Assembly (NCBI RefSeq): GCF_900141815.1
Contig: NZ_FQYR01000008.1
Coordinates: 62,001-126,000, forward strand
Length of the DNA: 64,000 nucleotides
Reading direction: 5' to 3'
From: Rubritalea squalenifaciens DSM 18772
GTDB taxonomy: Bacteria; Verrucomicrobiota; Verrucomicrobiia; Verrucomicrobiales; Akkermansiaceae
Shown piece by piece: positions 1 to 64,000 of the stretch. The notes under the pieces were generated by a model, which was given only the letters and a program-made list of their open reading frames with translations, made no database searches and was not told the DNA's origin. Position 1 is the first letter of the stretch, and each line of letters begins with the position of its first letter. A program made the translations under genes and the position numbers.

Positions 1-565
1 TCTTGACCGCGCCTTCAGCGACCACGAGTGGAGCCGTCTTACGCTTGCTGTCTTCCTCATCGCGCTTACCGAGTTCGTCTACGATTCCCTCAGCGGCACG
101 GCGCTGCCTGCGAACTTCCTCGCTGGCATCGATATAAATTTTAAACGGAGTATCCGGGAACACCACGGAGCCGATGTCACGGCCCTCCATCACCACACTG
201 CCCAGCTGCAGATAATCACGTTGTCTCTGCACCAGCAGCTCACGCACCTCAGGAATGGCGGCGACCTTGGACACACGCTGGTTCACGGCGTCCTGGCGTA
301 GCGCGTCTCCGGGATCGACTCCATCTACTAGGATGGTGGACAGGTTGTCGCTCACGCCACAGCTGAACTCCACCTCGCCTAACATCTTGATCACAGCCTC
401 GCTATCAGCAGGATCTACGTCCTTCTGAATCGTTGCCCATGCCACAGCACGGTACATGGCCCCCGTGTTCACCATGATCAAACCCAGGCGTTTGGCCAAG
501 GTCTTTGCCACGGTGCTTTTGCCGGAGGCAGCCGGTCCGTCGATTGCAATTGCTATATTCTCCAT
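1..565 (-). CDS. cmk: Cytidylate kinase (partial, 3' end beyond window)
   Basis: Phosphorylates CMP and dCMP in pyrimidine nucleotide salvage; cytoplasmic. Read by translating the minus strand from the ATG at 563-565. The protein opens with MENIAIAIDGPAASGKST, the P-loop typical of bacterial CMP kinase, followed by the NTGAMYRAV substrate segment. The conserved EGRDIGSVVFPD stretch comes further on. About 188 codons are visible and the C-terminus lies off the left edge. It begins 15 bases after the aroA stop, so it is the third gene of a tyrA-aroA-cmk transcription unit. An aroA-cmk linkage is a frequent bacterial arrangement. Confidence 0.95.
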   Translation of the reverse strand, partial: MENIAIAIDGPAASGKSTVAKTLAKRLGLIMVNTGAMYRAVAWATIQKDVDPADSEAVIKMLGEVEFSCGVSDNLSTILVDGVDPGDALRQDAVNQRVSKVAAIPEVRELLVQRQRDYLQLGSVVMEGRDIGSVVFPDTPFKIYIDASEEVRRQRRAAEGIVDELGKRDEEDSKRKTAPLVVAEGAVK

Positions 566-580
566 CACTACTGCCTTTCC

Positions 581-1864
581 TTAGCGTACGCTGACGCTCT
601 CTAGTTTTTCGAAGTAATCCGGGAAGGTCTTCGCCGTGCAGCCCGGGTCATTGATAGTTACCGACACAGGATCGAGAGCCAGCAGGGAGAAACACATCGC
701 GATGCGGTGATCGTTATAGGTATCGATCGCTGCATGCTTGAGCTCAGCCGGAGGAGTCACTTCAATGAAGTCTTCACCTTCTACGACTTCGGCACCCACC
801 TTGCGGAGCTCCGTGGCCATGGCGAAGAGACGGTCAGTTTCCTTCACGCGCCAGTTGTAAATGTTGCGAATCGCCGTGGTTCCCTCGGCAAACAAGGCCG
901 TGGTCGCGATAGTCATGGCAGCATCCGGGATGTGGTTCATATCCTGATCCACAGCAGTCAGCTTACCGCTCTCGACTGCCACGTAGTCATCACCCCACTC
1001 CACTTTGGCACCCATGTCTTCCAGCACATCGGCAAAACGCACATCACCCTGGATGCTCTTCTTGCCAATACCGGTCACCTTCACGCGGCCACCTTTGATA
1101 GCAGCGGCGGCAAGAAAGTAGGAAGCTGATGAGGCATCACCCTCAACGAGGAAGGAACCCAGAGCCTGATAGGTCTGGCCGGATTTCACAAGGAAGCGCT
1201 CGTAGTTGTCATTCTCCACAGTCACACCGAACTGAGCCATCGTGTGGATGGTGATATCGATGTATGGCTTGCTCACCAGCTCGCCTACGATCTCAATCTC
1301 TGTATCGGCCTTCGCCAAGGGAGCAGACATCAAAACCGCGGTCAGGAACTGGCTGGAAATGGAACCATCGATGGAAATCTTACCACCGGCAAATCCATCC
1401 GCAGTGATCTTCAGCGGCGGATAGCCTTCGCTCTTCAAGTAGTCGATCTGGCAACCACCCTGGCGCATCGCATCCACGAGAGCATCGATCGGGCGCTCCT
1501 CCATGCGAGGCTCACCAGTCAGGGTAAACTCGCCTTTGCCCAGGCAGAGCGCCGCGCTCAGTGGGCGCATCGCTGTACCCGCATTTCCCAGATAGAGCTC
1601 ATAGCTGCCAGCATCTGTCAGCGGACCACCTTTACCTGTGACCACACAGCGGGTGCCATCCTCAGAGAGTTCATAGTCCACACCGAGCTGCTTCAAGGCA
1701 CCCAGCATGTAGCGCACGTCGTCACTATCCAGCAAATTGGTAATCTCTGTCTTTCCCTCTGCCAGAGCCGCCAACAACAAGGCCCTGTTAGAAAGACTCT
1801 TCGAGCCCGGCAGGTGAATCTCACCCTCGATCTTCTTGATCGGCTCCAGTGTAATACTTTCCAT
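581..1864 (-). CDS. aroA: 3-phosphoshikimate 1-carboxyvinyltransferase (EPSP synthase)
   Basis: Sixth step of the shikimate pathway: joins shikimate-3-phosphate and PEP to give EPSP. 427 residues, the normal length for the family. Visible motifs are [17 protein letters not shown] near the N-terminus (substrate-binding Lys and Ser), [12 protein letters not shown] (the PEP-binding loop) and DHRIAM near the C-terminus. The start is the ATG at 1862-1864, 21 bases after tyrA ends. Its neighbours tyrA and cmk on the same strand suggest co-expression of aromatic amino-acid synthesis with nucleotide supply. In the PEP-binding loop the residue after GNAGTA is Met, which differs from the common GNAGTAMR only in surroundings, so nothing unusual is claimed. 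Confidence 0.97.
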
Positions 1865-1885
1865 GATTCTTCGTGTTTGAAAATT

Positions 1886-2728
1886 TTAGATCAGACTTCT
1901 GCGTTTCTTCGCCTCATCCAGATAGGCGTGCAGTGCCTCCCGGTCTTCCTTCTCCAGCATGTCCATCAGCTTGACCAGATCACCGATACTCTCACGCATG
2001 GAGCGCTGCAGAGCATCCCGGTTCTCCATCATAATCTCAGTCCAGAGGGTCGGATCCCCTCCCGCCACGCGGGTCGTATCGCGCATTCCTCCGCCGCACA
2101 AGTCGGCAATGTCATCAAAAGCCAGCCCCACGGTCGCGCCCACACAGGCAAGCACATGCGGGAAATGACTGACGCGCGCTACGGCGTAGTCGTGATCCTC
2201 AGCAGTCATGCGGCGTACCCGACAGCCCAGTGACAGCCAAAAGGCCTCCACCTGCTTGACGCTATCCTCATCCACTCCGCCGTCATTGGTCACTAGACAA
2301 GTGGCACCATCCAGCAGATCGTCCTTCGCGGCTTCCATGCCAGTCTGCTCGGAACCCGCCATCGGGTGACTCCCGACGAAGCGAATCTTGGTACCCTTGA
2401 GCGTAGGAGCCAACATCTCGTGCACCATGCGCTTCACGCTGCCCACATCGGTCAGCAGGATTTCCCGCTCACCGGCCACTTCCACGATCTTCTCCACCAG
2501 TTTCGGCATCACTCCCACTGGAGTGGCCAAAATCACCAGATCAGCCTCCTTAACCGCCTCTTCGAGATCCGTGGTGACGGACTCGATGCCCACGGACTGA
2601 GCGACCTTCAGCGGCTCCTCGCGTCGTCCCCACAGGGTCACCTGGCAGCCGGATAGCTTTTTGACGGCGGACAAAGCCACCGATCCACCCAGCAACCCCG
2701 GGCCTAATATGGTCACGCGTTCGAACAT
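1886..2728 (-). CDS. tyrA: Prephenate dehydrogenase family protein
   Basis: Oxidative decarboxylation of prephenate (or arogenate) toward tyrosine, NAD(P)-dependent. 280 residues. The N-terminus carries the Rossmann motif ILGPGLLGGSVALSA. LLTDVGSVK and FVGSHPMAGSEQTG are typical TyrA signatures, the latter holding the catalytic His region. An ARVSHFPHV segment lies in the helical C-terminal domain. There is no fused chorismate mutase or ACT domain. The ATG at 2726-2728 lies only about 19 bases downstream of a terminator hairpin belonging to the gene behind it. A promoter-like pair overlaps that hairpin (see the promoter entry), so the tyrA mRNA may have almost no leader. First gene of the tyrA-aroA-cmk unit. 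Confidence 0.95.
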   Translation of the reverse strand: MFERVTILGPGLLGGSVALSAVKKLSGCQVTLWGRREEPLKVAQSVGIESVTTDLEEAVKEADLVILATPVGVMPKLVEKIVEVAGEREILLTDVGSVKRMVHEMLAPTLKGTKIRFVGSHPMAGSEQTGMEAAKDDLLDGATCLVTNDGGVDEDSVKQVEAFWLSLGCRVRRMTAEDHDYAVARVSHFPHVLACVGATVGLAFDDIADLCGGGMRDTTRVAGGDPTLWTEIMMENRDALQRSMRESIGDLVKLMDMLEKEDREALHAYLDEAKKRRSLI

Positions 2729-2736
2729 CGTGCAGC

Positions 2737-2776
2737 GATATAAAAAGCGCCGAGCCCTGATTGCAAGACTCGGCGC
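2737..2776 (-). terminator. Intrinsic terminator of the 2807-3232 lipoprotein gene
   Basis: On the minus strand an 8-bp perfect GC-rich stem (GCGCCGAG / CTCGGCGC, 2769-2776 with 2747-2754) is followed by TTTTTATAT. It ends the transcript of the lipoprotein gene and lies just before tyrA. Confidence 0.8.
2738..2766 (-). promoter_or_regulatory. Candidate tyrA promoter overlapping the terminator
   Basis: On the minus strand TTGCAA (2761-2766) is followed after exactly 17 bases by TTATAT (2738-2743). The tyrA ATG begins about 10 bases further on, which would give a nearly leaderless mRNA. The pair uses the loop and U-tract of the terminator hairpin. Matches are 4/6 to each consensus box, so this is only a candidate. 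Confidence 0.35.
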
Positions 2777-2806
2777 GAAAATGATACATTTAATTGTGTC
2801 TATCCC

Positions 2807-3232
2807 TTAAGGCACACGGAACTTGTGAGCTGGGTTCGGATCGTGAGGATCGCGAACGAGGGTGCCGCTTGGGATACCGCGCACGTCTACCTGATTCTTG
2901 GTGTACGGGTTAAAGACATAGCCTGCCTTCCCTGGAACTGGATCTGCGTACTGATAAGTACCGGGAGTAGGATTGGGCGTTGGAGTCGGGTCAACGTTGG
3001 TGCCGGCTTGGCCACCACCTGCATTTCCCATAGCCTCTTGCTGCTCCAAGCGGCGGCGTGCCTCTTCGAGCTGGCGCTGTGCATCGTCACCTACGGTTGC
3101 TGTTCTCTGCGCAGGATCTACACGGTCTGTTGGCACCGGACGATCATACGGAGATGGCGGATAAGGTGGGTAACATGACGTCACCAGACCGCAGAATGCC
3201 ACGGACATCATGGATACGAGAGATTTTTTCAT
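2807..3232 (-). CDS. Small proline-rich lipoprotein of unknown function
   Basis: Not recognised as a known family. 141 residues. The N-terminus MKKSLVSMMSVAFCGLVTSC is a lipoprotein signal with lipobox LVTSC, so Cys20 is the likely acylated residue and the protein should be membrane anchored outside the cytoplasm. The mature part opens with a Tyr/Pro-rich stretch (YPPYPPSPYDRP). A short Gln/Glu/Arg-rich segment that could form a coiled coil follows, then a Gly/Pro/Thr-rich linker. The compact C-terminal motif (DPVPGKAGYVFNPYTKNQVD) resembles the small 'V.G..G.V.SPY' tails of other exported bacterial proteins. Single gene with its own terminator downstream. Confidence 0.8.
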   Translation of the reverse strand: MKKSLVSMMSVAFCGLVTSCYPPYPPSPYDRPVPTDRVDPAQRTATVGDDAQRQLEEARRRLEQQEAMGNAGGGQAGTNVDPTPTPNPTPGTYQYADPVPGKAGYVFNPYTKNQVDVRGIPSGTLVRDPHDPNPAHKFRVP

Positions 3233-3316
3233 AAAAAGTTCTTTTATTGAATGATTTTGGGCGAAAAGGCTACAAAAGCAGCAGCGATGTTATGATGAAG
3301 CCGAAAGACCCTAAAG

Positions 3317-3862
3317 TCAAGTAACTCCAACATTTTTACGGAGTATGCTAGCAGCATTTATCATCGGGTTCAAGAGATCTGTGCCATCCTGACAGACGCT
3401 GCAGCTGAGATATCCCTTACTATCTTTGCCTTCATGCATACATGGACAATGAGATAGAGAAAGATAAACTTCTATTCCGAGAAAGATCGCCCCACCCGCG
3501 CCGAGAACTGTAGCCAGCAAACTAAGAGCCAGAACTTGCGGCTGTCCCGTCAACTCGGAAACTAGACCAGAAGGCTTCAGAGCCATGACAACCACCAGCA
3601 TGACGCTACCCGCGTACACGGACTTGGCGAGGGTGAGGGTCTTATCAGAAAGACTCTGGCGCAGAGAGGATTCCCTCACCAGACCAGCAGCCAAGATAAT
3701 GCCAGCCACCCACCAATCAAGGCAGTCGCTAAGGACGGCCAAACAGACCAGCAGGGTGCAGCCCGTACCTTGCCGTGTGGAGACGAAGCGCAGGACCGGC
3801 GAGACAAACCCGGCGGCTTTGCCCAGTGACTTCATTCTCACCACATCAGATACTGGATACAT
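3317..3862 (-). CDS. Small membrane protein of unknown function
   Basis: Not recognised. About 180 residues from the ATG at 3860-3862; a GTG at 3910 or an ATG at 3835 are alternative starts. Three hydrophobic segments are visible: around GCTLLVCLAVL...WWVAGIILAAG, around SVMLVVVMAL, and around VLALSLLATVLGAGGAIFLGI. A short loop or C-terminal tail follows with CPC and CSVC cysteine pairs that could bind a metal. Stand-alone gene, 84 bases upstream of the lipoprotein gene on the same strand. The function cannot be guessed from sequence. Confidence 0.6.
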   Translation of the reverse strand: MYPVSDVVRMKSLGKAAGFVSPVLRFVSTRQGTGCTLLVCLAVLSDCLDWWVAGIILAAGLVRESSLRQSLSDKTLTLAKSVYAGSVMLVVVMALKPSGLVSELTGQPQVLALSLLATVLGAGGAIFLGIEVYLSLSHCPCMHEGKDSKGYLSCSVCQDGTDLLNPMINAASILRKNVGVT

Positions 3863-4024
3863 TGTCTTGGTGATTCTACTTTGTGGTAGTAGGATGCATC
3901 GCCAAAGCACACCCCAAAAACAGAGTGCCGCAGAGAAAAACGATACACTAACATAGAAGCATAAGTATCAATACATTGCCACTCATTTCCTCAATCTTTT
4001 TCGCACCCCTAACATTGCTAAACC

Positions 4025-5059
4025 ATGGAGATAGAAGCCATTACAGCAGAACTGATAGAAGCCATTTCTAACGAATCCCCCCAGGAATGGGACTTCGACA
4101 GCCTCGCCAAGAAAATCTTCGCCTATCAGTACGCGCACAACGCCCCCTACCGCGCCTATTGCGATGCCCATGGTATCTCCCCGTCTGAGGAGCTTCACTG
4201 GCAGGATATCCCTGCCGTACCGACAGACGCCTTTAAATCCACCAACAATCCCACCTGCCTGCCGGAAGAAAAGCGCGGCAAGCACTTCAAAACTTCCGGC
4301 ACGACCGGTGAGACCCAGGGCACTCACTACTTCCAGGACACCAGCCTCTACGAGAAATCCATCATCGAGGGATGGAAGGACGCCGGCCTGCCCGCCATCT
4401 ACAACTGCCTCATCCTTTCCCAGCCGCCCGAGGAAATGCCCCACTCTTCTCTCGTGCACATGATGCAGACACTGCGCGACCATTTTGCACCAGAGGCCAC
4501 CTTCCTCATCCGCGAGGGCCACATCTCCATCGCAAAGATCCGCCAGGCTATCCAGCAAGGCTCGCCCATCACCATCTTCGGCACCGCCCTCGCCTTCCTC
4601 CACCTTTTCGAGAGCATTGATGAACCGCTTGAGCTTCCAGACGGCAGCTGGGCCATGGAAACCGGCGGCTACAAAGGCTCAGGTCGCAGTCTCTCCAAAA
4701 AGGAACTCTACGCACTCTTTGAGGAAAAGCTGGGACTTCCCGCCTCACGCATCTGGAACGAATACTCCATGACCGAGCTCAGCTCCCAGTTCTACACCCG
4801 GGAGATCGACCGCCCCCACAGCGGCCCACCATGGACCCGCATCAAAGTCGTCAACCCAGAGACCGGAGCGCAGGTCAAGCCCGGCGAAACCGGCTACCTT
4901 CACATCTACGACCTCGCCAACCTCCACTCCGTGCTCGCCATCCGCACCCAGGACCTCGCCACTTATCACGACGAACGCTCCTTCACCCTCATCGGCCGTG
5001 ACCCCTCTGCCATCCCCAGAGGCTGTTCGAGGTCGGCGGATGAGACGTTGTCGAGGTGA
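4025..5059 (+). CDS. LuxE-like acyl-protein synthetase / acyltransferase
   Basis: Resembles the LuxE family. LuxE activates a fatty acid with ATP and passes the acyl group to a protein thiol, supplying LuxC reductase in bacterial bioluminescence. 344 residues, close to the usual 350-380. The N-terminus carries the FAYQYAHNAPYRAYC type of segment. FKTSGTTGETQGTH is the adenylate-forming phosphate-binding loop seen in LuxE and acyl-CoA ligases. WNEYSMTELSSQFYT is the A5-like motif, and the C-terminus GRDPSAIPRGCSRSADE carries the conserved RGCS Cys/Ser region. The partner LuxC-like gene lies 0.6 kb downstream on the same strand. No luxA, luxB or luxD is nearby, so luminescence is not implied. 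A fatty-aldehyde, wax or lipid modification role is possible. Confidence 0.85.
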   Translation: MEIEAITAELIEAISNESPQEWDFDSLAKKIFAYQYAHNAPYRAYCDAHGISPSEELHWQDIPAVPTDAFKSTNNPTCLPEEKRGKHFKTSGTTGETQGTHYFQDTSLYEKSIIEGWKDAGLPAIYNCLILSQPPEEMPHSSLVHMMQTLRDHFAPEATFLIREGHISIAKIRQAIQQGSPITIFGTALAFLHLFESIDEPLELPDGSWAMETGGYKGSGRSLSKKELYALFEEKLGLPASRIWNEYSMTELSSQFYTREIDRPHSGPPWTRIKVVNPETGAQVKPGETGYLHIYDLANLHSVLAIRTQDLATYHDERSFTLIGRDPSAIPRGCSRSADETLSR

Positions 5060-5091
5060 GTCTACCACTTCCAATCATGAGATGAGTAGTC

Positions 5092-5571
5092 TTAGTAGCA
5101 GCGCCCCCTGGGGTGTCCGCCTATTTTGCTAAAACTATTTCGGGGGACATCAGGTAGTTGCGAGTTTTTGATAGCCTCGTAAACCCTCAGAGATTCATTG
5201 TCTTGCTTTGTAGACTCCCAATAAACGATCTCAATTGGATATACGCAGTATCTTCCATCAGGGCTGACTACTGCGTCTACAGCATCTTCTCCTTTCTGCT
5301 TCTCATGCCTCACTTGGACGACATTCCACCCAAAAGAATTTTTGAGTAGTATCGCGTATACCAAGCCGATAGCGGACTTATTTTTCCCGGTGAACGACAA
5401 TGTAAATGGTTTTTCAACTGTATCGCTTAGAAGATGACTAATCCTTTTCACTTCTCGCTCACACGCTTCTGGGCATTCTGGAATATTGTTTATCCGAAGT
5501 ACCTCTCTACCGAAATTTAGAACATCCAAGAAAAGATCATAATCACTGATAGGCTCACTTACTAGCTTCAT
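5092..5571 (-). CDS. AT-rich unknown gene between the luxE-like and luxC-like genes
   Basis: Not recognised. 159 residues, starting MKLVSEPISDYDLFL at the ATG 5569-5571. No signal peptide or membrane segment is evident. It looks like a soluble mixed alpha/beta protein with a segment FSFTGKNKSAIGLVYAILL-like in the middle and a Gly/Arg/Cys tail. The gene is clearly AT-richer than both neighbours and opposite in strand, and it separates two genes that work together in known systems. This suggests a late insertion. No mobile-element ends or direct repeats were seen at its borders. Confidence 0.65.
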   Translation of the reverse strand: MKLVSEPISDYDLFLDVLNFGREVLRINNIPECPEACEREVKRISHLLSDTVEKPFTLSFTGKNKSAIGLVYAILLKNSFGWNVVQVRHEKQKGEDAVDAVVSPDGRYCVYPIEIVYWESTKQDNESLRVYEAIKNSQLPDVPRNSFSKIGGHPRGRCY

Positions 5572-5683
5572 TGGTTGTAGCTTGCATCATCGTTCCACGC
5601 TCTGCCATCTGATTTTTGGTGTTAATCCCCCACTCTCACACTAGACAAGCCGCCCGGGCTGTGCAGAGTCTTTCTTGAGCACT

Positions 5684-6745
5684 ATGACCACCCAGCAACG
5701 AGCAGACATCCTCGCCACAATCTGTGCAGACTACACAGCGTTCCTCGGCGAATTCTCCGCAGACGACCTCATCGACTGGGTCACGCTGGAGCTGCAGCAT
5801 GACGAGGCGCTGGACGCCTTCGTCCCTTATGGAGATATCCGTAGCAAAGCGGTCCCGCTCAGCCCCGTCGTCCATGTGGTCAGTGGCAATACTCCGCACG
5901 CCGCCCTTCAGAGCATCCTGCGTGGGCTGCTGCTTGGAGCGGAGAACATCGTCAAACTCCCCTCCAGCGGCCTTCCGGAGGTAGAAGAATTTGCCGGTAA
6001 ACTCCCAGCGGAGCTCCAGCCTCTGCTCACTCTCAGCCCTCGGCTCGACCAAGCTACCCTATCCAAGGCCAAGGCTGTCGTCGCCATCGGGTCGGACGAA
6101 GCCATCGCCGCGATCCATTCCCGCCTCAGCGCTCACCAACGCTTCATACCCCACGGCCATAAACTCAGCATCGGCCTCATCGAGCAGCCCAGCACGGATG
6201 CCGCCACCAAGGCCGCACGCGACATCGGCCTGTTCAACCAGCAAGGCTGCCTCTCCCTCCACACCGTCTACGTGAAGGAATCCCCGCAGGAATTCGCCCG
6301 TATGCTGGCCACCGCCATGCAGCGCTTTGAAGAGGATAACCCTCGTGGTCCCATCTCCGTTTCCGAATCTGGTGCCATCTCCAACCTGCGCGAGACCTAC
6401 CGCTACCACGCTGCCGTAGAACCGGAGAACTACCTCTTGCTAGAAAGCAAGCAAGGCACCGCCTGGACCATCATTTTCGAGAACAACGCGCATCTCGTCC
6501 CCTCCCCGCTGAACCGCACCGTCTACGTCCGCCCCTGGCCGGTGGACCTCAGTGAACTGGGCAGCGAAACCCAATATCTCTCCACCATCGCCTTGGAACC
6601 ACTGGATGAACTGTTAGAAGAAGTCGAGCCTCTCTCCCCTCCGCGCATCTGCTCACTGGGCGAGGGCCAGCAGCCGCCACTCATCTGGCACCACGACGGC
6701 TTTCCCCCACTTTCCTCCCTCGTCAGCTGGCGAGACATCCATTAA
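5684..6745 (+). CDS. LuxC-like acyl-CoA / acyl-protein reductase
   Basis: Resembles the LuxC reductase family, which takes an activated fatty acyl group, forms a thioester on a catalytic Cys and reduces it with NADPH to aldehyde. About 353 residues from the ATG at 5684 (a TTG lies three codons upstream), somewhat shorter than LuxC (about 480). Visible features are the VVHVVSGNTPHAALQSILRG segment with its Asn-containing motif, LLGAENIVKLPSS, and GLFNQQGCLSLHTVYV, the aldehyde-dehydrogenase-like Cys loop with the likely nucleophile. The only plausible partner is the LuxE-like protein upstream. infA and selB follow closely downstream. Confidence 0.82.
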   Translation: MTTQQRADILATICADYTAFLGEFSADDLIDWVTLELQHDEALDAFVPYGDIRSKAVPLSPVVHVVSGNTPHAALQSILRGLLLGAENIVKLPSSGLPEVEEFAGKLPAELQPLLTLSPRLDQATLSKAKAVVAIGSDEAIAAIHSRLSAHQRFIPHGHKLSIGLIEQPSTDAATKAARDIGLFNQQGCLSLHTVYVKESPQEFARMLATAMQRFEEDNPRGPISVSESGAISNLRETYRYHAAVEPENYLLLESKQGTAWTIIFENNAHLVPSPLNRTVYVRPWPVDLSELGSETQYLSTIALEPLDELLEEVEPLSPPRICSLGEGQQPPLIWHHDGFPPLSSLVSWRDIH

Positions 6746-6817
6746 ACACTTTAAAAAACCGACGCCCCAGCGTCGCCCCCCCAATTAACGATTAACAATT
6801 CACCAATAACGAGTCCC

Positions 6818-7039
6818 ATGAAAGACGCACCTATCTCCACCACTGGCACCATCCTCGAGAAACGCGAGGACAACATGACCTTCCTCGTCAAGCTCCCCAA
6901 TGGAAAGGTCGTGCTCGGCCACCTGCAGAAGAAGAATGCCGACCTGCGCGATTCCCTCCAGCCAAACGAAACCGTCCAGCTGGAAATGACTCCCTTTGAT
7001 TTTGAAAAAGCCCGCATCGTCGCCCGCGTAGAAGCGTAA
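6818..7039 (+). CDS. infA: Translation initiation factor IF-1
   Basis: A single S1/OB-fold domain that binds the ribosomal A site during initiation. 73 residues, the expected size. The pattern GTILEKREDNMTFLVKLPNG...VLGHL...ETVQLEMTPFDFEKARIV follows IF-1 (E. coli GTVLE...F.V.L.NG..V.AHI...V.VELSPYDL..GRIV). Bacterial infA usually sits after map/secY in the spc-alpha region. Here map is followed by a penicillin-binding protein gene and infA lies about 10 kb away, 23 bases upstream of selB. It could be a second IF-1 copy; another may exist elsewhere in the genome. Confidence 0.85.
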   Translation: MKDAPISTTGTILEKREDNMTFLVKLPNGKVVLGHLQKKNADLRDSLQPNETVQLEMTPFDFEKARIVARVEA

Positions 7040-7062
7040 AGCAAACTGCTCTCTCTGTAATC

Positions 7063-8970
7063 ATGCATCTCATTCTCGGAACAGCCGGACACATCGACCA
7101 CGGAAAATCCTCCCTCGTTAAAGTTCTAACAGGAACGGACCCAGACCGACTCCCCGAGGAGAAAGCACGCGGTGTCACTATCGAGCTGGGCTTCGCCCAC
7201 CTGACTCTGGGAAAGTATGAAATCGGCCTGATCGACGTGCCAGGCCACGCAGATTTCGTTAACAACATGGTCTCCGGTGTTGGCTCGCTGGACATCGCCC
7301 TTTTCATCGTCGCTGCCGACGACGGTTGGATGCCCCAGTCCGAGGAACACCTGCACATCCTCAATTACCTCGGCGTCAAGAACGTCATCATCGCCCTCAC
7401 CAAGGCAGACCTTGCCGAGGACCTGGACTTCACCGTTGAGCTGGTACGCGAGGAGCTGTTAGGGACTACTCTGGAAGAGGCTCCCATCGTTCCCGTATCT
7501 TCCATCACAGGTATGGGGATCGATGCGCTCAAGGAGGAAATCCTCAAGCTCGCAGTCGGCATCAATCACAACTCCAGCTCGCTCAATCCACGTCTCTCCG
7601 TGGACCGTGCCTTCTCCCCCACCGGCGTGGGCACTGTAGTCACAGGCACCCTAACAGGTAGTGATTTCCATAAAGGCGACCAGCTGGTCTGTCTGCCACA
7701 GGGACTGGACTGCACCGTGCGAAATGCCCAGAACCACAACCAATCTCTCGACACCGTCAGCAGCGGCACCCGCACCGCGCTAAACCTTCCCGATCTCCCG
7801 CTCTCCAGCAAGGGCAAGCCAGGAGTGAAGCGCGGCAGCGTCATCACGACTCCCGGCTATCTCCAGCCCCCCCTTACGCTGGATGTGCAGCTGCAGCGGG
7901 ACAAGCGCCCGATCACAGGTCAAACGGCCACCAAGCGCGTGCTGAAAAACACCGAGACCGTGATCCTGCATCACGGCACCTCCCGCACCCGCGCCCGCAT
8001 CGTCCTTCACTCCCAGCCCTCACTGCATCCTGGTGAGGCCTGCTTTGCCCAGCTGCGACTGGAAGAGCCTATCGCCGCCTGCACCGGAGACCGCTTCGTA
8101 CTCCGCGACGGCGCCCAGCAAGGAACGCTCGCCGGAGGCATCATCCTGGATGCCAATGCCAAGCCGCGCCTCTTCCGCTCCGAGGATCGTGCCGCCTTCC
8201 TCACAGAGAGATCCGAAGACCCAACCAACCTCCGTACGGTCATCCTTTCCGAGCTTCGCAAGACACCCTTCCTCTCCACCACCAAGAGTATTCCGAATAC
8301 CCCATTCACCACAGAGACCTTCAGCAAGACCTGTGAGCAAGTGGTGAAACAGAAGAAAGCCACCCAGCGTGGTAACTGGCTGTTAGACTCTGACTGGTGG
8401 CAGCAGGTCACCACTCAAGCTGGACAACTCGTCACCGACTACCATCAGCAGAACCCGGATGCACCCTCCATGCCCATTGAGGCCTGGCGCAAAGCCCTCG
8501 CCAAATCCAGCAAGGCTCCGGCTGACTTGTTAGAACAAATCCAGAAACATCTCCTGGCAAACGGCTATAGCTCCAAAGGTGATGGCATTGCTTCTCAAGA
8601 GCACTCTCTAGAACTACCGGAAAAGCTCCAGCCCATCGCGGACAAAATGCTCAGCACACTCAAGGGATCAGGCCTCACGCCGCCGCCCGTTGTCGAACTG
8701 GCACCGGACAAGGACAGCAAGCAGGTGCTCACCTTCCTCATCCGCTCCGGCCAAGTCATCGAGCTTGACCCGAAGGCCGTGCTCGAAGCCTCGGTGTATG
8801 AGGAATTCAAGAAGAGTATCCTCTCGCACATCCAGTCCACTGGCAAAGCCACCGCCAGTGAGATCCGCCAAGCCACCGGCGCCACCCGTAAAACCCTCAT
8901 GCCCACCCTGGAGCGTCTCGATGCTGAGGGTCTGACTCTGCGGGACGGGGATTACCGGAGTCTTAGCTAA
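7063..8970 (+). CDS. selB: Selenocysteine-specific elongation factor SelB
   Basis: GTPase that carries Sec-tRNA to UGA codons marked by a SECIS element. 635 residues, normal for SelB. The N-terminus GTAGHIDHGKSSLVKVLTG holds the G1 loop, DPDRLPEEKARGVTIELGFA the SelB-typical switch region, DVPGH is G3 and TKADL is G4. Domains 2 and 3 follow. The C-terminal third consists of winged helices (for example ATASEIRQATGATRKTLM) that bind the SECIS hairpin. Its presence implies that the organism makes selenoproteins and also needs selA, selD and tRNA-Sec, none of which is in this window. Probably co-transcribed with infA, 23 bases upstream. Confidence 0.95.
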   Translation: MHLILGTAGHIDHGKSSLVKVLTGTDPDRLPEEKARGVTIELGFAHLTLGKYEIGLIDVPGHADFVNNMVSGVGSLDIALFIVAADDGWMPQSEEHLHILNYLGVKNVIIALTKADLAEDLDFTVELVREELLGTTLEEAPIVPVSSITGMGIDALKEEILKLAVGINHNSSSLNPRLSVDRAFSPTGVGTVVTGTLTGSDFHKGDQLVCLPQGLDCTVRNAQNHNQSLDTVSSGTRTALNLPDLPLSSKGKPGVKRGSVITTPGYLQPPLTLDVQLQRDKRPITGQTATKRVLKNTETVILHHGTSRTRARIVLHSQPSLHPGEACFAQLRLEEPIAACTGDRFVLRDGAQQGTLAGGIILDANAKPRLFRSEDRAAFLTERSEDPTNLRTVILSELRKTPFLSTTKSIPNTPFTTETFSKTCEQVVKQKKATQRGNWLLDSDWWQQVTTQAGQLVTDYHQQNPDAPSMPIEAWRKALAKSSKAPADLLEQIQKHLLANGYSSKGDGIASQEHSLELPEKLQPIADKMLSTLKGSGLTPPPVVELAPDKDSKQVLTFLIRSGQVIELDPKAVLEASVYEEFKKSILSHIQSTGKATASEIRQATGATRKTLMPTLERLDAEGLTLRDGDYRSLS

Positions 8971-9096
8971 AGCCGTCTGTCTCATTTGCAGACTCGCATT
9001 TTGCCTAGGGATGGTGTACCCTGACACCAAACTGGTCTAAAAATAAACCATTCGTCTGATGATACGGATGGTGACAGATCCCGTACCCTAGAGCAT

Positions 9097-11328
9097 ATGA
9101 AATGGATCACACTCATACTCACCATATGCCTTCCTGTCCTCCTTCAGGCCGAAACGCTTTATTTGGTGAAAGACGGTGAAATCACCGAAAACGCCTATAA
9201 GAAAGGCTCATCCTGGAAAGAAGAGAAAGCAGCTGTCACAGGCAAGGGTCCTGGCCAAACCTTAGGCATGAAGCTGCTCACCAACGGCTCTGAGTTCACC
9301 ATCTCCGCCACGCTGATTCTGAAAGAGGTCAAGCATACCGCAGCCGGTATCATCATCGGCAATGATTTCTTCGGCTTTGACAGCAACCGACAGACCCTTT
9401 TCCTGGAGGGCTCAGGCTTCGGCGGCTTCCAGCAACTCGACGCAAAGGTCGTGGCAGGCAAGCCCTTCACCCTTGCAGCCGAGAGCAAGGACGGGAAGAT
9501 CACCTTCCAGATCGACGGCCAGACTGTTGCAGAGCGCCCTTACACCGTGGCGGACCTCTCACACGTAGCACTACGCCCTCACCGAGGACAGATACTAGTC
9601 AAAGAGTTCCTAGTGACTGGTACATTTACCAAGCCTGCCAAGCTTAACCACCTCTTCGCCTGCGGTCAGGAAGGCTACGCCAGCTACCGCATCCCTGCAC
9701 TCGTCACTACCAAGAGCGGCACCCTGCTTGCCTTCTGCGAGGGACGTAAAGACCACGCAGGCGACCACGGCAATATCGACATAGTCCTCAAGCGCTCAAC
9801 CGATGGCGGCAAGACTTGGTCTCCTCTGCAGGTGATTTATGACTACGGCAAGCACGTCGCGGGCAACCCATGCCCGATCGTCGAGCAAGACACGGGCCGC
9901 ATCTTCCTTCTCAGCTGCACCTCCGACCACCACGAGGGAGCTATTATGGCCGGCAAAGGCCGCCGCGGCATCTTCATCCAGCACTCTGATGACGACGGTA
10001 AAACCTGGACCGAACCGCGTGACATTGCTTCTAACATTTATCCGGAGAACTGGCGCTGGTACGCCACTGGCCCATGCTCCGGCATTCAGATCAGAGAGGG
10101 CAAACACGCCAAGCGTCTCGTCGCTCCGGCCAACCATTCCACGTTTGAGAACGGAAAAAGCATCTACCGCGCCCATTCCCTCTACTCTGATGACTTGGGT
10201 AAAACCTGGCAGCTCGGCACCTCCGCAGCCGATGGCAGCAACGAGAGCCAGATCGCCGAAGTTGCGCCGGACCTTCTCTACCACAACATGCGCATGCAGA
10301 CCCACAGTCAGAAGGTACGCGGTGTACGCACCAGCACCGACGGTGGTGCCACCTGGACGGAAATGAAGCACGACTTCAATCTCCCCGGACCACGCTGCCA
10401 AGGCTCCGTCATTCGTGACTATTCCAAGCCACAGCGCCTGATCTTCTCCAACCCTGCCTCACGTAGCGCACGCACTGACATGACCATCCGCATCTCTGAC
10501 GACGGCGGCAAGACCTGGCCCTATAGCAAGCGTATCCACCCCTACTCTTCTGCTTACTCAGACCTCTCCATCACCAAGGAGGGCAAAGTCGCCATCCTCT
10601 TTGAGGGCGGCTACGCCTCCTACATCGAAGAGGGCATCATTTTCAATGTCTACGAAATGAAGGACCTGATGGACACACCACAAGTGGAGGCAGCTACACC
10701 AGCCCACAAAAAACACTGGGATCTCTGGAGTGAGCGCCAAGCCAAGTTCAATGAACGCGCCAAGCAAGGAGAAGTGGACATCCTCATGATCGGCGACTCC
10801 ATCACCCACTACTGGCAATCTAACAAAATGTGTAAGACCGACGGCCAAGAGCTCTGGGACAAATACTTCAGGGACAGAATGGCTGCCAACTTCGGAATCG
10901 GTTCAGACCGCACCCAGCACCTGCTCTACCGCCTGCAGAACGGAAACCTGGAAAACCTCGATCCCGATTTCACCGTCCTCATGATCGGCACCAATAACGC
11001 CACATCACTCCACACGCCCTACGAGATCTACCTCGGCACCGAGGCCATCATCCAGACCGTGCAGCAGCATTGCCCAGGCACCACCATCCTGCTTTATGAT
11101 ATTTTCCCCCGCCTGCGCGGAGGCTCCCCTATGCAGAACCTCTGCAGCCAGGCCAATGATCTCACCGACTCCCTCTGCGACGGTAAAAAGGTCATCCGCT
11201 GCTCCATCAACCAGCAGCTCCTCGACGAACAAGGGCAGCCTAACAAAAAGATCTTCTTCGACGGCATTCACCTCTCCACCGAAGGCTACGAAATCTGGGC
11301 CAAGGACATCCTGCGTTATACGAACTAG
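9097..11328 (+). CDS. Secreted sialidase (GH33) fused to an SGNH/GDSL esterase
   Basis: Predicted exo-alpha-sialidase with a C-terminal carbohydrate esterase. 743 residues. A signal peptide (MKWITLILTICLPVLLQA) directs export. Residues about 20-180 form a beta-sandwich-like N-terminal domain. Residues about 190-530 are the six-bladed propeller: SYRIPALV carries the RIP arginine, FCEGRKDHAGDHGNID carries the acidic residues, and Asp boxes recur (STDGGKTWS, SDDDGKTWT, SDDLGKTWQ, STDGGATWT, SDDGGKTWP). From about residue 545 comes an SGNH domain: block I MIGDSITHYW, then MIGTNNA, and block V DGIHLSTEGY. A natural reading is removal of O-acetyl groups followed by sialic acid release, but the esterase substrate is inferred. 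No sialic-acid uptake genes are adjacent. Confidence 0.93.
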   Translation: MKWITLILTICLPVLLQAETLYLVKDGEITENAYKKGSSWKEEKAAVTGKGPGQTLGMKLLTNGSEFTISATLILKEVKHTAAGIIIGNDFFGFDSNRQTLFLEGSGFGGFQQLDAKVVAGKPFTLAAESKDGKITFQIDGQTVAERPYTVADLSHVALRPHRGQILVKEFLVTGTFTKPAKLNHLFACGQEGYASYRIPALVTTKSGTLLAFCEGRKDHAGDHGNIDIVLKRSTDGGKTWSPLQVIYDYGKHVAGNPCPIVEQDTGRIFLLSCTSDHHEGAIMAGKGRRGIFIQHSDDDGKTWTEPRDIASNIYPENWRWYATGPCSGIQIREGKHAKRLVAPANHSTFENGKSIYRAHSLYSDDLGKTWQLGTSAADGSNESQIAEVAPDLLYHNMRMQTHSQKVRGVRTSTDGGATWTEMKHDFNLPGPRCQGSVIRDYSKPQRLIFSNPASRSARTDMTIRISDDGGKTWPYSKRIHPYSSAYSDLSITKEGKVAILFEGGYASYIEEGIIFNVYEMKDLMDTPQVEAATPAHKKHWDLWSERQAKFNERAKQGEVDILMIGDSITHYWQSNKMCKTDGQELWDKYFRDRMAANFGIGSDRTQHLLYRLQNGNLENLDPDFTVLMIGTNNATSLHTPYEIYLGTEAIIQTVQQHCPGTTILLYDIFPRLRGGSPMQNLCSQANDLTDSLCDGKKVIRCSINQQLLDEQGQPNKKIFFDGIHLSTEGYEIWAKDILRYTN

Positions 11329-11345
11329 TCTTTCCCCTCTTGCCT

Positions 11346-11382
11346 TGTGCGCTCATCTAGCATGGGCGCACACTTTACTTTT
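11346..11382 (+). terminator. Intrinsic terminator after the sialidase gene
   Basis: A 7-bp stem TGTGCGC / GCGCACA (11346-11352 with 11366-11372) with a 13-base loop is followed by CTTTACTTTT. It starts 17 bases after the sialidase stop and overlaps the 3' end of the convergent gene at 11375. Confidence 0.6.
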
Positions 11383-11680
11383 CAGCCGGCTTAGATGAAC
11401 AGAAATGCTCTACTAAAGCTGGCGCCTCCTCAGGCAAGGAGTTCACATCAATCTCCAAGCCTTTAGCGATCTCAGTGCGCATTGCCTCAAAGTCATACTT
11501 GCCAGTCGCCGTGATAACTCCCTTAGAAATGGATCTTGAAAACCAGCCTTTTTTCACTGGCTCGCATAGTTGCAGCTTTAGCACCTTCCCCTCGGCATCC
11601 CACACGGTATAGATACCTTCTTCAATGTCGGGAGATTCCACGTCACGCTCCAGATCCTGAGTAGACTCGTACCAATACAC
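11375..11680 (-). CDS. Small unknown protein, possibly truncated
   Basis: Not recognised. 101 residues from a GTG at 11678-11680 that directly follows in-frame stop codons, so no longer version exists in this frame. It is acidic at the N-terminus (ESTQDLERDVESPDIEEG), with an apparent small beta domain (IYTVWDAEGKVLKLQLCEP) and an amphipathic C-terminal half. No signal or membrane segment. A 12-base direct repeat (CGGCTTAGATGA) lies at its 3' end (11387-11398) and again just upstream of its start (11689-11700). In both copies it encodes an SSKP tail in one frame, as if part of the gene had been duplicated or the N-terminus lost. AT-richer than the neighbouring sialidase. Confidence 0.5.
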   Translation of the reverse strand: MYWYESTQDLERDVESPDIEEGIYTVWDAEGKVLKLQLCEPVKKGWFSRSISKGVITATGKYDFEAMRTEIAKGLEIDVNSLPEEAPALVEHFCSSKPAEK

Positions 11681-11755
11681 TCAGTCGTCGGCTTAGATGA
11701 TGCGTGGTAATTCAATCTCAATGCTATTTCCGAATGAACATATCCCTGCAAAAAC

Positions 11756-12454
11756 CTAAGTAGTGGCAACATCAATTAACTCGGCACCTGCAGGAAATTT
11801 CTCCTGACATTCCTCAAGTAGCAGAGAGCCATATGAAACAACCTGTTTCAATTGATTACAGAGTAGTTTAGCCTCGAGGGCTTTCACTTTTTCAAGTGTT
11901 AATGATTCGAGCGCAGGCAACTTTAACAAGTCGAGATTCAGTGATGACTGTTCTTTAAAATACAGACTTAGAGAACTTACTGTATTTGATTCCAGCACTC
12001 GAGGCAGTTCACTCTGTAACTCAAGTATAAGACCTTTAATATTGGGGAAATTAGTTAAATCTATATGCCATCCGTTACACTCATCCATCTCAACACTGAG
12101 AACCATTAGAGAGGGTATAGATCTCTCAACCCTTGTTGCCCCTCTTATAACGAGATTCTCTAACTGTTTTGTTTGTGATAACAACGGTGCGACGTCTACG
12201 TCCCTTGATCCAGTAATCTGCAGATCTAAAACCGATTCAAATAAGTGACATGGCAGGCCTGTAAGATCATGCTGGGAACCCAAGTCCACAACCACTGACT
12301 TGATAACTGGTTCAGAAAACCTCTCCAACAATTGGTCAAAAGCTTGAGCAATGGACATCTTCACCTCTGTGTACAAACAAAGCCTCAGAAAACCTTCACT
12401 CACATAATAGAGTTCCGAGCCATCCTCCCCTAATTCTAGAACGAACTCTTCCAT
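11756..12454 (-). CDS. Leucine-rich unknown protein coupled to the DinG-like helicase gene
   Basis: Not recognised at family level. 232 residues, no signal peptide. The middle and C-terminal parts show irregular leucine-rich repeat spacing (for example QLENLVIRGATRV, LPALESLTLEKVKAL), consistent with a short LRR-like solenoid. The gene is AT-rich compared with the helicase. The ATG at 12452-12454 starts two bases after the helicase stop. An AAGGAG sequence inside the helicase 3' end is well placed as ribosome binding site, so translation is probably coupled. A protein-interaction partner of the helicase is one possibility, but the composition difference argues equally for later acquisition. 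Confidence 0.65.
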   Translation of the reverse strand: MEEFVLELGEDGSELYYVSEGFLRLCLYTEVKMSIAQAFDQLLERFSEPVIKSVVVDLGSQHDLTGLPCHLFESVLDLQITGSRDVDVAPLLSQTKQLENLVIRGATRVERSIPSLMVLSVEMDECNGWHIDLTNFPNIKGLILELQSELPRVLESNTVSSLSLYFKEQSSLNLDLLKLPALESLTLEKVKALEAKLLCNQLKQVVSYGSLLLEECQEKFPAGAELIDVATT

Positions 12455-12456
12455 TC

Positions 12457-14466
12457 CTAAAACTTCTCCTTAACGATCTTCACCTTCGCATCTGGCAGGG
12501 CTTTGAGGAAAGTCTTTCCGTAGCGTTTGGTGACGACGCGGTTGTCGAGGATGACGACCATGCCGGAATCCTTCTCGGAGCGGATCAGGCGGCCGACGCC
12601 TTGCCTGAGTTTGATGACGGCTTCGGGCACGGAGTAGTCCATGAAGGCGTTGCCGCCCTCTTCCTCGATGGCTTCGATTTTACTCTGCACCAGCGGGTGA
12701 TCCGGCACGGCGAATGGCAGGCGGGTCACGATGACATTACTCAAGCTCTCGCCCGGCACGTCTACCCCGGCCCAGAAACTATCGGTTCCAAAAAGCACGC
12801 TGTGGACATCCTTGCGGAAGGTTTCGATCATCTTGTGGCGCGGCATGCCGTCTCCCTGGACTAACAGACGCCAGCCCATTTCATCGAAGTAGTCCTCCAT
12901 TTCCTCCGCCACATTGCGCATGGTCTTGTAGCTGGTGAAGAGGACGAAGGCTTTGCCCTCGGTGTACTTCAGCACGCGGCCGATCCAGTGTACCAACGCC
13001 TTCTCATAATCAGGCGTTCCAGGATCTGGCATGGACTGCATCACGTAGATCTCCATCTGCTTCTTGTAGTCGAAGGGACTACCGATCTGCACTGCCTTGG
13101 ATTTCTCTGCACCGATGCGCCTGCGGAAGTAGCTCATGTCTTCCTCTCCCGCGCTCAGTGTGGCACTGGTCATCACGCAGGTGCGCCCCTTGCCGAACAT
13201 CGAGTCACGCAGGCGGTCCGCCACATTGATCGGCGCCGAATGCAGGCTGAGCGCATCATTGTCCCTGCCTCCACGCTGCACCCAGTAGACGCTTTCCTCG
13301 TCTTCCTGATCCAAAAACATCTTCACCGCGGCGTGCGTTTCACGTAGCTTGCGCGCGCCTTCCATCAGCTCCTTGCGGGTGCTGGATTCCTTCTCCAGCC
13401 GCTCTGAAGCATCCTCGATCGCCAGCCATAGCGTTCTCAGGGACTCTGCCAGACAGTTATCCACCAGCCCCGGCTTGCGTACGCGGAATTCTTTTCCAAA
13501 GTCGCCAAACTCGACCGCCTCCGCGATCTCATCAAAGAAATCCTCCGCCCTATCTAACAATTCCTCCGCAGCCTGGATTCCCTCACCACTGCGCAGAGTC
13601 TTCAGCAGGCCTTTCTTTGTCTTGCGATTATAGAGACGGCCCACGTCGAACTTCAGCCCCACATGACTCAAACGCATGCCCAGCTGAGTCGCGGCTACGT
13701 GCTCCAGCGTGTGAGCCTCATCAAAGATCACGAAGTCATTCGGAAAAATATAGCCCATATCCCGCTCATCACGCTCCTCGATACCGGCATCTAACAAAGA
13801 AAAGAACAGCGTATGATTCACCACCACGACCTGAGCCTTTTCCACCCGGCGCCTCGCTTGCTGGTAAAAACAATTGCCTCTCACCCCGCAGGTACGCTGG
13901 GTACAGATATGCGCCTCACTACAGACCTGGCCCCACACCTTCATGCTGGGCTGGAAGTCCAGCTCGCTGAGTGTCCCCCCGGTCGTTCCCTCGGCCCAGT
14001 CCCAGATCGCCTTGAGCTCCTCCACCTCACTGCTGGTGAAAAGATCTCCCTGCTGATCCATCGCGATGCGTAGACGCACGGGGCAGATGTAGTTCTGGCG
14101 TCCTTTCAGCAGGACGGCATCAAAATCCTCGTTGAGCAGTTTCTTCACGATCGGGATATCCTTCCCCATCAGCTGCTCCTGCAGGTTGATCGTGTGGGTG
14201 GAAATGATCGCCTTGCGCCCACTCTCGATGGCGAATTTCACCGCCGGGATCAAGTAGGCCAGGCTCTTACCCACACCCGTACCCGCCTCCACGGAGAGCA
14301 CGCGGGACTCCTCCAGCGCGGAGGCCACCTCATAGGCCATTTGCTGCTGTTCAGGGCGATAGGCAAAGTCCGGAGATTTGGACAATAGCCCATTATCGGA
14401 GAATACTCCCCGGATCTCTTCGGCCAATCTTCCAGACGCCGCAAATCCATCGCTAATCGAAATCAT
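12457..14466 (-). CDS. dinG: DinG/YoaA-type ATP-dependent DNA helicase (XPD-like, iron-sulfur)
   Basis: Superfamily 2 helicase of the XPD/Rad3 type that unwinds DNA 5' to 3' and processes damaged or stalled structures. 669 residues. Walker A is VEAGTGVGKS (about residues 59-68), motif Ia STHTINLQ, and the DEAH box is IFDEAHTLE. Cys128, Cys188, Cys193 and Cys199 have the spacing of the four iron-sulfur cluster ligands of E. coli DinG (C-x5, C-x6 at the end). The C-terminal helicase domain includes FTSYKTMRNVAEEM, GTDSFWAGVDVPGE and QGVGRLIRSEKD. There is no N-terminal exonuclease domain as in Gram-positive DinG. YoaA is the closest alternative name. Followed immediately by the LRR-like gene. 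Confidence 0.93.
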   Translation of the reverse strand: MISISDGFAASGRLAEEIRGVFSDNGLLSKSPDFAYRPEQQQMAYEVASALEESRVLSVEAGTGVGKSLAYLIPAVKFAIESGRKAIISTHTINLQEQLMGKDIPIVKKLLNEDFDAVLLKGRQNYICPVRLRIAMDQQGDLFTSSEVEELKAIWDWAEGTTGGTLSELDFQPSMKVWGQVCSEAHICTQRTCGVRGNCFYQQARRRVEKAQVVVVNHTLFFSLLDAGIEERDERDMGYIFPNDFVIFDEAHTLEHVAATQLGMRLSHVGLKFDVGRLYNRKTKKGLLKTLRSGEGIQAAEELLDRAEDFFDEIAEAVEFGDFGKEFRVRKPGLVDNCLAESLRTLWLAIEDASERLEKESSTRKELMEGARKLRETHAAVKMFLDQEDEESVYWVQRGGRDNDALSLHSAPINVADRLRDSMFGKGRTCVMTSATLSAGEEDMSYFRRRIGAEKSKAVQIGSPFDYKKQMEIYVMQSMPDPGTPDYEKALVHWIGRVLKYTEGKAFVLFTSYKTMRNVAEEMEDYFDEMGWRLLVQGDGMPRHKMIETFRKDVHSVLFGTDSFWAGVDVPGESLSNVIVTRLPFAVPDHPLVQSKIEAIEEEGGNAFMDYSVPEAVIKLRQGVGRLIRSEKDSGMVVILDNRVVTKRYGKTFLKALPDAKVKIVKEKF

Positions 14467-14500
14467 CCTTGCTGCAAAGACTCCTACCCCATGCTCACCC

Positions 14501-15085
14501 CTACGGCAATCCCGCTTTCTTCTTCTGCCACGGAAAAGCTCCCCGTCGCTGCGCTTCAGCCATTTGTCCCAGCCAGAGCCTCCAGTAATAGTCCGTCTTG
14601 GCCTTCTTGGGAAGATAAGCAGGATCCAGCTTCAAGGGAGTTTGGAGATCCGCCACAACACCGAAATAACGGCTGAGCTCCTTTTCCGGCACCCAAACAT
14701 AGTCGAACCTTTCATCCATCACTCCGGCCCCCTTACGTTTCTCAATTTCCGCCGCCTCCACAAAAGGAACTTTAAGGAAGAACATCCGGTAAATGAGATA
14801 ATCCACCCCCTTCTGGCCAGCGATCCCCTTCAGCAAATCCTCCTGCTTGAAGTAGCCTCTTGTTTCCTCACTCGTTTCCCGAGCTGCAGTCTCCTGGTAA
14901 GTCTCCCCCTTTTCGTAGCTACCGCCAAATGAGGCAAAACCACGCTTGCCCATCTTGTGATCTGCCACCAGCACCCATACGCCATCCGGCTTTTCGCAAT
15001 AGAGCACAATTCCCGCCGCTGTTTGCGACCAGACCTGTACCATCAAGGACATATAAAGCACTGCCATCCACCTGATCATGACCAT
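14501..15085 (-). CDS. Nudix hydrolase with a signal peptide
   Basis: Nudix enzymes cleave nucleoside diphosphates linked to another moiety. 194 residues. A hydrophobic N-terminus (MIRWMAVLYMSLMVQVWSQ) looks like a cleavable export signal. The Nudix box region GGSYEKGETYQETAARETSE followed by ETRG matches GX5EX7REUXEE but has one extra residue before the final Gly. Typical family members are cytoplasmic, so an exported one is unusual; the substrate is unknown. The C-terminal 40 residues are basic and Trp/Lys-rich. Divergent from pckG and 35 bases upstream of dinG on the same strand, so these two may be co-transcribed. Confidence 0.82.
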   Translation of the reverse strand: MVMIRWMAVLYMSLMVQVWSQTAAGIVLYCEKPDGVWVLVADHKMGKRGFASFGGSYEKGETYQETAARETSEETRGYFKQEDLLKGIAGQKGVDYLIYRMFFLKVPFVEAAEIEKRKGAGVMDERFDYVWVPEKELSRYFGVVADLQTPLKLDPAYLPKKAKTDYYWRLWLGQMAEAQRRGAFPWQKKKAGLP

Positions 15086-15212
15086 GGATAGGTCATCTCA
15101 GCCTGAATGGCAATTTCTTTGCACTGTGCAGCATCGTCGCCCATGCCAAAAAAAACCGCAAAATCAGCCTCTTAGATTGTCATACTGAGTCATACTTGTT
15201 TCTATCAACATT

Positions 15213-17063
15213 ATGAATTTTGAAATTCCCACGCGTCACAAAGCCCTCACCAAATGGATCACCAAGATGGTGGACCTCTGCGAGCCAAAGGATATCCATT
15301 GGTGTGATGGCTCTGACGAGGAGTGGACCCAACTCACTGATGAACTCGTAGAGAAAGGCACTCTCACACGCCTTAACCCTGAAAAACGCCCGAATTCCTT
15401 CCTCGCCCGCTCTGCTCCTTCCGATGTGGCCCGCGTTGAGGAACGCACTTTCATCGCGACCAAGAGCAAGGATCAGGCCGGCCCGACTAACAACTGGGTA
15501 GAGGAATACGAAATGAAGAAGAAGATCCTTGAGGTCTTCAAAGGCTCCATGCGTGGCCGCACCATGTATGTGGTTCCCTTCTGCATGGGCCCACTTGATT
15601 CCCCGCTCGCCAAGATCGGCGTGCAGGTCACCGACTCTGCCTACGCGGTGATCAACATGCGCATCATGGCCCACATGGGTAGCCACGTGTTAGACCGCCT
15701 TGAGAAAGAAGCATTTGGCGAGATCGAATCCCGCCGCACCAAGCCAGGTTTCTTCATTCCCTGCCTTCACTCCGTAGGCATGCCACTGGAGGAAGGTCAG
15801 GAAGACGTGCCATGGCCATGTAACGATGAGAAATACATCGTCCACTTCGTTAACTCCCGTGAGATTGCCTCCTACGGCTCCGGTTACGGCGGCAATGCCC
15901 TGCTCGGCAAGAAGTGCCTGGCGCTCCGCATCGCCTCCAACATCGCCCGTGAACACGACTGGATGGCCGAACACATGCTCATCCTAGGCCTTGAGTCCCC
16001 GACGGGTGAAAAACGCTATGTGACTGGCGCTTTCCCATCTGCCTGCGGCAAGACCAACCTCTCCATGATCGTGCCTCCAGAGAAGTACGAGAAGGAGGGC
16101 TGGAAAACCACGATCGTGGGTGATGACATCGCCTGGCTCTGGCCTCATGAGGACGGCAGTCTACACGCCATCAACCCGGAGACTGGTTACTTCGGCGTAG
16201 CACCTGGCACCTCCTATGATTCCAACCCGACAGCGATGGAGTCCATGAAAGAGAACTGCATCTTTACCAACGTAGCCCTCACTGATGACGGTGACGTATG
16301 GTGGGAAGGCATGACCAAGGAGCCACCAGCTCACCTGATCGACTGGCAAGGCAACGACTGGACTCCGGAAGACGGCAAGAACGGCGTCAAAGCCGCTCAC
16401 CCGAACGCCCGCTTCACCGCCCCAGCCAGCCAGTGCCCAACCATCGACCCTGACTGGCAGAACCCTGAGGGTGTCCCTATTTCCGCCATCATTTTCGGTG
16501 GCCGCCGCAAGACCACTATGCCGCTCGTCTATCAAGGCTTCAACTGGCACCACGGTGTCTACATCGGTGCCACCATGGGATCCGAGACCACCGCTGCTGC
16601 CGCTGGCGCCATCGGCCAGGTTCGACGCGACCCAATGGCCATGCTGCCATTCTGCGGCTACAACATGGGCAACTACTTCCGCCACTGGATCAACATGGGC
16701 AAGCACATCTCCCGCCTGCCACGCGTCTTCCACGTAAACTGGTTCCGCCTGGATGAGGATGGCAAGTTCCTCTGGCCAGGATTCAGCGAGAACATGCGTG
16801 TGCTCGAATGGATCGTGAAACGCTGCGAAGGTACTGGTCACGCTATCGAAGCCGGCATCGGCTGGATTCCTGAGTACAAGGATATCGATACCGACGGCAT
16901 GGATGGCTTTAGTGAAGAAGATTTCAAGCGCGTGATGGCGATCAATCCAGAAGAGTGGTTCCAGGAGCTGGTCTCCCAGAGTGAACTCTTCCTCCGCTTA
17001 CACAATTCCATCCCTAGAGAGCTGGTCTATCAGCGTGAGATGCTGGCCTCCCGCATGGTCTAG
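15213..17063 (+). CDS. pckG: Phosphoenolpyruvate carboxykinase (GTP)
   Basis: Converts oxaloacetate plus GTP to PEP, CO2 and GDP at the start of gluconeogenesis; cytoplasmic. 616 residues, the usual size for the GTP class. Motifs: the CxMGP segment near residue 127, [12 protein letters not shown] (the P-loop with the catalytic Cys of the GTP-type enzyme), [12 protein letters not shown] (metal binding), and [14 protein letters not shown]. The ATP-type signature is absent. Single gene with a downstream hairpin. Gluconeogenesis fits growth on sugar acids, amino sugars or protein, as suggested by the secreted hydrolases in this window. Confidence 0.97.
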
Positions 17064-17142
17064 GCAAACGATTACCCCAACACAAAGAATCCTCAGGATT
17101 CTCGCACCACGATCTACCCCTAACACAAAACCCAAACCCATA

Positions 17143-17182
17143 GACAAGGCAGGCTTCTTCACGGGAGTCTGCCTTGTCTCTT
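17143..17182 (+). terminator. Intrinsic terminator downstream of pckG
   Basis: A perfect 10-bp stem GACAAGGCAG / CTGCCTTGTC (17143-17152 with 17169-17178) and 16-base loop, followed by the weak tail TCTTTC. It lies 79 bases past the pckG stop and before the convergent PBP gene. Confidence 0.6.
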
Positions 17183-17268
17183 TCGACAGCTCAGACTTGC
17201 CAACCTAACAACGAGACCAGTTCAACCAATCATGCGCGGGCTGACGTGGAAACTCAGACACGCGTCTT

Positions 17269-19542
17269 TTACTCTTCCACAGGGACCGCTTTCGGTGGGC
17301 CACTCTGCTGCCCTTGTTGACCGCCGTTCTGCCCTTGCTGGGCATTAGGATCTTGTAAGGGATCCTGTGGATTCAGCGGCTGCAGTGGCTGACTAGGCAC
17401 TATCCCGTCTCGACGGGCATTGGGCGGCGTATCAGGCAGGCCTCCAGGTGGAAGCTCTTGCAATGAAGGGACATCGTCTTCCTCGACAGGAACTGCTTTG
17501 GGCGGCGGCGGGAGATCGAGATTATCTTCGTCGACAGGGATGGCTTTAGCTGGACCATCCTCAATGATCCCATCACCTTCGACCACTTGGGCCTGAGGGG
17601 GAATGATCTCTTCTTCAGTCACCACCATCGCACGGGCGGGTGGATTGATGCGGAAAACAACATCATCTTTGATTGGTTCGAAGAAGGCCTTCACCATCGG
17701 TGCAGCCTTGCTACCACCGCTGACTTTCTCACCGGGCATCCCCTCATAAACCATCGCAAAGGCGTACTTCGGTTTCTCAAGCGGAAAAAATCCAGCAAAC
17801 CAACCAAGCTTCTGCTCCTTGGACTCGGGTCCCCACTGGGCAGTACCCGTCTTACCACAAACTACGGTGTAATCCAGCCACGCTGCCTTACCAGTGCCCT
17901 CCGGAGAATTAACCACAGCCATCATTCCCTCCTGCACCAAGCTAACCTTATAGGGCTGTACACCGAGCGGATTACGCTCATGAGGTTTATTGGCGGTTAC
18001 CACCCTACCCTTCGCATCCTGAATTTGCCTGACCAGCTGAAGCTGAGGTAAGGAAGTTCCGTTTGCGATAGCAGCCATCCCCTGCGCCACCTGTAAAGGC
18101 GTAGCCAGAATAGCACCCTGTCCGATAGACATGTTGGCCGTATCACCATCAGTCACACGGCGCTTGTAGTGCTTCAAAGTGTAGTCGTTTGTGAGCAACT
18201 GCCCTTTCTCTTCACCTACAAGCGGCAGGCCAGACTTGCTGCCGTAGCCCAAGCGTCTTGCCATACTCGTCAGGTTACCCGGGCGCGTGGCGATACCGAT
18301 CTGGATGAATAATGGGTTATTGGAGCGCATCATCCCGCGGACGATATTCATCTGCCCCTCAGGCTTCTTCGACCAGTTCCACATCTTGTGCCTACCGAGT
18401 TCGATATAGGCAGGACAATTGATCATGGTAGAGCCATCGAGCACATCATGGTGCAGCGCAGCCATAGCCACGATAGGTTTGAATGTGGAAGCCGGTGGAT
18501 AAGCCGCCTGGAAAGCACGCCCGAAGAGCGGTGCATCAGGGTCTTCCCGCAAAGCATCATACTCCTTTTTAGAAATGAAAGGTACAAAGGTATTGAGATC
18601 ATAGGATGGCTTGGAAGCCATCGCGACTACTTCACCACTGCGAACATCAAGAATCACCAGAGCCCCCTTGCGCGCGTGCTTATCAAGCACCTCCTCGGCA
18701 CGCTGCTGCCAAGCCAGATCCAGGGTGGTCACCACCGTATTGCCTTGCTTGGGTGCACGCTTGAGTTCGCGAAGCACTTCCGTACCATTGGAGTCATACT
18801 GCAACTGGCGTAATCCAGGAGTACCTGTCAACTGCTCATCGAATAACAGCTCCAGACCAGAACGGCCCTCGGTGTATTCAAAAATAGGGTCACCATAGTT
18901 AATCGGCCCCTTCTCAAGCTTTCCCTTGCTTCCCACATAACCGATGATGTGGGCGGCTGTTTCGCCTTGAGGATAGTAGCGCTGGTACAGCGGGTGCAGA
19001 ATGAGACCATCGATCAGCTTGGGCTCGAACAGTTTTTTCTGCTCGGCAGTCACCACATAAGTATATGGCATCGCCAGCCAGCGGCGATGACGATAGTGCT
19101 CCCAAAGCTCATCATCACTGACCTTCCAGTTGATACCAAAGATTTGGTTGGCTTTGTTGATCCGCTCCCTGCCCCATCTGACTACGAATTCACGGTCAGC
19201 ATTCTCAAACTGCTGGAACTGCAGTGCCGGGTACCAGACGACTTTGTTCTGGGCGAGCGGATTACCATAGCGGTCGACAATCTGGCCTCGCAAAGCCGGA
19301 ATGGAAAGAGTCATGGTGCGGGCATCCGGACGGGTAAAGACATCCGCCTGATCGGCCGAGCGCTTAGTAGGCGCCGCCACTTCCGGAGCCTTTTCCGCGG
19401 GAGCCGTGGAATTACTGGCAGCCACGAGAGCCGTCTGCTGCGCATAGCCAGCCATGCCAACAGCCAATAAAGGACAGGTAAGAACACTCATCCATCTGGA
19501 TGAGCGCCGACCTTGGAGATATGGCTGCTTCTTTTTCCGCAC
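17269..19542 (-). CDS. mrdA: Penicillin-binding protein 2-type transpeptidase with proline-rich tail
   Basis: Class B PBP that cross-links peptidoglycan during elongation. 757 residues. After a basic N-terminus, a hydrophobic stretch ends in GMAGYAQQ, which looks more like a cleavable signal (cut after Ala) than the usual uncleaved anchor. The dimerisation domain begins at LRGQIVDRYGNPLA. The transpeptidase carries ASTFK (Ser about 352), SNN (about 407) and KTGTAQ (about 564). The last 120 residues are low-complexity, rich in Pro, Gln, Asp and Glu, and repeat KA(I/V)PV(D/E)E three times (about 666, 682 and at the extreme C-terminus). No rodA is adjacent. It lies 93 bases after map and could be expressed from the end of the spc operon. 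FtsI-type is an alternative, but SxxK context and length favour PBP2. Confidence 0.88.
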   Translation of the reverse strand: MRKKKQPYLQGRRSSRWMSVLTCPLLAVGMAGYAQQTALVAASNSTAPAEKAPEVAAPTKRSADQADVFTRPDARTMTLSIPALRGQIVDRYGNPLAQNKVVWYPALQFQQFENADREFVVRWGRERINKANQIFGINWKVSDDELWEHYRHRRWLAMPYTYVVTAEQKKLFEPKLIDGLILHPLYQRYYPQGETAAHIIGYVGSKGKLEKGPINYGDPIFEYTEGRSGLELLFDEQLTGTPGLRQLQYDSNGTEVLRELKRAPKQGNTVVTTLDLAWQQRAEEVLDKHARKGALVILDVRSGEVVAMASKPSYDLNTFVPFISKKEYDALREDPDAPLFGRAFQAAYPPASTFKPIVAMAALHHDVLDGSTMINCPAYIELGRHKMWNWSKKPEGQMNIVRGMMRSNNPLFIQIGIATRPGNLTSMARRLGYGSKSGLPLVGEEKGQLLTNDYTLKHYKRRVTDGDTANMSIGQGAILATPLQVAQGMAAIANGTSLPQLQLVRQIQDAKGRVVTANKPHERNPLGVQPYKVSLVQEGMMAVVNSPEGTGKAAWLDYTVVCGKTGTAQWGPESKEQKLGWFAGFFPLEKPKYAFAMVYEGMPGEKVSGGSKAAPMVKAFFEPIKDDVVFRINPPARAMVVTEEEIIPPQAQVVEGDGIIEDGPAKAIPVDEDNLDLPPPPKAVPVEEDDVPSLQELPPGGLPDTPPNARRDGIVPSQPLQPLNPQDPLQDPNAQQGQNGGQQGQQSGPPKAVPVEE

Positions 19543-19635
19543 TACGAGAGAAACTTTAACTAAAAGTTACGCCACGTCCACCACTACTATTTCCAATTAA
19601 TCCCAGAAATCGCCCAAGATGGAGTGATTTAAGGA

Positions 19636-20448
19636 CTAAAGTGTGATGCCGAGAAGCTCTGGTGTAGCTTCACGTGGACGAGCCGTAAGGATATCCGGAC
19701 CATCTTTGGTCACGTGCACCGTGTGCTCGAAATGGGCGGAATTCTTTTTATCGCCAGTGATCACGGTCCAGCCGTCGTCGAGAATCTTTACGCGAGGCGT
19801 ACCTGCATTTATCATCGGCTCCACCGCCAGCACCATACCTTCACGCAAGCGAGGGGTACGGCCCATCGGACGATAGTTCGGCACCTGAGGCTCCTCGTGA
19901 AGCTCCTGGCCAACACCATGACCAACGAATTCCTTCACTACACCAAACTTGAACGGACGCACATACTCGGCGACAGCCCCGCAGAGATCAGCCAAGAATA
20001 CTCCATCCTTGGCGTGCTGAAGAGCTTCGTAGAGTGACTGCTCAGTGACTGCGAGGAGACGCTTGGTCTCTTCGTCCACGTTACCCACAGGAACTGTGGT
20101 GGCATTATCTCCGATCCAGCCATTCTTCACGATGCCGACATCAATACTGATGATGTCACCATCCTGGATCACACGATCGTTACCAATGCCGTGAACCACC
20201 TCTTCGTTTGGTGAGATACAAATATGTCCGGGAAAACCGCGGTAGCCCAGAAAGGCACTGACAACATCGCGCTCTTTCATCAACTCAGCAGCATAGGCAT
20301 CCACTTCGCCTGTGGTTTTGCCAGCCTGGATGAACTTTGCCGTCTGCTGCAGGATTTCGCTTGCGAGCTCGCAAGCCACCCTCATCTGCTTGATGTCTGC
20401 AGCTGACTTGAGCGGGATCTTATTGCTGTTTTTCTTACGCTTCGCCAT
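19636..20448 (-). CDS. map: Methionine aminopeptidase, type I
   Basis: Removes the initiator Met from nascent proteins; dinuclear metal enzyme. About 270 residues from ATG 20446-20448 (MAKRKKNSNKIPLK); an upstream in-frame ATG would add 16 residues inside adk and is unlikely. Metal ligands are in IISIDVGIVKNGWIGDNATT (two Asp), GHGVGQELHEEP (His), EPMI (Glu) and HFEHTV (Glu). The N-terminus is basic and slightly extended compared with the 264-residue E. coli enzyme. Overlaps the adk 3' end by 14 bases, as expected for the secY-adk-map order. Confidence 0.96.
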   Translation of the reverse strand: MAKRKKNSNKIPLKSAADIKQMRVACELASEILQQTAKFIQAGKTTGEVDAYAAELMKERDVVSAFLGYRGFPGHICISPNEEVVHGIGNDRVIQDGDIISIDVGIVKNGWIGDNATTVPVGNVDEETKRLLAVTEQSLYEALQHAKDGVFLADLCGAVAEYVRPFKFGVVKEFVGHGVGQELHEEPQVPNYRPMGRTPRLREGMVLAVEPMINAGTPRVKILDDGWTVITGDKKNSAHFEHTVHVTKDGPDILTARPREATPELLGITL

Positions 20449-21082
20449 GTACTTGCTCCGATACGAGATGTTGTTTGATTTGATCGAACACAGCATCCGG
20501 TGATTGGGTGCCGTCGATGCGCACCAAGATACCCTTCTCCTGATAAAAGTCGAACAAAGGCAGCGTCAATTCCTCGTAATTCTGGTAACGCACCTTGAAG
20601 CTATCAATCACATCGTCTGAGCGCTTGACGAGATCACCACCGCAATCGGCGCAAATCTCTTTCTGCCCTTCAGTGATAGATACGGTCTTACCACATCCAG
20701 AACACTCACGGCGGCCTTCCATACGGCTGATAAGAGCTTCCTTGGGAACTTCCAGACCAAGCACAAGAGTCGGCTTATCCACACCTGGCAGATTCTGTAG
20801 AGCTTCTGCCTGAGCCTTGGTACGAGGAAAGCCGTCCAGCAGCCATCCCTCCGGGCGCTCGCTGAGCCAAGCCTGGACCATGCTCAGGATAAGTTCGTCC
20901 GGCACGTAGGCTCCCCTGTCCAGATACTTCTGAGCCTCAAGCCCGATAGGGCTGCCATTTTCCACTTCCTTACGCAGGATATTACCTGTGCTGAGGTGCG
21001 GAATATTCAGAAGTGAGGAAATGCGGTCGGACTGAGTGCCCTTACCGCTCGCGGGAGGTCCAAGAAGTACGATGCGATGCAT
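20435..21082 (-). CDS. adk: Adenylate kinase (zinc-binding LID type)
   Basis: Interconverts ATP, ADP and AMP. 215 residues. P-loop LLGPPASGKGTQSD at the N-terminus, LSTGNILRKEV (AMP binding), and LLDGFPRTKAQAEAL. The LID contains four cysteines in the arrangement CSGCGK...CADCGG, so it should bind structural zinc as in Gram-positive enzymes; E. coli Adk lacks these. Lies between secY and map, overlapping map by 14 bases. Confidence 0.97.
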   Translation of the reverse strand: MHRIVLLGPPASGKGTQSDRISSLLNIPHLSTGNILRKEVENGSPIGLEAQKYLDRGAYVPDELILSMVQAWLSERPEGWLLDGFPRTKAQAEALQNLPGVDKPTLVLGLEVPKEALISRMEGRRECSGCGKTVSITEGQKEICADCGGDLVKRSDDVIDSFKVRYQNYEELTLPLFDFYQEKGILVRIDGTQSPDAVFDQIKQHLVSEQVHGEA

Positions 21083-21111
21083 AACGGATGTGTGTGATAG
21101 AGGTATAATGG

Positions 21112-21155
21112 GTAAAATGAAATGGCCGCAGGTTTCCTAAAAAACACCGCGGCCA
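21112..21155 (-). terminator. Terminator-like hairpin between secY and adk
   Basis: On the minus strand TGGCCGC (21149-21155) pairs with GCGGCCA (21123-21129) and is followed by TTTCATTTTACC. A second small stem, GTTCCC / GGGAAC (21173-21178 with 21184-21189), precedes it. Likely a partial terminator or processing site inside the operon. Confidence 0.5.
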
Positions 21156-21193
21156 ATGAGAGAAGCAGTCAGGTTCCCCTGAAGGGAACAGAA

Positions 21194-22699
21194 TTACCTC
21201 ACTGTGAGTGCGACGACGCCGAGGATCAACAGGATGGCGATAACCACCATGAGGTAAAGCATAGAGTTGCTACCCTTGCTAGCTGCCACGTTCTGGCGGC
21301 GCTCAGTGCGGCCCTTGATCTTGCCCTTACGAAGGAAGCCATCGTAGTTGCGCTGCAAGAGGTGTGTTTCCACCTGACGCATGACGTCAAGGATCACACC
21401 AACCATGATCAGAAGGCTGGTTCCACCGAAGAATCCGGTCACCATCTGGTTCAACTCAGGTCCATTGAACAACAAGGGCATCTGAGAAACGATCCATGGA
21501 AGGATGAAAATGATGGTCAGGAAGATGGCGCCAGCAAAAGTCAGACGGGTCATCGTGAAGTCCAGGAACTTCGCTGTTGGCTGACCTGGGCGAATACCAG
21601 GAATGTAGCCACCGCTGCGCTTGAGGTTCTCCGCGATCTCTGAAGGCTGGAACATGGTTGCCACCCAGAAGTAGGAGAAGAAGAAGATCATGGCACCCGC
21701 AATCACATAGTACCATGGGCTGTTCATCGCGAGAACGTTACTCATAGTGGCTGCCCAGCGCTGACCAGAGAAAACCTGGTTAGCAAGCATCACAGGGATA
21801 CCGAGAATCGCAGTCGCGAAGATGATTGGCATCACGTTTGCGTAGTTGAGCTTGAGTGGCAGGTACTGAGTCTGGCCACCGTATTGCTTACGGCCCACAA
21901 CACGCTTGGCGTACTGGATGGCGATCCGGCGCTGAGCCTGCGTGATCGCGATAGTAGCGGCTACGATGAAGATAAGGAAAGCGAAGAGGAATACAACGAA
22001 GGCGGCACCTGCAGGTCCACCCTTCTCACCTGTGATGAGAGTCTTCCACATCAGGCTGAGTGCAGCTGGAAGTGATGAAATGATGTTTACGGTAATGATC
22101 ATGGAAGTACCGTTACCGATACCACGGTCAGTCATCTGGTCACCGATCCACATCAGGAACAGAGTACCAGTCACGATGCAAAGCGTGAACATGGCAATGA
22201 ACATGAAGCCTGCGTTTGGAACGAGCTCCCCATATGCCTCGATCCCGGTAAAGAATGGAAGGGATCCTGGGTTGTTTGAAATCTGGTTTGCTAGGAATGC
22301 CCCCTGCACCAAAGCAATGAGAATGGTAATGAAGCGAGTGTACTGGTTGATCTTCTGACGACCACCATCCTCACGGGAGAGCTTGGAAAGCTTAGGCATC
22401 ACCGCAGTCATGAGCTGCATCAGAATGGATGCAGAAATGTAGGGCATGATGCCCAAGGCAAAGATACCAAGCTGCTGCAAACCACCACCGGAGAAAATTG
22501 TAGCCATTGTATCCAGGATACCACCGTCCTGTCCGCCCTTCTCAATGACACCTTCGGTGTAGGCTTCTACAACAGCACCGTCGATACCGGGCAATGTGAT
22601 GTGTACACCAAGTCGAACGACGACGATCATCACCAGCATGAAGATGATGCGTTCCCTGAGCTCGGTTACCTTCCATGTATTCGCGAATGCGGAAATCAT
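21194..22699 (-). CDS. secY: Preprotein translocase subunit SecY
   Basis: Central channel subunit of the Sec translocase in the inner membrane. 501 residues, slightly longer than E. coli SecY (443). About ten hydrophobic segments are visible. The first transmembrane region (RIIFMLVMIVVVRLGVHITLPGID) and plug-type loop are present, as are the conserved GNGTSMIITVNI and SEIAENLKRSGGYIPGIRPG motifs. The periplasmic loop after TM1 is enlarged (EGVIEKGGQDGG). Located at its canonical place after rplO. Confidence 0.97.
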   Translation of the reverse strand: MISAFANTWKVTELRERIIFMLVMIVVVRLGVHITLPGIDGAVVEAYTEGVIEKGGQDGGILDTMATIFSGGGLQQLGIFALGIMPYISASILMQLMTAVMPKLSKLSREDGGRQKINQYTRFITILIALVQGAFLANQISNNPGSLPFFTGIEAYGELVPNAGFMFIAMFTLCIVTGTLFLMWIGDQMTDRGIGNGTSMIITVNIISSLPAALSLMWKTLITGEKGGPAGAAFVVFLFAFLIFIVAATIAITQAQRRIAIQYAKRVVGRKQYGGQTQYLPLKLNYANVMPIIFATAILGIPVMLANQVFSGQRWAATMSNVLAMNSPWYYVIAGAMIFFFSYFWVATMFQPSEIAENLKRSGGYIPGIRPGQPTAKFLDFTMTRLTFAGAIFLTIIFILPWIVSQMPLLFNGPELNQMVTGFFGGTSLLIMVGVILDVMRQVETHLLQRNYDGFLRKGKIKGRTERRQNVAASKGSNSMLYLMVVIAILLILGVVALTVR

Positions 22700-22736
22700 A
22701 ATTTAATGAAAAAAGTGTGGCAGCTTGTATAAAGAA

Positions 22737-22764
22737 GTGAGGAAGCGCGCAAGCGCTTCCTCAC
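22737..22764 (-). other. Perfect 12-bp stem-loop between rplO and secY
   Basis: GTGAGGAAGCGC (22737-22748) and GCGCTTCCTCAC (22753-22764) form an uninterrupted 12-bp stem with a 4-base loop. In the mRNA (minus strand) the loop is UUGC and the downstream sequence is U-rich (UUCUUUAU). Probable attenuator, mRNA stabiliser or RNase III site that could set SecY levels relative to ribosomal proteins. Confidence 0.7.
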
Positions 22765-22810
22765 CAAAATTCAAAAAAGGTGAACTAACACCTCTGTAAG
22801 AGAAAGCGTG

Positions 22811-23251
22811 TTAGGCAATTGCGCCACCAGCTTTCTCGATCTTTTCTTTGGCAGAAGCACTGATTGCATCAACAGAAACGGTGAGTTTCTTGTTGAGCTG
22901 GCCGTTACCAAGAACCTTGATCTGGTCAAATTGACCGCGGATGAGGCCCTTTTCGCGAAGGCTTTCTTCGTTCACAGTGTCACCTTCAGCGAAGAATTTC
23001 TCGAGGTGAGCTGTGTTTACGATAACCACTTTGTCAGCAAAGCGGATGTTGTTGAAGCCGCGCTTAGGAAGACGACGGTGAAGTGGCATCTGGCCACCTT
23101 CGAAACCGACGCGTACGCCGCTACCGGAACGTGCCTTCTGACCTTTGTGACCCTTACCGGAAGTCTTACCAAGGCCTGAGCTTTCACCCTTACCAAGACG
23201 CTTGTTACGGTGCTTGGCGCCTGGATTTGGCTTAAGATTGTGAAGATTCAT
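22811..23251 (-). CDS. rplO: 50S ribosomal protein L15
   Basis: Late-assembly protein of the large subunit. 146 residues. Recognised by the N-terminal MNLHNLKPNPGAKHRNKRLG, the Gly-rich GKTSGKGHKGQKARSG segment and GFEGGQMPLHRRLPKRGF. It directly follows rpsE with only 59 intervening bases; the rpmD (L30) gene that normally separates them is absent. Confidence 0.98.
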   Translation of the reverse strand: MNLHNLKPNPGAKHRNKRLGKGESSGLGKTSGKGHKGQKARSGSGVRVGFEGGQMPLHRRLPKRGFNNIRFADKVVIVNTAHLEKFFAEGDTVNEESLREKGLIRGQFDQIKVLGNGQLNKKLTVSVDAISASAKEKIEKAGGAIA

Positions 23252-23277
23252 TTTCTAAATATTCTGTTTATGTTCGT

Positions 23278-23301
23278 AGCCGCCGGGATGAGCCGGCGGC
23301 T
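23278..23301 (-). other. GC-rich stem-loop between rpsE and rplO
   Basis: AGCCGCCGG (23278-23286) pairs with CCGGCGGCT (23293-23301) with a 6-base loop. No U-tract follows, so it is more likely an mRNA structure than a terminator. It sits where rpmD would be in most bacteria. Confidence 0.55.
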
Positions 23302-23310
23302 GATCCAAGT

Positions 23311-23964
23311 TTACTTAGCCTTTTCCTTGTGCTTACCACGTGCACCAAGAACCTGCTCGCGAGTGCGGAGCTGAGTGAGTGCCTTGATAGTAGCTTTCAC
23401 TACGTTAGCGTGGTTGTTGGAACCAAGGGACTTACCGAGAACGTCGTGGATACCGACTGCCTCACATACGGCACGCACACCGCCACCAGCGATAACACCG
23501 GTACCAGGACATGCTGGCTTGAGAAGCACCTTACCGCCGCCGAATTCAGCGTATGTCTCGTGAGGGATAGTACCGTCAACGAGGGATACACGCTTGAGGC
23601 TGCCTTTGGCGTCTTCACTTGCCTTGCGGATACAGTCAGCAACTTCGTTTGCCTTACCGAAACCTACACCAACACGGCCTTCGCCTGTGCCGGATACGAG
23701 GAGAGCGGAGAAGGAGAAACGACGTCCACCTTTAACCACCTTGGCGCATCGGTTGATGAATACCACTTTCTCAGTAAGCTCTACACCGTCTTCGGTAGTA
23801 GGCTTGGCTGGAGCCTGGCGTTGTGGACGCTCACGGCGACCACCCTTGCCACCACGACCACCGCGGGACTCTCTGGAAGGAGCCTCAGTTTTCGCTGTAG
23901 CTTCTGCGTTACCAGCAGGCTTTGCTGCTTCTGTAGCTTCTGCTTTTTCTTTGTTTTCAGACAT
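23311..23964 (-). CDS. rpsE: 30S ribosomal protein S5 with long RGG-rich N-terminal extension
   Basis: Small-subunit protein involved in decoding accuracy and helicase activity at mRNA entry. 217 residues against about 167 in E. coli. The extra 55 or so N-terminal residues are low-complexity: acidic/Ala-rich first ([14 protein letters not shown]), then [16 protein letters not shown]. The conserved part begins at [20 protein letters not shown] and includes [10 protein letters not shown] and [15 protein letters not shown]. The extension may contact rRNA or mRNA; its function is unknown. Confidence 0.97.
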
Positions 23965-23978
23965 GGTTTCGAGGATGG

Positions 23979-24335
23979 TTAGAATTTAAGACCTGCTTCA
24001 CGTGCTGCGTCTGCAAGAGCCTTGATCTTGCCGTGGAAAAGGTGACCACCGCGGTCGAAGACAACGGCTTCCACATTCTTGTCCTTGGCGCGGCTACCGA
24101 TGAGTTCACCTACCTTAGCTGCAGTAGCAACGTTGGAAGATGGAGTCTCGATGCTCTTGTCGAGTGAGGATGCAGAACAGATGGTAACACCTGCTACATC
24201 GTCAATCAGCTGTGCATAGACGTGTTGGTTGGAATACTTGACCGCGAGGCGTGGACGCTCGGCTGTACCAGCAACTTTCTTGCGGATACGGCTGTGGATA
24301 CGCTGGCGGACTGATTTACGATTGAGTTTGCTCAT
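23979..24335 (-). CDS. rplR: 50S ribosomal protein L18
   Basis: Binds 5S rRNA together with L5. 118 residues. Signatures: [29 protein letters not shown] and the C-terminal [27 protein letters not shown]. Between rplF and rpsE in the usual order, 14 bases upstream of rpsE. Confidence 0.98.
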
Positions 24336-24374
24336 TTTCAGAAATTCAGTTGAGGTTAATTAAGGTAGTAACGT

Positions 24375-24914
24375 TTACTTACCAACGCTCTTACCAGCCT
24401 TACGACGAACGTATTCGCCCACATAACGGATACCCTTACCTTTGTATGGCTCCGGCTTGTAGTAGCTGCGAACTTCAGCCGCGAACTGACCTACACCCTG
24501 CTTGTCGATACCTTCAACTTTCACCTTGGTATTGTCTGTTACAGTAACAGTGATACCGGATGGAATTGGGTGAAGGATCGGGTGGGATTTACCGAGGCTG
24601 AGGTCGAGCTTATCGCCCTTGACCGCTGCACGGAAACCAACACCGATGATTTCAAGTTCCTTGGTGAAGCCTTCGGAAACACCAACAATCATGTTGTTGA
24701 TGAGACTGCGGCAAGTGCCGTGAAGGGCGCGCATCTGGCGCTGCTCAGAAGCACGGTTAACACTAAGAGAGCTGTCTTCCTGAGAAACGGAAATACCTGC
24801 TGGAAGCTGGAATTCAAGCTTACCTTTAGGACCTTCAACGGAAACGGTGCCGTTGCTCTCAGTAACGCTTACCTTATCTGGAAGTGAGATGGATTTAAGA
24901 CCTACTCGTGACAT
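24375..24914 (-). CDS. rplF: 50S ribosomal protein L6
   Basis: Large-subunit protein near the factor-binding site. 179 residues from ATG 24912-24914 (MSRVGLKSISLP), chosen because a clear ribosome binding site (AGGAGGA, complement of 24921-24927) sits just upstream. A longer frame would add 26 residues overlapping rpsH. Conserved parts: MRALHGTCRSLINNMIVGV and the C-terminal PEPYKGKGIRYVGEYVRRKAGK. Confidence 0.98.
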   Translation of the reverse strand: MSRVGLKSISLPDKVSVTESNGTVSVEGPKGKLEFQLPAGISVSQEDSSLSVNRASEQRQMRALHGTCRSLINNMIVGVSEGFTKELEIIGVGFRAAVKGDKLDLSLGKSHPILHPIPSGITVTVTDNTKVKVEGIDKQGVGQFAAEVRSYYKPEPYKGKGIRYVGEYVRRKAGKSVGK

Positions 24915-24936
24915 GGTTTTATCCTCCTGAGTTAAA

Positions 24937-25338
24937 TTACCAAACGAGGGCGAGAACTTCGCCGCCGATGTTTTGCTTCTTGGCTGTTGCACCAGTCATC
25001 AAACCTTTGGAGGTAGAGATGATGGAGATACCAAGACCATTGAGTACACGCGGGATCTCACCCGCACCAACATACTGACGAAGACCTGGCTTAGACACTC
25101 GCTTGAGGTCTGTGATCACCTTCTCACCAGCGTCGGAGTATTTCACCTTCACTTGGATCTCAGGGAACTTGCCATCTTTTTTGACTTCGTAGTTCCAGAT
25201 GTAACCCTCGTCAGCGAGGATCTGGGCGATGCTTTCCTTAATCTTAGAGTAAGGAGCGGTAAATGTTTCGTTACCTGCGTTAGAAGCGTTCTTCAAACGG
25301 GTAAGGAAATCGGAAATTGGGTCGCTAAGAACTGCCAT
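24937..25338 (-). CDS. rpsH: 30S ribosomal protein S8
   Basis: Binds the central domain of 16S rRNA and in E. coli represses the spc operon. 133 residues. Signatures: DPISDFLTRLKNASNAG at the N-terminus and the C-terminal ISTSKGLMTGATAKKQNIGGE. Only 46 bases separate it from rplE, so rpsN (S14), normally found here, is missing and must be encoded elsewhere. Confidence 0.98.
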   Translation of the reverse strand: MAVLSDPISDFLTRLKNASNAGNETFTAPYSKIKESIAQILADEGYIWNYEVKKDGKFPEIQVKVKYSDAGEKVITDLKRVSKPGLRQYVGAGEIPRVLNGLGISIISTSKGLMTGATAKKQNIGGEVLALVW

Positions 25339-25384
25339 AATATTATTCCTTCTTTAGTTTCTAGTTATTGGACTAATGCAGTAA

Positions 25385-25954
25385 TTAAGCTGCAGACTCC
25401 TCTTTCTTGACTGTCTCACGGAATGGCATGCCAAGTGCACGAAGAAGTGCACGGCCTGCATCATCAGTTTCAGCAGTAGTTACGAAAATGAGGTCGAAAC
25501 CGATCTGACGCTTGATCTGGTCAAGCTCCACTTCTGGGAAGATGGACTGATCTGGAATACCTACGGCGTAGTTGCCACGACCATCAAAGCTCTTTGGTGA
25601 AATACCGCGGAAGTCACGGATGTTTGGAGCTGTGATGTGAATGAAGCGGTCAAGGAATTCCCACATGCGTGCACCACGAAGGGTAACGCGGGCACCCACT
25701 GCTTCACCAGCGCGGACCTTGAAGTTAGCTACGGACTTACGCGCGTAGGAAACGCTTGGCTTCTGGCCAGTAATCTTAGCGATTTCCTCGACGGAGTCTT
25801 CTACTGCCTGCTTACGATCGGAAGCACCACCACAGTGTGTGGTCACTACGATCTTTTCCAAGCGAGGCACCTGATGAGGATTCACACATCCGAGCTCTTC
25901 TTTAAGAGCAGCGAAGACGGTGTCCTCATAATATTTTTGCATTGTTGGTTTCAT
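25385..25954 (-). CDS. rplE: 50S ribosomal protein L5
   Basis: 5S rRNA-binding protein. 189 residues. Signatures: NPHQVPRLEKIVVTTHCGGA, KPSVSYARKSVANFKVRAGE, and the C-terminal GFDLIFVTTAETDDAGRALL. It is separated from rplX by an opposite-strand GNAT gene and therefore opens a second transcription unit (rplE to map). A candidate promoter lies about 135-160 bases upstream. Confidence 0.98.
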   Translation of the reverse strand: MKPTMQKYYEDTVFAALKEELGCVNPHQVPRLEKIVVTTHCGGASDRKQAVEDSVEEIAKITGQKPSVSYARKSVANFKVRAGEAVGARVTLRGARMWEFLDRFIHITAPNIRDFRGISPKSFDGRGNYAVGIPDQSIFPEVELDQIKRQIGFDLIFVTTAETDDAGRALLRALGMPFRETVKKEESAA

Positions 25955-26085
25955 AATTGCGGGTCAGCTTATAGTTGATAATGCTCAGCTTAAGCGCTAC
26001 TCTCCAACGTATTTGGGCGTCCCAAACACGAAGGCGGGCGGGGGCTTTAACTCACTTCCCCCTAAACAGCAAGCGGAAAGAGCCC

Positions 26086-26114
26086 ATTTCACCAAAAAAT
26101 CATCTTTTTGTCAG
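26086..26114 (-). promoter_or_regulatory. Candidate sigma-70 promoter for rplE-rpsH-rplF-...-map
   Basis: On the minus strand CTGACA (26109-26114) and TGAAAT (26086-26091) are separated by exactly 17 bases. Downstream the leader can fold GGGCTC-TTT against AAAGCCCC, a possible regulatory stem. A promoter is required here because a terminator and an opposing gene lie between rplX and rplE. Confidence 0.45.
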
Positions 26115-26180
26115 ATTTCACTCCCCCATCTGAACCTGTTCGGCTAACTGAGGCGCAAGCACACTCACACTAGCGCACAA

Positions 26181-26645
26181 GTGAACAAGTCAAGCATCAC
26201 AGAAACCTCCGACTCCTGCCCCCTACTCCACCAGCGACTTCAGAGCTACGAAGCCGAGTTTTCACCACTGACAGGCAAACAACCAGGCCCCGATGGAAAA
26301 TACATGCTGGATGTGGATCTCACCCTCACCGAGAACCACCTCTACCTACTCGAAGACACCCCAATCGGCTTCTGCATCAAAGGAGAAACAGACGGGCACC
26401 ATGATATCCTGGAGTTCTACATCCAGCCTGAACTGCGCAGTAATGGCCGTGGCGAACAACTCGCCCACGAAATTTTCTCAAGGCACAAGGGTCCATGGCA
26501 AGTACGCCAGATAGAAGGAGCCCACAAAGCAAGAAATTTCTGGCGACGCGCCATCCACAACTACACCGGAGGCCTCTACTCAGAGGAACAACTCCACGAC
26601 CCCTACTGGGGCCCAGTGACCCGCCAGAGATTCACCTCACTTTGA
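26181..26645 (+). CDS. GNAT-family N-acetyltransferase inside the spc operon
   Basis: Probable acyl-CoA-dependent acetyltransferase. 154 residues from a GTG at 26181. The core pattern is LYLLEDTPIGFCIKG (beta strands), HDILEFYIQPELRSNGRGEQLAHEIF (the R/Q-x-x-G-x-G/A acetyl-CoA motif) and the ARNFWRRAIHNYTG segment typical of the C-terminal GNAT motif. The substrate is unknown; small molecules or ribosomal protein N-termini are both conceivable. It is encoded opposite to the ribosomal protein genes on both sides, between rplX and rplE, a position that is uninterrupted in most bacteria. Codon use looks similar to nearby plus-strand genes. Confidence 0.85.
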   Translation: MNKSSITETSDSCPLLHQRLQSYEAEFSPLTGKQPGPDGKYMLDVDLTLTENHLYLLEDTPIGFCIKGETDGHHDILEFYIQPELRSNGRGEQLAHEIFSRHKGPWQVRQIEGAHKARNFWRRAIHNYTGGLYSEEQLHDPYWGPVTRQRFTSL

Positions 26646-26661
26646 GCCCGACCTTGAAACG

Positions 26662-26689
26662 AAAAAAGCGGCCTCCATTGGAAGCCGCT
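26662..26689 (-). terminator. Intrinsic terminator after rplX
   Basis: On the minus strand AGCGGC / GCCGCT with an inner TCC / GGA stem (26667-26689) is followed by five Us (26662-26666). It closes the rpsL-to-rplX transcript 29 bases after the rplX stop. The palindrome also lies just past the end of the GNAT gene but lacks a U-tract in that direction. Confidence 0.78.
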
Positions 26690-26717
26690 CTTGGGAATAT
26701 CTGATATTCGGATGGGA

Positions 26718-26939
26718 TTAGTCCACCTTCTTAACGTTGGAGATGTGGATTGGACCATCCATCTCAACAATGCCACCCTCTTGGTTCTGTTCAGAACGAC
26801 GGACAGCTTTTTTGATCTTACGGACACCTTCCACAATAACTTGCTGCTTAGCAACGTTTACGGAAGTAACTGTACCAGTTTTGCCTTTGTGGCCGCCGGA
26901 GATCACTTTGACGGTGTCACCCTTTTTAACGTGTGCCAT
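26718..26939 (-). CDS. rplX: 50S ribosomal protein L24
   Basis: Early assembly protein of the large subunit, KOW domain. 73 residues, shorter than the 100-residue norm and ending right after the ISNVKKVD segment. The KOW motif [19 protein letters not shown] is clear. Last gene of the first half of the ribosomal protein locus, followed by a terminator. Confidence 0.96.
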
Positions 26940-26964
26940 GATATTATCTGCTTTCAGTTTAGGG

Positions 26965-27330
26965 TTAGAGCACCTCTGGAGCGAGGGAAACGATTTTCAT
27001 GAACTTCTTATCACGGAGTTCACGAGCAACCGGTCCGAAGATACGAGTGCCTTTAGGGTTATTGTCCTTGTCGATGATGACGATAGCGTTGTTATCGAAA
27101 CGAAGCACTGAACCATCTTCACGACGGATCGGAGCTGCTGTACGTACAACAACCGCCTTCACAACAGAACCTTTCTTGATGGTTGCAGTCGGGATTGCTT
27201 CACGAACGTGAGCAGTGATGATATCACCCACGTTTGCGACCTTGGAACGAGTTCCAAGAACACCGATCATCTTTGCGGTACGAGCACCGGTGTTATCGGC
27301 GATCGAAACCTTGGATTCCATTTGAATCAT
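26965..27330 (-). CDS. rplN: 50S ribosomal protein L14
   Basis: rRNA-binding protein at the subunit interface and the target of RsfS, which is also encoded in this window. 121 residues from ATG 27328-27330 ([17 protein letters not shown]); the longer frame would add 21 residues of non-L14 sequence. Conserved: [29 protein letters not shown]. Confidence 0.98.
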
Positions 27331-27369
27331 AAAAGTTCTTCTAGTTAGTAGTTTGCAATTCTTAGAAAG

Positions 27370-27393
27370 ATGCGGCACCCGGAAGTGCCGCAT
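27370..27393 (-). other. Stem-loop between rpsQ and rplN
   Basis: Perfect 9-bp stem ATGCGGCAC / GTGCCGCAT (27370-27378 with 27385-27393), 6-base loop, followed on the minus strand by CTTTCTAAG. Starts 7 bases after the rpsQ stop. Probably an mRNA stability or attenuation element. Confidence 0.55.
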
Positions 27394-27399
27394 AACAAA

Positions 27400-27666
27400 T
27401 TAGTGAGAAAGCACCTCTGCGAGAACCCAGCACTTCTTCTTGGAGATTGGCTTGGTCTCAGTGATGCGCACCTTGTCACCTACAGCGGCCTGACCCTCTT
27501 CATCGTGAGCGTAGAATTTCTTCGTACGCTTAACGATCTTCTTGAAGCGAGGGTGAGGTACACGGGCTACGTATTCCACCACGATGGTCTTATCCATCTT
27601 AGTAGAAACAACAACGCCGACGCGGGACTTACGCAAACCTGGCTTATTAGTAGTTGATTCGCTCAT
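27400..27666 (-). CDS. rpsQ: 30S ribosomal protein S17
   Basis: Early-binding small-subunit protein with an OB fold. 88 residues. Signatures: [17 protein letters not shown], and [20 protein letters not shown]. Between rpmC and rplN as usual. Confidence 0.98.
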
Positions 27667-27687
27667 GATTTTCGATTCCTTGTGTTA

Positions 27688-27894
27688 TTATTGTTCGGCC
27701 TTGTTACGAAGCTCGGTGAGAACGGTGTTCACACGGGCTACTTCACGACGTACTTCTTTGATACGGGCGGTATTCTCGAGCTGGCCAGTAGCCTGCTGGA
27801 GACGGAGATTAAGGCTTTCCTGCTTGAGGTCACGAAGACGGTTGGTCAGTTCCTCAACAGAAAGCTCGCGGATTTCGCTAATTTTAGTTGCCAT
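27688..27894 (-). CDS. rpmC: 50S ribosomal protein L29
   Basis: Small helical protein near the exit tunnel. 68 residues. Pattern: [20 protein letters not shown]...[27 protein letters not shown]. Normal order rplP-rpmC-rpsQ. Confidence 0.97.
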
Positions 27895-27932
27895 GGTATT
27901 TGGTCAATGTTTCGCGGTTCTAGATGCGAGGA

Positions 27933-28352
27933 TTAGCTGAGCTTGTTACGCTCGATGAAACGAGTGCGGAAGCCGAGCTTGTTTGATGCGAGGCGAAGTG
28001 CCTCTTTAGCAGCTGCCTCAGGAACACCAGCAACCTCAAAGATTACTGTACCTGGCTTGATCACTGCTACCCAACGGTCTACAGCGCCCTTACCTTTACC
28101 CATACGAGTTTCTGGTGGACGGCTGGTGACTGATCTGTGAGGGAAGATTCGGATCCATACTTTACCCTTACGCTTGAGGTAACGGTTGATGGAAATACGG
28201 CATGCTTCAATCTGACGGTTGGACATCCAAGCGCGTCCGAGGGACTGAAGACCATAGTCACCGAAGCTCACGTCAGTACCGCGCTGGGCGTTACCGCCAC
28301 GGTTACCACGTTGGAACTTACGGAACTTGGTGCGTTTTGGCATTAAAGGCAT
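27933..28352 (-). CDS. rplP: 50S ribosomal protein L16
   Basis: Organises the A-site region of the large subunit. 139 residues. Signatures: [17 protein letters not shown] near the start, [39 protein letters not shown]. An AGGAGG sequence precedes the start. The frame allows [10 protein letters not shown] or MPKRTKF as beginning. Confidence 0.98.
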
Positions 28353-28402
28353 AGTTTTGTCCTCCTAAATTCTATAGTTAATGTTCTTAGTTTCGGTAAG
28401 AC

Positions 28403-29104
28403 TTAGCCTTGGCGACGCTCGCGAGCTGGACGACGTCCGCCACGATTACCGCGACCTTGGCCACCACCGGCGTTTACCTTCTCTTCCTTCTTGTTGATCC
28501 ATACCTTCACACCGATGATACCATAAACGGTGGAAGCCTCTGCAAAGCCGTAGTCGATAGGTACACGAAGTGTCTGAAGAGGCACTTTACCTTCACGGTA
28601 CCACTCTGCACGAGCAATGTCAGCACCACCAAGACGTCCTGCACAGCGGATACGGATACCGTCGGCACCGAAGTCCATGGCAGTCTGGATGGAGCGTTTC
28701 ATCGCACGGCGGAAAGCAATACGGCGCTCGAGCTGAACGGCGATGTTTTCTGCCACGAGCTGAGCGTCGAGCTCAGGCTTGCGGATTTCAATGATGTCGA
28801 TCTTCACTTGGCAACCACCACAGATCTTGGAGATGTCTGTGGTCATTTTCTCGATCTCAGAACCCTTACGGCCGATAACAAGACCAGGGCGTGAGGTGTG
28901 AAGAGTAACACGAACACTGTTCCATGCGCGCTCGATGGTCACGCGGGAGAGTGCTGCGAACTGAAGACGGCCCTTGATGTACTTACGTACCTTGAGGTCT
29001 TCATGAAGCTTGTTGGCGTAGTCTGAGCCGGTGGCATACCACTTGGAGCGCCAGTCCTTGCTGACTGCGAGGCGGAATGCGATCGGATTTACTTTCTGTC
29101 CCAT
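28403..29104 (-). CDS. rpsC: 30S ribosomal protein S3 with RG-rich tail
   Basis: mRNA entry-channel protein with KH domain. 233 residues. Conserved [29 protein letters not shown] (KH GxxG-type loop) and the C-terminal [20 protein letters not shown]. The last 25 residues are Gly/Arg-rich ([17 protein letters not shown]), echoing the RGG-rich extension of S5, its neighbour at the mRNA entry site. Confidence 0.98.
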
Positions 29105-29131
29105 AATATTGGTTCTTTAAGTAGTTTGTGG

Positions 29132-29473
29132 TTATGCCTCGGCCTTAGGGGCGAGTGTGATGAAGATATGACTCGTGCGCTTGCGGATAGCACCTGCGGA
29201 TCCGCGTGCACGTGGCTTGAATCGGCGGAAGGTAGGACCTTCACCGATGACGGCTTCCTTGACGTAGAGGTCGTCTGCATCAAGTTCGAAGTTGTTTTCT
29301 GCGTTAGCAATAGCGCTCTTCAGGGTCTTGCCGATAAGGAAAGCAGCTTTCTTCGGAGTGAAGGTAAGTGCGTCAATGGCAGCAGACACAGGAAGACCTT
29401 GGATTTCACGAGCCACATCACGTGCCTTCTTGGCAGAGATGCGAGCAAATTTGTATGTTGATTTAACTTCCAT
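29132..29473 (-). CDS. rplV: 50S ribosomal protein L22
   Basis: Lines the peptide exit tunnel. 113 residues. Signatures: YKFARISAKKARDVAREIQG, and the C-terminal FRRFKPRARGSAGAIRKRTSHI. Separated from rpsS by the inserted coiled-coil gene, whereas in most bacteria rpsS and rplV are adjacent. Confidence 0.98.
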   Translation of the reverse strand: MEVKSTYKFARISAKKARDVAREIQGLPVSAAIDALTFTPKKAAFLIGKTLKSAIANAENNFELDADDLYVKEAVIGEGPTFRRFKPRARGSAGAIRKRTSHIFITLAPKAEA

Positions 29474-29505
29474 CGTTGTAGTTCCGTTGGATGATTTGTT
29501 CCTGA

Positions 29506-30228
29506 TTATTTAATCTTGATTGTTGCGATGTCACCGAGGCGAACCGCGTTTTTGGTGTCTTCGACTTTGATTACCAGGGCTCCAGATATATCTGGTCTGA
29601 CCCCGGCGATCATTGCTTCTGCGATTTGGCTGTTACCGCGCATGATGCGGAATGTCATCCCCATGCGCACTTGCTGCTTTGCCCCCGCGTTCAGCACCAA
29701 CAGGCCGGATTGACCGTCAATACTAATGACTTTGGCTTCCTGTAAGTTACCTAAGTCTACTTGGGGACGCGGCTTGTGCCCTAAACCGAGCTCGACGTCA
29801 AGTCCTCTGATTGCAGATTCGACTTTTAGTCTTGCTTCGGGATCGGCAGCAAAGGCGGTTTTGAGGTACTCCTGCATCGAAGCTTTGAGTTCCAGAGACG
29901 CTTTTTCAAGCGACGCTAGTTTGTCCTCGAGCACCTTGCGGTTAGCCACTGCTTGCTTGAGTCGTTCATCGTCAGTCCCTAGCGGGTAGGTTCCGAGCGC
30001 CTCAAGTTCCAAGCGGATTTTCTCTAGCTCTCCGTTCGCGTCCTGCGCCTGCTTGTTGGCATTAGCAAGGGCTGCGGAGAGGTTCTGATTCTGTGAACGC
30101 AGGCTTCGAACTTCTTGTTCTAGCCTGCGGATGCGGGCATCGCGTTCGTCTGAATCTTGCGCCTGCCCCACCCCGGCTGCCAGGACCAGAAGCCCGAACA
30201 GTACCAGAAGTTGTGAAAACAGACGCAT
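29506..30228 (-). CDS. Exported coiled-coil protein between rpsS and rplV
   Basis: Unknown function. 240 residues. A signal peptide (LLVLFGLLVLAAGVGQAQ) predicts export. Residues about 26-130 are rich in Glu, Gln, Leu and Lys with heptad-like spacing (RIRRLEQEVRSLRSQNQNL, LEDKLASLEKASLELKAS), a coiled coil. The last 80 residues form a small beta-rich domain (AKVISIDGQSGLLVLNAGA, ending LGDIATIKIK). It is transcribed in line with the ribosomal protein genes, 20 bases after rpsS and 32 bases before rplV, so it is almost certainly co-transcribed. The architecture and C-terminal pattern match the protein encoded at 54296. An envelope role is likely; why it should be tied to ribosome synthesis is unclear. 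Confidence 0.85.
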   Translation of the reverse strand: MRLFSQLLVLFGLLVLAAGVGQAQDSDERDARIRRLEQEVRSLRSQNQNLSAALANANKQAQDANGELEKIRLELEALGTYPLGTDDERLKQAVANRKVLEDKLASLEKASLELKASMQEYLKTAFAADPEARLKVESAIRGLDVELGLGHKPRPQVDLGNLQEAKVISIDGQSGLLVLNAGAKQQVRMGMTFRIMRGNSQIAEAMIAGVRPDISGALVIKVEDTKNAVRLGDIATIKIK

Positions 30229-30248
30229 GAGACGAGTGAATCTAAGAA

Positions 30249-30518
30249 TTACTTCTTACCGATACCTCCGTGAGCTTTGAAGATACGCGTAGGAGCGAAT
30301 TCCCCGAGCTTGTGGCCCACCATGTTCTCAGTCACGTAGACAGCGACGAATGTCTTGCCATTGTGAACTGCGAAGTTGTGACCTACGAAGTCAGGCGTGA
30401 TCATGGAACGGCGGCTCCAGGTTTTGATCGGCTTCTTATTGTTTGCTTCAATAGCAGCATCGATCTTATCCAGAAGTTTTTGGTCCACGAATGGTCCTTT
30501 TTTAAGCGATCTAGGCAT
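30249..30518 (-). CDS. rpsS: 30S ribosomal protein S19
   Basis: Head protein of the small subunit. 89 residues. [40 protein letters not shown] and [19 protein letters not shown] are diagnostic. Follows rplB; the next gene downstream is the exported coiled-coil protein. Confidence 0.98.
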
Positions 30519-30546
30519 AGTTCTAAATAGTTATAAGTTCAGTTGA

Positions 30547-31389
30547 TTAGCGGTTCTTGGTCTTGCGACGCTGTACAATGAACTTGTCGCTAGCCTTTTT
30601 CTTCTTACGTGTCTTCTGGCCTTTGGTGTGACCCCAAGGTGACTTCAGGTGCTGACGACCACCACCGGACTTGGACTTACCCTCACCACCACCGTTCGGG
30701 TGGTCGACTGGGTTCATACACATACCACGGACGGTAGGACGAACACCCTGCCAACGTGTACGACCAGCCTTGCCGGAAACCTCGTTCATGTGATCGCGGT
30801 TACCTACCTGGCCGATGGTGCAGAGGCAGTTTTCGTTGAACTTACGGATCTCGCCGGATGGCATCTTCACCAATGCATAACCAGTTTCACGGTTGGAAAC
30901 GATGGCCTGCTGACCTGCGGAACGTGCTACCTTACCACCTGCACCCGGAACGAGCTCGATGTTGTGGACAGCTGTACCAAGTGGTACGTTCTTCAGTGGT
31001 GTAGCATTACCAGGCTTAGGAGCTACTTTCTCACCTGCGACAACAGTGTTGCCAACTGTGAGACCAACAGGAGCAAGGATGTAGCTCTTCTGACCGTCAG
31101 CGTACTCGATGAGTGCAATGCGGCATGTACGGTTTGGATCGTACTCGATAGCTACAACTGTTGCTTCTACGTCAAACTTACGACGCTTGAAGTCGATGAG
31201 ACGGTACTTGCGCTTGTGACCACCACCGATGTGACGGCAAGTGATGCGACCGCGGTTGTTACGTCCACCAGTCTTTTTAAGCGGAGCAGTAAGGGACTTC
31301 TCTGGAGTCGACTTAGTGATCTCCTCGAATGTGTTCCAGACCTTGTAGCGGTTGGCTGGAGTTACTGGTTTGAATGTTTTTAAAGGCAT
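30547..31389 (-). CDS. rplB: 50S ribosomal protein L2
   Basis: Core protein needed for subunit joining and peptidyl transfer. 280 residues. Signatures: [40 protein letters not shown], and the conserved C-terminal [18 protein letters not shown] with the essential His region. Confidence 0.98.
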
Positions 31390-31450
31390 TTCGCTATTCC
31401 TTTCGAATGTTAGTATTTCGTTTTTGCAGCGGATTGACTCCGTCTAAACC

Positions 31451-31735
31451 TTAGACGAGGTCGAGAGTCTCACCGTCCTTGAGACGGACGATGGCCTTCT
31501 TCCAGTTAGCGGTGCGGCCCGCGTCACTGCGGCGTTGGCGTTTCTTTTTGCCGTTGTAGTTGCATGTGCGTACAGACTCAACCTTCTTGCCGAAGAGCTG
31601 TTCTACAGCACGCTTGATTTCGAGCTTGTTTGCCCTAGGTGCCACCTTAAGAACAAACTCGTTGTTCAACTCCTGGAGGAGAGTAGCTTTTTCACTGAGG
31701 CGAACGGTGTCGATGACTTGATAAATGTCTTTCAT
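31451..31735 (-). CDS. rplW: 50S ribosomal protein L23
   Basis: Docking site at the tunnel exit for trigger factor and SRP. 94 residues. Pattern: SEKATLLQELNNEFVLKVAP, NKLEIKRAVEQLFGKKVESV, and a short C-terminal LKDGETLDLV. The stop codon lies within a small stem-loop CGTCTAA / TTAGACG (31441-31457). Confidence 0.97.
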   Translation of the reverse strand: MKDIYQVIDTVRLSEKATLLQELNNEFVLKVAPRANKLEIKRAVEQLFGKKVESVRTCNYNGKKKRQRRSDAGRTANWKKAIVRLKDGETLDLV

Positions 31736-31755
31736 CGTTTTCTATTCGGTTTGGG

Positions 31756-32364
31756 TTATGCTGTGCGCTTAGCGAGTGTTTCGAGAGCGTCGTTCACGAT
31801 GACGATAGCGTTAGCGTGGAGGATTTGCTCCACGTTTACTTCTGCTGCAGTCATGAGAAGAACGTTCTGTACGTTACGTCCAGCGAGGTAGGTCTTCTCG
31901 TCGAAGCTACCAGCGATGACGAGCACCTTCTTGGCGTCGGTCATACCCTTGATAGCGGAAACGAAAGACTTGGTCTTGCCGTCTGCGATCTCGAAGGAGT
32001 CAACAGCGAGTACACGCTCGGAAGCGATGACTTCACCGAGAACCTTACGAAGAGCAAGCTTACGTACGCTCTTGGTGACCTTCTTGTTGTAGCTGCGTGG
32101 CTTAGGTCCGAAGACAACGCCACCACCCACGAAGATTGGTGCACCCTTGTCGCCGTGACGTGCGTTACCAGTACCCTTCTGACGGTACATTTTCTTACCA
32201 GTGCCACTTACTTCAGAACGAGTCTTGGAGTTAGCGGAACCAGTACGACGGTTTGCGCGGTAGGCAGTAATCAAGTCGTGCACTGCTTGTGCACCCTTGT
32301 CGCCTTCAACAACAGTGATGTTGGCTGCCTTGGCGTCGGAGATTGAAAGTAGTTTTCCTGACAT
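31756..32364 (-). CDS. rplD: 50S ribosomal protein L4
   Basis: Tunnel protein that in E. coli also represses the S10 operon. 202 residues. Signatures: YRANRRTGSANSKTRSEVSG, RQKGTGNARHGDKGAPIFVG, and a C-terminal half with VLLMTAAEVNVEQILHANAIV. 15 bases before rplW... in the standard C-D-W order. Confidence 0.98.
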   Translation of the reverse strand: MSGKLLSISDAKAANITVVEGDKGAQAVHDLITAYRANRRTGSANSKTRSEVSGTGKKMYRQKGTGNARHGDKGAPIFVGGGVVFGPKPRSYNKKVTKSVRKLALRKVLGEVIASERVLAVDSFEIADGKTKSFVSAIKGMTDAKKVLVIAGSFDEKTYLAGRNVQNVLLMTAAEVNVEQILHANAIVIVNDALETLAKRTA

Positions 32365-32389
32365 TTCAGTGATCCTTTCTTAATTAATA

Positions 32390-33037
32390 TTACTTGTTAG
32401 CGCCCTTAACTGCTGGACGAACGACAACGTAACCACCCTTGTGGCCCGGAACGGCACCTGATACGAGGATGACATTGTCTTCAGCGCGGACCTGAACAAC
32501 TTTGAGATTCTGAACAGTACGACGATACTGGCCGTGACGACCTGGCATCTTCTTGTTCTTCCATACACGACCTGGCCATGTACCGGCACCGATACCACCA
32601 GGACGGCGGTGCATCATGTGACCGTGTGAGTCAGGCTGACCGGAGAAGTTGTAACGCTTAACAACACCCTGGAAACCTTTACCCTTGGTTGTACCGATTA
32701 CGTCAACGGTCTGACCGTCTTCGAAAAGGGTAGCACCTGGGTGTGCTTCCTCAGTGTTAGGAAGATCTGCGTCGCTAGTGAAGCGGAACTCCTTAACAAG
32801 CTTCTTGGCGTTTGCGCCGTACTTCTTGAAATGACCTTTGGTTGGAGCGTTGAGGCGGTTTTCCTTTTGCTCGTCGTAACCGATCTGAACTGCGGAGTAA
32901 CCGTCAGATTCAGTGGTCTTGAGCTGGAGGAATTCGTTACCTGCTACGTCGATCACAGTGACAGGGATCATGATTCCTGCTTCCTGGTCGAAGACGCGAG
33001 TCATACCTACTTTTTTACCTAATAGTCCGAGTGACAT
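32390..33037 (-). CDS. rplC: 50S ribosomal protein L3
   Basis: Early-assembly protein near the peptidyl transferase centre. 215 residues. MSLGLLGKKVGMTRVFDQEA at the start, TKGKGFQGVVKRYNFSGQP, MHRRPGGIGAGTWPGRVWK and MPGRHGQYRRT are diagnostic. Confidence 0.98.
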   Translation of the reverse strand: MSLGLLGKKVGMTRVFDQEAGIMIPVTVIDVAGNEFLQLKTTESDGYSAVQIGYDEQKENRLNAPTKGHFKKYGANAKKLVKEFRFTSDADLPNTEEAHPGATLFEDGQTVDVIGTTKGKGFQGVVKRYNFSGQPDSHGHMMHRRPGGIGAGTWPGRVWKNKKMPGRHGQYRRTVQNLKVVQVRAEDNVILVSGAVPGHKGGYVVVRPAVKGANK

Positions 33038-33064
33038 ATCTTATGATTTCTACTTGGTTAGGGC

Positions 33065-33373
33065 TCAGATACGGATTGCGATGTCTACACCAGCTGGAAG
33101 ATTAAGCTTCTTGAGCTCATCTACGGTGCGGGCTGTAGGGTCTACGATATCAAGCAAGCGCTTGTGGGTCCGGATCTCGAATTGGTCGGCTGACTTCTTG
33201 TTCTGGTTAACAGAACGGTTAACGCTGAATTTTTCAACGCGAGTCGGCAGAGGAATCGGGCCGGCCACCTTAGCACCTGTACGCTTGGCGGTCTCGACGA
33301 TCTCCTGTGCGGAACGATCGATCGCACGATGATCGTAGGCGCGGAGACGGATTCTAATCTTCTGATTTTCCAT
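33065..33373 (-). CDS. rpsJ: 30S ribosomal protein S10
   Basis: Head protein; also an antitermination factor (NusE). 102 residues. [20 protein letters not shown] and [17 protein letters not shown] are diagnostic. It follows fusA by 40 bases; the tuf gene that commonly separates fusA from rpsJ is absent, so the str and S10 groups are joined. Confidence 0.98.
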
Positions 33374-33413
33374 AATGAAGATGTATTGTTTTTACCTTGT
33401 TATTGTTTGTTGA

Positions 33414-35558
33414 TTACACGCGCTCGCCGAATTTTTCATCGACGATTGCCTGTGGGACTGGTTCAAAACTGGACGGCTCCATAGTAAATGAAGCACGGCC
33501 AGAAGAGACTGTTCTGAGCGCGGTCATGTAGCCGAACATCTCGGCAAGTGGCACCTTGGCTTTCAGGGTACACACTGGACCCCTGGTTTCCATACCACCG
33601 ATGAGCGCGCGACGGCGATTGAGGTCACCCATGATATCCCCCTGATACTCATCAGGAGTGGTCACCTCGACATCCATGACAGGCTCAAGGAGAATAGCAC
33701 CAGCATTCTCAAAGGCATCTCTCATGGCGAAAATAGCAGCCATATGGAAAGCGTTTTCGTTGGAATCCACATCGTGGGAATCACCGTCGACTACTTCGAC
33801 GTGTACATCCACGACTGGATAACCAGCAACGCTACCGTTCACCATGGCGTCTTTGATTCCGCCATAGACTGCATTAATAAATTCTTTAGGGATGGCACCG
33901 CCAACCACCTTGTTCTCGATGGTAAGACCCTTACCCTGCTCGTTAGGACGAACCTCGAGCTTCACGCGGCCATACTGCCCCTTACCACCAGTCTGCTTCT
34001 TGAGAACTCCGTCTCCAGCAGCTGCTTTGGTGATCGTTTCGCGGTAGGCGATCTGTGGTTTACCCACATTGGCCTCCACTTTGAACTCGCGCTTGAGACG
34101 ATCAATAATCACCTCGAGGTGAAGTTCACCCATACCTGCGATGATCGTCTGGCCGGTGTCCTCATCTGTCTTCACAACGAAAGTTGGGTCCTCCTCCTGG
34201 AGTCGACCCAGACCAATGGACATCTTCTCCTGGTCAGCCTTTGTCTTAGGCTCAACAGCCATGGCAATCACTGGCTCAGGGAAAGTCGGCGGCTCGAGCA
34301 TGATGTCGAACTTCTTGTTACAAAGAGTGTCACCGGTAGTAACATTCTTGATCCCTACAAACGCGGCGATGTCACCAGCATAGCAGGTTTCGATCTCCTC
34401 GTGCTTGTCTGCCTGCACCTGAATGATACGGGAAACACGCTCCTGTTTACCTGTACGCGGATTGTAGACTGAATCCCCCTTGGACACGGTACCGGAATAC
34501 ACGCGGAAGAAAACCAGCTTACCAACGTACTTATCCGCCCATAACTTGAATGCCAATGAGCAGAATAGCTTGTTATCGTCTGCCTCGGCAATGACAACAG
34601 CCTCTTCATCGTTTGCCTTCTGACCCTTGGCCGGAACCACATCAAGCGGGCTTGGCAGATAGTCGATGACGGCGTCCACCAGGAACTGAACACCTTTGTT
34701 TTTGAAAGCGGAACCGCCGGATACCGGTACGAACTTATTCGCAATGGTCACACGACGGATAGCGGACTTGAGATCCCCAGGAGTAATCTCTTCCTCCATG
34801 AGATATTTCTCACCGAGTTCGTCGTCCAAATCTGCCACAGTATCAATCAGCTCTTCACGAGCCTCCATGGCAATGAGCTTCTGATCTTCACTAAGCTCTT
34901 CAATTGTAAAGGTGGAACCGAACTTGTCATCATCCGAATAGATGACAGCCTGCTGGTTGACCACATCGATCTGACCACGAAGCTGATCTTCGGCTCCGAT
35001 CGGAATAAGAACAGCTGCAGCCGTAGCATGCAGCTTCTCGCGCACCTCATTAAGGACATTGTTAAAGTCTGCGCCAACACGATCCATCTTATTGACGAAT
35101 ACAATGCGCGGGACATTGTACTTGGTCGCTTGGCGCCAGACAGTTTCTGTCTGTGGCTGGACTCCAGCCACACCACAGAATACCACAATTGTTCCATCGA
35201 GAACGCGCAGGGAGCGCTCAACCTCAGCCGTGAAATCCACGTGACCAGGAGTATCAATGATATTCACTCGCTGCTTCTCGCTTTCGAAAAGCTTAAAGAT
35301 CCCATCATTGGGCTTCTGAACCCACTCACAAGTCACGGCAGCCGAGGTAATGGTAATACCACGTTCGCGCTCTTGCTCCATATGGTCGGTAGTAGTCGCA
35401 CCATCGTGCACCTCACCGATCCTATGAATCATGCCGGTGTAGAAGAGAATTCGCTCAGTAAGCGTCGTCTTACCCGCATCAATATGAGCCGCGATCCCGA
35501 TGTTGCGCGTACGCTCCAATGGGCAAGGACGGTTCGGATTGTTTGGGTTCGATGACAT
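33414..35558 (-). CDS. fusA: Elongation factor G
   Basis: Translocation GTPase. 714 residues, the standard length. G1 AHIDAGKTTLTERILFYTG, the EQERERGITITSAA switch region, G3 DTPGHVDFTAEVERS, G4 NKMD. Domain IV contains the QTGGKGQYGRVKLEV segment and the C-terminal domain RALIGGMETRGP. Within the operon between rpsG and rpsJ. Its position in the str operon argues for the canonical EF-G rather than a paralogue. Confidence 0.98.
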   Translation of the reverse strand: MSSNPNNPNRPCPLERTRNIGIAAHIDAGKTTLTERILFYTGMIHRIGEVHDGATTTDHMEQERERGITITSAAVTCEWVQKPNDGIFKLFESEKQRVNIIDTPGHVDFTAEVERSLRVLDGTIVVFCGVAGVQPQTETVWRQATKYNVPRIVFVNKMDRVGADFNNVLNEVREKLHATAAAVLIPIGAEDQLRGQIDVVNQQAVIYSDDDKFGSTFTIEELSEDQKLIAMEAREELIDTVADLDDELGEKYLMEEEITPGDLKSAIRRVTIANKFVPVSGGSAFKNKGVQFLVDAVIDYLPSPLDVVPAKGQKANDEEAVVIAEADDNKLFCSLAFKLWADKYVGKLVFFRVYSGTVSKGDSVYNPRTGKQERVSRIIQVQADKHEEIETCYAGDIAAFVGIKNVTTGDTLCNKKFDIMLEPPTFPEPVIAMAVEPKTKADQEKMSIGLGRLQEEDPTFVVKTDEDTGQTIIAGMGELHLEVIIDRLKREFKVEANVGKPQIAYRETITKAAAGDGVLKKQTGGKGQYGRVKLEVRPNEQGKGLTIENKVVGGAIPKEFINAVYGGIKDAMVNGSVAGYPVVDVHVEVVDGDSHDVDSNENAFHMAAIFAMRDAFENAGAILLEPVMDVEVTTPDEYQGDIMGDLNRRRALIGGMETRGPVCTLKAKVPLAEMFGYMTALRTVSSGRASFTMEPSSFEPVPQAIVDEKFGERV

Positions 35559-35606
35559 TGTCTAAAGCGAGTTAGTAAGTCTCCTACAGCTTGGCGGGGC
35601 TGGTGA

Positions 35607-36080
35607 TTACCAGCGGAAGTGAGCAAACGCACGGTTGGCCTGAGCCATCTTGTGCATGTCGTCACGCTTACGGACTGCGGAACCTTGATTGTTCGCTGCG
35701 TCCTTGATCTCGTTAGCGAGAGCCTTGTGCATTGGTACACCCTTCTTGTTGCGAGCGAAGGTAACGAGCCAGCGCATAGCGAGGGACTCGGAACGTGCAG
35801 GCTCAACCTCAAGAGGCACCTGATAAGTTGCACCACCAACACGGCGAGACTTAACCTCTACGCGTGGCTTGGCGTTTTCGATCGCACGAGTGATGATCTC
35901 AAGTGGATCAACAGTGTCGGTACCGCTGTTAGCAGAATCGATGGCATCATAAACGATACGCTCTGCGAGGGAGCGCTTACCATCCTTCATCACCTTGCTG
36001 ATAAGAGTACCAACAAGCTGGCTGTCGTAACGTGAATCGCGACGATCTTTCTTTGCGTGAATTTTTCTACGGCGTGCCAT
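35607..36080 (-). CDS. rpsG: 30S ribosomal protein S7
   Basis: Nucleates assembly of the 30S head; in E. coli represses the str operon. 157 residues. Signatures: DSRYDSQLVGTLISKVMKDG, ENAKPRVEVKSRRVGGATYQ, RWLVTFARNKKG. A short stem GCTGGT / ACCAGC (35599-35614) covers its stop codon. Confidence 0.98.
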   Translation of the reverse strand: MARRRKIHAKKDRRDSRYDSQLVGTLISKVMKDGKRSLAERIVYDAIDSANSGTDTVDPLEIITRAIENAKPRVEVKSRRVGGATYQVPLEVEPARSESLAMRWLVTFARNKKGVPMHKALANEIKDAANNQGSAVRKRDDMHKMAQANRAFAHFRW

Positions 36081-36127
36081 AATAAAATTTCAGTAAATCT
36101 TTAAAAATAAAAAACCTAAGGATCTAA

Positions 36128-36502
36128 TTATGCCTTAGGACGCTTAGCACCGTACTTGGAACGGGCTTGCTTACGGTTGCTGACTCCGAGTGTATCGAGA
36201 GCACCACGAACGATGTGGTAACGAACACCTGGCAAATCCTTCACTCGGCCACCACGGACCAGAACGATGGAGTGCTCCTGAAGGTTGTGACCTTCACCAC
36301 CAATGTAAGCCATGACTTCACGGCCATTGGTAAGACGAACCTTGGCTACTTTACGAAGAGCGGAGTTTGGCTTCTTCGGCGTACGGGTCATGACCTGAAG
36401 GCAGACACCGCGGCGCTGTGGACAGTTTTGGAGAGCCCTGGACTTGGACTTCTCTTTGATTACTTTACGCCCTTTGCGAACGAGTTGGTTAATTGTCGGC
36501 AT
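36128..36502 (-). CDS. rpsL: 30S ribosomal protein S12
   Basis: Decoding-centre protein and streptomycin target. 124 residues from ATG 36500-36502 ([13 protein letters not shown]); the longer open frame upstream is leader sequence. [20 protein letters not shown] and the [13 protein letters not shown] segment are conserved; the Lys of TPKKPNS that determines streptomycin sensitivity is present. First gene of the long ribosomal operon, with a leader of at least 150 bases. Confidence 0.98.
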
Positions 36503-36644
36503 GGATTTCCTGCTTTTTAGTTTAGTTACAGGGCGCGACGGAAGGGCGACGAGATTCTCTCGTAGAGCCATTTTTCCGGTGCTGCACCCGATAATTCTTA
36601 GTTTTTCTCGATTGAGTGCATATCTGATTTCATTCAGACACGCG

Positions 36645-36670
36645 TTGTGGGGCGGCGAATCTACCCACAA
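36645..36670. promoter_or_regulatory. Inverted repeat over the str operon promoter
   Basis: TTGTGGG (36645-36651) and CCCACAA (36664-36670) form a perfect 7-bp inverted repeat around 12 bases that include the candidate -10 box. It may be an operator for a dimeric regulator, or a 5' mRNA stem if transcription starts upstream. Confidence 0.35.
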
Positions 36671-36685
36671 AAAGTCATCTGGCAA
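36658..36685 (-). promoter_or_regulatory. Candidate promoter of the str/S10 operon
   Basis: On the minus strand TTGCCA (36680-36685), 16-base spacer, TAGATT (36658-36663), followed by the GC-rich discriminator CGCCGCCCC. It lies about 156 bases upstream of rpsL and downstream of the tRNA-Met terminator, where an operon promoter is needed. Confidence 0.42.
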
Positions 36686-36770
36686 GCCCTATTTTGAGAT
36701 AATTCCGATTTCAGCCAAGCACCCCGCCAAGAACACAAACCCCTCTCCTATAACCAGTTTCAATCTAAAT

Positions 36771-36799
36771 AAAAAAACACCAGCGGATTAGGCTGGTGT
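36771..36799 (-). terminator. Intrinsic terminator of the tRNA-Met transcript
   Basis: On the minus strand an 8-bp stem ACACCAGC / GCTGGTGT (36777-36784 with 36792-36799), 7-base loop, then six to seven Us (36771-36777). It separates the tRNA gene from the rpsL operon. Confidence 0.82.
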
Positions 36800-36844
36800 A
36801 GTTATTCACATTTTTTAACCAATAAAGGTAAAATATGGAGAAAT

Positions 36845-36919
36845 TGGTAGCACGAGCGGGATTTGAACCCGCGACCAAGGGCTTATGAGTCCCCTACTCT
36901 ACCACTGAGCTATCGTGCC
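36845..36919 (-). tRNA. tRNA-Met (anticodon CAT), elongator type
   Basis: A complete cloverleaf of 75 bases with the 3' CCA encoded. Acceptor GGCACGA / TCGTGCT (with a G1-U72 wobble), discriminator A, D stem GCTC / GAGT, anticodon loop CTCATAA, T arm GCGGG TTCAAAT CCCGC. The anticodon stem has an A31-G39 mismatch. The three G-C pairs typical of initiator tRNA are absent. A CAT tRNA could alternatively be the lysidine-modified tRNA-Ile2; the GGC...GCT-ACCA acceptor resembles the B. subtilis elongator Met tRNA, so Met is preferred. Confidence 0.88.
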
Positions 36920-36958
36920 ACAATTTCCACTGCCTCAGCTTGCGCTGCGGCGCGGGCG

Positions 36959-36986
36959 ATTTAACGCAGACCCCATGAACTGTCTA
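36959..36986 (-). promoter_or_regulatory. Candidate tRNA-Met promoter
   Basis: On the minus strand TAGACA (36981-36986), 16-base spacer, TTAAAT (36959-36964), followed by the discriminator CGCCCGCGCCG. About 40 bases upstream of the tRNA 5' end. Confidence 0.45.
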
Positions 36987-36998
36987 CAAAAAATTAAC

Positions 36999-37919
36999 CT
37001 AAAATGCGATTTTTTCCTTCTCCATGGCTGCATCGAGCCAAACCAAAAGCTTCTTCCTGTACTCCTCCTGATTGATAATCAAGGTGGAAGTATGCCCTGC
37101 CCCCTCTACTTTGAAGAGAGTCTTGGGCTGATGAGCAGATTGAAAAAGTTTCTCCGCCTGACTCAGAGGGATCGTCCGATCGAGGGTACCGTGCACCACC
37201 AGAAGCGGTACTTTAGGTAATTTAGCGATTAGTTTTCCAGGCTCGTAACTACCGGAAACAATATTTTTTCCCGTATCTCCGGCGATGATCTCCGCCATCT
37301 CAACGTAGGAGTTAAAAGTAGAATCCACGATCACAGCCCTGAGCCCCTCTGGAGCATTTGCCGCCAAGGCCGCTATCGACTTCGCCCCACCGAGACTGTG
37401 CCCGAAGGAAACCAGCTTGTCCTGATCAATATCGACCCTCGTCACAATATACCTGAATGCCGCCTGCGCATCTTCCACCAAACCTTTGCGAGATACCTTA
37501 CCACCAGAACTCCCATAGCCTCGGTAATCGTACATAAATACATTATACCCCTCCCGCACCATCCAGTAAGTGAAGTAGAAGTGATGCCCTAGGGCTCCAG
37601 CATTCCCGTGAGAGAAGACAATCGTGCCTTTTGCTTTTTGTGCCCCATACTTACTAGGCAGGAACCAGCCATGAAGCTTCGTGCCATCCTCACTCTTGAA
37701 ATACACATCCTCATACTTGTATCCATATTTCCCTGGGGTATGGGGCTGCTTTTTGGTGGGATAATAAAAAAGTCGATCACCTCCGGATTCTCCCATGAGC
37801 AATCTCGCCACCTTGGCCTTGAAACTAGGACCCTCCTCCGCATAGCCCACGGAAAAGAAGACAAATGTAGCGAGAATAACATGGGCTAGTAATTTCATAG
37901 ACACCTTCATCATAGCCAC
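36999..37919 (-). CDS. Exported alpha/beta hydrolase (BEM46/ABHD13-like)
   Basis: Probable serine esterase or lipase-like hydrolase. 306 residues. The N-terminus (MKLLAHVILATFVFFSVGYAEE) is a signal peptide; ATG choices at residues 1, 4 or 8 all keep it. The nucleophile is in SFGHSLGGAKS, the oxyanion region in VFSHGNAGALG, the acid in VVHGTLDRTIP and the His in VEGAGHTST. The segment YDYRGYGSSGGKVSRKG is typical of the family. The substrate is unknown. Single gene directly upstream of the tRNA-Met promoter. Confidence 0.9.
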   Translation of the reverse strand: MAMMKVSMKLLAHVILATFVFFSVGYAEEGPSFKAKVARLLMGESGGDRLFYYPTKKQPHTPGKYGYKYEDVYFKSEDGTKLHGWFLPSKYGAQKAKGTIVFSHGNAGALGHHFYFTYWMVREGYNVFMYDYRGYGSSGGKVSRKGLVEDAQAAFRYIVTRVDIDQDKLVSFGHSLGGAKSIAALAANAPEGLRAVIVDSTFNSYVEMAEIIAGDTGKNIVSGSYEPGKLIAKLPKVPLLVVHGTLDRTIPLSQAEKLFQSAHQPKTLFKVEGAGHTSTLIINQEEYRKKLLVWLDAAMEKEKIAF

Positions 37920-37987
37920 TTTTTCCCATTCTGCACCTCAAAATCTCTCCCAGCCTAACTCCCTTATCGTTGCAAGGCTGCTGTTCT

Positions 37988-39499
37988 ATGCCTAACATAG
38001 CAAACATGCAGATCAAACCAGTCACCTTTGCTTTCCTGCTAACCATGGGCATCGCCTCACCGCTTATTGCGCAGGACACTGCCAGCTCAGAGAAAGCCAG
38101 CACCGAACACATAAACGAGACAGAGAAACCTGTAGTCCGCCACAACTCCGTGACCATCGACGGTAAAAGTATCGACTACACGGTCACCACTTCAGAACTC
38201 AAACTCACAGATGATGAAGGCAAGAGCGAAGCAAGCATCTTTCACGTTTCCTACATCAAAAAAGGAGAAAACGATCCCTCCAAACGCCCCGTCGTCTTCG
38301 CCTTCAATGGCGGCCCGGGCTCGTCCGCCGTTTGGCTCCACCTGGGCGCCCTCGGTCCCCGCATCGTTCCTACTTCCCCTGATGGCACGACCCCACTCGA
38401 CCCACCAATCACCGTTCAGGAAAACCCCTACTCCATCCTCAATGTAGCAGATCTGGTATTTATCGACCCCGTTTCCACAGGACTGTCCAGACCTGAAGAC
38501 CCAGACAAGGCTGGAAAATTCCATGGTGTGAAGGGAGACCTCGATTCCGTCGGCGAGTTTATCCGCAGATGGGTAACCGACAACCAACGCTGGTCCTCCC
38601 CAAAATACCTGATCGGAGAAAGTTACGGCGCCCTGCGCGCCGCAGGACTCTCAGGACACCTTCAAAACCGCTACGGCATGCACCTGAATGGCGTGGTACT
38701 CCTGTCCGGGCTGATTGACTTCCGCACCCTATCTCCATCCACAGGAAACGACCTCTCCTACATCGTCTATCTACCCACCCTGACAGCCACAGCCCACTAC
38801 CATGGCGTCATCAAAGGAGACAGAGACAAACTCATGCAAGAAGCGAAGACCTTCGCAGACACCACCTACCTGTCCGCACTCCACAAGGGCTCCAAGATCA
38901 CCTCTCAGGAGAAAGAAGAAGTCGCCAGCACACTCTCCAAGCTCACAGGAATGGATAAAGAGTGGATCCTGAGAAACGACCTGCGCATCCACCCCTCCAA
39001 ATTCCGCAAGGAACTCCTAGCCGAACAAGGTAAAGTGGTCGGCCGCTTTGATTCCCGAGTCGCCTGGGACGCCATGAACCCCGGGTCCGACCACCCATCC
39101 TACGACCCCTCCTTCAGCGTTGCAAAAGGCCCATTCTCTACCGCCATGCTTGATTACCTGACCAGGGAGCTCGGATGGGAGGACAAGCGCACCTATGAAA
39201 TCCTCACCGGCAAAGTCCACCCTTGGAAATGGGGCGCCACTAACAGCTACGTCAACCTCTCCGACTCTATCGAAGGAGCCTTGAGCGACAACCCGAAGGC
39301 ACGATTCCTGATCCTTTGCGGAAAAACCGACCTAGCCACCCCTCCCGGCGGCATCCTTCATTCAGTCGACCACCTCAAGCTGCCAGACCAACTCCGGAAA
39401 AACATCAGCGTAGAGTGGTACGAGGCAGGTCACATGTTTTACCTCAACCAGCCAGACCTGGAGAAGCTCCACAAGGATCTGAGCAAGTTCATCCAGTGA
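37988..39499 (+). CDS. Secreted serine carboxypeptidase, S10 family
   Basis: Removes C-terminal residues from peptides outside the cytoplasm. About 503 residues from ATG 37988 (an ATG at 38006 and a TTG at 37970 are alternatives). Signal peptide around VTFAFLLTMGIASPLIAQ. Diagnostic S10 motifs: FNGGPGSSAVWLHLGALGPR, the catalytic Ser in IGESYGALRAAG, Asp in LILCGKTDLATPP, and His in YEAGHMFYLNQP. Divergent from the alpha/beta hydrolase and followed by a strong bidirectional terminator. Confidence 0.93.
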   Translation: MPNIANMQIKPVTFAFLLTMGIASPLIAQDTASSEKASTEHINETEKPVVRHNSVTIDGKSIDYTVTTSELKLTDDEGKSEASIFHVSYIKKGENDPSKRPVVFAFNGGPGSSAVWLHLGALGPRIVPTSPDGTTPLDPPITVQENPYSILNVADLVFIDPVSTGLSRPEDPDKAGKFHGVKGDLDSVGEFIRRWVTDNQRWSSPKYLIGESYGALRAAGLSGHLQNRYGMHLNGVVLLSGLIDFRTLSPSTGNDLSYIVYLPTLTATAHYHGVIKGDRDKLMQEAKTFADTTYLSALHKGSKITSQEKEEVASTLSKLTGMDKEWILRNDLRIHPSKFRKELLAEQGKVVGRFDSRVAWDAMNPGSDHPSYDPSFSVAKGPFSTAMLDYLTRELGWEDKRTYEILTGKVHPWKWGATNSYVNLSDSIEGALSDNPKARFLILCGKTDLATPPGGILHSVDHLKLPDQLRKNISVEWYEAGHMFYLNQPDLEKLHKDLSKFIQ

Positions 39500-39532
39500 G
39501 CCCCAGCTCCACGTCCGAACTTTAAACACAAA

Positions 39533-39570
39533 AAAACGGGCCACTTGCAGTTACGCGAGTGGCCCGTTTT
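39533..39570. terminator. Bidirectional intrinsic terminator between the S10 peptidase and ftsH
   Basis: A 13-bp stem AAAACGGGCCACT / AGTGGCCCGTTTT (39533-39545 with 39558-39570) with U-tracts on both strands; serves both convergent genes. Confidence 0.9.
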
Positions 39571-39592
39571 GATTTGCAGAGTATCTCAGAGG

Positions 39593-42019
39593 TTACGCTG
39601 GCGCGCCAACCACATCTCCAGCGAGCGGGTCATCATCCTCTTTATCATCACTGGCAGACTTCACCTTGTCTCCACTCTCTACGGTCGGAGAATTTGGAGT
39701 TGCCGGCGGAGTCGGAGCTGAAGGCGGGTTCTTCAACTCACCATACTTCAAGATCTCTTCAGCCTGCTTACCATCAAGCGTCTCATACTCAAGCAAGGCC
39801 TTAGCCACTTGATCCAACGCCTCACGGTGCTCAGTCAACATGGACTCAGCGCGCTTGTAGGCATCATCGATCAACCCCTTGATCTCAAAGTCGATCTTAC
39901 GCGCAGTCTCTTCGGAGTAGTTCTTCACCTTACCCATATCACGAGCCAGGAACACCTCACCACTCTCATCACCGCCGTACTCAACCATGCCGAGTTCTTC
40001 GCTCATCCCCCATTCACACACCATCTTGCGTGCGATATTGGTAGCCTGACGAATATCTCCCATAGCTCCAATGGTAGGATTCCCAAAGACGAGTTCTTCT
40101 GCCACACGGCCGCCCATGGCGACACAAAGCTGATCAATAAGTTCGGCCCTGCGGAAACTGATCTTGTCTTCCTCAGGAAGGAACATCGCCATCCCCAATG
40201 CCGGACCACGCGGAATGATGGTCACCTTGTGCAGAGGATCAGTATGCTCACAGAGGATATTCAGGATAGCATGACCTGCTTCATGGTAGGCTGTATTTTC
40301 CTTCTCCTTGTCGGAGAGAGCCAGTGAACGACGCTCACGCCCCCAACGAACCTTGTCACGTGCCTCTTCAAGCTCAGGAAGCTTGACTTCCTTCTTCCCT
40401 TGGCGGGCAGCAAGGAGTGCAGCTTCATTAATCAGGTTGGCAAGCTCAGCACCAGAGAAGCCTGGAGTACCTCGGGCCACAACACCAAGATCTACACCCT
40501 CAGCGAGTTTAATCTTCTTGGAGTGCACTCGGAGAATTTGCTCACGCCCCTTCACATCCGGAAGAGCGACTGTAACCTGACGGTCGAAACGACCTGGACG
40601 CAGCAAGGCAGGATCCAAAACGTCTGGACGGTTGGTTGCAGCGATAATGATCACACCGGAGCGGGCGTCGAAACCATCCATCTCCACAAGAAGGGCATTC
40701 AGGGTCTGCTCACGCTCATCGTGACCACCACCCATGCCGTGACCGCGGTGACGACCTACAGCATCAATCTCATCGATGAAGACAATACATGGGGAGTTCT
40801 TCTTACCCTGCTCGAACATGTCACGAACACGGCTGGCACCCACACCAACAAACATCTCAACGAAGTCTGAACCACTGATAGAGAAGAATGGCACGTCAGC
40901 CTCACCAGCAATCGCACGGGCGAGAAGTGTCTTACCTGTACCTGGAGGGCCTACCATGAGGACACCTTTAGGAATGTTACCACCCAGCTTTTCAAATTTC
41001 TTTGGATCCTTGAGGAAGTCCACAATCTCAAAAAGCTCTTCCTTGGCCTCTTGAATACCAGCAACATCCTTGAAGGTAACGCGGTGCTTATCCTGGGAAA
41101 GCAGGCGCGCCTTGCTCTTGCCAAAGTTCATGGCCCCCTTGCCCGCATTCTTCATCTGATGACGGAAAAGGAAGAAAAGAACCAAGACGATCAGGATGAT
41201 CGGCAGGAAGTTGAGCAACACCATGCGCATGGTATTGGACTCCGGCTTGAGAAATGCAGCTGAGTTGATGAGATTCTTATCTCTGTCACTCAACTGGAAA
41301 GTATTTACGCTCACAGAGAAGGCTTGCCAGACAGGCTCTGCAGCTTCGCCACCCTTCATAGGGTACTCGCGGCGCGTACCTTCGAGCACAGCATCACTGG
41401 TGCCAGCCTTCTTGTAGATCTTGAGCACATTTTCACCGTCGAGAACCACCTCATCTTTGGCCAGCCACTCTCGGAGCTGCTTGATAGAGTAATTCTTGGA
41501 GTCGTTATGTGAGGACAATTCAGCCACGTTCACAAGAGGCACATCGCGGGAGCTAAGCATTTGATCCAGCTCTGCTGAGTGCAGACTGGTATCAATAGCC
41601 ACACGGAATGGCACCAGCTTAGGCTCCTTCTCCAAATCCCTTGGATCAACAATATTTCGCTTACCTACTAGGCGACCACTAGGAGCCCCCTCTTGGGTCA
41701 CGAAAGTGAGCCGATCTGTTTCCTTTAAGCCAAGCTCTCCCAGCTTCTTGATCTTTTCTTCGCGACTGGACAACTCCTGCACCTCCGGCAGAGCCATTGG
41801 TTCTAACACCTGCCCCCGCTCATAACTCTTACGAAACTCTGCGAAATCCAGCTGGGCAGTATTGGCGTTGGTAGAGGTGTACCAGGCAATCATAAGAATC
41901 GCCAATGCACAGCCAAAGAGAATGAGAACTCGCCAGTTGGTGCCTCCGCTCCCTGGCGGCTGCTCTCCGGGAGCCCCCTTGGGCCCCATCGGTGGTTTCG
42001 GTGGTTTCGATTCGGACAT
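39593..42019 (-). CDS. ftsH: ATP-dependent zinc metalloprotease FtsH
   Basis: Membrane AAA+ protease that degrades misassembled membrane proteins and regulatory proteins. 808 residues from ATG 42017-42019; longer than the 640-residue norm. A proline/glycine-rich cytosolic N-terminus ([14 protein letters not shown]) precedes the first transmembrane segment ([16 protein letters not shown]). A periplasmic domain of about 220 residues follows, roughly twice the usual size, then TM2 ([14 protein letters not shown]). AAA: Walker A GPPGTGKT, Walker [11 protein letters not shown], and the arginine finger region RPGRFDRQV. Protease zinc site HEAGH. The tail is Pro/Asp-rich. Monocistronic. Confidence 0.96.
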
Positions 42020-42161
42020 AGAATTAAATTCGATCAGATATATAAAATAGCAACAAAACTCAGGTTTCTGAACCTTGGTGCGCAACACGCTAAACGCGGA
42101 TTCGAAAAAATAAATCCTTTTTTATGGTGGCTTGCGTTCCAGCCCCGGCGCGTGCAGCATC

Positions 42162-45100
42162 ATGGAAGTGAAATCACCCACCGATGCATCCCAGCGACCC
42201 GCGAAGAATAAATTGCGCAATGGCGGCTCTATGTTCAGCCGCTGGTTCGCCAAAGCACCTGAGCAATCTTCTCACGCCAGCACCTTGGTGGATGTATTCG
42301 CGTCCTTCATCTCCATTGATAGAAGTGTAGACACCTCAGAGGCAGACATCGCTCTTGATTTGCTGCGGAATGCTTTTCCAGAGGCTGATCACGCCTGGCT
42401 GGCTCGCAGGCTCCAGCGAGCGCTCAAGTCCCCGGCCTCCCCCAAATCACTCGCTCTCTATATTTCAGACAAGCTGGACAATGAGGGCATTGTCTCTCTG
42501 GGCCTTCAGCTCCTTCTCCTGGTGGAAGCCTCTGACCGCCGCACACGCAGTCGCAGCATTTTTGTCGATTTCATGGATCGCCTCAGCGACCAATCGATCG
42601 GAAATCTGATTCTCCAGGAAATGACCGAAGGCTACGAGGGGCAGAAAGAACTCCCCTTCACTCGCCTGATTTTCTCCGCAGAACCGGATGCCGATGTCAT
42701 CCTGCCTCCTGAATCCGCCGCCTACGCCTACCGCGTCTATCAAGCGGGTCAAGTCGTTCTGATCCGCAACACGGGCATCCGCACCCTCTGGCTAAGTGGA
42801 ACAGCCCTTCTCCCTGGCAACATTACGAGACTTCGCTCACACCAGCGCATCACCCTGCCGCAGTGGGCACTCTCTAATTCAGACTTGGCGTTCTTTCTCA
42901 ATAGCAAACGCCATAACGAAAAGCGCTCCATCTTCGTACACCAGACAGACAACGGCCTCATTGCAGAGCGAAGCCGCACGCGCTCCTCCACCATTCGGAT
43001 CGATTTCAGCACCAAGGTAGAGCTTCAGCTCCTGCGTCCATCGGATATCACTATCGAAGGCCAGACTCTCATGGAGGACACCCCCATCGTCCTCAGTCTA
43101 CACGACCACTTAACACTCTCTAACGGCTCAAAGGTTTCCCTGGAGAACATCCGGCACCAGGCCATGGAAGCAGGTGGACGCTTCCGCCTGTCTAACGAGC
43201 AGCAAAGCTGTCTGGTCTCCAATGAACCATCAATCGTTGGAAAAGGAGACCTCTTGCTCTCACCCGGTCTCGCAGGAAAGGTAGTCCTCAAGATCACCTT
43301 TGATCCGGCAACCTCAAACGGATTCTTGGAGATCATCCAGTCGGAACGTGAAATTTTGATCAATGGTCAAATCGTTCGCGGCCAAACCCAGCTAACAGAC
43401 GGCACCTTGATCCGCCTCAGTGCCAGCCAGGCTGTCCGCTGCCGGTTCAGCGAAGGCCTCATTGATGAAGAACGTACCGTCATCCGCGAACTCCACGTAG
43501 ACGCGCTCACCCACCGCTTCAACAAGAGCACCACGGCTCTCGACAACATCGACTTCACTGTCAAACGAGGTGAGATGCTGTGCATCATGGGTCCCAGCGG
43601 CAGCGGTAAATCCACGCTCCTGGAAACACTGGCCGGCCACCTGAAGCCCACCCGCGGACACGTCCGACTCAACGGCATCTCGCTCTACACTCATCGTAGT
43701 CGTCTGGCTCCTTTTGTCACCCACATGCCACAGGAGGAAGCTCTTAACCCCCAACTTACTATCCGCGAACACCTGGTGCATGCATGCTCCATCAGGCGCC
43801 CCCATCTCAGCTCTAGCGAGCACTCACGCAGGGTCGATAGCATTCTTTCCGAGCTAGCACTCCAGCCTCTGGCGAACCGACGCGTGGGCACCCGGGGAGA
43901 TAAAACTATCTCCGGCGGTGAACGCGGCCGCCTCAACCTCGGCTTGGACCTCGGGTCCGCTGCCGAAATCTTCCTGTTTGACGAACCTATTTCCGGACTC
44001 TCATCAAAAGACTCCGAACACGTGGCAGAGACTCTGCGAGGCCTGGCCAGAGACAAGATCGTTATCGCTTCGCTACACCGCCCGGGCTCAAGCGTATTGA
44101 GCCTGTTCGATAAGGTGCTCCTGCTAGACAAGGAAGGCAAAGTCGCTTTCTACGGAGCTCCGGATGAAATGTTCGCCTATTTCACGGATGCGTGTAACGA
44201 GCTACGCATCCCTAGCCGGGTGAAACAAGGTTCCCCTGAAAAGTCAGGCGCTGATTTTGTTTTCGACGTTTTAGAAACCCCGCTCCATGGCATGCTCGCC
44301 ACCAACGAGTCCTCATCCTTCGCCCGCCGGTTCCCCCCCTCATTCTGGCAGGAAAGACTGGAGAGCCACCGGCTTCTTGAGAGTGTTGCCCGTGGCGACA
44401 TGCCCGCTCAGACCCAACTGGGTGACATGCCAAGGGCAGATGACAACATGCCCATCCCGGTCTCACGCGCACGCAGAGCCAAGGACCATATGCGCTTGTT
44501 CTTCACCCACTTCAAGCGCTCCTTCTACTCCAAGTTTAGAAACCGGGGCACCTTCTATTGTACGATCCTCGAGGCCCCATTACTGGCGTTTCTGATCTCA
44601 CTCACCCTACGGGCATCCGCTGATGGCTCCTATGAGTTCTCAACTGGCCTGCACATCGTCACCTATCTGTTCCTGACCGTCACGGTGGGCATGTTCCTAG
44701 GGCTCACTAACAGTGCCACGGAAATCCTACGTGACCTGCCTGTACTTCGGCGTGAGAGAAACTACCGCTTTGGCACTGGCCTCTATGTAGCCGCCAAGTT
44801 TTCCACCCTCACAATCCTCGCTCTCTTGCAATGCTGCATCTATGTGGGGATCGGCCACTTCATGCTAGAGATCAAAGGCATGTTTGTCATTCACTGGTTA
44901 TGGATGAGCTCTGCCGCTTTGTGCGGGACCGCCATGGCCATGCTGGTATCTACCATCGTCAAAAGCGAGCGTGCAGCCCTCTCCTCAGTACCTCTGCTGC
45001 TGGTCCCCCAGCTCCTTCTTGCTGGCGCCTTGGTTCCCTTTGATGAAATGAACCGTGGTCTCTTTGTTGGCGGTGATAAGGCTCGAAACAAAGGAGCCGA

Positions 45101-45725
45101 ACCCGTCCCGGCCCGCTTCATGCCGCTACGATATGCCTTCGAGGGCGTGGTGGTATCACAAGCTACGGAAAACCCTTACGAGCGAGAGCGGCGCCGCATC
45201 CAGCATCGCATCGACGAGCTCAAAGAGAAAACCATCCCGGCTGACCCGAGTAAGGAGGAAAACTTCCTTACCGATGAAGAGGCTGAGCGCTTGGACATTC
45301 TCAAGCAGGGCCTGACTTACATCGCCGGCTCCGAAGCGAAGAATGCGGATGAGGCTGCTGAGCGCTCCAGAGAAATTGCCAGCACCGCCCTCTACGGCAC
45401 TTGGGAAGAGTTTCATAAGCTCGAGGTACGACCTTACCCTCCGATTATGAGCGTTCCATCCAGTTCATCCTTCTTCCAGAACAGCCGCAATGAACTTCTC
45501 GTGCGCCGGGCTGAGATCCAGCGTTCATCCATTGACAACCAGGTTGATCCGGATGTCATCGGCGGAATTCCCAAGCAATCGATTTTCTATGATGAATACA
45601 AGTTCTGGTTCGGCAAGAAGCTAAGCACCCTAGTCTGGTGCAAGGGGATCCTCTTCACGATCACCTTCTTCTGTCTCGTCGCCTCCACGGCCATCGTTAC
45701 GCGCTGGAACCGGAAAGTCACTTAG
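42162..45725 (+). CDS. Giant ABCG-type ABC transporter with TerB-like and FHA-like N-terminal domains
   Basis: 1187 residues from ATG 42162 (a TTG lies 30 bases upstream). Domain order as read: residues about 30-140 a helical TerB/DjlA-like domain (DVFASFISIDRSVDTSEADI); about 150-430 a beta-rich region resembling one or two FHA-like folds with repeated 'I.I.G....' elements (ILINGQIVRGQTQLTDGTLI). About 440-690 is the ATPase (Walker A GPSGSGKST, signature ISGGERGRLN, Walker B IFLFDEPISGLS, H-loop SLHRP). From about 770 comes an ABC-2 membrane domain with five or six helices and a large soluble loop before the last helix. The half-transporter layout with ATPase first is that of ABCG proteins. 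The substrate is unknown; sensing through the N-terminal domains is inferred. Confidence 0.85.
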   Translation: MEVKSPTDASQRPAKNKLRNGGSMFSRWFAKAPEQSSHASTLVDVFASFISIDRSVDTSEADIALDLLRNAFPEADHAWLARRLQRALKSPASPKSLALYISDKLDNEGIVSLGLQLLLLVEASDRRTRSRSIFVDFMDRLSDQSIGNLILQEMTEGYEGQKELPFTRLIFSAEPDADVILPPESAAYAYRVYQAGQVVLIRNTGIRTLWLSGTALLPGNITRLRSHQRITLPQWALSNSDLAFFLNSKRHNEKRSIFVHQTDNGLIAERSRTRSSTIRIDFSTKVELQLLRPSDITIEGQTLMEDTPIVLSLHDHLTLSNGSKVSLENIRHQAMEAGGRFRLSNEQQSCLVSNEPSIVGKGDLLLSPGLAGKVVLKITFDPATSNGFLEIIQSEREILINGQIVRGQTQLTDGTLIRLSASQAVRCRFSEGLIDEERTVIRELHVDALTHRFNKSTTALDNIDFTVKRGEMLCIMGPSGSGKSTLLETLAGHLKPTRGHVRLNGISLYTHRSRLAPFVTHMPQEEALNPQLTIREHLVHACSIRRPHLSSSEHSRRVDSILSELALQPLANRRVGTRGDKTISGGERGRLNLGLDLGSAAEIFLFDEPISGLSSKDSEHVAETLRGLARDKIVIASLHRPGSSVLSLFDKVLLLDKEGKVAFYGAPDEMFAYFTDACNELRIPSRVKQGSPEKSGADFVFDVLETPLHGMLATNESSSFARRFPPSFWQERLESHRLLESVARGDMPAQTQLGDMPRADDNMPIPVSRARRAKDHMRLFFTHFKRSFYSKFRNRGTFYCTILEAPLLAFLISLTLRASADGSYEFSTGLHIVTYLFLTVTVGMFLGLTNSATEILRDLPVLRRERNYRFGTGLYVAAKFSTLTILALLQCCIYVGIGHFMLEIKGMFVIHWLWMSSAALCGTAMAMLVSTIVKSERAALSSVPLLLVPQLLLAGALVPFDEMNRGLFVGGDKARNKGAEPVPARFMPLRYAFEGVVVSQATENPYERERRRIQHRIDELKEKTIPADPSKEENFLTDEEAERLDILKQGLTYIAGSEAKNADEAAERSREIASTALYGTWEEFHKLEVRPYPPIMSVPSSSSFFQNSRNELLVRRAEIQRSSIDNQVDPDVIGGIPKQSIFYDEYKFWFGKKLSTLVWCKGILFTITFFCLVASTAIVTRWNRKVT

Positions 45726-46333
45726 GGCAACCGCAACCAGCCCGCTGGCCCCTGCTCGCCACCCACCCGGATGCCTTTCCCATGCCGCGTCATGGACAGT
45801 ATCTCATACGGCTTTCCTTTGATGTTCTGCTGGGCTACCTCGACGGAATCACCATTCACCTTGCTCACCACAGCGACATGACCATAAGGTCCTTCGTTCC
45901 ATACCAGCAGATCTCCCGGACTAGGCACAACATCGCCGCCATTATGATACTGTAGCATCCCTCTCCCCTCATTGAGCGCCCCGTGATCCAGCCCCTCTTG
46001 GAAATATGATTTCGCGTGGCCCCACACATTGGGCATCCGGTGTCGCTTGGCCTCGTAGTAGTATCGTTTCACAAACTCTACACATTGCCACTGATGTCCG
46101 TAATAATATCCGTCTTCTGAGTAATACTTGCCGTGGCTTTTATAGACTTCCGGACCATTGGAATAAATGACAACTCCCTCAAATTCGCCCACTTGCACTC
46201 CTGTATCCGGCCACTCATCAGACTCCTTCTTGACCACCTCGCCCTTACCCGCATCCCACAATCGATACCCAACAAAGACAGCACACAGCGCTAGAGCTGA
46301 GACACTTACAAGAGATACTATTCCTTTCCTCAT
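45722..46333 (-). CDS. Membrane-anchored CHAP-domain amidase
   Basis: Putative cysteine amidohydrolase/peptidase acting on peptidoglycan or glutathionylspermidine-like amides. 203 residues. The N-terminal hydrophobic segment (IVSLVSVSALALCAVFVGY) is a signal anchor. The CHAP catalytic Cys is in HQWQCVEFVKRYY and the His in GPYGHVAVVSKV, with an acidic/Asn residue later (VEVAQQN). The stop codon overlaps that of the convergent ABC transporter gene by 3 bases (TTA/TAG), so the two genes share their 3' ends without a terminator between them. Confidence 0.88.
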   Translation of the reverse strand: MRKGIVSLVSVSALALCAVFVGYRLWDAGKGEVVKKESDEWPDTGVQVGEFEGVVIYSNGPEVYKSHGKYYSEDGYYYGHQWQCVEFVKRYYYEAKRHRMPNVWGHAKSYFQEGLDHGALNEGRGMLQYHNGGDVVPSPGDLLVWNEGPYGHVAVVSKVNGDSVEVAQQNIKGKPYEILSMTRHGKGIRVGGEQGPAGWLRLP

Positions 46334-46468
46334 TCGTTTTCCAAGTACGTGACCTAACCTCTCATCCTATCAGCTTGCTGGAAAGCCACATTTCCATGGA
46401 TTCATCAGACTTTCATAATTCTTACGCATCTGCACAAGTTTGCATGACAGCATCAATTAAAGCCGGTA

Positions 46469-47563
<1,095 letters not shown>

Positions 47564-47592
47564 TGCTCAGGTTCTCGTGAACTAACATTTTC

Positions 47593-47630
47593 AACGGGGG
47601 ATTGCCACATCAGGCTCTCCCCCGTTTTGC
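47593..47630 (+). terminator. Terminator/attenuator between gapA and pgk
   Basis: A perfect 9-bp stem AACGGGGGA / TCCCCCGTT (47593-47601 with 47618-47626), 16-base loop, then TTGCTT. The U-tract is short, so it may be only partial. Confidence 0.6.
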
Positions 47631-47672
47631 TTCCCCTACCGCTTTTCCATCCAAACCAATCCTAATAAAGCA

Positions 47673-48869
47673 ATGAAACTGCAACTGTCCGACCTCGACG
47701 TCCAAGGCAAGGAAGTCCTCATGCGAGTCGACTTCAACGTCCCGCTCAACGACGAACTTAAGATCACTGACGAGACCCGTATCCAAGGTGCACTCCCAAC
47801 TATCAAGCACCTCATCGAAAAAGGCGCCAAGCTCGTACTCTGCTCCCACCTCGGCCGCCCCAAGGGCGAGCCTCAGGAGAAGTACTCCCTGCGCCCTGTC
47901 GCCTTCCGTCTTTCTGAACTTCTCGGCACCCCAGTCGCTTTCGCAGACGACACTATCGGTGAACACGCCCAGACCCTCCGTGCATCTCTGGAGGCAGGCC
48001 ACATCGTCGTGCTTGAAAACACACGCTTCGACAACCGCGAAACCGACAACGACCCAGAATTCGCCAAGGCTCTCGCCGGTAATGCTGAGATTTTTGTGAA
48101 CGATGCCTTTGGTACCGCTCACCGCGCCCACGCCTCTACAGAAGGTGTCACTCACTATGTTTCCCAGTCCGCCATGGGCTTCCTGATCGAGAAGGAACTG
48201 GAATTCCTCCAGGGTAAACTGGAGAATCCAGAGAAGCCATTCGTCGCCATTATGGGAGGCGCCAAGGTTTCCGACAAGATCCAGGTCATCAAGGCTATGA
48301 TGGGCAAGGCAGACACCTTCATCATCGGTGGCGCCATGGCTTACACCTTCCGTAAGGCTCAGGGCTACAAGATCGGCAAATCTCTCGTAGAAAACGACTA
48401 CCTCGACCTCGCCAACGAGATCCTCGCTGAAGCTGAGGCCAAAGGTATCAAGTTCCACCTTCCTGCTGACACCCGCATCACCCAGGAGTTCAGCCCTACC
48501 GCTGAGACCAAGGTAACCGCTCCATACTCTGACGGCGGCGAAATCCCAGACGACTGGGAAGGTATCGACATCGGTGACCAAGCCATCACAGACTTCGCTG
48601 AAGTGGTTGCTGGCGCCAAGACCATCCTCTGGAACGGCCCGATGGGCGTGTTCGAAATGGACAACTTTGCCGCAGGCACCAAGGCCCTCACTGAGGCGGT
48701 AGCCAAGTCTCCTGCCCTCTCCATCGTGGGTGGCGGTGACTCCGTGACAGCCGTGAACAAGTTCGGCAACCCTGCTGACTTCGACTTCATTTCCACTGGT
48801 GGTGGTGCTTCCCTTGAGCTTCTCGAAGGCAAGACCCTCCCAGGTGTAGCAGCCCTCACCGACAAGTAA
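47673..48869 (+). CDS. pgk: Phosphoglycerate kinase
   Basis: Transfers phosphate from 1,3-bisphosphoglycerate to ADP. 398 residues. RVDFNVPLNDE, LCSHLGRPKGEP, the hinge region KTILWNGPMGVFEM and the C-terminal VGGGDSVTAV nucleotide-binding loop with GGGASLELLEGKTLPGV are diagnostic. Second gene of the gapA-pgk-tpiA cluster. Confidence 0.98.
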   Translation: MKLQLSDLDVQGKEVLMRVDFNVPLNDELKITDETRIQGALPTIKHLIEKGAKLVLCSHLGRPKGEPQEKYSLRPVAFRLSELLGTPVAFADDTIGEHAQTLRASLEAGHIVVLENTRFDNRETDNDPEFAKALAGNAEIFVNDAFGTAHRAHASTEGVTHYVSQSAMGFLIEKELEFLQGKLENPEKPFVAIMGGAKVSDKIQVIKAMMGKADTFIIGGAMAYTFRKAQGYKIGKSLVENDYLDLANEILAEAEAKGIKFHLPADTRITQEFSPTAETKVTAPYSDGGEIPDDWEGIDIGDQAITDFAEVVAGAKTILWNGPMGVFEMDNFAAGTKALTEAVAKSPALSIVGGGDSVTAVNKFGNPADFDFISTGGGASLELLEGKTLPGVAALTDK

Positions 48870-48942
48870 TCTAAAATCATAGTCGGCTCCCCAGAGCCGC
48901 ACCCATTCCTATTCACGTTTAACCAATAACCATTAACGAAAA

Positions 48943-49713
48943 GTGAGTTCACGAACTTTAATTATCGCAGCAAACTGGAAGATGAACAAAGGCCCACAGG
49001 AAACTTCTGATTTCCTCAACGCCTTTATCCCGAAGCTCGACGGCTTCACTGGTAGCGCAGACATCGTCATCGCGCCTCCATTCATCTCCATTCCTACCGC
49101 AGTAGGTACACTTGGCGGCCACTCCAGCGTCGCAGTCTCTGCCCAGAATGTATCTGACAAGGACAACGGCGCTTTCACTGGCGAAGTTTCCACAGACATG
49201 CTCAAGGAACTTCACGTCGAGTACGTGATCCTCGGTCACTCCGAGCGCCGCTCCATCTACGATGAGACTGACGCCATCATCAACGCCAAGGTCAAGAAGA
49301 CCATCGCAGCTGGCCTCAAGCCGATCTTCTGTATCGGTGAAACTCTCGAAGAGCGCGAAGGCGGCAAGCTTGAGTCCGTCCTCCGCACCCAGATCACAGA
49401 GGGTCTCAAGGACGTTTCCGACGCAGACCTCGCTAATGTTGTAATCGCCTACGAGCCAGTATGGGCAATCGGTACAGGTGTAACAGCCACTGCTGAGCAG
49501 GCTCAGGACACTCACAAGTTCGTTCGCTCCGTCATCGCGGACCTCTACAATACCACTGCTGCTGAAGCGATCCGCATCCAGTACGGTGGATCCGTAAAGC
49601 CTGCGAACGCTGCAGAGCTTCTCGGCCAGCCAGACATCGACGGCGCACTCGTCGGCGGTGCGGCCCTCGATCCTGATTCATTCTTCGGAATCCTGGAGAA
49701 CTCCGCACAGTAG
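48943..49713 (+). CDS. tpiA: Triose-phosphate isomerase
   Basis: Interconverts dihydroxyacetone phosphate and glyceraldehyde-3-phosphate. 256 residues from a GTG at 48943. Catalytic Lys in AANWKMNKG, His in VILGHSERR, Glu in AYEPVWAIGTG, and the phosphate-binding YGGSVKPAN. Third gene of the cluster, followed by a strong terminator. Confidence 0.98.
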   Translation: MSSRTLIIAANWKMNKGPQETSDFLNAFIPKLDGFTGSADIVIAPPFISIPTAVGTLGGHSSVAVSAQNVSDKDNGAFTGEVSTDMLKELHVEYVILGHSERRSIYDETDAIINAKVKKTIAAGLKPIFCIGETLEEREGGKLESVLRTQITEGLKDVSDADLANVVIAYEPVWAIGTGVTATAEQAQDTHKFVRSVIADLYNTTAAEAIRIQYGGSVKPANAAELLGQPDIDGALVGGAALDPDSFFGILENSAQ

Positions 49714-49742
49714 GCACTCTCGGTCACATCACCGGATTTACC

Positions 49743-49774
49743 AGCCCCACCCTGAAATCAGGGTGGGGCTTTTT
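49743..49774 (+). terminator. Intrinsic terminator of the gapA-pgk-tpiA cluster
   Basis: A 12-bp GC-rich stem AGCCCCACCCTG / CAGGGTGGGGCT (49743-49754 with 49759-49770), AAAT loop, then TTTT. Confidence 0.92.
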
Positions 49775-50190
49775 CGTGTACTACCCTGATTGTAAGCAGA
49801 TGAACAATCGTTTCATGAAAATGAATTCATCTAGCACCACCTCTGCCTGACATCCATTCTCACAAACGACTGTTTACCTTGATAAACACAAGGATTCCAA
49901 TCCTCACACTCCTGCTTGAAAGACTCTCTAAAATCTCAATTTGGAGACGACCATGAAGTCATCTTCACAAAATCGAACCCAAAAACGACAACTCACTTAA
50001 GATAAGTAGATTATTTATCCAAAAATATTTCATACGACTTCGAGAGGACAAATCCATTGCGGGACAATAAAACCACCCACATCTCTATCATTTTTAGCTA
50101 GTTACATGAATTTATTCTCATTGACTTGTCATGAAGAGGACGTACTTAGCATTACATTCCATTCATAAAACCACACACATTCCTGACAGA
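49775..50190. other. AT-rich intergenic region upstream of the metalloprotease gene
   Basis: About 415 bases without a confident gene, noticeably AT-richer than its surroundings. A 15-codon frame (49953-50000) has a TTGGAGA ribosome-binding-like sequence six bases ahead. TTGACT at about 50122 could be a -35 box for the protease but no convincing -10 follows. No RNA gene or repeat was recognised. Confidence 0.5.
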
Positions 50191-52884
50191 ATGAAAATCA
50201 AACCAACACACGTCACACTGCTACTAGCTGGCTCACTTTCAGTCAGCCTCTTCACACTCCACTCTCAGATTGAGAGTCAGGATGCAGCAAGCAAGGATTC
50301 CAAGGACACCAAAGCTTCCAAAGTTTCCGATTCAGCAAGCGCATCCTTTCAATCTCCTGAAGCCAGAAAGGCTAAGGCCAAAGAAGCACTCCTGTCCCGT
50401 CTTGGGCAGCAGGCCACCAAAGACCCTTTGAACGTAGGCAATACACTTGAGCGTATCGACTCGGCTCCTATCCTAGCCCTTAGAAGCCTCCCGAAGGCTG
50501 CCAAAGCTGAATTCAAACTCGGCGACCTGGATGTCAAAGGTTCGGTCATGCTAAATACGCCGGAAGATGAACACGGCAACTGGCTCTTCATTGTCAGCCT
50601 GGACGATATGGACGGCGCAACTCTCAAACTCTGGAATGACGAGCGCTATGGCATGGGCGGCTCCATCGCCAACCCACAAGGTTCAGTCGCCTACCAGATC
50701 CAAGGCACCCACGACAGCCTTGAATATGAAGTTAAAAACGTCGCCATTACCGATCTCATCTGCGGCACGGCTCCAGAAATCGGCCTTCCCGGTACTCATG
50801 CGGTTCCTGCAGCCGAAGAAGACACCTCAGCGCCAGCAGCTCCCGATGCCGAGCCTACAAATAGCTCCACCCTCTCACTTCAGAGTCTTCCTGGCAGCCA
50901 GCACACTCTCTATCTCGATTTCGACGGTGAAGTGGTAAACGCCGCCTGGTGGAACAACGGCAACACAATCAATGCTTCTGCTTCACGCTTCAACAACGAC
51001 CACGACATCCAGCAGATCTGGAAAACCGTCAAGGAGGACTACCTCCCCTTCAATATCAACGTGACGACTGACCGCTCCGTCTACGATGCCACATCTAGCT
51101 CAAACCGCATGATGGTCGTCTTCACGGACACCTACCAGTGGTACAAGAGCGTGGCCGGCGTTGCCTATCGTAATTCATTCGGTTCTTCTTACGCCAAGGT
51201 TTGCTGGGTATTCACCCATTCTGGGGATCCCCTCCACCGCGCAAACACTGCCAGCCATGAGTCTGGTCACACCATGGGCCTCCAGCATGACGGCTCCTCA
51301 TCCACCTCTTACTACACAGGTCACGCAGGCACTACTGCCGAGACATCATGGCGCCCGATCATGGGTACACAGACTCGCGCCATGGTGACTTGGGATAATG
51401 GTTCCTATGCCAATGCCAACAACACTGAAGACGACCTTGCCAAGATTGCTTCCGTAGTAGGCCTTCGCCCAAACAATGCCTCGAGCATCGCGGCCCTGAC
51501 TGTCGACTCAGACATGAACATCGCTACCGAAGGTTCCATTCTCATGGGCAGCAACAACCGACCGGAAACTTCTGACATCTACTCTTTCTCTTGTGGTGCC
51601 GGCACTGTGAACATCAATCTGCACAACTACCCACTGGGTACAGAGCCATCCAACAACAAGTTCCGTTCAGACCTTGACCTCAAACTCGAGGTACTTGACT
51701 CCAGCGGCAACGTTGTCCTCAGTGACATGGGCGTTGACAAGCGTGACGCTTCCGTGTCCGGCCAGCTCGCCGAGGGTAGCTACAAGCTCCGCGTTACCAC
51801 GACCGAAGTGTCTGGCTCACTGGGCTACCCGACTTATGGTCAGATGGGCGAATACTCCATCACTGGTAATCTTCCAACCGAGCCATTCACCCTCTCTCCG
51901 ATGCAACTGGCGAATGAAGTTTCCTTCGAGGGAAGCGCTACTTCACAGAACATCACTCTCACTCACAAGGATTCATCCAACATGGCTGTCAATGTGACCA
52001 GCTCTGCTGCATGGGTCAGTGCGACACCTGACAGCTTCACCAGCACCTCCGGCTCTACTACCAACATCACCGTGAACTACGATGCTGCCGGACTCTCCGT
52101 CGGCACACACAATGCCACCCTGACGGTAACCGTCGGCTCCAATGCCCCCGTCAGCATCCCTGTCAGCTTCGAGGTCACTCCTCTCGGCAACTACGACGGC
52201 ATCCTCATCTCCGGAGGCAAGGCGACTACCGCTGACGTCTATCCATCCAGCTTTGACATGCCAGCGGCCACCGGTGCTATCAAGAGCGTCAGCGTACTCT
52301 TGGACGGTGTCAGCCACACCAACCCGAAGGACCTTCAGGTTCTCCTCGTATCTCCATCCGGCAAGAAAGTCATGCTTCTGGACGGAAACGGCGGCAGCAC
52401 TGCGATCAGTAACGCAAAAATGACTTTCAACGCCCAAGGACAAACACTACCAGGCACCCTCAGCAATGGCACCTATCTGCCATCGGGCCCAGACGGAGGC
52501 ACTACCAACCTGCCTTCCCCTGCACCAGCTGGTACTTACTCTGGAGACATCACCAGCTTCAATGGCGATTCCCCATCAGGTAACTGGCAGCTCTATGTCA
52601 ACGACATCGCAGCCAAGAATGGAGGATCTATCGATGGCTGGGCCATCACGGTCGAGACCGAGTACGAAACACTCATCGCCACCAGCTACACCCAGATCGA
52701 TGGCTCTACCAGCTCCATCTCGTTCAGATCTACACCAGGACTGAGCTACACCATCGAGTCCAGCCTCGACATGAGCAACTGGAACTCTGAGACCCAGCTC
52801 ACTGCCACAAAGAATCAAACCACCGTTACGGTGAGCACCTCGGAATCAACACGCCGTTTCTTCCGAGTGCGTGAAAACTCGTAG
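50191..52884 (+). CDS. Large secreted metzincin-type zinc metalloprotease, modular
   Basis: About 897 residues from ATG 50191 (MKIKPTHVTLLLAG; an upstream ATG at 50131 would bury the signal peptide). Signal peptide, then an acidic Ser/Lys-rich prosegment. The catalytic domain carries the zinc site HESGHTMGLQHDG (HExxHxxGxxH, metzincin) with a following Met-containing turn (RPIMGTQTRAMV). Downstream are a PPC-like domain (DIYSFSCGAGTVNINLH), a BACON/Ig-like domain (AAWVSATPDSFTSTSG), a proprotein-convertase-like P domain (GDSPSGNWQLYVNDIAAKNG) and a terminal beta domain ending ESTRRFFRVRENS. Such endings recur on secreted verrucomicrobial proteins. The role is probably extracellular protein degradation. 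Confidence 0.88.
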   Translation: MKIKPTHVTLLLAGSLSVSLFTLHSQIESQDAASKDSKDTKASKVSDSASASFQSPEARKAKAKEALLSRLGQQATKDPLNVGNTLERIDSAPILALRSLPKAAKAEFKLGDLDVKGSVMLNTPEDEHGNWLFIVSLDDMDGATLKLWNDERYGMGGSIANPQGSVAYQIQGTHDSLEYEVKNVAITDLICGTAPEIGLPGTHAVPAAEEDTSAPAAPDAEPTNSSTLSLQSLPGSQHTLYLDFDGEVVNAAWWNNGNTINASASRFNNDHDIQQIWKTVKEDYLPFNINVTTDRSVYDATSSSNRMMVVFTDTYQWYKSVAGVAYRNSFGSSYAKVCWVFTHSGDPLHRANTASHESGHTMGLQHDGSSSTSYYTGHAGTTAETSWRPIMGTQTRAMVTWDNGSYANANNTEDDLAKIASVVGLRPNNASSIAALTVDSDMNIATEGSILMGSNNRPETSDIYSFSCGAGTVNINLHNYPLGTEPSNNKFRSDLDLKLEVLDSSGNVVLSDMGVDKRDASVSGQLAEGSYKLRVTTTEVSGSLGYPTYGQMGEYSITGNLPTEPFTLSPMQLANEVSFEGSATSQNITLTHKDSSNMAVNVTSSAAWVSATPDSFTSTSGSTTNITVNYDAAGLSVGTHNATLTVTVGSNAPVSIPVSFEVTPLGNYDGILISGGKATTADVYPSSFDMPAATGAIKSVSVLLDGVSHTNPKDLQVLLVSPSGKKVMLLDGNGGSTAISNAKMTFNAQGQTLPGTLSNGTYLPSGPDGGTTNLPSPAPAGTYSGDITSFNGDSPSGNWQLYVNDIAAKNGGSIDGWAITVETEYETLIATSYTQIDGSTSSISFRSTPGLSYTIESSLDMSNWNSETQLTATKNQTTVTVSTSESTRRFFRVRENS

Positions 52885-52932
52885 CACCCCCATGCTAGCG
52901 ACAGGCCCTTAGCGTCTGTAGCAGGACGACGG

Positions 52933-52979
52933 CCCCGGCACCCGATGAATGGAATCTTAGGGTGCCGGGGTTATTTTTT
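52933..52979 (+). terminator. Intrinsic terminator after the metalloprotease gene
   Basis: An 11-bp stem CCCCGGCACCC / GGGTGCCGGGG (52933-52943 with 52960-52970) followed by TTATTTTTT. Confidence 0.9.
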
Positions 52980-53083
52980 GCCCGAGTAGAAACTCAAAAA
53001 AATAGCATCCCATCGTGAAACCTGTTACATTGTAATCCCTTAGAATAGATTAGACCCCCTAATAACCCCAACATCTGATTACT

Positions 53084-53329
53084 ATGTCAACGATCGTAAA
53101 ATATGGCATGATCGAATTCAAAATGGAGGCAGACTCCGTTGGCTATGCCTTCAACTGCCCCTTGTGCCACCAAATGTTCTTCTGCAGCGGAGGACTTGAC
53201 CACGCCAAAGTCACGGCTCGAGAGCACCTTCAGCAATTCCACCGCGTCACGCCCATCCCAGCGGAAACAGTCACGGAATTGGATGACGATACGCCCAAGG
53301 TGGCTATTCAACACGCCCCCCAGGCTTAA
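53084..53329 (+). CDS. Small zinc-finger-like protein
   Basis: Not recognised. 81 residues. A Cys2His2-like arrangement is visible: Cys25-x2-Cys28, then His48-x4-His53 within AREHLQQFH, with additional Cys34 and His40. The spacing between the Cys and His pairs (19) is longer than in classical fingers. The C-terminal 25 residues are acidic and flexible. No signal peptide; probably a cytoplasmic nucleic-acid or protein binder. Convergent with the MBL hydrolase, 4 bases apart. Confidence 0.7.
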   Translation: MSTIVKYGMIEFKMEADSVGYAFNCPLCHQMFFCSGGLDHAKVTAREHLQQFHRVTPIPAETVTELDDDTPKVAIQHAPQA

Positions 53330-53333
53330 GCTT

Positions 53334-54185
53334 CTAAAACAGCTCTGTTTGGATCAAGTCACCGTCCAAGGCCACTCCAGGCTTAGACTCTGTCCCGAAC
53401 TCAAGCCACTCGGTCGGAGCATCTTGCTGGGCACAGAGCACCTTTACGTGGTCCAGCCCGCCATGGTCCAACAAGCCTTGCACCGTTTTCGTCGCAAGAT
53501 CAGGGCAATTACAGTCACCACTCAGATGACCGAGAACAACCCCTTGTAAAAGACCGCAGCCAACATCAGCGAGTAACTCGCCAGCCTGGGTGTTGGACAG
53601 GTGACCATGCCTTGAAGCGATGCGCTGTTTCGTCGACCATGGGCGCTTGGTATCAGCCTCCAGCATGTCCTCGTCGTAGTTGGACTCCACAAAAATGGCA
53701 TGAGATCCTTTCAAATGTGATCGCATCGCTTGCGTGATATAACCGACGTCAGTCACCAACCCAAAGCGGGTCCCCCCTTGCTCAACGACAAATCCCACAG
53801 GCTCCGCGGCATCATGCGGAATAGGGAATGGATGCACATGGAGACCGCCCAGTTGAAAGCCCTGCCCCGTCTGGAACACCTTCCATTCGATGTCACTTTT
53901 TAAATTCCACTCCAATGCCTCCTTAGTCATGGCATTGGCAAACAAGGGAATACGGCGTTTACGCAGAAAAACGTCCACCCCTCTGGCATGGTCACTATGC
54001 TCATGAGTCAGCACTAGACCTGTGAGACTGTCTGGATCCACCCCCAGCATTTCGAGCCGCAGAACGATCTGCTTGGCACTTAATCCTGCATCAATCAGAA
54101 TTCTGGTATTTCCAGACTCCAGGATTGTTGCATTTCCGCCGCTTCCGCTTCCCAGTACTGCCATCCGCATTCTCACGCGCCCCAT
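53334..54185 (-). CDS. Metallo-beta-lactamase-fold hydrolase, WalJ/YycJ-like
   Basis: MBL-fold enzyme similar to YycJ/WalJ, a 5'-exonuclease linked to cell-wall and DNA repair functions in Firmicutes. 283 residues (ATG options within MGRVRMRMAVLGSG). The opening MAVLGSGSGGNATILE and the LTHEHSDHARG metal motif are typical; further ligands are in PHDAAEP, VTDVG and VVLGHLSGDCN. VESNYDEDML is characteristic of YycJ. The exact substrate is uncertain. Confidence 0.9.
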   Translation of the reverse strand: MGRVRMRMAVLGSGSGGNATILESGNTRILIDAGLSAKQIVLRLEMLGVDPDSLTGLVLTHEHSDHARGVDVFLRKRRIPLFANAMTKEALEWNLKSDIEWKVFQTGQGFQLGGLHVHPFPIPHDAAEPVGFVVEQGGTRFGLVTDVGYITQAMRSHLKGSHAIFVESNYDEDMLEADTKRPWSTKQRIASRHGHLSNTQAGELLADVGCGLLQGVVLGHLSGDCNCPDLATKTVQGLLDHGGLDHVKVLCAQQDAPTEWLEFGTESKPGVALDGDLIQTELF

Positions 54186-54295
54186 CCTAGGGAATCAGTC
54201 CCACTGCTCAAGCCTGTTTAGAAAAGAACATAGAGACCCTGATTTTCCGCACTTTTGCCTTTCGTCTGCCCGTGAAATCACTACACCTTCTAGTC

Positions 54296-54985
54296 ATGAA
54301 CACGATGAAAATTCTCATTGGAGCTACCTTCGCTCTCTTGCTTGCTGGTCTCATTACCTCCTACCAGACCATGAAAAATAATGAGAAGTCTGATCCCCGC
54401 GCCGCGGAGATCGAGAAACTCGAAAAGCGCTTAGCTGAACTCGAAGCCGCTAAAAACTCCAACGCGCCACTGGGCAGCAACAACTTTTCTAACAACCAGT
54501 ACGGATCTGGCGGCTTCCAACCACAAGCCGTGCCTAACCCACTGGAGCAACAAGCTGCCACCCAAGCAGCCCAGCTTCAAATCGAAAAGCTCAAGCAGGA
54601 GATTGCCGAACTGAAGAACGACAACGAAGACAGTGTGAAGAAAGCTGACCTTGCCGAACGTGAAGCTCAGGCCCTACTTGAGAATGAAATGGACCGACGC
54701 CAGCCCGAAATGGCCCGAGCAAACCGCATCAAGCAAGCATTGCTCATGGCTCGTGTCGAGAAGTGGTATGAGGAAGAAAAGCTCGTAACCATCCTCATCG
54801 AAAGACCTGAGGACGTACAGTCAGGCCTCATTCTGGCAATCCGTAGAAACTCTGGAATTATCGGCCGTCTGCAAGTCGGCACCGTTGAGAATAACAAAGC
54901 CGTGGCTGACCCAATCCCTGGAAGTTTCCTAGGAGGTGTAGACATCCGCGAAGGCGACGAACTCATTGTTCCTCCCGCCTACTAA
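54296..54985 (+). CDS. Membrane-anchored coiled-coil protein with C-terminal beta domain
   Basis: Unknown function. About 229 residues from ATG 54296 (MNTMKILIGATFALLLAGLI); an ATG 24 bases upstream is possible. N-terminal membrane anchor, a short coiled coil (IEKLEKRLAELEAAK), an Asn/Gly/Gln-rich linker, and a longer coiled coil (LQIEKLKQEIAELKNDNED, KKADLAEREAQALLENE). The C-terminal 80 residues are a beta domain (LILAIRRNSGIIGRLQVGTV ... GDELIV). The same three-part plan and a similar terminal domain occur in the protein encoded at 29506. First gene of a three-gene unit, 7 bases before the lipoprotein gene. Confidence 0.78.
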   Translation: MNTMKILIGATFALLLAGLITSYQTMKNNEKSDPRAAEIEKLEKRLAELEAAKNSNAPLGSNNFSNNQYGSGGFQPQAVPNPLEQQAATQAAQLQIEKLKQEIAELKNDNEDSVKKADLAEREAQALLENEMDRRQPEMARANRIKQALLMARVEKWYEEEKLVTILIERPEDVQSGLILAIRRNSGIIGRLQVGTVENNKAVADPIPGSFLGGVDIREGDELIVPPAY

Positions 54986-54992
54986 CTGACCA

Positions 54993-55613
54993 ATGACCGC
55001 ACGAAATTCATTCAGTCTCATCGTTCTATTTGGCCTCGTATCGTGCGGTCACATACATACCAAGAGTGTCACTTACTCCAATCAATCCCCCGCTCAGGTC
55101 AATCAGGCCATCGTAAGTACGGAGCTGCAACCACAGGGTGGAAAGCCCGGTCTCTCTGTATCCGCCATGGTCTACATGGCTGGTTCCGCCCAACTTGAGG
55201 GCCCCTTTAAATGGCGTATCATGGCAACAGGCAAGGACGGCCTGCATGAGTCCATGACTCTGCACAGGGTGAGTATTCGCACCACCAAGTCCCAGCGTAA
55301 AGATGTCTACCCCAGCAGCCAGCTTCCAGATGACATCCCTTTTGTCACCTACGAGAAAACACCAGGAGTCAGCTATGCTGTCTGCCAATTTCCCGGCCTA
55401 CTAGAGATTAATCCTGCTGAAGATGGCACCAGCCACATGAGCGTGGATCTCACTATCCGTAGTAAGGCCAAGGCTATACGAAAAACGGTGCACTTCACCC
55501 TGGTCAGATCCGATGAAAAGGAGACGAAATTTCTTTTCCTCCCATCGGAAATCGCTCAATCATTCGGGCCGAAAGATCCACGCCAATGGAAGTGGACCAC
55601 CTCACCGCTCTAA
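54993..55613 (+). CDS. Unknown lipoprotein
   Basis: 206 residues. Lipoprotein signal with lipobox LVSC (MTARNSFSLIVLFGLVSCGH). The mature protein appears to be a beta-sandwich of about 185 residues with no known motif. Sandwiched between the coiled-coil gene (7 bases) and the YhaM-like gene (11 bases), so the three are co-transcribed. Confidence 0.78.
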   Translation: MTARNSFSLIVLFGLVSCGHIHTKSVTYSNQSPAQVNQAIVSTELQPQGGKPGLSVSAMVYMAGSAQLEGPFKWRIMATGKDGLHESMTLHRVSIRTTKSQRKDVYPSSQLPDDIPFVTYEKTPGVSYAVCQFPGLLEINPAEDGTSHMSVDLTIRSKAKAIRKTVHFTLVRSDEKETKFLFLPSEIAQSFGPKDPRQWKWTTSPL

Positions 55614-55624
55614 CTTTTGTGAAC

Positions 55625-56833
55625 ATGGACAAGCTAACTATCTCCCAACTCAAACAGGAAGCCTCTGAAACCCCACGCACTGCCTCCATCGACGTCCAAG
55701 TTCAAAAGACTGTCGTAAAAACCACCAAGTCAGGCAAACCCTACCTAGAGTTCACACTCGCGGATGCAACCGATCAATTTACACTCAAAATCTGGGAGAA
55801 CCTACCCCAGTTTCGCAGTGCCCAAGAACTGCCTGAGAATGCCTTTCTTCGACTCTCCGGGGACTGGACGCAGAATCAATATGGTATTGATGGTGTTCGC
55901 TGGGATTTGCGCCCCATGAACCAGAGCGAGATCGATAGCTTTCTCTCAGGAGATCCTGAAACCCGCTTCACGCAGGATTCGGACTGGAAGGAGATCCTTC
56001 GCCTCACCAAGTCCATTTCAGACCCACGTCTTCGCACCCTATGCCAGCGCTTCATTGAGCGCCATGGCGAACAGTTCCGCCGTACTGCGGCTGCCAGGAA
56101 GAACCATCACGCGCGCCGTGGCGGACTGGTGGAACATGTGGCTCAGATGATGCGCTGTGCCTGCGCGATCACGTCTGTCTATTCCTCACTGAATAGAGAC
56201 TTGCTTGTCGCCGGCATACTCTTTCATGACTGCGGTAAACTCTGGGAGAACACCTACCCCGAAACAGGCTTTACCCAGCCCTATGACATGGAGGGCGAAA
56301 TGCTCGGCCACATTCCACTGGGTATCAATCTAGCAGCTCAGCTCTGGAGTGAAATGATGGAGGACGACAAGGCCAAAGATTGGGACAATCTCTACCCTCT
56401 CTCAGATGAAGTACGCATTCACTTGCTACACCTGATTGCCAGCCACCATGGGACCTATGAATTTGGCTCCCCCGCATTGCCACGTACCCCTGAGGCTATC
56501 GCCCTACACCACATAGACAACCTCGACGCCAAGTACGAGATGTTCAAACAGGCCTATGCCGTCGCTCCAGAAATTGCGCCTGGCATCCATGAGAAACAAT
56601 TCCCATTGCCAGCCAACCTCGTGGCACCTCTGGCCCATTTCCCACGCACCCATACCTTAGCGGAAGGGAACAGTGAGCCCGTAGTAGAAGAGACAAAACC
56701 AGAGCAAGAAGGCATTCTTCCCCCCAAAAAAGACGAGCCAGTAGCCGTGAGTGAGGAATCTGATGCATCAGAGGATGAAGAGGACGATGAAGAAATCCCT
56801 CGCGCCCCCTTCAACGGCGAGCTGCTATTTTAA
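55625..56833 (+). CDS. YhaM-like 3'-5' exoribonuclease / HD-domain protein
   Basis: Similar to YhaM, which trims single-stranded nucleic acid 3' ends. 402 residues from ATG 55625 (MDKLTISQLKQEA). N-terminal OB fold (VQVQKTVVKTTKSGKPYLEF...DATDQFTLKIW). HD domain: NHHARRGGLVEHVAQM, ILFHDCGKLWE (the HD pair), GHIPLGINL, and IASHHGTYEFG. The last 60 residues are acidic and Pro-rich, which YhaM lacks. The 3' end overlaps the convergent lyase gene by 9 bases. Confidence 0.85.
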   Translation: MDKLTISQLKQEASETPRTASIDVQVQKTVVKTTKSGKPYLEFTLADATDQFTLKIWENLPQFRSAQELPENAFLRLSGDWTQNQYGIDGVRWDLRPMNQSEIDSFLSGDPETRFTQDSDWKEILRLTKSISDPRLRTLCQRFIERHGEQFRRTAAARKNHHARRGGLVEHVAQMMRCACAITSVYSSLNRDLLVAGILFHDCGKLWENTYPETGFTQPYDMEGEMLGHIPLGINLAAQLWSEMMEDDKAKDWDNLYPLSDEVRIHLLHLIASHHGTYEFGSPALPRTPEAIALHHIDNLDAKYEMFKQAYAVAPEIAPGIHEKQFPLPANLVAPLAHFPRTHTLAEGNSEPVVEETKPEQEGILPPKKDEPVAVSEESDASEDEEDDEEIPRAPFNGELLF

Positions 56834-59821
56834 GCGCTGGAGGCTAACAGAATAGGTTCGTCCGCGTCTGGTCTTGAACGTGACCTTGGTTCCTTTGCTG
56901 TCAGGGAGAAGCTCCACCTTGATATCACTGGTATTCTCGGCTTGGTAGCTACCCGCCAGCATGAGGGTCTGCTCCATCACCTCTGGACCATTGCCAGCTG
57001 GCACCCACATCTCACCATCAATGCTTCCACCTGAGTTACCCGGCAGGCGTAAATCCGGATCACAGAAACTCAATTCAATGCCGCCTTCTCCCCTCTCAAC
57101 CATCAAAATGGAAGGGCAGCTGACCCCTTTAAGCAAATCATCCTCTACAGGACCTGACTTGAACAAGGCATAGGACTTCAGGTTTCCTTTTTCAACGATA
57201 TGCGCCAACTCGTCCTGCTGTTGAAGCTTATAAGGCTGCTCATTTTTGTTAGAATAGAACTTCGCTGATTTTTTCTCATCAGGCTGCACCAGGATAGCAT
57301 AGTGGTAGCTTCCCTTTTTCGGCATGACTCCGTGATCAATCCATGCCACAGCATAGTCTCCTTCAGTCGGTGGGTTCTGGTCATCCGTCAAATCAAAGCC
57401 AGAACCTTTACCCCTCGTTCCGTAGTGATAACGAGACTTCTGATGCTGCTTCCTCATTTTGAGAGCTGCACCCTCTGGAAGCCAATAGACATTACCGAGC
57501 AAGTCTCTAACTACACCTCCTGATGTCACCTCTTTCTGCCATGGAAAATCACTGAATGCTTCGGTATTCAGTTCAACCGGTTTGGATACATCCTCCAAAG
57601 ATTGCTGGAACAGCACTGTCTCTACAGGATATTTCTCACTGGCTCCTTGGATATCGCTACCTACTGCCACGATGAGGTCGTCAAAGAAGTGGTAGCTCTT
57701 CTTCGCTTTAAGTCCGGTGTAGTCCTTCTCCTTCTTCTCACTAAGCTGTGCGGCAAAGACTCCGTTCCGGTTACGATGATTAACACCACCAACAAAAGTT
57801 TCATTCGAACTAGGCATCACGATCGTCTTTTCAAAAGGCAATGCATCCACCGGCACATGGGTGACCGTGGCACCGGGAGGTCGCGCCCAGTCCCAGCCAT
57901 CCTCGCTTACACCTGAAGCCGTCAATCCACCAGGAGGCAAGATTTCTAACACACCATGACTCTGATAACGCGCATATCGGTTCACCTTGCCATAGGTTTC
58001 CCCTGACCAGACATAGCGGCTAAAGCAACGAGCAACCGCCAGCCAGTCACCTCTGCGGTGAGCACTCAAGCCTGCATAGGGCTGAACCAAATGCCCTTCA
58101 GGATCTCCTTCAGGCTGGACCTCTGGATAATCTTTACGCGCAGCCTCGTTGAGCCTCAAAGCCACACTGGCAAATTGCTTATCCAGTGACTCGCTTCCAT
58201 CGGGTGTACCTGACTTGGCAAAAGTAAGGTAAGCACCTTTAAGCCCACTGATTCCACCTTGCGAGAATGGGTGACGCCCACTCAGCGTTCTTGGCCAACT
58301 ATATCGATTACTCGTGAACCTGAGTGCGAGTAGAGCTTTCCCAAAATGCTTGTATGCCTCCTCACTCAAGCGGAATGGTGTATCAGCAAAGAACTCAAAA
58401 AGCGTTGCTGCACTGGCGACTGCCCCCGTCTCATATGCTGGATAATGACCCCAGTGGTGAAATGCCGTACCATCCTCTTTGAATCCGTCATGTGTAGTGT
58501 GCTCGTCATGAGTAATCGCTTGACTCAAGGTCTTTGTCCACTGCTCTAACACCCTATAGGTTTCACCTGGATTTTCAGTCATGAGAATCGCAATCAGCTG
58601 GGAGCGGGCCATCGTATTGATGTAATCCATGTCCGAATAACGATGAGGCGCACGAGGATCGAAACAGAAATGAGCAAAGTTAAGCCACTGCAAATTCTTC
58701 GCCACGGCATCACGCAAGCCATGCTCTTCCAGCATCCCTCTAACAAGGTAGCTCGCCAAGTAATACTCTCTGGAGGCATAGCCAAAATGGTGCAGTGTCC
58801 CATGGGAGTGACCACAGCGGAAGCCAGACTTGAGCATCAACCTAGTGAGGTTCACGTACATGCTCTCTATCTCTTCTTTATCTTTTCCCTTTGCCGCATG
58901 CCAGGCCCGCGCTAGTCGAAGCAAGAACTTACCCGTCTTGCCGATGCTCAGATGCCCCTTAGTCATCTCCTCGGACAACTTGGTATACTTGTAAACATCA
59001 TGCCCAATCCCCACCGCCACATGGCGCCCCTTCACATCACTATCGACTACCTTGATTTGATATGCCTGATATTCCTTCCTCAAATTTTCCAGATTGTAGC
59101 CACCCCCACCGACTCCACTCTTCTCCATGCGCATCTCCAGCTTCTCGATCAATGCTTCCTGTTGCTTTGTAAGAACCATTGGTTCCACCTCCTTGATCCC
59201 CTGAAGATAAAACGACTTGTGTCCATCATTACCGAAGCGGGAATGTTCATCCTCTCTGGTAAAACGATAAGCAGCGTCTGAATATGCAAAGCGGCGATCG
59301 AAATAAGTCCATGGAAGTAGATTATCTATCAGCACCTCTCCCGCTTCGCCAGAAATAGGGGCTGTAAGCTGCATCCAATCCATCTCTGCAGACTCTTTGC
59401 CGGACATACGATTGTAAGGCATCATCACGATTTGCCAGCCTGTGAAGTTCAGTTTTACATCAAACCAACAGTCCGCTTCTTGATCTCCATTGCGCCCGAA
59501 ACTAAAACGCAGCTTCTCATCACTTGCCTCACCTGGGTGGTACAGCCAGGTATTAAACACACTGGTTTGCATGAATCCTTTATCCCTACGATTCCCCGTC
59601 TGGATCTTCTCAGGCCAAATAGCACTGCCACCTTGTTGCCCCCAGCTGAACTTCAAGCTTTGCTTGCCATGCACTGCTTCATCAGCAACAACCTCCGTCT
59701 TTATCCCAGCCAGTGATTCAAATTTATTATCTCCCCCATGCTCAAAGGAATACACGGCATTGCTCTGAGCTACAGCTGGAACAACTGTAATACACATTGA
59801 AATGAGTAAGAAAAAACGCAT
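56825..59821 (-). CDS. Secreted polysaccharide lyase family 8 (chondroitinase ABC-like)
   Basis: Eliminative cleavage of glycosaminoglycans such as chondroitin or dermatan sulfate. 998 residues from ATG 59819-59821 (MRFFLLISMCITVVPAVAQS signal peptide); a TTG 36 bases upstream is an alternative. The N-terminal lyase domain (YSFEHGGDN) is a beta-sandwich as in Proteus chondroitinase ABC. An (alpha/alpha) toroid follows with RCGHSHGTLHHFGYASREYYLA and the catalytic region DGTAFHHWGHYPAYETGAV (His and Tyr, near residue 455). NRYSWPRTLSGRHPF contains the catalytic Arg, and the large C-terminal beta part ends KTRRGRTYSVSLQRLK. Length and order match ABC-type PL8. No sulfatase gene is adjacent, which is unusual for chondroitin utilisation. 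Confidence 0.9.
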   Translation of the reverse strand: MRFFLLISMCITVVPAVAQSNAVYSFEHGGDNKFESLAGIKTEVVADEAVHGKQSLKFSWGQQGGSAIWPEKIQTGNRRDKGFMQTSVFNTWLYHPGEASDEKLRFSFGRNGDQEADCWFDVKLNFTGWQIVMMPYNRMSGKESAEMDWMQLTAPISGEAGEVLIDNLLPWTYFDRRFAYSDAAYRFTREDEHSRFGNDGHKSFYLQGIKEVEPMVLTKQQEALIEKLEMRMEKSGVGGGGYNLENLRKEYQAYQIKVVDSDVKGRHVAVGIGHDVYKYTKLSEEMTKGHLSIGKTGKFLLRLARAWHAAKGKDKEEIESMYVNLTRLMLKSGFRCGHSHGTLHHFGYASREYYLASYLVRGMLEEHGLRDAVAKNLQWLNFAHFCFDPRAPHRYSDMDYINTMARSQLIAILMTENPGETYRVLEQWTKTLSQAITHDEHTTHDGFKEDGTAFHHWGHYPAYETGAVASAATLFEFFADTPFRLSEEAYKHFGKALLALRFTSNRYSWPRTLSGRHPFSQGGISGLKGAYLTFAKSGTPDGSESLDKQFASVALRLNEAARKDYPEVQPEGDPEGHLVQPYAGLSAHRRGDWLAVARCFSRYVWSGETYGKVNRYARYQSHGVLEILPPGGLTASGVSEDGWDWARPPGATVTHVPVDALPFEKTIVMPSSNETFVGGVNHRNRNGVFAAQLSEKKEKDYTGLKAKKSYHFFDDLIVAVGSDIQGASEKYPVETVLFQQSLEDVSKPVELNTEAFSDFPWQKEVTSGGVVRDLLGNVYWLPEGAALKMRKQHQKSRYHYGTRGKGSGFDLTDDQNPPTEGDYAVAWIDHGVMPKKGSYHYAILVQPDEKKSAKFYSNKNEQPYKLQQQDELAHIVEKGNLKSYALFKSGPVEDDLLKGVSCPSILMVERGEGGIELSFCDPDLRLPGNSGGSIDGEMWVPAGNGPEVMEQTLMLAGSYQAENTSDIKVELLPDSKGTKVTFKTRRGRTYSVSLQRLK

Positions 59822-59894
59822 GGGTATAGAACTCGCCCATGCGCTGGATCTTTTCAATCTTTAATCCCGCATTCTGTCATACAGGATGGAGTAC

Positions 59895-60269
59895 TTACTC
59901 CTCACTTGCTGGTTCTTCCTGCCACTGGACATCCTTGCCGTCGCCCCAAAGCTCCTCGAGTCCGTAAAGAGTACGCATGTCTTCATGCATCACATGCACC
60001 ATGACATCCACGTAGTCTAGGACCACCCACTTAGTTTCGGCACGCCCTTCGGTCTTGTAGGGTTTCACCCCGTGGCGCTCAATTACGAGCCCTTCGGTGT
60101 CACGCAGGACAGCCTTGAGGTGCGGCATGGAATTACCGGAGCAAATCACCATGAAATCAGTCAACGTAGACAGGCCACGCACATCAATGATCTTGATGTC
60201 CTCAGCTTTGTTTTCGTCAGCGGCCAGTGCACATGCCTTGGCCAGTTCGATACCTTCTACCTTTGTCAT
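59895..60269 (-). CDS. rsfS: Ribosomal silencing factor RsfS
   Basis: Binds L14 and blocks subunit joining in starvation. 124 residues. DIKIIDVRGLSTLTDFMVIC, GNSMPHLKAV and WVVLDYVDVMVHVMHEDMR are diagnostic. Slightly extended Glu/Gln-rich tail. No nadD beside it, unlike many bacteria. Confidence 0.96.
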   Translation of the reverse strand: MTKVEGIELAKACALAADENKAEDIKIIDVRGLSTLTDFMVICSGNSMPHLKAVLRDTEGLVIERHGVKPYKTEGRAETKWVVLDYVDVMVHVMHEDMRTLYGLEELWGDGKDVQWQEEPASEE

Positions 60270-60289
60270 TCTATCGCTTGGTTTGGGGT

Positions 60290-60312
60290 AAAAAAAAAGA
60301 CCCGCTCGGGTC
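60290..60312 (-). terminator. Intrinsic terminator between tRNA-Ala and rsfS
   Basis: On the minus strand GACCC / GGGTC (loop GAGC; 60299-60312) followed by eight to nine Us (60290-60298). It ends the tRNA-Ala transcript 20 bases before the rsfS start. Confidence 0.85.
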
Positions 60313-60363
60313 TCCTATCTACCTGATCTGGAACTCAGATTCCAGCTTCATTTCTGTATCTCG

Positions 60364-60392
60364 CCATCCTCCTCAAGAAAGAGGGAGGATGG
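60364..60392 (-). other. Inverted repeat overlapping the tRNA-Ala CCA end
   Basis: CCATCCTCC (60364-60372) and GGAGGATGG (60384-60392), 9-bp perfect stem. It includes the CCA 3' end of the tRNA and could form a processing stem in the precursor. Confidence 0.45.
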
Positions 60393-60465
60393 TGGAGCAT
60401 AGCGGAATCGAACCGCTGACCTTCTGCATGCCATGCAGACGCTCTACCAATTGAGCTAATGCCCC
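60390..60465 (-). tRNA. tRNA-Ala (anticodon GGC)
   Basis: A 76-base cloverleaf with encoded CCA. Acceptor GGGGCAT / ATGCTCC with the alanine identity pair G3-U70, D stem GCTC / GAGC, anticodon arm TCTGC ATGGCAT GCAGA, T arm AGCGG TTCGATT CCGCT, discriminator A. Confidence 0.96.
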
Positions 60466-60488
60466 GTTAATCCTTCGAGTGCGCGCGG

Positions 60489-60517
60489 GATTTACCCAGC
60501 TCCGCCCCTTTTTGCAA
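60489..60517 (-). promoter_or_regulatory. Candidate tRNA-Ala promoter
   Basis: On the minus strand TTGCAA (60512-60517), 17-base spacer, TAAATC (60489-60494), then the GC-rich discriminator CCGCGCGC; about 23 bases before the tRNA 5' end. Confidence 0.5.
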
Positions 60518-60534
60518 GATCTTTTTACGAAAAA

Positions 60535-61620
60535 TCACTCAGTAGGGACCACGAACTCTTCCATCACATCCAGACTGTCCACATACATAGCCAGATAGGG
60601 AAGATCCTCTTTGTTCTTCCAGAAAAAGACATAGAACGGGCGGTCACAGATGAATTTACGTGGCTCGATGACTTTTGGCTTAATCGGGCCGCCAAATGGA
60701 GCATCACTTCCTGCGTACTTAACACGTACTGCTCCTCCTTTTTCATGGAGACTCATCTCTAGGCTCTGGTAAGCAGCCGTCATAACCCTTGGGACTCCCG
60801 ATCCTTGGTAATAAATCTGCCCCTCCAAGGCTGAGGTAAAATCACGGTCGGCATTCACATTTAAGTAGGGAATCTTGATGGAATCTTTCTTGTGAATGTA
60901 TCCATCATTCAATTTCCCAGGTTCTCCATTCATGGGAGGTAATTTCTGGTATGAATCTATAGCCTGCTGGATACTTGAGACATCACCTTTAGGAAGATAG
61001 ATTACCACACTTTCGTTCTGCTTACCTTGAACTGAAAGAGCAAATGATTTACCTCCATCCTCGTAGGCCACCACTCTCACGCAATTATTAAAATCCTCAC
61101 TCGCATTTCCTGCTGTACCGAAAAAGCTGACTACTTTCTCCTCGCCACTACTCGTCTTAAATTTCAGACCATGCGCCTTGGAACGATAAAAGTGCTTAAA
61201 ATACTCAACATCTCTCTTGAGCACACCCATCACGGCTACTCCCGCAGGATTCTGCACCACTTTCTCTATAGGCAGATCCACGCCAAATGTCTGCCTCGCA
61301 TCTTCCGCAGACTTTTTAAGGAAGGCTTCGTCAGCTGGCCCCACATAGGTCTTGTACCCATTCTCCGGCATCACAGACTCTCGCTTCCATTTAAACGACG
61401 ACAGCTGCTTGATGATATCATTTTCAGGTTCTACCTTCACGATCAAGCCACCATTTTGCTTCACCATCTCTTCCCAGCACGCCTGGAACAAAGGTGACCA
61501 CACAGCCGACTCACCGGGCCTGATTTCCTCACCCGGCACTATGAGCACTTTCGGTGCTGCTGATAGAGGGCCGGATACAAGCAACATCCCTACAGCAACC
61601 AGAGAATTAATCCAACGCAT
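60535..61620 (-). CDS. Exported protein, possibly a divergent serpin
   Basis: 361 residues, close to serpin length. Signal peptide (LVAVGMLLVSGPLSAA). The mature N-terminus GESAVWSPLFQACWEEMVKQ resembles the serpin 'N...SP.SI..AL....GA' start. Near the C-terminus LHEKGGAVRVKYAG resembles a hinge before the reactive loop, and FICDRPFYVFFWKNKEDLPYL resembles the 'F..dRPF.f.I......LF.G' serpin signature. The usual small-residue hinge (AAAAT) is not evident, so inhibition is doubtful. If it is a serpin it would act on proteases in the envelope or outside. The relationship is inference from pattern only. Confidence 0.6.
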   Translation of the reverse strand: MRWINSLVAVGMLLVSGPLSAAPKVLIVPGEEIRPGESAVWSPLFQACWEEMVKQNGGLIVKVEPENDIIKQLSSFKWKRESVMPENGYKTYVGPADEAFLKKSAEDARQTFGVDLPIEKVVQNPAGVAVMGVLKRDVEYFKHFYRSKAHGLKFKTSSGEEKVVSFFGTAGNASEDFNNCVRVVAYEDGGKSFALSVQGKQNESVVIYLPKGDVSSIQQAIDSYQKLPPMNGEPGKLNDGYIHKKDSIKIPYLNVNADRDFTSALEGQIYYQGSGVPRVMTAAYQSLEMSLHEKGGAVRVKYAGSDAPFGGPIKPKVIEPRKFICDRPFYVFFWKNKEDLPYLAMYVDSLDVMEEFVVPTE

Positions 61621-61676
61621 AAGCTGCAGTCTAAGACGTCAGATAAGCTGCGGCAACGACAAAAGAGATAACCTTG

Positions 61677-62798
61677 TTAGATAGCTGCGATCATTTCCAG
61701 ACTTTTAGGCCCGGGCAAAACGGCCAACTCCATCTGGTTCATGATATAAGCAAAGGACACACCGCTTTCTGGGTCTCCCAAAGCATGGCTGCCACCCGCT
61801 CCAGGGTGCCCGAAAGCCTCCAGGGCAGCTCCATAGTTATGCCTCAGCTTGGATCCATGATCATCCAGCGGGTCCATCTGGAATCCACAGGTAAAACGCG
61901 TCGGTGTGCGGAGGATCCTGTCTTCACCCTGGATCACTGGAGTCTTGATCCACTCCAGCACATCATGGCTGAAACACTCGATGCGTCCAATCGCCGCCTG
62001 GTAGAATTTAGCCAAAGCCCTGGCTGTTCCCACACCACCCATGGCTGGGAGTGCGGCCTGCCAGGCTTCCTGCTTGTTCATCTCCTGTACGGCGTGCAGT
62101 CCGCGGGGAGAACCGAAGGCCTTACGGACCAACGTCCCTTCTTGGTTGAACTCCTTGTAAAAACCACTCTCCAGATCACTCTTGTCCATCTTACCTGGAT
62201 AGAGAGTGGCCACGCGACCAAACTCACTCTCAGGAAGACCGATCCAGAAATCCAGTCCCAGAGGCTCAGCCACTCTCTCGCGCCACACCTCCCCCAGAGT
62301 CTTCCCACTGAGTTCCCTGACCGGCTTTTCCAGCAGGAACCCGTAGGTGCGTGGATGATAGCCATGGCCATCGCCTAGCGGCCAGTTTGGCGCTTGTTGC
62401 TCCACAGCTTCAATCACCGCACCGTAGTCAAATACACTAGCCTTCTTGTCTAAAGCTGCGAAACCACTTTGATGGCTCATCAGCTCGGCAAAAGTCGCAT
62501 TCTTATTTGGAAACTCGTCCCACACCCTCACCACCAAGTCCTGCGGAGTCAGACCATTTTCCTCCAGAAGCATCAGTAGGATGGCACTCGCTGGCCCTTT
62601 AGTTGCTGAGTACACGGGCACCATCGTGTCTGCCGTCCATTCTCTCTGCTTAGTACGATCACACCAGCCCTGTGCGAGATTCAAGATTTCCTCGCCATCC
62701 CTCCACACGGAAACAGAAGCCCCCAACTCACCTCTCTCGGCAAAGTTACGCTCGAAAACCTCCTTGATCTTATCGACTTGTGGTGTACTCACGGTCAT
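61677..62798 (-). CDS. Serine hydrolase of the beta-lactamase family (class C-like esterase)
   Basis: Related to EstB/family VIII carboxylesterases and LACTB. 373 residues, no signal peptide. Nucleophile SxxK in YSATKGPAS. The Tyr motif is probably YHPRTYG. A third motif FGHPGAGGSHALGDP sits where class C enzymes have KTG. MSHQSGFAAL is typical of the family. Likely a cytoplasmic esterase; beta-lactam hydrolysis is not implied. Confidence 0.9.
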   Translation of the reverse strand: MTVSTPQVDKIKEVFERNFAERGELGASVSVWRDGEEILNLAQGWCDRTKQREWTADTMVPVYSATKGPASAILLMLLEENGLTPQDLVVRVWDEFPNKNATFAELMSHQSGFAALDKKASVFDYGAVIEAVEQQAPNWPLGDGHGYHPRTYGFLLEKPVRELSGKTLGEVWRERVAEPLGLDFWIGLPESEFGRVATLYPGKMDKSDLESGFYKEFNQEGTLVRKAFGSPRGLHAVQEMNKQEAWQAALPAMGGVGTARALAKFYQAAIGRIECFSHDVLEWIKTPVIQGEDRILRTPTRFTCGFQMDPLDDHGSKLRHNYGAALEAFGHPGAGGSHALGDPESGVSFAYIMNQMELAVLPGPKSLEMIAAI

Positions 62799-62833
62799 GC
62801 CCTATACACGGCTCCAGACAGCTTGCAAGTCCT

Positions 62834-63295
62834 CTACAGCACCAGGCCGACAAGATCTTTGTCCGTTTGAGCAAGCTGACGCAGACTTTCATCCAGCTCA
62901 AAGGCCCTGTCCAGATAGCTTTTCGCAACATTGGGGTCCCCCAGCACAGCCGAGTAACAGCCCATATTGTAGTGAAACAAGGCATCTTTGATCAGGCTTT
63001 TGGGTCCTTTGAGGAGCACCTCTCTGGCAGCCGTTGTATCACCTATCTCATGGAGACAATACGCTGCATGGATAAAGTAAGCTTTCTTACGTGGATGATG
63101 CTTACAGAGCCTCTGAGCGGTCACTACGGCGGCATTCCACTGCTTGTCCATCATCTGGGCTGCTAATACCAGCTCCTGCACACGAGAACTGTACAATTCC
63201 TCCTCGGCAAGCCCTGTGAGCTCGCCCAGCGCATCCTGTGGCATTTCCAGCTGGAGAAAGCCTACCACCGAATTCAAACGCGTTTCTAAATCCAT
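62834..63295 (-). CDS. TPR-like helical repeat protein
   Basis: 153 residues from ATG 63293-63295 (MDLETRLNSVVGFLQ); a longer frame upstream would overlap the trmB start and looks spurious. Several helix-turn-helix repeats with the W/L-G-Y/F-A pattern of TPRs (KKAYFIHAAYCLHEIGDTTAARE, KDALFHYNMGCYSAVLGDPNV-type units). Probably a protein-interaction module; partner unknown. Divergent from trmB. Confidence 0.75.
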   Translation of the reverse strand: MDLETRLNSVVGFLQLEMPQDALGELTGLAEEELYSSRVQELVLAAQMMDKQWNAAVVTAQRLCKHHPRKKAYFIHAAYCLHEIGDTTAAREVLLKGPKSLIKDALFHYNMGCYSAVLGDPNVAKSYLDRAFELDESLRQLAQTDKDLVGLVL

Positions 63296-63413
63296 GCGAG
63301 GCGAATTTGCACATGGAAAAGCAGAAAAGCAAATCCTGAGCATACGAAAAAGCCACAACTTAAGCCTACGAAGTCTTGCACTTCCCCCCCAGTCTTCGCA
63401 GACTTCCCGCCCT

Positions 63414-64000
63414 ATGACGTCAGCCACCAAGCAACGCCAACCTGAGATCTGCGAGTTCATGCCCGCAGACTACTTTGCACGTCTGGATACAAAGGACATC
63501 TTTGCAGACGGCAAACCGCTCGAAGTCGATCTCGGCACCGGCGATGGCACTTTCCTCATCAAAATGGCCCAACACTATACCGATCACAATTTTCTCGGTG
63601 TAGAGCGCCTGCTTGGCCGCGTAAAGAAAGTCTGCCGTAAGGCGAGGAACAACGAACTGACCAACTGCAAAGTCCTGCGTCTGGAGTCCAAGTACGTGGT
63701 CGAATGGCTGCTGCCTGAGGAATCCGTGGACCGCATGCACTTACTGTGCCCAGATCCCTGGCCTAAGGAGCGCCATCACAAGCGCCGTCTCGTCCAGCAG
63801 GAGTTCCTTGAGGCCGTATTCAGAGCACTCAAACCAGGCGGCGAGTTCTGCTTCAAGACGGACCACCCGGAATACTTCGATTGGGTGGTTGACGAAATCA
63901 ATACCTTTGGAAAGTTCCAGCAGTTGGACTGGCCTGAGGACGCCTTCTACTACCCGAAAACCGACTTCCAGGTGCAATGGGAAGCTGAAGGCAAGACCCT
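63414..64000 (+). CDS. trmB: tRNA (guanine-N7-)-methyltransferase (partial)
   Basis: Methylates G46 of tRNA with S-adenosylmethionine. About 195 codons are visible from ATG 63414; the C-terminus runs off the right edge. SAM-binding VDLGTGDGTFLIKMA, NFLGVERLLGRV, and the diagnostic CPDPWPKERHHKRRL followed by FKTDHPEYFDWV. Confidence 0.95.
   Translation, partial: MTSATKQRQPEICEFMPADYFARLDTKDIFADGKPLEVDLGTGDGTFLIKMAQHYTDHNFLGVERLLGRVKKVCRKARNNELTNCKVLRLESKYVVEWLLPEESVDRMHLLCPDPWPKERHHKRRLVQQEFLEAVFRALKPGGEFCFKTDHPEYFDWVVDEINTFGKFQQLDWPEDAFYYPKTDFQVQWEAEGKT

Follow-up and report, generated by a model that had tools for sequence, protein, structure and literature searches.

A signal-bearing coiled-coil and barrel protein encoded between rpsS and rplV in Verrucomicrobiota

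In the 64,000-nt stretch of Rubritalea squalenifaciens DNA that we analyzed (the window), a gene under purifying selection, hereafter X, separates rpsS from rplV, at a junction that is, to our knowledge, nearly fixed in bacteria. At this junction, many genomes of the phylum, including that of Akkermansia muciniphila, encode a protein without an above-cut-off Pfam or NCBIfam match. We consider it slightly better than an even bet (about 0.55) that X is a growth-coupled factor of the periplasmic envelope, transcribed with the S10 operon, with a supporting part in the assembly or bracing of an envelope machine. The readings weighed below are not mutually exclusive, and the figures we attach to them overlap.

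The gene and its ribosomal setting

X is a 240-codon open reading frame with an ATG start, separated by 20 nt from rpsS and by 32 nt from rplV, and its coordinates (Table 1) agree with the original prediction of a reading frame on the same strand as its neighbors with gaps of this size. With genes named by eye, the minus-strand order leads from rpsL-rpsG-fusA-rpsJ-rplC-rplD-rplW-rplB-rpsS-X into rplV-rpsC-rplP-rpmC-rpsQ-rplN and on to secY-adk-map, such that secY (21194–22699) is part of the same cluster as X. The assembly measures 4.3 Mb, and the window lies on its contig C8. An Rfam scan of 26000–37500 returned one RNA element, a tRNA gene at 36848–36919 (minus strand) that immediately precedes rpsL, where the ribosomal cluster begins.

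Table 1. Coordinates, in the window, of X, its parts and its immediate neighbors
Feature	Position	Strand	Basis or remark
X, signal-bearing coiled-coil/FlgT_C-like barrel protein, 240 aa	29506..30228	-	ORF; orthologs
X, N-terminal hydrophobic signal, residues 1-23	30160..30228	-	cleavage site guessed by eye; orthologs
X, helical coiled-coil part, residues 25-146	29791..30156	-	AlphaFold2; missing in short orthologs
X, C-terminal six-stranded barrel domain, residues 159-240	29509..29754	-	G182 invariant, R211 nearly so
rpsS (S19), neighbor upstream of X	30249..30518	-	PF00203 search
rplV (L22), neighbor downstream, kept with X	29132..29473	-	PF00237 search
X-rplV intergenic, 32 nt	29474..29505	-	without a terminator-like site
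rpsS-X intergenic, 20 nt	30229..30248	-	by eye, no clear Shine-Dalgarno sequence

No terminator-like site was found in 28900–31500, and the two promoter-like sites in that interval are close to the number expected from shuffled sequence (1.6). Given the short gaps and the absence of a terminator-like site, X is likely co-transcribed with the ribosomal operon. Its codons differ from those of its neighbors. Measured against the window's ribosomal genes as reference, the codon adaptation of X is 0.37 versus 0.55–0.78 for all 15 ribosomal genes (each left out of the reference in turn), and it exceeds that of only 3 of the 27 other window genes tested. Across 56 loci of the class (L059 was skipped, having too few genes), every tested ribosomal gene outscores X in 38, and in 45 no more than one of them fails to do so. 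In class loci, predicted Shine-Dalgarno pairing has a median of –1.45 for X, against –1.70 for rplV and –2.30 for other ribosomal genes, and so is slightly weaker for X. Since X is codon-poor beside its neighbors, its yield is probably lower than that of the ribosomal proteins, and we think it likely that X is present in the transcript but translated less than the ribosomal genes. The expectation that X is produced in step with ribosomes may therefore apply to transcription at most, but not to translation, given these poorer codons. The accompanying claim that no link between the envelope and ribosome synthesis is known was too strong, as secY resides in the same cluster. Export genes are also linked with ribosomal genes in secE-nusG-rplK and in rpmH-rnpA-yidD-yidC.

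Selection, distribution and movement of the gene

X is not a chance reading frame, because its orthologs keep their place in the family and the class and because dN/dS is 0.10–0.21 in all ten pairs of five Akkermansia X sequences (L120 was omitted from this set owing to its different length). These low values reflect purifying selection on a protein that evolves fast: within the family, X is 36–45% identical to the window X, versus 66–90% for rpsS and rplV. With the window protein alone as query, 174 of 285 class genomes gave a match at E ≤ 0.001.

All 30 family genomes that we read, including that of the window, have X between rpsS and rplV. Outside the family, 40 further loci of the class were read, and 39 have X in the same place; as these loci were picked from X hits, and as the profile used to read them was built from 30 X sequences, many of them among the 40, this is not an unbiased rate. 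The remaining locus (L063) was dropped, since its hit falls outside the ribosomal cluster. The order rpsS-X-rplV also appears in 17 of 17 named loci (A. muciniphila, Haloferula, Persicirhabdus and others), which overlap the other loci and include some identical X sequences.

For an unbiased sample, rpsS and rplV were located in each of 145 genomes of the phylum. The two genes were linked, meaning on the same strand and less than 3 kb apart, in 90 genomes and unlinked in 48, with only one of them found in 5 and neither in 2. An X domain lies 26–116 nt before the rplV match in 46 of the 90 linked genomes, and X is absent at rplV in the other 44 (32 read directly and 12 judged by their short gap), which makes X dispensable in many lineages. 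The arrangement that the original prediction proposed to look for in Verrucomicrobiota is thus widespread, and the absence from all relatives that would have spoken against it is not what we find. In two genomes of 0.9 Mb from family f15 (L144 and L145), the rpsS–rplV gaps, measured match to match, are 175 and 340 nt with no detectable X. These wide gaps are possibly remnants of X in reduced genomes. Another member of f15, L049, retains X.

Genomes in which the cluster is split show which neighbor X accompanies. Loci were read for 26 of the 48 unlinked genomes; X directly precedes rplV in 22 of these 26, with profile E-values between 5e-21 and 4e-4, whereas 4 have no X there. In four of the 22 (G288, G339, G362 and G365) both halves lie on one contig, so their separation is not an assembly effect; in these genomes X precedes rplV-rpsC, and the stretch read beyond rpsS contains no ribosomal gene of the query set. 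Since most of the split loci read keep X directly before rplV, X tracks rplV (L22) and not the rpsS–rplV junction, on the basis of about two separation events. We count only about two because a FastTree phylogeny of RplV and RpsC (126 loci, rooted at the midpoint, weakly supported at several nodes) gathers the X-bearing split genomes into one clade, except for G365, which stands apart; if the cluster broke with even odds on either side of X, the two-event pattern would arise one time in four. The split family f66 lacks X in this tree. Judged by eye, and with weak support at several nodes, the tree suggests that X is ancestral and was later lost at least a dozen times. The split of the S10 cluster between rpsS and rplV, seen in L075–L100 and L185–L188, occurs in one clade of the phylum, with several cases on a single contig.

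Some genomes carry additional X-like domains. The window's own genome has tandem paralogs on contig C4, away from X (L132:6745–7527 and 7569–8372), whose barrels match the X profile at 2e-10 and 0.13. Like X, they have an N-terminal hydrophobic segment (signal or membrane anchor), a coiled-coil look and an X-like barrel; unlike X, they have Glu at the R211 position and belong to a separate clade. In a FastTree analysis, 17 second-copy domains, namely the hits in 12 genomes (L173–L184, seven without X at rplV) and the two copies of the window's own genome, make up a single clade (support 0.94) from which all 112 X sequences are absent. The second copies of these 12 genomes therefore cluster apart from X, and we rejected the idea that they are X genes relocated in X-lacking genomes. 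R211 was likewise rejected as a mark exclusive to X, since 9 of the 17 second-copy domains also have Arg. Tandem second copies also occur in L173, L174 and L175. Elsewhere in the window, a plus-strand gene at 54272–54985 encodes a protein with an N-terminal hydrophobic segment, a coiled-coil look and a small C-terminal beta-type domain; with an hhalign probability of 18%, it was not accepted as a close paralog of X.

It is possible, if rather doubtful, that X is a real envelope protein whose place has no functional meaning: a passenger that inserted once, was tolerated, has been inherited vertically and is often lost, the ribosomal operon merely giving it steady transcription. Such an account would fit the low codon adaptation of X, its absence from 44 of the 90 linked genomes with many losses on the tree, and a split-cluster pattern that amounts to only about two events. 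It is harder to reconcile with the persistence of X at one spot across phylum-wide divergence, and no relocated X appeared among the second-copy hits of the 12 genomes, 7 of which lack X at rplV.

Protein architecture and predicted fold

The N terminus of X, MRLFSQLLVLFGLLVLAAGVGQAQ, is signal-like by eye. Among 104 orthologs, which include near-identical Akkermansia sequences, 97 have a 12-residue stretch with mean hydropathy of at least 1.6 starting within the first 60 residues, and 85 have K or R ahead of the hydrophobic stretch. A plain AxA signal-peptidase motif follows the stretch in only 56, and 9 orthologs look lipobox-like; several of the orthologs without these N-terminal features have doubtful start codons. 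We infer that X is exported. Were the signal peptide misread, X could be a cytosolic ribosome factor, as its operon position alone would allow, but we regard this as highly improbable: the hydrophobic N terminus persists in 97 of 104 orthologs despite strong divergence elsewhere, and X is far less conserved within the family than the ribosomal proteins on either side of it.

AlphaFold2, run with 18 sequences, predicts helices at residues 25–77, 86–124 and 130–146 followed by a beta domain whose six strands all fall within residues 165–237. The full model has a mean pLDDT of 77 and a pTM of 0.38, with the helices at middling confidence and the beta domain confident; modeled alone, the barrel domain reaches a pLDDT of 89.7 and a pTM of 0.78. 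The division into signal peptide, coiled coil and C-terminal beta domain that had been read from the window thus recurs here, the first as a signal-like sequence by eye and the others as predictions of the model. Short forms of X (111–130 aa; L064, L065 and L110–L113) keep signal and barrel and lack the coil; since they keep these two parts, we take signal and barrel to be the core of X. G182 is present in 112 of 112 orthologs and R211 in 106 of 112, while the extreme C terminus varies among 48 aligned orthologs.

This distribution of conserved residues bears on whether X might act as a secretion monitor, with its translation and export controlling the downstream genes from rplV to secY in the way that SecM acts ahead of secA. 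A signal-bearing reading frame does directly precede rplV in linked as well as split clusters, and in the window secY belongs to the downstream part of this cluster. However, conservation sits in the folded barrel and not at the variable extreme C terminus, inspection by eye revealed no arrest-like motif at the C terminus, and Rfam found only the tRNA in 26000–37500, all of which makes such control quite improbable.

The best structural match of the barrel is a chain of the flagellar LPHT ring (8z5n_0; Z 12.2, 2.1 Å over 77 residues), followed by FlgT (3w1e; Z 11.6, 2.3 Å over 78 residues). Since barrels of the F1-ATPase type, at Z 10.5 and below, sit within about 2 Z units of these matches, the fold names no function.

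Proposed role and relation to known systems

On our preferred reading, X would be a Sec-exported envelope protein, either periplasmic or anchored in the inner membrane, that joined the S10 cluster just upstream of rplV in an early member of the phylum; selection would have retained it there in many lineages while others lost it. Read as part of the ribosomal operon, its supply would follow growth rate, with the poorer codons holding its yield below that of the ribosomal proteins. The FlgT_C-type barrel would be the working part, and the coiled coil, which is found in most but not all lineages read, may oligomerize the barrel or span a distance. X would then probably aid in assembling or bracing an envelope machine for which demand scales with growth. 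The order of signal, coil and single FlgT_C-like barrel suggests a periplasmic protein that serves as a scaffold or in assembly, and the position of X is what would make its supply follow ribosome synthesis. A bolder proposal is that X is both sensor and anchor, coupling export to ribosome building: X would have to be exported whenever the operon is read, which would keep the S10/spc polysome membrane-bound and allow export capacity to set output from L22 to SecY; we consider this very improbable.

The location of X suggests that an envelope protein and ribosomes are produced side by side. Should the supply of X depend on ribosome output, the gene would give simple genetic access to the way in which envelope growth is adjusted to protein synthesis. 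X is not described in the listed titles and opening parts of abstracts of the open-licence PMC literature on Verrucomicrobiota ribosomal operons and on Akkermansia. A transposon screen of Verrucomicrobium spinosum has been published, and its gene table would include the essentiality of X if V. spinosum has the gene, as its family suggests (PMC12283558). An outer-membrane proteome of A. muciniphila has also been published (PMC4960237).

Among the matches listed for whole X in Pfam and NCBIfam, all are below cut-off, and most fall in the helical part. The closest solved fold to the X barrel is the C-terminal domain of FlgT (PF16538), an exported periplasmic protein. The window X scores 15.1 bits against FlgT_C (E 0.032), below the gathering cut-off of 27 bits, and 13 of 30 barrel sequences match it at E ≤ 0.1 (best 1.1e-6); the domain model, by its Z scores against 8z5n_0 and 3w1e, has the fold of the FlgT C-terminal barrel. 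Modeling thus indicates that X and FlgT_C share a predicted fold, although descent is not thereby proven. Where FlgT has other domains, X has a coiled coil.

The FlgT_C-type module occurs in periplasmic ring-associated proteins, FlgT and TsaP among them, and TsaP combines it with LysM. In a search of PDB sequences with the barrel profile, nine sequences matched at E ≤ 1, the best being an efflux protein similar to MexC (0.0009) and TsaP (0.0016, over 40 columns). TsaP also appears at rank 41 (E 0.026) in the fold list. These matches raise the possibility that X is an accessory of secretins or pili, its barrel docking on an outer-membrane secretin ring as in TsaP. A secretin was found in 141 of the 145 genomes, and the four without one (G007, G014, G023 and G032, all of family f8) also lack X at rplV. 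Yet secretins are present in the remaining 40 of the 44 linked genomes without X, leaving little co-variation, and secretins are so nearly universal that their presence or absence does not decide the matter. In addition, LysM does not figure in the top 25 of 47 Pfam families (E up to 10) for whole X, nor among the matches listed for the barrel, and X resides among ribosomal genes rather than pilus genes. We therefore regard a secretin-docking role as unlikely, and X, having a coiled coil, a different gene context and no listed LysM match, was rejected as a TsaP.

MreC resembles X in the order of its parts, with an N-terminal hydrophobic segment, a coiled coil and a beta barrel, and Foldseek with the full X model retrieved MreC 2j5u at E 4.6e-4. 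MreC has two barrel domains, however, whereas a single six-stranded domain is predicted in X. Of the 30 barrel sequences, only 3 match the MreC family (PF04085) with E ≤ 0.1, the best at 0.03, and the family is not one of the two matches of the window X. With neither the Pfam match nor the second barrel, X was not accepted as an MreC. V. spinosum carries an mreC of its own, according to the transposon study (PMC12283558).

MreC, FlgT and TsaP consist of similar parts, but X does not fully pass the tests for any of the three. This ribosomal region is already known to carry guest genes, secY among them. Like X, the genes named by eye as secY, adk, map and fusA are non-ribosomal members of the window's ribosomal cluster; they encode widespread enzymes or translocon parts, whereas X, for which our search covered the Verrucomicrobiota, encodes an uncharacterized, signal-bearing protein from inside the S10 part of the cluster.
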